Source of the DNA: a virus
Virus record (IMG/VR): IMGVR_UViG_3300039043_000005
Span: 1-20,063 of that record
Reading direction: 5' to 3' (one strand)
Length of the DNA: 20,063 bases
The position numbers and the translations under genes are program-made. The notes under the pieces are model-generated. The model was not told the DNA's origin and made no database searches. It worked only from the letters and a program-made list of their open reading frames with translations. This document shows, piece after piece, positions 1 to 20,063 of the stretch. Each line of letters starts with the position of its first letter. Position 1 is the stretch's first letter.

Positions 1-1598
1 TTGGTGGTGTTTCCAGCAGTGTCAAACTTTGCAAAATCTATATCTGATGATGATAATGAAAGTTCAGTTCTTAGAATATCTTCAATTATGTATATTGGGT
101 TTTCAATTAAATCATTTTCATTAAAACCATTATTTCTTGAATCAGCATCGATAAATGCACCATATTTTCTACCACGACCACAAACATATACAAATTCATA
201 TTCTACTGGATAATTTATTGTTTTTGTTCTTGTAAGTGTTATTTCACGATTTAATAACTCTGAAGATGGAATGTTTATTTTTCCTCGTATAGCTTCAGCA
301 ACTGTTGTTTCATAATATTCAATTTCATTATATGGTTCAATACCATCAATTTTTAATTCAACTACAAAACCAATCTCTTTAATTTCAACTGTTATCTGGC
401 TTGTCTGAGCTGAAAGTTTTATTTCTAATTGACCTTCAAAGTCAAATGAACTTTTTTGATCAGTAGTTGTAGTTACAACAGATTCTAATTCAGCATTATT
501 TCCTGTAGTAGCAAGGGCATGAGAAGTTGCACCAATTTGTAAAAAATCAAATACACTATCATTGCCAGAAATTGTACCTAATTTTGCAATTGCTTTAGTG
601 CTTATACATTCTCCAATTTTAGGAACTTTAGGAATACCCAAAAAAATACTTCTTGTGTTTGCTGTTGAACCGTCTCCAGCATTAGCAACCAATGTGCCTG
701 ATGTAGAAAAACTTCCGTCAACCATATTTGCAACATTAGTTTGACTTCCAGACCCTGAAGTAGTAAAGCTTGTTGTTGTAAGGGGTATATAAATTTTACA
801 AGTATTATCTGCAAATCCTACAGATGGGTTGCCAGAAATTGAAGTTGAACCAGTAATATTAGCATACTTGTTATTTTTATAATAATATATATTTTCTGCA
901 TCTAAGGTATGAATAGCTTGATTATCTACTTTGGCAAAAGTTTTCAATTCAGAAACATTAAATTTATTTGTTATGATTGCTGGAAATGCACTTTTATAAA
1001 ATGGCTTCATACGATCAAAATGAGTGGTTGGAATTGTACCTACATCACCAGTGTAAAAGTCACCATATGCCATTGGTATAGGTTTATTCCTGTTTGATAA
1101 TGGAATATCATCACCGTTGCCAAGAGTAGATGTTGGTAACTTTTGATGAACTGTTGAACTTTTATCCAACAATGTCAATTTTAAAGAGTCATAATCATAA
1201 TTTATATCACCAGATATTATCCCTGTTCCAATCATTCTTGTTGAAGTATCAAAAGTGCTTGTTTGATTTGTATTTAAAAATAATTCCCATTTTCTATTAC
1301 CAAAATTATTAGTTGCGAAAAGGTCTGAAAACCTTCCTCCTTGTATTGATCTTTCTGTATTTATAATTCTTATTGACATATTACTAGATGATGTATTGAA
1401 GTCAAAAAAATTACAAGATTGTGATAGGTTTCCCCAACTTGATATAAGACCAAAATACATATCATCCCCATCTGGTCTGTCAATATCTGATAAACCTATA
1501 AAATTAGATTCATCATTATAATATAATTTGATTACCCAAAATGCTGTTGTATTTGCATTTTTAAGACTGTTACTAAGGTCTGTATCAAAACTAAGCAT
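1..1598 (-). CDS. Distal tail / tail-tip structural protein (3' end outside window)
   Basis: An open minus-strand frame starts at the ATG at 1598-1596 and runs off the window at base 1, giving about 532 residues without a stop. The start overlaps the last 8 bases of the tape measure gene, with a weak TAGGTG ribosome site. The protein opens MLSFDTDLSNSLKNANTTAF. It contains a Ser/Thr/Gly-rich beta segment around residues 270-330. A conserved-looking stretch follows near residues 470-510, with GRGRKYGAFIDAD and then NPIYIIEDILRTEL, the style of tail-tip or baseplate hub proteins encoded directly after tape measure genes in siphophages. The role is inferred mainly from position. No enzymatic motif was seen. 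A minor tail protein or receptor-contact protein are alternatives. Confidence 0.75.
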   Translation of the reverse strand, partial: MLSFDTDLSNSLKNANTTAFWVIKLYYNDESNFIGLSDIDRPDGDDMYFGLISSWGNLSQSCNFFDFNTSSSNMSIRIINTERSIQGGRFSDLFATNNFGNRKWELFLNTNQTSTFDTSTRMIGTGIISGDINYDYDSLKLTLLDKSSTVHQKLPTSTLGNGDDIPLSNRNKPIPMAYGDFYTGDVGTIPTTHFDRMKPFYKSAFPAIITNKFNVSELKTFAKVDNQAIHTLDAENIYYYKNNKYANITGSTSISGNPSVGFADNTCKIYIPLTTTSFTTSGSGSQTNVANMVDGSFSTSGTLVANAGDGSTANTRSIFLGIPKVPKIGECISTKAIAKLGTISGNDSVFDFLQIGATSHALATTGNNAELESVVTTTTDQKSSFDFEGQLEIKLSAQTSQITVEIKEIGFVVELKIDGIEPYNEIEYYETTVAEAIRGKINIPSSELLNREITLTRTKTINYPVEYEFVYVCGRGRKYGAFIDADSRNNGFNENDLIENPIYIIEDILRTELSLSSSDIDFAKFDTAGNTT

Positions 1599-3393
1599 TT
1601 AACGTAGCACCTAAAGAGGTAGCTTTATTGATTGCTGGTATAAGTTCATTGTTTACATAAGACTCATCAACCACGCCACCTGAAATGTTTACAGTGAGAC
1701 CCATATTACTTGCAAGGTTTTCTTGCTGTGCTTGATTTAAAATAACCTCACCTGGTGTAAGCATGGCTGGAACTGTATCTTGATTTCCTGATCCTTGTAC
1801 TATACCACCTTCAGCAAATTTAGGAACTAAACTGTCAAATAATTTTGTAGCAGATGCCGCCAATGCCGCCCCAGTTACTAAGCCTAAAAGACCTTTTCCA
1901 CCTATTTCTTTGGCTAGTATATCAGCCATCATTTGTGCAAATCTTGCTTGTATAACTTTTCTAACTGCTCCTAAAATACTATCAGAACTTTGCCCTGTTG
2001 CTATTGCTTGTTTTATAGCACTTTCTTCAACCTTGTCACCAGTTTTTTCAGCAGATTTACCAGTTGCATCTAAACTTTTGGTCACAACCTCACCTGATTC
2101 TTTTGATAACACTGCAACTGTTTTAAAGTAATCACCCCATATTGCTTTAGTCCTTTCTGTAAAATCTGATAAAGTCTGAACTTGATTTTCACCTCCAAAA
2201 AATTGTGCAATATCTGTTTCTGCTAATTGTGATGATATAGCATCAACATCTATAAAATCAGACATTTCTAATTTTTCTATGCCAAGTTTCTCACCTAAAA
2301 ATGAATCTGCAAAAATATTAAATTGTTCTTTAATAATATTGAACATACCAATAAAAATATTTTGAACTTTTGCAGAAACTACTTGTGCAAATATCACCAC
2401 TGGTTCAAATAAAAATGATGCAATATTCTTTATACCTTCTACTAAATTAGTAAATATGTTTCTAGCAATAGGAATTATTTTACCAAGTGCAAATTGAAAA
2501 AGTTCAGGCACAGCATCAAAATTAATTCTTAGTTGCTCTCTTATAGCAGTTAGAAGTGCAGTTAGATTGTTTTTAATGTTTTCAGCAGTAGCACTAAAAT
2601 CAATGGTAGCAAGAAAGTTTACTGCACTTGATACATCCCTTGAAAAACTTGATAAAATATCTAATGCTGAATTAAATGCTGGTGTTAGTGCAGTTCCTAA
2701 TGTACCAGCTAAATTTGTTGCAGATGACCTTAAAATATCTATTCTTTGTGATGTTGTAAGCTGTTCTTCTCCCAACCCTTCAACAAGTAATTTTGCTTGT
2801 CGCATTGTTTCATTGTTAAATGCTTGTTTTTTTTCTTGATCAGTTAATTGTTTAGTTGATTTGCCAAGTGATTTAGCAAACCTTTCATTTGCCTCATTAG
2901 TATCAACCATAATACCAAGATTGTCAAGCATCAACTTTGATTGCCTACCCATACCAGTAACTAATGATTCAACACCAAAGGCAGTGTCTTTTCCAAGTGC
3001 TGAACCAAGCCTTTGTGCCACATCAAACATTTCTGACATCTGGTCATTGTTTTCAAATATACCAAGCAACATAGCATTATTTGCTTGAGTCATTAATTCA
3101 ATATTATCTATTGTACCATCAGTTGCATCTTGAAGTTTTCTTAAAGTATCTTCTGATCCTCCTATCCCTTGAGATAGATTATCAAAACCAGATTTAACAG
3201 CTTGTAATTGACTTGATACAGCAATGGTTGTTTTTACACCTTCAATGATACCTTTGGCGGCAAAGAAAGTTGCTCCAGCTTTTAATACACTTTTAGTGAT
3301 ACCTTTAACACCGCTATCAATAGCACCTAAACCACTTTGTGTACCCCTTACACCTTTTAATCCTAATTTTAATATAAGGTTTTTAACTGCCAT
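1591..3393 (-). CDS. Tape measure protein
   Basis: This 600-residue protein should set tail length and thread through the tail tube; at about 0.15 nm per residue it would predict a tail near 90 nm. The N-terminus (residues 1-60) is basic with a Gly/Ala-rich hydrophobic stretch. The middle is alpha-helical and includes a GTALTPAFNSALDIL segment and long amphipathic helices. A hydrophobic GLLGLVTGAALAASATKLF segment lies near residue 500. The C-terminal region near 525-560 carries the DTVPAMLTPGEVILN motif typical of phage tape measure proteins. The start ATG at 3393 has an AAGGA site and lies 11 bases inside the upstream chaperone frame. Its place directly after the chaperone pair is canonical. 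It is short for the family but not unusually so. Confidence 0.93.
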   Translation of the reverse strand: MAVKNLILKLGLKGVRGTQSGLGAIDSGVKGITKSVLKAGATFFAAKGIIEGVKTTIAVSSQLQAVKSGFDNLSQGIGGSEDTLRKLQDATDGTIDNIELMTQANNAMLLGIFENNDQMSEMFDVAQRLGSALGKDTAFGVESLVTGMGRQSKLMLDNLGIMVDTNEANERFAKSLGKSTKQLTDQEKKQAFNNETMRQAKLLVEGLGEEQLTTSQRIDILRSSATNLAGTLGTALTPAFNSALDILSSFSRDVSSAVNFLATIDFSATAENIKNNLTALLTAIREQLRINFDAVPELFQFALGKIIPIARNIFTNLVEGIKNIASFLFEPVVIFAQVVSAKVQNIFIGMFNIIKEQFNIFADSFLGEKLGIEKLEMSDFIDVDAISSQLAETDIAQFFGGENQVQTLSDFTERTKAIWGDYFKTVAVLSKESGEVVTKSLDATGKSAEKTGDKVEESAIKQAIATGQSSDSILGAVRKVIQARFAQMMADILAKEIGGKGLLGLVTGAALAASATKLFDSLVPKFAEGGIVQGSGNQDTVPAMLTPGEVILNQAQQENLASNMGLTVNISGGVVDESYVNNELIPAINKATSLGATLNA

Positions 3394-3781
3394 TCTTTTT
3401 CCTTTCGTGGTTAGATATTTTTTGTATTTCGTTTTCTATCACAGTAAAACAATCCATCATCCAAGCATCCATTGAATCAAGGTCTTTTGAAATAGGAACA
3501 TTAAATTTAGTTACAGAAAAATAGTCAGTGATCATGTGCCAACACCAATCACTTATTACAATAGAGGGATTACAAAAAAAAGGTAATTGATAAAACATAC
3601 TTTGCCCTACATCAAACCCTTTTTCAGTTGATTCATTAATGATTCTGTAAACTTCATCTATAATGTCCTGTTTATTTTCAAACCTAACTCTCTCAAACAA
3701 TGTTGGCGATTGGGCATCATAGGGTAGTTCAAACCTATTTTCAGGAACTCCATAATTAGAGAACCATACCGCAGTCCTCAA
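3383..3781 (-). CDS. Tail assembly chaperone, downstream (T) frame, expressed by -1 frameshift
   Basis: This is the 132-residue frame after the first chaperone gene. It has no ATG near its beginning: the first possible initiation codon is a TTG at 3781 with no Shine-Dalgarno sequence, and the first methionine is about residue 62. The frame is open upstream through a GGGAAAC heptamer in the preceding gene. It is therefore most likely translated only as the C-terminal half of a fusion, as in lambda gpG-T. A slip at the heptamer would join residues 1-87 of the upstream protein to P-Y-W-R and then this frame, about 223 residues in all. By analogy the T domain would bind tail tube subunits while the tape measure is coated. 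Sequence alone does not identify the family; position and the slippery site do. Confidence 0.82.
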   Translation of the reverse strand: MRTAVWFSNYGVPENRFELPYDAQSPTLFERVRFENKQDIIDEVYRIINESTEKGFDVGQSMFYQLPFFCNPSIVISDWCWHMITDYFSVTKFNVPISKDLDSMDAWMMDCFTVIENEIQKISNHERKKNGS

Positions 3782-4053
3782 TCGCCAGTAAGGTTTCCCA
3801 AATCTAATCCCATATAAGCACCAATGATTGCTGTAAGCACTTCATCTTCTTGCACTGCTGAAAGATTACCTAATGCTTCATCAGCTTTTTTTTCATTATC
3901 AAAAGCCAGTAAAGTAAATTCATCACCAAGTTCATGAAGTTCAGTAATATTTTCAGAAGTAAAAACTTTCTTTACTTTCTTATAATACTTCCTTCTTTCT
4001 TTCCTAGTTATATCCTTTACTTCAAATTCACCATGTGGTGTATCAACAACCAT
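3778..4053 (-). CDS. Tail assembly chaperone, upstream (G-like) protein
   Basis: This 91-residue protein is encoded between the major tail protein and the tape measure protein, the usual place of the gpG-type chaperone that coats the tape measure during tail assembly. It starts at an ATG preceded by a strong GGGAGG site. It has a basic helix (RKERRKYYKKVKK, about residues 17-29) followed by an acidic helical C-terminal part. A slippery heptamer, G GGA AAC, lies at codons 86-87, twelve bases before the TGA stop, and would divert a fraction of ribosomes into the next frame. Assignment rests on size, location and frameshift signal rather than on a clear sequence signature. Confidence 0.8.
   Translation of the reverse strand: MVVDTPHGEFEVKDITRKERRKYYKKVKKVFTSENITELHELGDEFTLLAFDNEKKADEALGNLSAVQEDEVLTAIIGAYMGLDLGNLTGD
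3793..3799 (-). promoter_or_regulatory. Programmed -1 ribosomal frameshift slippery site GGGAAAC
   Basis: On the minus strand the codons read TTG GGA AAC CTT, so the heptamer G GGA AAC fits the X XXY YYZ rule exactly in the zero frame of the upstream chaperone gene. A slip to GGG AAA re-pairs both tRNAs and continues as CCT TAC TGG CGA TTG AGG into the downstream frame. The zero-frame stop follows 12 bases after the site. Lambda uses the closely related GGGAAAG in the same place. I did not find a convincing downstream stimulatory hairpin by eye. Confidence 0.82.
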
Positions 4054-4071
4054 AATTACCTCCCAATTAGA

Positions 4072-5154
4072 TTACATTGCTGTTAATGCAGTATTTTCAA
4101 ATGTTTCTAGTTTAAATGCTTCATTGCTTCCATTCTGTACACATTCAAATTCAAGCGTGTGAAATATACCATTTTCAGAAATATCTTGACCAGGATCACC
4201 AGTATATTGTACTTCTGCTGTTATTTCCATTTCACCTGAAGCATTTGGTGAACTATCTCCACAAATTAAATTTAATGTCATTGTGTCACCATCTAAGAAG
4301 TCTTGAATCACATTATTATCTGCACCATAGTCAAATTCATCATCTAACTTAATAGTAATAGAACCAGTCACCACATATTCAGGAAAAGCATATAATTCAG
4401 CATTGCCATTTGTATCAGCACCAACTCTATTAACACCATTTGAGATATTAAAAGAAAATGCTTTCATGATAAAGCTTCTATTATCTTGCCCATCAACATC
4501 TAATGTTCTTGTATCAAAGTCCATTACATTAAAATAGGTAGTTTGAGGATCAACCCAAGTTCCATCAAATGTTTGTTCTAAAACTGTTGATGTGCTTACA
4601 GGATTGCTGAATCCACTAAAGTAATTACCACTAATAGAAACCAATCCATTATTTGCTCCAACATCTCCAGCAATAGCTAAATCACTTACAACAACACCAC
4701 ATAACTTTATACCCTCACCAGCGGCTGGATAGTAAGCTAAGTTCACACTGTGAGGTATTGCATCACCTCCTATTGCTTCACCTATTGAAGCTGGGTTGCT
4801 TGTTCCATCAATTTCCATTTCATGCAAAATAGAGCCACTTTGTCCATTTTCTTGACCAACCAACATAGCGTGTTGAACTAATGTTTTTGGTGTTGCTATC
4901 ATATCAAAAGGCATAGTAACTGTACCGCCTCTTGTATTTACTATAGTATCACTTGCATTTTTGACAAGACCCCTACCACTTAATAATCTTGATTCTCTTA
5001 AAATATTAAATGTTGGTTTACTTGCTTGTACCACTGGTTGTGTAATGTATGCTGTTCCATCATTACCTGAACTATCTAATCCTACTCCAAAAGTTGTCTC
5101 TGCCTTTAAGCCATATTTGACATTACTAATTGGAAGCACTCGTGTATCAGCCAT
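4072..5154 (-). CDS. Major tail (tube) protein
   Basis: This 360-residue, beta-rich, methionine-poor and acidic protein is the probable tail tube subunit. It opens with MADTRVLPISNVKYGLKAET and contains a TRGGTVTMPFDMIATPKTL segment around residues 74-92, the pattern of tube proteins that begin with a reference to a construct or control state and then beta strands. It sits between the small connector genes and the chaperone pair, which is the standard place for this gene. The start is at a TAATG junction with the upstream gene and has a strong AAGGAGG site. At 360 residues it is longer than lambda gpV, leaving room for an extra domain on the tube surface. No catalytic motif is visible. Confidence 0.82.
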   Translation of the reverse strand: MADTRVLPISNVKYGLKAETTFGVGLDSSGNDGTAYITQPVVQASKPTFNILRESRLLSGRGLVKNASDTIVNTRGGTVTMPFDMIATPKTLVQHAMLVGQENGQSGSILHEMEIDGTSNPASIGEAIGGDAIPHSVNLAYYPAAGEGIKLCGVVVSDLAIAGDVGANNGLVSISGNYFSGFSNPVSTSTVLEQTFDGTWVDPQTTYFNVMDFDTRTLDVDGQDNRSFIMKAFSFNISNGVNRVGADTNGNAELYAFPEYVVTGSITIKLDDEFDYGADNNVIQDFLDGDTMTLNLICGDSSPNASGEMEITAEVQYTGDPGQDISENGIFHTLEFECVQNGSNEAFKLETFENTALTAM

Positions 5155-5342
5155 TATTTAGCCTCCTTCTTTGATTTTCCTTTTACTTTCTCAACAACTC
5201 CCATATCAAGAAGTTCTTGAGCTACTTCCTCAGTTGCCTCTATGACTTCACCAGACCTGAGTTTATCTAATGAACCACTTCCACAAAGCACACCATTTGG
5301 GTTTACCCTGTGTAATTTATTTAATTTGCCTTTAATTTTCAT
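5154..5342 (-). CDS. Small structural-region protein of unknown function
   Basis: This 62-residue protein lies between the tail-terminator-like gene (4-base ATGA overlap) and the tail tube gene (TAATG overlap), so it is translationally coupled to both. It contains a compact domain with VNPNGVLCGSG and LRSGEVIEATEEVAQELLDMGVVE, followed by a Lys/Glu-rich tail, KVKGKSKKEAK. Small proteins of the 'gEvievteevaqeLldmGvve' style are seen in head or tail modules of several phages, but I cannot name the family. A role in connector or tail assembly is inference from position only. Confidence 0.7.
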   Translation of the reverse strand: MKIKGKLNKLHRVNPNGVLCGSGSLDKLRSGEVIEATEEVAQELLDMGVVEKVKGKSKKEAK

Positions 5343-5764
5343 GTTATAACCTCTATACTATTGCAATTAAAAGTTGCTATGCCTTTTAGTAATGTATCAT
5401 CGTCCTCATCTCGTAGGTATTCAATAGATGGTAAATGAGCATCAAACCATACAGAACCATTATTATAAATTTTGTTATTATATATTAATTTTTTTAATCT
5501 TTCCATTATCAAAGAGACTTGCTTTATATTTAGCTTGGTATATTGACCGCCGGTTTTTAATTGATATGAAATTTGTATTTCATATTCTCTCTGCTGTCCA
5601 GTTGACAAAAAAGTAATAAAATTGTCTGCAACAGGACTTAGTAAAAATGATTGATTGCCTTTATGACTATCATAATATACTGGTGTTTTAAATTCACCAT
5701 TTATGACAGTAGCAAGACTCTCCATAATGTTATCATAAAAGACGTTTGTAAAATCTACAGGCAT
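5339..5764 (-). CDS. Tail terminator-like / tail completion protein
   Basis: This 141-residue protein lies between the adaptor-like protein and the tail tube protein. Its layout is that of lambda gpU-type tail terminators: an N-terminal helix (NVFYDNIMESLATVI), then beta strands (FITFLSTGQQREYEIQISYQL), a central helix (KQVSLIMERLKKLIY) and a final strand pair ending FNCNSIEVIT. Such proteins form the ring that stops tail tube growth and joins the head. The start overlaps the upstream stop as TAATG. No sequence motif is diagnostic, so a neck or other tail-completion protein remains possible. Confidence 0.65.
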   Translation of the reverse strand: MPVDFTNVFYDNIMESLATVINGEFKTPVYYDSHKGNQSFLLSPVADNFITFLSTGQQREYEIQISYQLKTGGQYTKLNIKQVSLIMERLKKLIYNNKIYNNGSVWFDAHLPSIEYLRDEDDDTLLKGIATFNCNSIEVIT

Positions 5765-6753
5765 TATTGTCTAATAGTCCTTACAGTTTTTATTGCAGTC
5801 AATCTTTGATCAAGTTCTCCGCTTACTTCAAGTTCCCATTCATCTGATGTTGTATATAATCCAGGAGAAAATCTCACATACATATTATGACCAATTAGTT
5901 GCCAGTATCCGTCTATTATTTCATTTATCGCCATCTGTTCAAGTTTCAACCCATTTTCATTTCCAATGAACGTATTAAATTTTACCGTTGTATTTTCAAC
6001 ACCTGCTGTAAATGTTCCTCCGTTACTTATAATAATTTTAATTAAATCCCAAGGATACGATGATTTTCCTTTAATATCAACTATACCCCCAGTTGTATTT
6101 GCATTAATTGAAACAGGCCTTAAAATACCTTTATATTTATTTTCATCTTCATGTTGATATAAAGTTATTTCACCTTTTCGTAACCTGTCTAAAAAACCAG
6201 TTTCATCATCATTCATTGCTTGTGATTTTATTTGATCTGCTTTTTCAAAATCATGTGGGCGAACTAAGCTCTCAACTGCCATAATTGCTGTACTTCTTAC
6301 AATAATTTCAGGGTAGTCATTTCCAACGGCATCCGCAGTGCCAACTCCTTTGTTCGGGTATATAGGAAAGGGGAGGTAACTTCTAACAAAGTCACTGGCA
6401 CGCTTGACTGCTTCTGTCTTTAAATCATTCCAGTCTCTGGATGCCTCAAACACACTACTATTCAATGTATTAACACTTGTACCTTGAAGATAATACTCAA
6501 GTAAGTCAGTAGATGCTGTATATCTATATTGATCATCTGAACTTGGTTGACTTGTTGTTACTGTTAGTTCTTTACCATCTTTATAAACTTGCCCACTACA
6601 ATCTCCTGTATTATATAGGTAAAATAGGTGAGATGTACCTGAGGCAACCCAATTACTAGATAAAACCTTTTTATGGTCAAATTCGCCTAAATAAGGTTCA
6701 ATAAACGTAAGGTCTGTGGTTGTGTTGCAATAAGATGGTTGATATGTACTCAT
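5764..6753 (-). CDS. Head-tail adaptor / connector protein with DUF1320-like middle region
   Basis: This 329-residue protein is the first gene after the small-gene block and starts the connector-tail run. Residues about 105-200 are helical (EAVKRASDFVRSYLPF, then EIIVRSTAIMAVESLV, then FLDRLRKGEITLYQ). They resemble the adaptor fold of Mu gp36 (DUF1320), HK97 gp6 and SPP1 gp15, proteins that sit under the portal. Unlike those proteins of about 100-150 residues, this one has a beta-rich N-terminal part of about 100 residues and a beta-rich C-terminal part of about 120 residues. The ATG overlaps the preceding stop as ATGA. A neck protein with extra decoration domains is the best reading, but the fold call is from pattern recognition only. 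Confidence 0.62.
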   Translation of the reverse strand: MSTYQPSYCNTTTDLTFIEPYLGEFDHKKVLSSNWVASGTSHLFYLYNTGDCSGQVYKDGKELTVTTSQPSSDDQYRYTASTDLLEYYLQGTSVNTLNSSVFEASRDWNDLKTEAVKRASDFVRSYLPFPIYPNKGVGTADAVGNDYPEIIVRSTAIMAVESLVRPHDFEKADQIKSQAMNDDETGFLDRLRKGEITLYQHEDENKYKGILRPVSINANTTGGIVDIKGKSSYPWDLIKIIISNGGTFTAGVENTTVKFNTFIGNENGLKLEQMAINEIIDGYWQLIGHNMYVRFSPGLYTTSDEWELEVSGELDQRLTAIKTVRTIRQ

Positions 6754-6977
6754 GCTTTTGCCTCTGGTATAAAAAATGGTTGTTCAATAATTTCTAATTC
6801 TAAATTTCTAATGTTTTCAACAATTTTTATTAACATTTCTTTCTCGTCAATACTTGTATTATCTATTATTATGTTTGTTAAATCAATACAATTAGCAAGA
6901 TTTTTACATTCCATAATAATATCAAAGGCATTTGCACCATTATTATTTTTAGTAGTTATTTCGTTGATCTTTTCCAT
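6750..6977 (-). CDS. Small acidic protein of unknown function
   Basis: This 75-residue protein (MEKINEITTKNNNGANAFDI...) lies between the metallophosphoesterase gene, which it overlaps by 22 bases, and the adaptor-like gene (ATGA overlap). It has no membrane segment and no cysteine pattern beyond two isolated cysteines. The C-terminal half is helical, with EKEMLIKIVENIRNLELEI. I do not recognise it. Close overlaps on both sides make it likely to be a real, co-translated gene. It could be a small neck or assembly factor because the genes downstream are connector genes. Confidence 0.65.
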   Translation of the reverse strand: MEKINEITTKNNNGANAFDIIMECKNLANCIDLTNIIIDNTSIDEKEMLIKIVENIRNLELEIIEQPFFIPEAKA

Positions 6978-8002
6978 TTTAAATATTCAGCGCCTTCATA
7001 GGCATTAAAAATTGTAGTAATTAATCTATTATCGTCATCTTCATACTTCGGATCAATAATTGTAACCGGAGCATTAAAAATGTTTTTATCGTCTAAACCT
7101 AATTTGTCTGCATAACTATCCATAATTTTAAAACTTGCTACTTGTAGTGCGTGTGAAATTAACCCAGACGCTGGGTCTTTTAAAACTTGATAACCAGAAA
7201 CATGAATATGCCCACAAGTCAAAATATGATCTTTCCAACCCATTTGAGCCGCCTTTGCAACACCATGAGCAGTATTCCACATTGAATACCCCTTAAAGGT
7301 ATGCCTTGCATTAATCCTTATTTCTTTTCCATTTGGAAATCTAAGATTTAATCTAGCTCCCCATTTTTCATAAACTCCTTTATGATCTCGCATAATAAAA
7401 TCTAAAGGGTCACCATCACCTGACCAGACATCGTGATTTCCTGCAACTAGATATAGCCAATTTACACTATTAACAAAATGCTCTGTAAGTCGCCATGATT
7501 CTTTGGCTGTTGTTGATTGCTGTCCATATAAAAAAGACAATCTACCAATCCAGTTGTTTTGTACATCGCCTAAATTTCCAGCAAACATTCCATCTGTTTT
7601 ATTTATCAAATCACATAAAGCATAAACATCAGCAATGTTTGTTCCGTCATCATCAATATGAGGATCACCAAAATGGCAAATCCCAATAGCACCCTCAGTT
7701 TTAATATCAATATTAATTAATCTTCTTGATTCTTTTCCCTTTACCTTTACTGAGTATTTTCTTTTTCTGTGTTCGATTAATTCTTCTATAGGAATATAAT
7801 CAGGATCAGTTATCTCTTTTACAAATTTTGCTTTTTCAAGTATGCTTGGATTAACAGTTCTTTTACCGCATGAATTGCACATCCATTGTTGCCTTTTAGA
7901 TTTTGCTCTATATAAATAACCATGCTTCCTAATACTTCTACTACCACAATATCTGCATCCTATAATATTACCATCAACATCTTGGACAACATCATTAGCC
8001 AT
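6956..8002 (-). CDS. Zinc-ribbon / calcineurin-like metallophosphoesterase fusion
   Basis: This 348-residue protein has two recognisable parts. Residues 16-45 form a four-cysteine zinc ribbon (C16-x2-C19 and C42-x2-C45) with a basic loop between the pairs, like the nucleic-acid-binding ribbons at the N-terminus of IS1-type transposition proteins. Residues about 103-300 carry the full metal-ligand set of calcineurin-like phosphoesterases: D113-x-H115 (GDPH), G145-D146, G188-N-H-D191, H234, and G264-H-I-H267. All expected ligands appear present, so the enzyme is probably active on a phosphoester, and the ribbon suggests a nucleic acid target. It overlaps the endolysin-like gene by 8 bases. Its place inside a structural operon is unusual. 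Mre11-like nuclease, RNA-end processing or cyclic-nucleotide hydrolysis are all possible; the substrate cannot be read from sequence. Confidence 0.9.
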   Translation of the reverse strand: MANDVVQDVDGNIIGCRYCGSRSIRKHGYLYRAKSKRQQWMCNSCGKRTVNPSILEKAKFVKEITDPDYIPIEELIEHRKRKYSVKVKGKESRRLINIDIKTEGAIGICHFGDPHIDDDGTNIADVYALCDLINKTDGMFAGNLGDVQNNWIGRLSFLYGQQSTTAKESWRLTEHFVNSVNWLYLVAGNHDVWSGDGDPLDFIMRDHKGVYEKWGARLNLRFPNGKEIRINARHTFKGYSMWNTAHGVAKAAQMGWKDHILTCGHIHVSGYQVLKDPASGLISHALQVASFKIMDSYADKLGLDDKNIFNAPVTIIDPKYEDDDNRLITTIFNAYEGAEYLKWKRSTK

Positions 8003-8483
8003 ATTTCATAACTATTTCTTTAAAATGTTCTTCAGTACCAGCGCCTTTTGATGTGTTGTACCATCTTTTCCAGTATTTGGCTTGGTCGTCAAGTGTTTTA
8101 GGCATAGAATGTGGTACCCTCCAATAATGAAGCCTACAAGCAACAATACCGGCAATAAGGTTGGTTGTAAGTATATCCCTCCACTTATCTTCTTCAGGTG
8201 CAGTAAAAAAACTCCAATCAAGATAGCATATCTCAGCAACTTTTTTTAGAAGGTCTTTTCTGTATTGCAAGTAATCATTGCACAAAGAAACCATCACCCA
8301 TGGTTCACACTGCCAAAATCCTCTGGCTATATTTGAGCCACCTTTCTGCATAATATATTTATATTTTGATTCAACTAAGCCAGTTCTATATACTAGCATT
8401 TGTGCATCATGACTAGCATATTTAGATCCCATCTTTTCAAGGGTATCCTTTATGACTGTAAGCATTTGTATTGAGTCAATCAT
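7995..8483 (-). CDS. Lysozyme / transglycosylase-like protein, candidate endolysin
   Basis: This 162-residue protein has the signature order of a lysozyme-like fold. A glutamate lies in GLVESKY (E38, candidate catalytic acid), then GFWQCEP at residues 55-61 (compare the G-x-x-Q-x-xP element of lytic transglycosylases), a helical middle, and a C-terminal WYNTSKGAGT at about 141-150. Proteins with this order occur in many phages as muramidase-like enzymes that cleave peptidoglycan. There is no signal peptide, so release would need a holin, consistent with the neighbouring small membrane proteins. The start is a TAATG junction with an AAAGG site. A virion-associated muramidase used in entry is the main alternative. 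Confidence 0.68.
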   Translation of the reverse strand: MIDSIQMLTVIKDTLEKMGSKYASHDAQMLVYRTGLVESKYKYIMQKGGSNIARGFWQCEPWVMVSLCNDYLQYRKDLLKKVAEICYLDWSFFTAPEEDKWRDILTTNLIAGIVACRLHYWRVPHSMPKTLDDQAKYWKRWYNTSKGAGTEEHFKEIVMKYG

Positions 8484-8710
8484 TACTTACCTTTAAAAAC
8501 ACCTTCAAGAATATCAGTTACTACATCTACGATTTTTTCAAAGAATATTTGTTCTTTTTCTTCTGAAACAAATGGAATATCAATTCTTTTGTTTATAGCA
8601 CTAGCAATATTTTTTGCCATCTCATCAGAACCTAAATGATTAATTGCTTCTTGTTGCATTTTTTCAGCTTGTTCTTCAGCAAGTTTTACTAGCATTGACT
8701 TTATATTCAT
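8483..8710 (-). CDS. Small helical protein of unknown function
   Basis: This 75-residue protein (MNIKSMLVKLAEEQAEKMQQ...) starts at an ATG with a good AGGAG site and ends in a TAATG overlap with the endolysin-like gene. It is predicted helical by eye, with an amphipathic N-terminal helix and a C-terminal helix containing FFEKIVDVVTDILEGVFKGK. It has no clear membrane span. I do not recognise the family. Being between a membrane coiled-coil protein and the endolysin candidate, it may belong to the lysis cassette, for example as an antiholin or regulator, but that is only inference. Confidence 0.65.
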   Translation of the reverse strand: MNIKSMLVKLAEEQAEKMQQEAINHLGSDEMAKNIASAINKRIDIPFVSEEKEQIFFEKIVDVVTDILEGVFKGK

Positions 8711-8719
8711 TATTGACTC

Positions 8720-8923
8720 CTATTTTAGATTAGTGAATAAAAAAATTAATATAGCCATACCACCCAAGATGTAATTTCTCCAGTTTTCAAGTGATCTGGT
8801 TCTCCCATTAGATATTTTAAGTTGTTCTTTTATATCTGGCAATTCTCTTTGCAAAATAGATTCTATCCTTGCTAATCTTTCTTTAACACTGCTTCTATAT
8901 TCGTCTATTGTTTCATAATCCAT
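8720..8923 (-). CDS. XhlA/hemolysin-like coiled-coil protein with C-terminal membrane anchor
   Basis: This 67-residue protein has an N-terminal heptad-like helix (SSVKERLARIESILQ and onward, residues about 10-45) and a single hydrophobic segment at the C-terminus (NYILGGMAILIFLFTN). The layout matches XhlA-type phage proteins that work with a holin, and single-span holin-like proteins. It begins at an ATG with an AGGAG site 8 bases upstream. The AGG of that site is part of a perfect 6-bp hairpin in the last codons of the preceding gene. A lysis accessory role is the likely reading. Confidence 0.7.
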   Translation of the reverse strand: MDYETIDEYRSSVKERLARIESILQRELPDIKEQLKISNGRTRSLENWRNYILGGMAILIFLFTNLK

Positions 8924-8924
8924 C

Positions 8925-9218
8925 TTATTTACTCCTAGTTTTACTAGGTGACCATTTAACTTTATTTGCCCACCATGCCGCTGAACTTTTACCTTTCGCT
9001 ATGTTTTTTCTATGTCGAGATTTAAAAGCTTTTCTTTGTGCTACCGTTTGATTTGTTTTGACTCCTTGCTGACCGAACCTAATTAACTTAGTAACAGTTC
9101 TGCCACCCTTCCTGTATCTTGCAAGTACAACATGAGATTTAGTTTTATGTCTTGGTGTTCTCTTAGGTTTGTTATAACCAGACAAACCAAACCTTTTTAA
9201 TCTAGGATCTTTAGCCAT
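8925..9218 (-). CDS. Highly basic small protein, RFG...RH...AWWANKVKW type
   Basis: This 97-residue protein is extremely rich in Lys and Arg, with no acidic cluster. It contains KSHVVLARYRKGGRTVTKLI, then RFGQQG, then RKAFKSRHRKNIAKGK, and a C-terminal AAWWANKVKW. The order 'LIRFG - RKaFksRH - aWWankvkW' recalls small uncharacterised phage proteins of the DUF5872/DUF6321 style, whose function is not known to me. The charge suggests binding to nucleic acid or to membrane and cell-wall polymers. The start overlaps the upstream stop as TAATG. Despite sitting among lysis-type genes, it might be a packaged or head protein. Confidence 0.72.
   Translation of the reverse strand: MAKDPRLKRFGLSGYNKPKRTPRHKTKSHVVLARYRKGGRTVTKLIRFGQQGVKTNQTVAQRKAFKSRHRKNIAKGKSSAAWWANKVKWSPSKTRSK
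8932..8948 (-). promoter_or_regulatory. Hairpin overlapping the ribosome binding site of the XhlA-like gene
   Basis: On the minus strand CCTAGT-AAA-ACTAGG is a perfect 6-bp inverted repeat (8948-8934), and the AGG of its second arm is part of the AGGAG Shine-Dalgarno at 8936-8932. The hairpin lies within the last codons of the upstream basic-protein gene. Ribosomes finishing that gene would open it, which would couple translation of the two genes. Stability of a 3-base-loop, 6-bp stem is modest, so the effect is uncertain. Confidence 0.4.
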
Positions 9219-9535
9219 TAGTGTTTTCCATTGATCCTAGACAAACTTCCATCTATTCTTGACACTTGATTATCTAAGTCATTGATGCTAGATGTCATTG
9301 CATCAAATTTTCTATCTAACTTATCATCTGATTGATTCCATCTATTTATAAGTTTAATAATCATCCCTTCCATGTTTTCAAGTGTTTCAGATTGCCCTCT
9401 ATTTTCGACTTTCAATGCTTCTAATTCTTCTTGTTGCTTAGCTGATTTATTTGACATACTAATTACTAAATAAACAAACATAGCACCAACTACACCTATC
9501 ATTCCAGCTTCACCATATACTGCCATGAAATCCAT
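9218..9535 (-). CDS. Single-span membrane coiled-coil protein, holin or spanin-like
   Basis: About 105 residues from the ATG at 9535-9533; a TTG at 9538 would add one residue. The ATG overlaps the TGA of the preceding gene by one base, and a GAGGA site lies upstream. A hydrophobic segment near residues 8-27 (GMIGVVGAMFVYLVISM) is followed by a long polar coiled coil with heptad-like spacing up to the C-terminus. This could be an inner-membrane spanin with its coiled coil in the periplasm, or a holin accessory protein. No family signature decides between these. Confidence 0.68.
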   Translation of the reverse strand: MDFMAVYGEAGMIGVVGAMFVYLVISMSNKSAKQQEELEALKVENRGQSETLENMEGMIIKLINRWNQSDDKLDRKFDAMTSSINDLDNQVSRIDGSLSRINGKH

Positions 9536-9813
9536 CAATTATTCTTCCTCAATACTTTATCTAGTAAACTTTTATTCATTTCTGTTAATCTTTGTTCTCT
9601 TTCTGCTTCCAAGGGTTTCATTCTTTCATCAAGATTTTCTTCAAATTCAATTAGTGCTTCTTTGATGCTTTCTATTTCTTTTGTATTATCATTTATGTTT
9701 GCATTAATTGTAAACCATGCTCCTGTTAGTGTAAACACCATAATAAGTATTTGTACCATCCACTTAACTGATATGTGAATTTGTAACTCATCATTCAATG
9801 TTTTAGTTTTCAA
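9535..9813 (-). CDS. Membrane-anchored coiled-coil protein, candidate i-spanin
   Basis: This 92-residue frame has a membrane segment at about residues 18-37 (WMVQILIMVFTLTGAWFTI) followed by a Glu/Lys-rich coiled coil (KEIESIKEALIEFEENLDERMKPLEAEREQRL). This is the layout of an Rz-type inner-membrane spanin, or of XhlA-like proteins. The start appears to be TTG at 9813: no in-frame ATG lies before the membrane segment, and only a distant GAGG is seen upstream. The first bases overlap the preceding gene by 11 bases. Pairing with that secreted-type protein would give an i-spanin/o-spanin pair in reversed order. Confidence 0.66.
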   Translation of the reverse strand: MKTKTLNDELQIHISVKWMVQILIMVFTLTGAWFTINANINDNTKEIESIKEALIEFEENLDERMKPLEAEREQRLTEMNKSLLDKVLRKNN

Positions 9814-10036
9814 TTCTTACAACATCCTCAAACTGGTTATGAATCCAGCACCAATTTTGAGTTGGGTACAATCTATGATGGTAATAATGCAATATAGAAT
9901 CCTTGTCCATTATTTCTATAAAAACTGTATTTGTATCTGTTGGTGTTATTTCCCAACCTCCAACACTCCAACCCCCAGAACAATTAAGGGATGAAAGTGT
10001 AAACAACAGAAATATCATAACTTGTACTAATTTCAT
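9803..10036 (-). CDS. Secreted or lipoprotein-like small protein
   Basis: This 77-residue protein begins with a Sec-type signal, MKLVQVMIFLLFTLSSLNCS. C19 could be a lipidation site, but S-L-N-C is not a canonical lipobox, so cleavage by ordinary signal peptidase is equally possible. The mature part is aromatic-rich (GGWSVGGWEITP, HYYHHRLYP, QNWCWIHNQ) and ends RIEN. The ribosome site upstream is weak. Because the next gene, which it overlaps, has a membrane span and coiled coil, an outer-membrane spanin is one reading. A small envelope-acting protein is another. Confidence 0.62.
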   Translation of the reverse strand: MKLVQVMIFLLFTLSSLNCSGGWSVGGWEITPTDTNTVFIEIMDKDSILHYYHHRLYPTQNWCWIHNQFEDVVRIEN

Positions 10037-10057
10037 AATCTACTTCATATTCAATAT

Positions 10058-10348
10058 TCATATAACCATCCACCATGCCATGCTAGTTTCAACAATAATA
10101 TCTGCAAGGGTATTATATACCCATCTTCTTTTACTTCCATAAGGTTTCCAATTTTCTATATAGTATTCAAAAACTTCCCATAACACACCAATAATAAATA
10201 CACCCATCACACACCAAAAATCAGACCATCCCCACCACTGGAATACTTTACATAGAAATGCCCCAGCGGCAATGTGGTAGGAAGTCCATCCATCAAGTTG
10301 CCCTGTTTTTAATTGCCAAGATACAAGTTTTGATAAAGGGCTTTTCAT
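10058..10348 (-). CDS. VanZ-like three-segment membrane protein
   Basis: This 96-residue protein has hydrophobic segments at about 24-41, 44-64 and 78-96. Conserved-looking polar residues lie in or next to them: H25, W57-E58, E61 and N79-T-L-A-D83. The H...WE..E...NTL.D pattern resembles small VanZ/DUF2238-type membrane proteins. Size and three segments also fit a class I holin, and the lysis-type genes follow immediately, so holin is an alternative that sequence cannot exclude. The start overlaps the upstream stop by ATGA. The SKRRW loop between segments two and three is basic, favouring a cytoplasmic location for that loop. Confidence 0.7.
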   Translation of the reverse strand: MKSPLSKLVSWQLKTGQLDGWTSYHIAAGAFLCKVFQWWGWSDFWCVMGVFIIGVLWEVFEYYIENWKPYGSKRRWVYNTLADIIVETSMAWWMVI

Positions 10349-10635
10349 CGTTCAACCACCTTGTGATTAACTATCTTATGCTTTACAATATCAATGCGAC
10401 CATGACCATCAGAGTCTTTTAAATTTTCACACTCCTTCACATATGCTTCTTCAATGGTTTTAAATGAGTCACTTTTTTTAATAATGTTCTCACCATTTCT
10501 AAGAAAGTAGTTTTTACTTCCTGGATATGTTAATGTAGTAAAAGTTCCATCAGCCAACTTCACTTTTTTAATCATCCCTTTTTTATTATTAAAGTGGATT
10601 ACTACATCATGGTCATAGGCACATCTGATGATCAT
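10345..10635 (-). CDS. Small protein of unknown function
   Basis: This 96-residue soluble-looking protein starts MIIRCAYDHDVVIHFNNKKG and contains LADGTFTTLTYPGSKNYFL and a helical TIEEAYVKECENL. It ends in a basic KHKIVNHKVVER. It overlaps both neighbours by ATGA junctions, which supports real co-translation. I do not recognise a family. Mixed beta strands in the first half and a helix in the second suggest a small folded domain. No metal site, signal peptide or membrane span is visible. Confidence 0.68.
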   Translation of the reverse strand: MIIRCAYDHDVVIHFNNKKGMIKKVKLADGTFTTLTYPGSKNYFLRNGENIIKKSDSFKTIEEAYVKECENLKDSDGHGRIDIVKHKIVNHKVVER

Positions 10636-10862
10636 TCTTCTTCTGCTTGTCCTTTTGCAAGTGATTCTTCTAACAACCTAATAAACCCATCTTTACTTAC
10701 AGCTAGTTGCTGTTGAATAAAGTTATTAGAATTTATCTTATCCTCTATGTTTTGCAAGTGAAGATACATTTGCTTTTGTTCATCATTAAAGTCCTTATTG
10801 ACGTCATATTCAACACCATTTAACATTAATAAGACTGGCTTTTGATTTTGTTTTTTAGCCAT
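10632..10862 (-). CDS. Small helical protein of unknown function
   Basis: This 76-residue protein begins MAKKQNQKPVLLMLNGVEYD, a short beta-turn motif, and continues as a helical region (DEQKQMYLHLQNIEDKINSN...) ending with acidic AEEE. The ATG has an AGGAG site seven bases upstream. Small phage proteins with 'vlmlnGveYdvnkdfndeqkqmylHlqniedKi' style are common near virion genes, but I know of no assigned role. It follows the possible cysteine-rich micropeptide and precedes another unknown with an ATGA overlap. Confidence 0.72.
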   Translation of the reverse strand: MAKKQNQKPVLLMLNGVEYDVNKDFNDEQKQMYLHLQNIEDKINSNNFIQQQLAVSKDGFIRLLEESLAKGQAEEE

Positions 10863-10880
10863 TTTCTTTCTCCTGTTTAG

Positions 10881-10919
10881 TTAACAATTACAATTTTTAC
10901 AATTACAGCATTTACACAT
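10881..10919 (-). CDS. Possible 12-residue cysteine-rich micropeptide
   Basis: Between two small genes the minus strand reads ATG TGT AAA TGC TGT AAT TGT AAA AAT TGT AAT TGT TAA, encoding MCKCCNCKNCNC: six cysteines in twelve residues. The GGAG of the preceding gene's last codons lies six bases before the ATG, an ideal distance, and the ATG falls two bases after that gene's TAA. This would be a minimal metallothionein-like metal-binding peptide. It is very short and its sequence is repetitive (TGTAAW units), so chance is a serious alternative. Confidence 0.42.
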   Translation of the reverse strand: MCKCCNCKNCNC

Positions 10920-10920
10920 A

Positions 10921-11181
10921 TTATTCTCCAGATTCTTCTTCTGGTTCAACGATGCTATCTGCATACGCTTTCTTTATATCATCTGTCCATAATGCATTTG
11001 CTAATGCTTTTAATTCATCTGATTCACCACTTACATCTGCATCTGGCATAAATGATTTTCTATGATATGAAAATGATATTTCTACACCATCTTCCATAAT
11101 AGATGTTTTACAGCGTTCTTGAATACATTTGTATTCTCCACGCACTTCATAATCGTATGTTTTTTTCTTTTCTAAAGCCAT
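10921..11181 (-). CDS. Small acidic protein of unknown function
   Basis: This 86-residue protein starts MALEKKKTYDYEVRGEYKCI and ends in a strongly acidic EPEEESGE. It contains two cysteines (KCIQERC) in a likely beta region and a helical C-terminal half with ELKALANALWTDDIKKAYAD. The ATG has a strong AAGGAG site. It directly follows the fibre gene, so it may be a fibre-associated or chaperone protein, but I know of no family and give this as position-based inference only. Confidence 0.7.
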   Translation of the reverse strand: MALEKKKTYDYEVRGEYKCIQERCKTSIMEDGVEISFSYHRKSFMPDADVSGESDELKALANALWTDDIKKAYADSIVEPEEESGE

Positions 11182-11215
11182 TTATTACTCCTTGTTAGTT
11201 CCAGTATAGCATCCA

Positions 11216-14200
11216 CTATACAAAATATGTTATACTTACTAATATAGCTGAGGAAGCAACTAGTGCATTTGCTGAATCATTCACTATAGAAGTAGCGTTA
11301 CCTGCATAAACACGAATCCTTGCCTCAGCTTCAATGCCAACTACAACAAATTGGTTTACATCAAGCCCAGAAACCCCATAGACTGTTACACTACCACTAC
11401 ACCTTTTTGAAAGCCCAGTTCCATCTCCGAGTGTAAATGGTACGCTAAATGTAAAATATCCATCTGGGCTACTTACAGAACTGACACTTAGTAAGCCATT
11501 AACAGTTACCATACTTCCGATTTTTACATAAGATAATTTGTTATTAGTACCATCAAGAGTAACAGTTCCAGAATTACCACAAGTAATAACTGATGTATGT
11601 TCGCCTTCTTCGTAATCATCAAGTACATTTGCCCCACCATTTGCTACTTGACTTGCTGGAAATTGAATACCAGCACAATGAACTGTAGCACCACTATCTG
11701 ATGCCATATAAACATCAGTAATGTCTGCATTACCAATTGTTGCTTTATTAGAGCCTTGTCCAGTTACCCCATATCCTAATACTATTTCATTACCAGCATC
11801 TACAGCACTAATATCTGAATCTGCTCCAACAATAACATTCTGAACACCAGCAGTAATAGCATCCCCACAAGCAGAACCGACTGCAACATTTTGCCTTCCT
11901 GTACTAACTGAATGAAGAGCATCATATCCAATTGCAGTATTATTATCGTGACTATTCCCAGATGAACCACCTAATGCTTCATATCCAACTGCTGTATTCT
12001 GTACTCCTGTAACATTGTGATAACTTGCCGCAAATCCTACTGCAACATTTCTTGATTGATCAGATACATTTTGGGAAAACATACAAGATGTTCCAACTGC
12101 AACAGCTCTATTTCCACCATCTTCACTTTTCAGGGCTAATGCACCAACTGCTGTGTTGTAATCTCCTGTACTAAGTGCTAACCCAGCTTGGTGTCCAAAA
12201 ACTGTATTCTCAGTAGAACCAGATGCAAGTGCAGTACCAGATTGGTAGCCAAAGACTGTATTTAGTGTACCACTATCATTATTAGATATGGAGATTCTGG
12301 AGTTGGTATCAAGTTTAAATCTTAAGTCACCAGCAGTAGTTGTAGTGTTTGCACCAACATAAAAGTTTATATTAGTTGCTGAGTTCCAATCACCATTACC
12401 ACCACCAAGAAGAAGTGTATTAGCTGAAGATGAAGAAGAATATCCAATTAATCTTATGCTTTCTTCAGCATTGGTATAATGAACACCAGTTATGCCACCA
12501 CTCTTAGATGTGCTATTTGTTCTTGTCCTGTTAGCATCATTATCAGCACCAATGGTGATTCCATCAGCTTGATAGCTTTGAACGTCTAAGTGAGTTTTGG
12601 GAGTTGAACCTATACCAATATTTTGACTGGAGTCTATGGTAAGTGCAGTAGTTAAAGTTTTAGTTGACTTATTTGTATATGTTCCAAAACTTAAACTATC
12701 TCCATTGTCAACTGCTATTTCACCAACATTTCCATTAATTCCTAATGATAAAAACTGGTCTGCGTGATTGTTGTTAAGGTTCATATATGTTGAACCATTT
12801 ACTGCACCATCAGCTATCTCTAACTTATCTGATAAGGAACTTGTTCCTATACCTAATCTTCCTGACGAGTCAAATCTTGAAACCTCTGTACTACCAATTA
12901 AAAATCTAATAGTTTGACCAGCGTGACTTGCAAGTTTTACTATACCACCAGAACCATCTAATGAAACATTTGTACTTACATCAGAATCATCCAATCGTAA
13001 AATTGGTGTTGAGTTGCTAATAAATACATCACCAGCAAAAGTAGCATTGCCATCAGCACCAATAGTAAGTCTTTTTGTAGGTGCAGTATCTGTAGTTACA
13101 TCTCTTGTATAGAATGTTAAATCACCTTTGGTATCTCCACTTGTAGATGTTTCTTCAAAACCTATATATGCTGGAGCGTTTGTATTGGTTAGTACATCGG
13201 TATAACCAAAGCCAATCATAAACTTACCTAATCCACCACTACCAAAATCTTCACTGCCTAATTGTATATATGAATTACTTGCTGTAATACTCAAAGGTGC
13301 AGATGCTGAACCATTTGACAAAGTTAGCTTACCTGACGGAAGATTTGTACCTATACCAATTTTTCCACCGCTTGTTATTCGTAATCTTTCTGCACTGCTC
13401 CCACCAGTATTAAAAACCACTGCTGAACTATCATCAAATTGTGTTTCTGTCACAATCTGAATAGTGTTTTGTCCAGCATAAGAACCAGTTTTATATCTAA
13501 TATTTGCTTGAACTCTTGCTCCGTTAGTTGTATTTACGCCAGTATTAGAAAATAATAATGTTTGTCCAGAAGTACCTCCACCCAATTCTAACCTCTTAGT
13601 TGGTGTGACTCCTATACCAACATCACCACCAAAAGTAGCATTTTGACTTGAGTCTATGGTAAGTGCAACAGTAGCAGAGCCACCAGATGGAGTTGTAGCA
13701 AATTTAATTACACCATCATCTTTATTAGTAGTATCTGCACCACTAAAAAATCCCATATAACCAATCAGAGTACCATTCCACTTACCAAGCATATTACCAA
13801 TACCACTATCTGCACCTGACCTATTTGCATCTAATATAACTGCATTTGATGTGTCCCCAGCACTATGGATAGTTATACCTTCATCACCAGAGTCTGCTTC
13901 GATGTGTAGATTATTTGTGGGCGATGCACCTATACCAACGCTTCCTCCGCTTTCAAGCAAAATTAAATCATTTGTAACTCTTTTTAATGTAGCATCAGCA
14001 GTTGTGTTGCTATCAACTAAGTATATACTTGCATTAGCATCAGTAGATTCAAATGATGCCATTACATTATCGCCACTTTTTAAATGCAGTAGGTAACTTG
14101 GTGAAAATGTAGAACCAATACCTACTCTTGTATTTTGTGTATCCACCTTGAATACATCACCGCCATCACCGTTCTTACGTACAAGCAAGGCTTCTGTGCT

Positions 14201-14356
14201 AGTGACATCTATTACTTGTGTACCTTCTATAATCTCATCAAAACTAAGACTACCACCTCCAGATACAGTTAAGTCGCCAGATACTACTAAATCACCATCT
14301 ATTGTACCACCATTGCCAAAGTCCTCAACAATAGCTTTTAACATTGAACTCTGCAT
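11216..14356 (-). CDS. Large trimeric fibre / adhesin with GIG repeats and YadA-like head
   Basis: This 1046-residue protein is a probable host-recognition fibre. It has a short N-terminal beta region (DGDLVVSGDLTVSGG, residues 21-34). Repeated V/I-G-I-G motifs followed by P/S-x-x-x-L stretches lie near residues 78, 140, 246, 333, 501 and 580. From 699 to 850 there are nine NTxxGxxA-type repeats (for example NTVFGYQSG, NTAVGYEAL, NVAVGSACG) spaced about 17-19 residues apart, the left-handed-roll pattern of YadA-like trimeric adhesins. A linker with ANVLDDYEEGEHT at about 909 leads to a C-terminal beta domain. No self-cleaving chaperone domain was seen. The start is a TAATG junction with a strong GGAGG site. 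Receptor binding is inferred from family style. Confidence 0.88.
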   Translation of the reverse strand: MQSSMLKAIVEDFGNGGTIDGDLVVSGDLTVSGGGSLSFDEIIEGTQVIDVTSTEALLVRKNGDGGDVFKVDTQNTRVGIGSTFSPSYLLHLKSGDNVMASFESTDANASIYLVDSNTTADATLKRVTNDLILLESGGSVGIGASPTNNLHIEADSGDEGITIHSAGDTSNAVILDANRSGADSGIGNMLGKWNGTLIGYMGFFSGADTTNKDDGVIKFATTPSGGSATVALTIDSSQNATFGGDVGIGVTPTKRLELGGGTSGQTLLFSNTGVNTTNGARVQANIRYKTGSYAGQNTIQIVTETQFDDSSAVVFNTGGSSAERLRITSGGKIGIGTNLPSGKLTLSNGSASAPLSITASNSYIQLGSEDFGSGGLGKFMIGFGYTDVLTNTNAPAYIGFEETSTSGDTKGDLTFYTRDVTTDTAPTKRLTIGADGNATFAGDVFISNSTPILRLDDSDVSTNVSLDGSGGIVKLASHAGQTIRFLIGSTEVSRFDSSGRLGIGTSSLSDKLEIADGAVNGSTYMNLNNNHADQFLSLGINGNVGEIAVDNGDSLSFGTYTNKSTKTLTTALTIDSSQNIGIGSTPKTHLDVQSYQADGITIGADNDANRTRTNSTSKSGGITGVHYTNAEESIRLIGYSSSSSANTLLLGGGNGDWNSATNINFYVGANTTTTAGDLRFKLDTNSRISISNNDSGTLNTVFGYQSGTALASGSTENTVFGHQAGLALSTGDYNTAVGALALKSEDGGNRAVAVGTSCMFSQNVSDQSRNVAVGFAASYHNVTGVQNTAVGYEALGGSSGNSHDNNTAIGYDALHSVSTGRQNVAVGSACGDAITAGVQNVIVGADSDISAVDAGNEIVLGYGVTGQGSNKATIGNADITDVYMASDSGATVHCAGIQFPASQVANGGANVLDDYEEGEHTSVITCGNSGTVTLDGTNNKLSYVKIGSMVTVNGLLSVSSVSSPDGYFTFSVPFTLGDGTGLSKRCSGSVTVYGVSGLDVNQFVVVGIEAEARIRVYAGNATSIVNDSANALVASSAILVSITYFV
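12621..12647 (-). repeat. Direct repeat copy 1 within fibre gene (ALTIDSSQN unit)
   Basis: This 27-base segment matches 13641-13667 at 26 of 27 positions and encodes the repeated residues ALTIDSSQN (residues 571-579). The high nucleotide identity between distant repeat units suggests recent duplication or gene conversion within the fibre gene. Confidence 0.7.
13641..13667 (-). repeat. Direct repeat copy 2 within fibre gene (ALTIDSSQN unit)
   Basis: This is the second copy of the 27-base segment, encoding ALTIDSSQN at residues 231-239. It differs from the 12621-12647 copy at one base. Confidence 0.7.
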
Positions 14357-14700
14357 TATACCTCCACTATTCTTACAGCACCAGTTGTAGTGCTTGTAGA
14401 ATTATAATTGAAATATATTGTGTTCCCTAACCCTCTAGGTACTGTTAAGAATGTCAATGTATTCTTTGGTAATATCATATCATTACTAGCATTTACATTT
14501 GTTTCACTTGTTGTGAAATTAAAATGTATTTCTACTGCCGAATGAACTCCAATTGTTCCAGAACTACTTGATAATAATTTGTGGGTTGTGTTATTTACAT
14601 CTGCTGAACTTCCAGCAGTTCCAGCCGAGGCAACAGTCCATGTACCTCCAACTGTAGTGTTCAATGATTCTTGAACTGAATAAGTGTGTAAGTCTGCCAT
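14356..14700 (-). CDS. Small beta-rich virion protein, possible capsid decoration or fibre partner
   Basis: This 114-residue protein (MADLHTYSVQESLNTTVGGT...) is rich in Ser, Thr, Asn and Gly, has no cysteine and looks all-beta. It lies between the Lys-tailed protein and the fibre gene, with which it shares a TAATG overlap, and has a strong AGGAAGG site. Size, composition and place shortly after the capsid gene fit a head decoration protein or a fibre-attachment protein. I recognise no family. Similar Thr/Asn-rich sequence in the fibre suggests it works at the virion surface. Confidence 0.7.
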   Translation of the reverse strand: MADLHTYSVQESLNTTVGGTWTVASAGTAGSSADVNNTTHKLLSSSSGTIGVHSAVEIHFNFTTSETNVNASNDMILPKNTLTFLTVPRGLGNTIYFNYNSTSTTTGAVRIVEV

Positions 14701-14725
14701 TTTTTCTTCCTTCCTAAGCTAATAG

Positions 14726-14751
14726 CAAAGCATGAACGGAACCGTGCTTTG
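14726..14751 (-). promoter_or_regulatory. Imperfect hairpin in the leader of the beta-rich virion gene
   Basis: CAAAGCATG (14726-14734) and CGTGCTTTG (14743-14751) form a nine-position inverted repeat with one mismatch on the minus strand and an eight-base loop. It lies in the only gap between the Lys-tailed gene and the next gene. No T-run follows it in the direction of transcription, so it is not a good terminator. A processing or stability hairpin is possible. Confidence 0.35.
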
Positions 14752-14756
14752 TATAT

Positions 14757-14975
14757 TTATTTTTTCTTTTTTGTTACTTTCTTAGCAACTTTTTTTACTG
14801 CTTTTTTAATTGATGCCTTTTTAACTGGTTTTTTATATGGTTCAAGGTCGGTTTCGCTGTTTACCCGAACATATCCTTTACTTTGCAAAAAACCAACTAA
14901 TTCAGGGTGTTTTTCTAATTGTTCTTTTTCAAGTCTTTCAAGTTTATTATCTAACTTTCTATGCCAATATTCCAT
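14757..14975 (-). CDS. Small protein with lysine-rich C-terminal tail
   Basis: This 72-residue protein begins with a helix, MEYWHRKLDNKLERLEKEQL, followed by HPELVGFLQSKGYVRVNSET, a short winged-helix-like or LEM-like stretch. It ends in a long basic tail of KK-A/V repeats from about residue 47 to the end (KKASIKKAVKKVAKKVTKKKK). The tail resembles histone H1 and could bind DNA or the negatively charged capsid interior. A GAAAGG site precedes the ATG, and the capsid-distal terminator hairpin lies just upstream. It is probably expressed below the capsid level. The role is not known. Confidence 0.68.
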   Translation of the reverse strand: MEYWHRKLDNKLERLEKEQLEKHPELVGFLQSKGYVRVNSETDLEPYKKPVKKASIKKAVKKVAKKVTKKKK

Positions 14976-14990
14976 ATTTAACCTTTCAAA

Positions 14991-15017
14991 ATAGGGGCAA
15001 GAAAACCTTACCCCTAT
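14991..15017 (-). terminator. Hairpin after the major capsid gene, probable partial terminator
   Basis: On the minus strand ATAGGGGTAAG pairs with CTTGCCCCTAT around a five-base GTTTT loop: 11 pairs with one G-T wobble and a core of four G-C pairs. It begins 13 bases after the capsid stop and is followed by TTTTG, an imperfect U-run. Transcription of the genes downstream must continue, so a leaky terminator or a 3'-end protecting stem that boosts capsid expression is likely. The plus-strand side has a better run (CTTTTTTG), but no plus-strand gene is present. Confidence 0.68.
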
Positions 15018-15029
15018 CTTTTTTGTAGA

Positions 15030-15926
15030 TTAATCTACGTTTCTGATTTTGATACCTTTCTTGTTATCAGTGTCGTCTATTCTTTTGACTCCGTAGAGCA
15101 AATCTGCTACTACCTTGGTGCCTAGTGCGTCTATAGAGTATTCTGACTGAACTCTAACTTCTTGCTGTGCCGCAAATGCACATGCTGTTTTGTGAAAGAT
15201 AACTCCTGAAATGGTGTTTGAATCACCACCGCTTGATACAGTATTAGACATATATACATCCATACCGTAAAGTGATCCTACCATTCCTGACCTTAATCCT
15301 CTGTTACCTTCACCAACTGCATCATTTCTAATAAAGAACTGTGCTATACCAGCAGAAGGATTAAGAATGTCTGCAAATAACTTTGGGTTAACAACCATAG
15401 CAACATCCCCATCCATGTAAGGGATACTGTTATCACCTAGTGTTGCCAAAGCTTCTTCAAACTTTGCCGCTGTTAACGTATCATCTGCAGATAAGTTTAA
15501 ACTTAATTCAAGATTACTTAACTCAGAATAAATATCTGAATCAACTTGTCTTGCAAGCGCTTCACCCATCATTCTTGAATATCTTTCAACCATATCAGCA
15601 TTTGACTGAATTTCAAGCACATCTTCAAACAACTTTGCTACATACTTATGCTTATTAACAGTAAGTTGTGTCTCTGTTGTTGCAGTTGCATCATAACTTA
15701 CGTCAGATCCTGCAGATTTATCAGAAGCACTTATTAAACTAATTTCTGGAATATGTAGAACATCACCGAAACCAGCGCCTGAAAATACTGCAGAGTAATC
15801 ATCAATCAATCCTCTAAAAACAGTATTTCTATCAAAGTATTTATAGATTCCTTCACCCCAGATTTCTGGAATAAAGTGACTATCAGTAGTGGCTGTTGTA
15901 GCACTACCTTGATACATTTTTGCCAT
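15030..15926 (-). CDS. Major capsid protein
   Basis: This 298-residue protein directly follows the scaffold gene, has an AAGG ribosome site and is followed by a hairpin, the standard setting for the most abundant head protein. Features fit an HK97-fold coat protein. An N-terminal segment has FIPEIWGEGIYKYFDRNTVF. An elongated beta region follows, with SYDATATTETQLTVNKHKYV. A spine helix is seen at about residues 103-135 (MVERYSRMMGEALARQVDSDIYSEL). A C-terminal beta-rich part has VAMVVNPKLFADIL and ends DNKKGIKIRNVD. No long N-terminal delta domain is visible, consistent with the separate scaffold. The exact family was not checked by profile. Confidence 0.9.
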   Translation of the reverse strand: MAKMYQGSATTATTDSHFIPEIWGEGIYKYFDRNTVFRGLIDDYSAVFSGAGFGDVLHIPEISLISASDKSAGSDVSYDATATTETQLTVNKHKYVAKLFEDVLEIQSNADMVERYSRMMGEALARQVDSDIYSELSNLELSLNLSADDTLTAAKFEEALATLGDNSIPYMDGDVAMVVNPKLFADILNPSAGIAQFFIRNDAVGEGNRGLRSGMVGSLYGMDVYMSNTVSSGGDSNTISGVIFHKTACAFAAQQEVRVQSEYSIDALGTKVVADLLYGVKRIDDTDNKKGIKIRNVD

Positions 15927-15931
15927 TTTAT

Positions 15932-16471
15932 TTACCTTTTAACGTATGACTGCAAGATAGCACCCCAATTAGCCCTACGCTCTTCGTTAGACATATCAAC
16001 CCAACTTTTATTGTTAGTATTGACAGTTGCAGAAGGTGTTGAGCTTGTATCTGGTACTTTCTCTTGCACTTCAATTTTAAGTTTTTCAGATAAGGTTCTT
16101 AATTGTGAAACAGATAAATCTTTAAATGTTTCTCTTTCTTCCTCACCTAATGAATTAAGCAGTTCTTCTTTGTAAGCTTCTTCAGCACCTTTTAAGCGTT
16201 CATAATCAGTTTTTATTAAATCTAATTCTGATTGTCTTTTTGTTGCTAATTCTTCCCACTTGTTTTGCTCAGCAAGTTCTTCTTCTTTTTTCTTTTCTAA
16301 AGAAGATTGTAACTCAGCAAGTTTAGATTCTGCTTCTTGAGCCCTTGTTCTGTACTTTTTGCTTTCTGCAATTAAGTTACCAACATCAGGCGATTCGGTA
16401 ACTTGTTCCTGGCTATTAGTTGCCACCTCTTGTACGTTATCTTGTACTGTTTCTGTTGTAGTTTCAGACAT
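15932..16471 (-). CDS. Head scaffold protein
   Basis: This 179-residue, charged, cysteine-free protein is encoded just before the capsid gene. A disordered acidic N-terminus (1-30, Thr/Glu-rich) leads to a long coiled coil at about residues 33-108 (ESKKYRTRAQEAESKLAELQ, then KKKEEELAEQNKWEELATKR). A short helix DLSVSQLRTLSEKLKI follows, then a linker and a C-terminal helix NEERRANWGAILQSYVKR that is the likely capsid-binding end. This is the classical scaffold layout. No protease gene is seen nearby, so the scaffold may leave the prohead without cleavage. The start has an AGGAAGG site. Confidence 0.88.
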   Translation of the reverse strand: MSETTTETVQDNVQEVATNSQEQVTESPDVGNLIAESKKYRTRAQEAESKLAELQSSLEKKKEEELAEQNKWEELATKRQSELDLIKTDYERLKGAEEAYKEELLNSLGEEERETFKDLSVSQLRTLSEKLKIEVQEKVPDTSSTPSATVNTNNKSWVDMSNEERRANWGAILQSYVKR

Positions 16472-16527
16472 TCTGCCTTCCTTTTACTTGTTAAAATTTA
16501 CATTAACATATATATAATTTAAAATCA
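16472..16527 (-). promoter_or_regulatory. AT-rich gap before the scaffold gene, possible promoter
   Basis: This 56-base gap is the longest untranslated stretch in the head module. It holds TTTTAAATTATATATATG followed by TTAATG and the AGGAAGG ribosome site of the scaffold gene. A TATATA -10-like element is present, but no clear -35 partner is seen at the right distance. Extra transcription of scaffold and capsid from here is plausible but unproven; the whole genome is AT-rich. Confidence 0.2.
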
Positions 16528-16995
16528 TCATTGTTTGGTAGATATAATAATATCTTTTTTGGCAAACTTAATTATTCTTTCATCAATAATTTTATCAAAG
16601 TAATCCTGTACAAAATCTTCATTTTTATCATTCAATCCAAAAATATTTCTACCCATCTTGGCATTATCTTCTACTTTCTTAGCTTCTCTATAATTTAATT
16701 CTACACTTATGTTTGTTGCTCTTTGTGCTTTTATTGAATTTAACATTTTGCCAGTTAATCTTAAATCTGGAGGTGATGTTTGATTACTTTCTGCCTTGCC
16801 TTTTGATGTTGCTTTTCCTTGTGATTTTCTTAAAGCATATTTAAAACTATATTCTGGGAAATCTCTACTTTTACCAGAACCATCTTGGCTAATTCCTTTC
16901 ACTGTATCTTGTAATATTTTAGTAACAAGTTTACCACCAAGCACCAACCACTGTGTTTTCTTTGTTTGTAATAAGTTTCTAAATTTTACTTTCAT
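16528..16995 (-). CDS. Mu gpG-like virion morphogenesis protein
   Basis: This 155-residue basic protein contains SPPDLRLTGKMLNSIKA at about 74-90 and GRNIFGLNDKNEDFVQDYFD at about 115-134. The order 'LrlTGkml-SI' then 'GR-iFGLsd' is the pattern of phage Mu gpG-type virion morphogenesis proteins, which act in tail completion or head-tail joining. The gene overlaps the preceding MuF-like gene by ATGA, as expected for this Mu-like pair. Here the gene is far from the connector genes. HK97 gp10-like tail completion proteins share this fold and are an equivalent description. Confidence 0.72.
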   Translation of the reverse strand: MKVKFRNLLQTKKTQWLVLGGKLVTKILQDTVKGISQDGSGKSRDFPEYSFKYALRKSQGKATSKGKAESNQTSPPDLRLTGKMLNSIKAQRATNISVELNYREAKKVEDNAKMGRNIFGLNDKNEDFVQDYFDKIIDERIIKFAKKDIIISTKQ

Positions 16996-17687
16996 GCTTT
17001 AAGTGTCCAACTATGCCTACAATTAAATCCGCCCCTTAATCCAAATGGAGTTTTTAAATTATTTACTTCTTCTTCAGTATATCCCTCTGCTGGTTCATTT
17101 AATATTGTTTGTTTGCATATATCCCTTGTTCTTGTATCATTTGGTCCGAAATATGTCCATCTTACATCTTGTCCTTTAAATACTTGATACCTTGCAGTGT
17201 CATCAAAGGTTTTAATTGCAGTATCTACAGCAACATTTAACTGATAATCTGCAAGTTTAGTTTGAGATAATAAATCAACAACCTCGTTTGATGGTCTGCC
17301 ATTATATAAGTTTTCAAATATTAAATTAGTTAATGTGGTTGAATGTTCCTGTGCCTTTCCTAATAACTCAGCAGTTTTTAATTCTTGTAATGTTTGAAGT
17401 CCTTGCAACCCTTCACCAACAGTAAATGCAATTCCTCTTGATTGTGCCAAAGCAATTGAATCTTGCAATAGTTCACCATATCCATTTTCTAAATTATTTA
17501 AGGCATCACCATATCCAGCATTTATTAGTTCATCAAACAGATTTAATTGACCTATGGCATCTATTAATTGCCTGTCACTTAATCCACTTAAGCCATCTAC
17601 CACCCTTGATAAGTTTGAGTTAAATGAACTTTCTAATGTACCTATCTCTGATATAAACCTATCAACTACCGACTGGGGTTGTGCCAT
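16992..17687 (-). CDS. Mu F-like head morphogenesis protein
   Basis: This 231-residue protein has the conserved C-terminal signature of the phage Mu protein F family: RWTYFGPNDTRTRDICKQT at about 176-194 (D184 and C191) and GGFNCRHSWTL at about 219-229 (C223 and H225). Members are minor head proteins encoded immediately after the portal and are packaged or bound at the portal. Residues 1-170 are helical and variable. The start overlaps the portal gene by 26 bases and lacks a clear ribosome site, so it is probably coupled to portal translation. It is shorter than Mu gp30. No toxin domain is fused. Confidence 0.88.
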   Translation of the reverse strand: MAQPQSVVDRFISEIGTLESSFNSNLSRVVDGLSGLSDRQLIDAIGQLNLFDELINAGYGDALNNLENGYGELLQDSIALAQSRGIAFTVGEGLQGLQTLQELKTAELLGKAQEHSTTLTNLIFENLYNGRPSNEVVDLLSQTKLADYQLNVAVDTAIKTFDDTARYQVFKGQDVRWTYFGPNDTRTRDICKQTILNEPAEGYTEEEVNNLKTPFGLRGGFNCRHSWTLKA

Positions 17688-19029
17688 TTAGTATTCTTTG
17701 AAATGTTGATTGTGGTTGTGGTGGTTCAGGTGGTGCTTGTTCTTCTTGTATTTCACCTAGTTTTTCTTCTAGTTCTGCATCACTCATATCTTTATTAAAA
17801 TATAATAATATATCTTTTTGAGTCATTACTCCATTAGCTAGTTTCCAATCAAGTAATTTTAATTCTTGATCTGTACTCATTGGGTAACTTGTCTCAGCAA
17901 AATCAACCGTATATTCATCAGGCAAATTCATTGCATTATGTACTTCTAATATTCTTTTATCAATTTTGTATCTATCATGCTCCCAATCTCTGAAGATTGC
18001 AATATCACTTTCTCTCGCCTCAAGATTTTCAATTTCTAATATTTTAAGTGCTTCTCCAGATGGTGCATTGCCTACAGAATCACCCCATCTAATTCTAAGC
18101 TGGTTGTTTTCTGCAACTTGATTTGCCATTGATTTTGTTGCTTCAATCATTTCAACTAAACTACCTCCTGGCGATACATAATTAAATGAGGCGCCTTCTG
18201 GTAATATGTAAGCATTATCAATCCCAGCAGTCAGTTTACTTTGCCCATCTTCAATGCCTGTAAATACTGCTTGTCCTAATCTAAATCGTACACTTAATGC
18301 TATCTCAGTCATTGCTATTGCTATATGCAAAGCGGTTCTAGTAACATCGTAACTATTTTTAGAAAATTTTACTTTACTTATTGGTAAAATATCATAAGGA
18401 TTTAACATTTCAACATTTGAACCTACAGCGTATCTTCTGCCTTTTTGATCAAACTCAAAGTGCATACCTTGCACTCCGTCTCTTGTCTCTGACCAAAATA
18501 CATACCTTTTATTTGAGTCATCCATAGATTCTATTTCATAACTATAACCAAATGGTTCATCTTCTCCATATACATAAAACTCATGCACTTTTGGTAAAAT
18601 TTCATATTCTAATCTTAATTTTTTTTCATTATATCTTGTTCTCATATAACAACAACCAAGCAACCAACTTAATTCAGCATATTCTCGAGTTTTAGTATTT
18701 AACTTATATGCAACTTCATTATATAAGTCATTTTGCTCACGATTAATTAATCTTAATGGCGGTTGTTTATACAGCATCATTCTTGCCTTAGCAAATCTAG
18801 GAACACATGAACTTATAAACGGAGGCACTTGACTAAGTGATTCACTGGCAAACCAAGGATCTAAGTGACTGTCTAAATTTTCATTATAATAAAAGTCGAG
18901 TGATTCCATCATATTATAGTTTTCTTGCTCAACTCTATTATGACCTGCTTTCTTTATACTTTGCAAAACTGTCATTTCTGAAAGCTCTGGGATAACAACT
19001 CTATTTACTGATTTACCAAAATTATACAT
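17662..19029 (-). CDS. Portal protein
   Basis: This 455-residue protein follows the large terminase with a 9-base gap and precedes the MuF-like protein, the canonical portal position. Typical features are an N-terminal crown/wing region (DFYYNENLDSHLDPWFA), MMLYKQPPLRLIN at about 84-96, a stem-like helical zone with ATKSMANQVAENNQLRI, SGEALKILEIENLEA, and a C-terminal QELKLLDWKLANGVMTQKDI pattern with an acidic coiled region, EELEEKL-like. Twelve copies would form the DNA channel and the terminase docking site. The start ATG has a GAGG site. Family resemblance is to SPP1/HK97-type portals by pattern. Confidence 0.88.
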   Translation of the reverse strand: MYNFGKSVNRVVIPELSEMTVLQSIKKAGHNRVEQENYNMMESLDFYYNENLDSHLDPWFASESLSQVPPFISSCVPRFAKARMMLYKQPPLRLINREQNDLYNEVAYKLNTKTREYAELSWLLGCCYMRTRYNEKKLRLEYEILPKVHEFYVYGEDEPFGYSYEIESMDDSNKRYVFWSETRDGVQGMHFEFDQKGRRYAVGSNVEMLNPYDILPISKVKFSKNSYDVTRTALHIAIAMTEIALSVRFRLGQAVFTGIEDGQSKLTAGIDNAYILPEGASFNYVSPGGSLVEMIEATKSMANQVAENNQLRIRWGDSVGNAPSGEALKILEIENLEARESDIAIFRDWEHDRYKIDKRILEVHNAMNLPDEYTVDFAETSYPMSTDQELKLLDWKLANGVMTQKDILLYFNKDMSDAELEEKLGEIQEEQAPPEPPQPQSTFQRILNGTTPVGS

Positions 19030-19038
19030 ATTTGCCTC

Positions 19039-20063
19039 TTACCATTTCATTGATGAACCAATCATCCTTCTTATTGGAAACTTATATTCAATTCCGTAAC
19101 TGCAAGCATCCAAAGCATGAGTTAATTCCATGTTATCTTTTGCCAGACCTCCTCTTTTATCCCGTTGGCATTGTTCTAAATCTTTTATTAAATAAATACA
19201 TTTAGGATCTATTGTCATACCAATGTTACCCTCAGCATCTTTTAACTTTCTATTTAACGAGTTTAACCTGTCTATATGACTAGGATGTGACTTTTTCGCC
19301 CTAATTAAAAATCCATGGTCTCTTAGTATTTGGTGATCACTTCGTCTTGATGTTGTACTTCTTGCTTTACCAGCTGGGTCTGGATACACTTCAGTATTAG
19401 GAGCAATCTTTTTCATAGCTAATGCCAGCTCTTCTGTATTACTATTCTTTAATCTAACTTCATCGTAAAAGTGTAATGTGCCATCAGTGTATTCTGTACA
19501 TAACACAGCAGTATTATAATCAACATTAAAATCACAACCCCACCATAACTTACCAGATAATTCTTTTGCTTTTTTGCAATGTGTTTGTCTGTCAAAATTC
19601 CATGCCGCTCTATTACCAGTTGTTTCAAATGAACCTTCAAATTCTTGTTTAAAGACAACAGAATCCATTGTTCTTTTTGCAAGTTCTACCTCTTCTTTTG
19701 GTACAAATCCGCCTTGCAAAGTTGTAAACTGCCATGACTTCCATTCTGGCTCTGATTGTCCTTTCATATATAAATCATACATAGCATCATATCCATTAGG
19801 AGTACCAATAAAAAGGCATTTGCCTTGTGTTGTGGCTAACATAGGCATAATAATTTCTTCCCATACATGAGGTTTAATATAAGCCATTTCATCCATGACC
19901 GCTCTTGTTAATTCAACACCTCTTAAATTATTTTCATTATCTGCACCTTTTACAGATAACTCTGCTCCATTGTTAAATATAACGCTCATCTCTGATTCAT
20001 TTAATTTAGCATTCTCAAAATTAGAAAACATCTGCCTTAGTATTGGAAATACAATCATCTTAC
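19039..20063 (-). CDS. terL: Terminase large subunit, C-terminal part (5' end outside window)
   Basis: The visible 340 or so residues include the end of the ATPase domain and the whole nuclease domain. Counting from the first in-window methionine (20058), the Walker B-like AVMDEM lies at 54-58 (D56, E57) and the coupling motif FIGTPNG at 83-89. RNase H-like catalytic aspartates lie at D176 (GCDFN), D227 (YPDPAG) and D317 (ALDACSYG). The frame is open up to the window edge, so the Walker A part lies upstream and the methionine at 20058 is internal. The protein cuts concatemers and drives DNA into the prohead through the portal encoded next. The start and ATPase type cannot be given here. Confidence 0.95.
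   Translation of the reverse strand, partial: KMIVFPILRQMFSNFENAKLNESEMSVIFNNGAELSVKGADNENNLRGVELTRAVMDEMAYIKPHVWEEIIMPMLATTQGKCLFIGTPNGYDAMYDLYMKGQSEPEWKSWQFTTLQGGFVPKEEVELAKRTMDSVVFKQEFEGSFETTGNRAAWNFDRQTHCKKAKELSGKLWWGCDFNVDYNTAVLCTEYTDGTLHFYDEVRLKNSNTEELALAMKKIAPNTEVYPDPAGKARSTTSRRSDHQILRDHGFLIRAKKSHPSHIDRLNSLNRKLKDAEGNIGMTIDPKCIYLIKDLEQCQRDKRGGLAKDNMELTHALDACSYGIEYKFPIRRMIGSSMKW

Follow-up and report, generated by a model that had tools for sequence, protein, structure and literature searches.

A probable programmed −1 frameshift between two tail-chaperone-like genes of an uncultured phage, with a covarying long-range mRNA helix beyond the slip site

Introduction

How does a phage express two overlapping reading frames when the second has no ATG near its head? 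The question is raised by IMG/VR record IMGVR_UViG_3300039043_000005, which we analysed whole, as a single window of 20,063 bases with a G+C content of 33.7%. The initial annotation of this DNA proposed that a slippery heptamer joins two tail chaperone frames, in what it took to be a small phage; the record is a 20-kb viral fragment, and contigs of its relatives reach about 35 kb. Frameshifting at tail chaperone genes is very widespread, and the stimulators reported there are, in the literature that we found, predictions from single genomes. The relatives of this locus comprise dozens of diverged sequences with at least six types of slip site and a covarying helix, so that the trade-off between heptamer and stimulator becomes directly measurable.

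Gene neighbourhood

The upstream reading frame (3778-4053, minus strand, as are all the features of the locus) encodes a G-like protein of 91 amino acids in the zero frame and ends with a TGA at 3780-3778. It is preceded by a Shine–Dalgarno sequence, GGGAGGT (4058-4064), with a duplex energy of -11.5 kcal/mol. Directly upstream lies a gene for a protein resembling a major tail or tail-tube protein (4072-5154), with a weak Phage_tube_2 match below the Pfam cutoff and a PHROG label of minor tail protein. Directly downstream is the gene for the tail tape measure protein (1591-3393; phrog_3779, E 3.6e-11), whose start overlaps the end of the second, T-like frame by 11 nt. The order is tail protein, G, T and tape measure, i.e. 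two overlapping frames between a tail protein, itself weakly assigned, and a tape measure. Elsewhere in the window, the major capsid protein (15030-15926) is distantly similar to its counterparts in Pelagibacter phages (HTVC111P, 27% identity) and in many Mycobacterium phages.

It is this gene order, not homology, that suggests that the G-like and T-like proteins are tail assembly chaperones. Sequence and fold searches of Pfam, PHROGs and the PDB with both proteins returned no significant match to a known tail chaperone. Single members of the two protein families gave weak matches to Phage_TAC_19 (E 0.012) and Phage_TAC_7 (E 0.045), and five members gave weak matches to phrog_9001, ‘tail assembly chaperone’ (best E 0.014). 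The AlphaFold models have a mean pLDDT of 89 for G and 90.6 for T; neither domain matched a PDB fold, and the sole strong fold match for the T model was an unnamed viral protein, A0A516MHX0 (E 2e-8, TM 0.90 by target). Among 50,697 phage records there was no relative of G, of T or of the major tail protein, and for this last protein genome contigs yielded none either. Tail chaperone ORFs are known to have little sequence in common between phages (PMC5009743).

The slip site

Read on the minus strand, the upstream frame ends ...GGA TTA GAT TTG GGA AAC CTT ACT GGC GAT TGA. The heptamer G_GGA_AAC (3799-3793) thus spans codons 86-87, with the TGA 12 nt further on, exactly the register that the initial annotation had described. 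After a slip of one base, the P-site codon would change from GGA to GGG and the A-site codon from AAC to AAA. The open stretch of the −1 frame extends from 3841 down to a stop at 3383, in agreement with the earlier description of a 132-residue continuation. Entered by a slip (3383-3799) it would comprise 138 codons from the GGG, plus the stop; counted from a TTG at 3781 there are 132. The predicted fusion reads ...LDLGN-PYWRLRT...

Heptamers of the form XXXYYYZ that are in frame and followed by a −1 run of more than 25 codons occur just twice among all the genes of the window. The other is T_TTA_AAA at 6983-6977 (minus strand), 18 nt from the stop of a phosphoesterase-like gene and with a −1 run of 77 codons. 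We rejected it as a recoding site, as it is broken in many relatives (TTTAAC, CCTAAA, TTTGAC) and the next gene has a start codon of its own.

Conservation in relatives

Using the T-like and G-like ORFs and the tail protein as queries, we obtained 64 distinct loci, or 53 once near-copies were removed, and the G-like ORF is present in all 53. The −1 register is retained in 64 of 64, and 52 of the 53 carry a tandem slippery heptamer. An alignment of relatives had been put forward as a check on the heptamer and its phase; the phase and the slipperiness of the site turned out to be conserved. In 43 of the 53 the site lies exactly 12 nt from the stop, as GGGAAAC (29 cases), CCCTTTA (7), AAAAAAA (3), GGGAAAA (2), CCCAAAT (1) or CCCTTCT (1). 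The remaining 10, which are more distant, have an A-run (including the AAAAAAG type) 0-15 nt from the stop, and held-out loci fetched later add AAAAAAC to the slip types. On a tree of the two proteins, with the overlap region left out, the heptamer type has changed at least seven times. Such turnover of type with slipperiness kept is what is expected under selection for slipping.

Could the heptamer be a chance occurrence? Throughout the GGGAAAC set glycine is encoded by GGA (29/29) and asparagine by AAC (29/29), codons that make up 28% of the glycine and 18% of the asparagine codons in these genes. The preceding codon encodes six different residues, with G as its third base in every case. Given the fixed GGA and AAC usage and the conservation in relatives, we rejected chance. 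The mechanism that the initial annotation had in mind, a conserved device joining two frames, is supported by the heptamer and −1 register kept in relatives, and from these comparisons a programmed −1 frameshift at G_GGA_AAC is very likely.

One subclade (L056, L133 and L135) goes against the frameshift reading: its non-canonical C_CCU_UCU would not allow the A-site tRNA to re-pair well. These loci, which also have a long helix, are candidates for slipping by the P-site tRNA only.

The fusion might be made by slippage of the polymerase during transcription instead of by the ribosome. This is plausible in distant relatives whose A-runs are about nine bases long. The distant loci L074, L075, L077-L083, L025 and L069 have an A-run slip site at the G end and no helix, and transcriptional slippage is possible there. 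In the window, GGGAAAC has no long homopolymer, which makes polymerase slippage unlikely, and the mRNA helix described below points to the ribosome. We consider that transcriptional slippage has almost no chance of being the explanation here.

The start codon of the T frame

If the T frame were a separate gene, it would have to begin at a TTG that overlaps the TGA, the only start-like codon near its head, and be translated from this UUGA by coupling or reinitiation. The overlap is present in 37 of the 43 relatives with the 12-nt layout, and one of them (L072) even has AUGA; the other five have CTG, and relatives with A-runs often have no start nearby. It follows from the five CTG codons that TTG is not a kept start, and hence that a gene call for T that begins there would be wrong. 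This agrees with the suspicion in the initial annotation that a TTG start would be a mis-annotation; under the frameshift reading such calls would be corrected.

Three further observations go against a separate gene. The Shine–Dalgarno potential at the TTG is weak, at -4.2 kcal/mol in the window (versus -11.5 at the upstream ORF) and at a mean of -3.7 kcal/mol in the relatives (versus -9.3 at the upstream start). Secondly, the −1 frame is conserved before the supposed start. The residues W-R-L, just ahead of and at the TTG, are kept through exchanges of CGA with CGG, which change the upstream protein, and of TTG with CTG; in the T model the residues ahead of the TTG (residue 7) are part of the first helix, which starts at residue 4. 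Finally, with independent initiation there would be no cause for retaining a slippery heptamer. Translation of T as a gene of its own is therefore very improbable.

A long-range helix downstream of the heptamer

The initial annotation was incomplete in one respect, as it missed a covarying RNA helix downstream of the slip site. In the fold of the window TGGCGATTG (3787-3779) pairs with CAATCGCCA (3712-3704), both on the minus strand, closing a 66-nt loop (3713-3778) that was included in a conservation scan; the 3′ arm covers the Q-S-P codons of the −1 frame. The 5′ arm begins 5 nt past the heptamer, and in all relatives of the 12-nt layout there are 6 nt between heptamer and a core of 10 bp. 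Across 40 distinct sequences 98.8% of the cells of this core are paired, versus 27-43% in slid registers. Pairs outside the core are 64% formed and are accordingly not claimed as general.

Three of the core pairs are altered on both sides: C-G is swapped for G-C in five sequences, for example, and U-G or U-A gives way to C-G or A-U. None of 500 shuffles scored as high, a count that overstates independence because the sequences are related. G.U pairs account for 48 of 420 helix cells; these would be A.C mismatches on the opposite strand, which places the structure in the sense mRNA. In a scan of 270 nt in 37 relatives of equal length this is the sole helix kept with appreciable variation; two further registers reuse one of its arms together with a conserved TGGTT. 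The 270 nt, loop included, contained neither a further conserved helix nor a partner for a pseudoknot, and a comparison with Rfam gave no match at E values up to 1.

The helix is found in 41 of 41 minimum-energy folds, with a mean z of -2.6 relative to synonymous redraws. It is absent from ten relatives with A-runs, for which the mean z is -0.7. All eight of the held-out loci have the helix, with at least 10 contiguous pairs, and the longest version (16 pairs) is that of L056 in the C_CCU_UCU subclade.

The frameshift could be real and the helix a functionless by-product of coding constraint, since its arms encode conserved residues (W-R-L in one, A-Q/R-S-P in the other). When the amino acids are held fixed, about 10% of synonymous redraws still give at least eight contiguous pairs, from which we conclude that coding constraint aids the helix and does not explain it: at least eight pairs are formed in 39 of 39 tested sequences. 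The choice of codons is also telling. The serine codon of the 3′ arm is TCG in 37 of these 39, and TCC in exactly the two that have G in place of C in the 5′ arm; the arginine codon is CGG or CGA, never the common AGA. Two distant held-out loci with A_AAA_AAC (L138 and L139) keep 12 pairs using other bases. Furthermore, the 5′ arm stays at a constant distance from the heptamer while the separation of the arms varies, with the 3′ serine codon at an offset of 90, 93, 102 or 117. A helix owed to coding alone is thus unlikely, although of the alternatives considered here it is the one to which we give the most weight.

The helix might also be some other RNA element, such as an autoregulatory protein-binding site or a transcription signal, that lies beside the slip site by chance. 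Its function is, after all, deduced from position. That position is the one typical of frameshift stimulators, 5-8 nt past the slip site (PMC4066793), and the helix lies within a coding region and is absent from the distant lineages with long A-runs. We regard an unrelated element as quite improbable, and infer from its position that the helix is a frameshift stimulator.

Discussion

We are highly confident that this locus is a case of the G/G-T type of tail assembly chaperone frameshift found in long-tailed phages, probably stimulated by a downstream helix. What the sequences show is a kept −1 register, a heptamer that is conserved as a slip site and turns over in type, a TTG that some relatives have lost and a helix that covaries. 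In the mechanism that we propose, most ribosomes would terminate at the UGA and release a G-like chaperone of 91 residues. The helix would hold the ribosome with GGA in the P site and AAC in the A site, and a minority of ribosomes, at a rate that the helix probably sets, would slip back one base and pass the stop in the −1 frame. The product would be a G-T fusion in which the terminal LTGD of the chaperone is exchanged for the T domain (LGN-PYWRLRT...). If the chaperones function as those of lambda do (PMC5009743), the tape measure would be coated by the G part, and recruitment of the tail tube protein would fall to the T part.

In Escherichia coli, slipping is poor when re-pairing at the second codon is non-cognate, as for AAC to AAA (PMC4066793). 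A codon that is weak on E. coli ribosomes fits the need for a stimulator, and it would mean that most of the helix-bearing lineages have weak heptamers. We somewhat favour the idea that this uncultured phage group sets its chaperone ratio with an interchangeable signal of two parts, a heptamer whose type varies and, at a fixed spacing from it, a long-range helix around a loop of more than 60 nt, while lineages with A-runs do without the helix, i.e. that slip-site strength is traded against the stimulator. The evidence for the trade-off itself is suggestive only, as the helix also accompanies a cognate second codon in the GGGAAAA and in three AAAAAAA lineages.

Comparison with known systems

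The closest likeness is to lambda (Xu, Hendrix and Duda 2004, as given in PMC5009743), which shares the gene order V-G-T-H, the −1 direction, a GGGAAA-type heptamer near the stop of G, a T frame entered by the slip and an overlap with the start of the tape measure gene. The heptamer GGGAAAG that the initial annotation cited for lambda is indeed that of the lambda sequence, and its second codon is AAG instead of AAC; the proteins of the two phages are not recognisably related. The covarying long-range helix belongs to the phage of the window, in a comparison whose lambda side rests on one sequence.

The initial annotation further presented the AAC variant, and its short distance from the stop, as a clear new case. 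Neither feature is novel: the lambda site lies 15 nt from the stop of G, an ordinary distance, and GGGAAAC has been reported at the tail chaperone sites of Burkholderia phage KL1, Caulobacter phage Colossus and haloarchaeal virus HCTV-1. For Colossus (PMC3556154) and HCTV-1 (PMC5009743) the available portions of the reports do not mention a stimulator. In the gp18/gp19 pair of KL1 the heptamer directly precedes the stop codon of the first gene (PMC3483164), and for this phage and phage AH2 downstream structure was predicted from single genomes in a window of 35 nt. The KL1 prediction is a local mfold stem-loop within that window, whereas the helix described here is comparative and extends over ~85 nt, which illustrates that downstream structures can reach well past such short windows.

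In corynephage phi16 (gp14A; PMC5506516) a tail-assembly −1 frameshift is likewise accompanied by a structure predicted downstream. This case differs in its slip site (GGGGGAA), in having an internal Shine–Dalgarno sequence and in the structure, an H-type pseudoknot predicted from a single genome. We found no comparative, covariation-based case of a stimulator at a tail chaperone site in the literature, of which subscription papers were thinly covered. Outside the phage tail genes, the bacterial stem-loop stimulators of E. coli dnaX and of the IS3-family elements also begin 5-8 nt past the slip site (PMC4066793); in contrast to these, the helix described here lies within a phage tail gene and encloses a loop that exceeds 60 nt and is larger still in some relatives. 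The frameshift type and the GGGAAAC heptamer are known, and what appears new, within the literature covered, is a comparatively supported long-range helix at a tail chaperone slip site.
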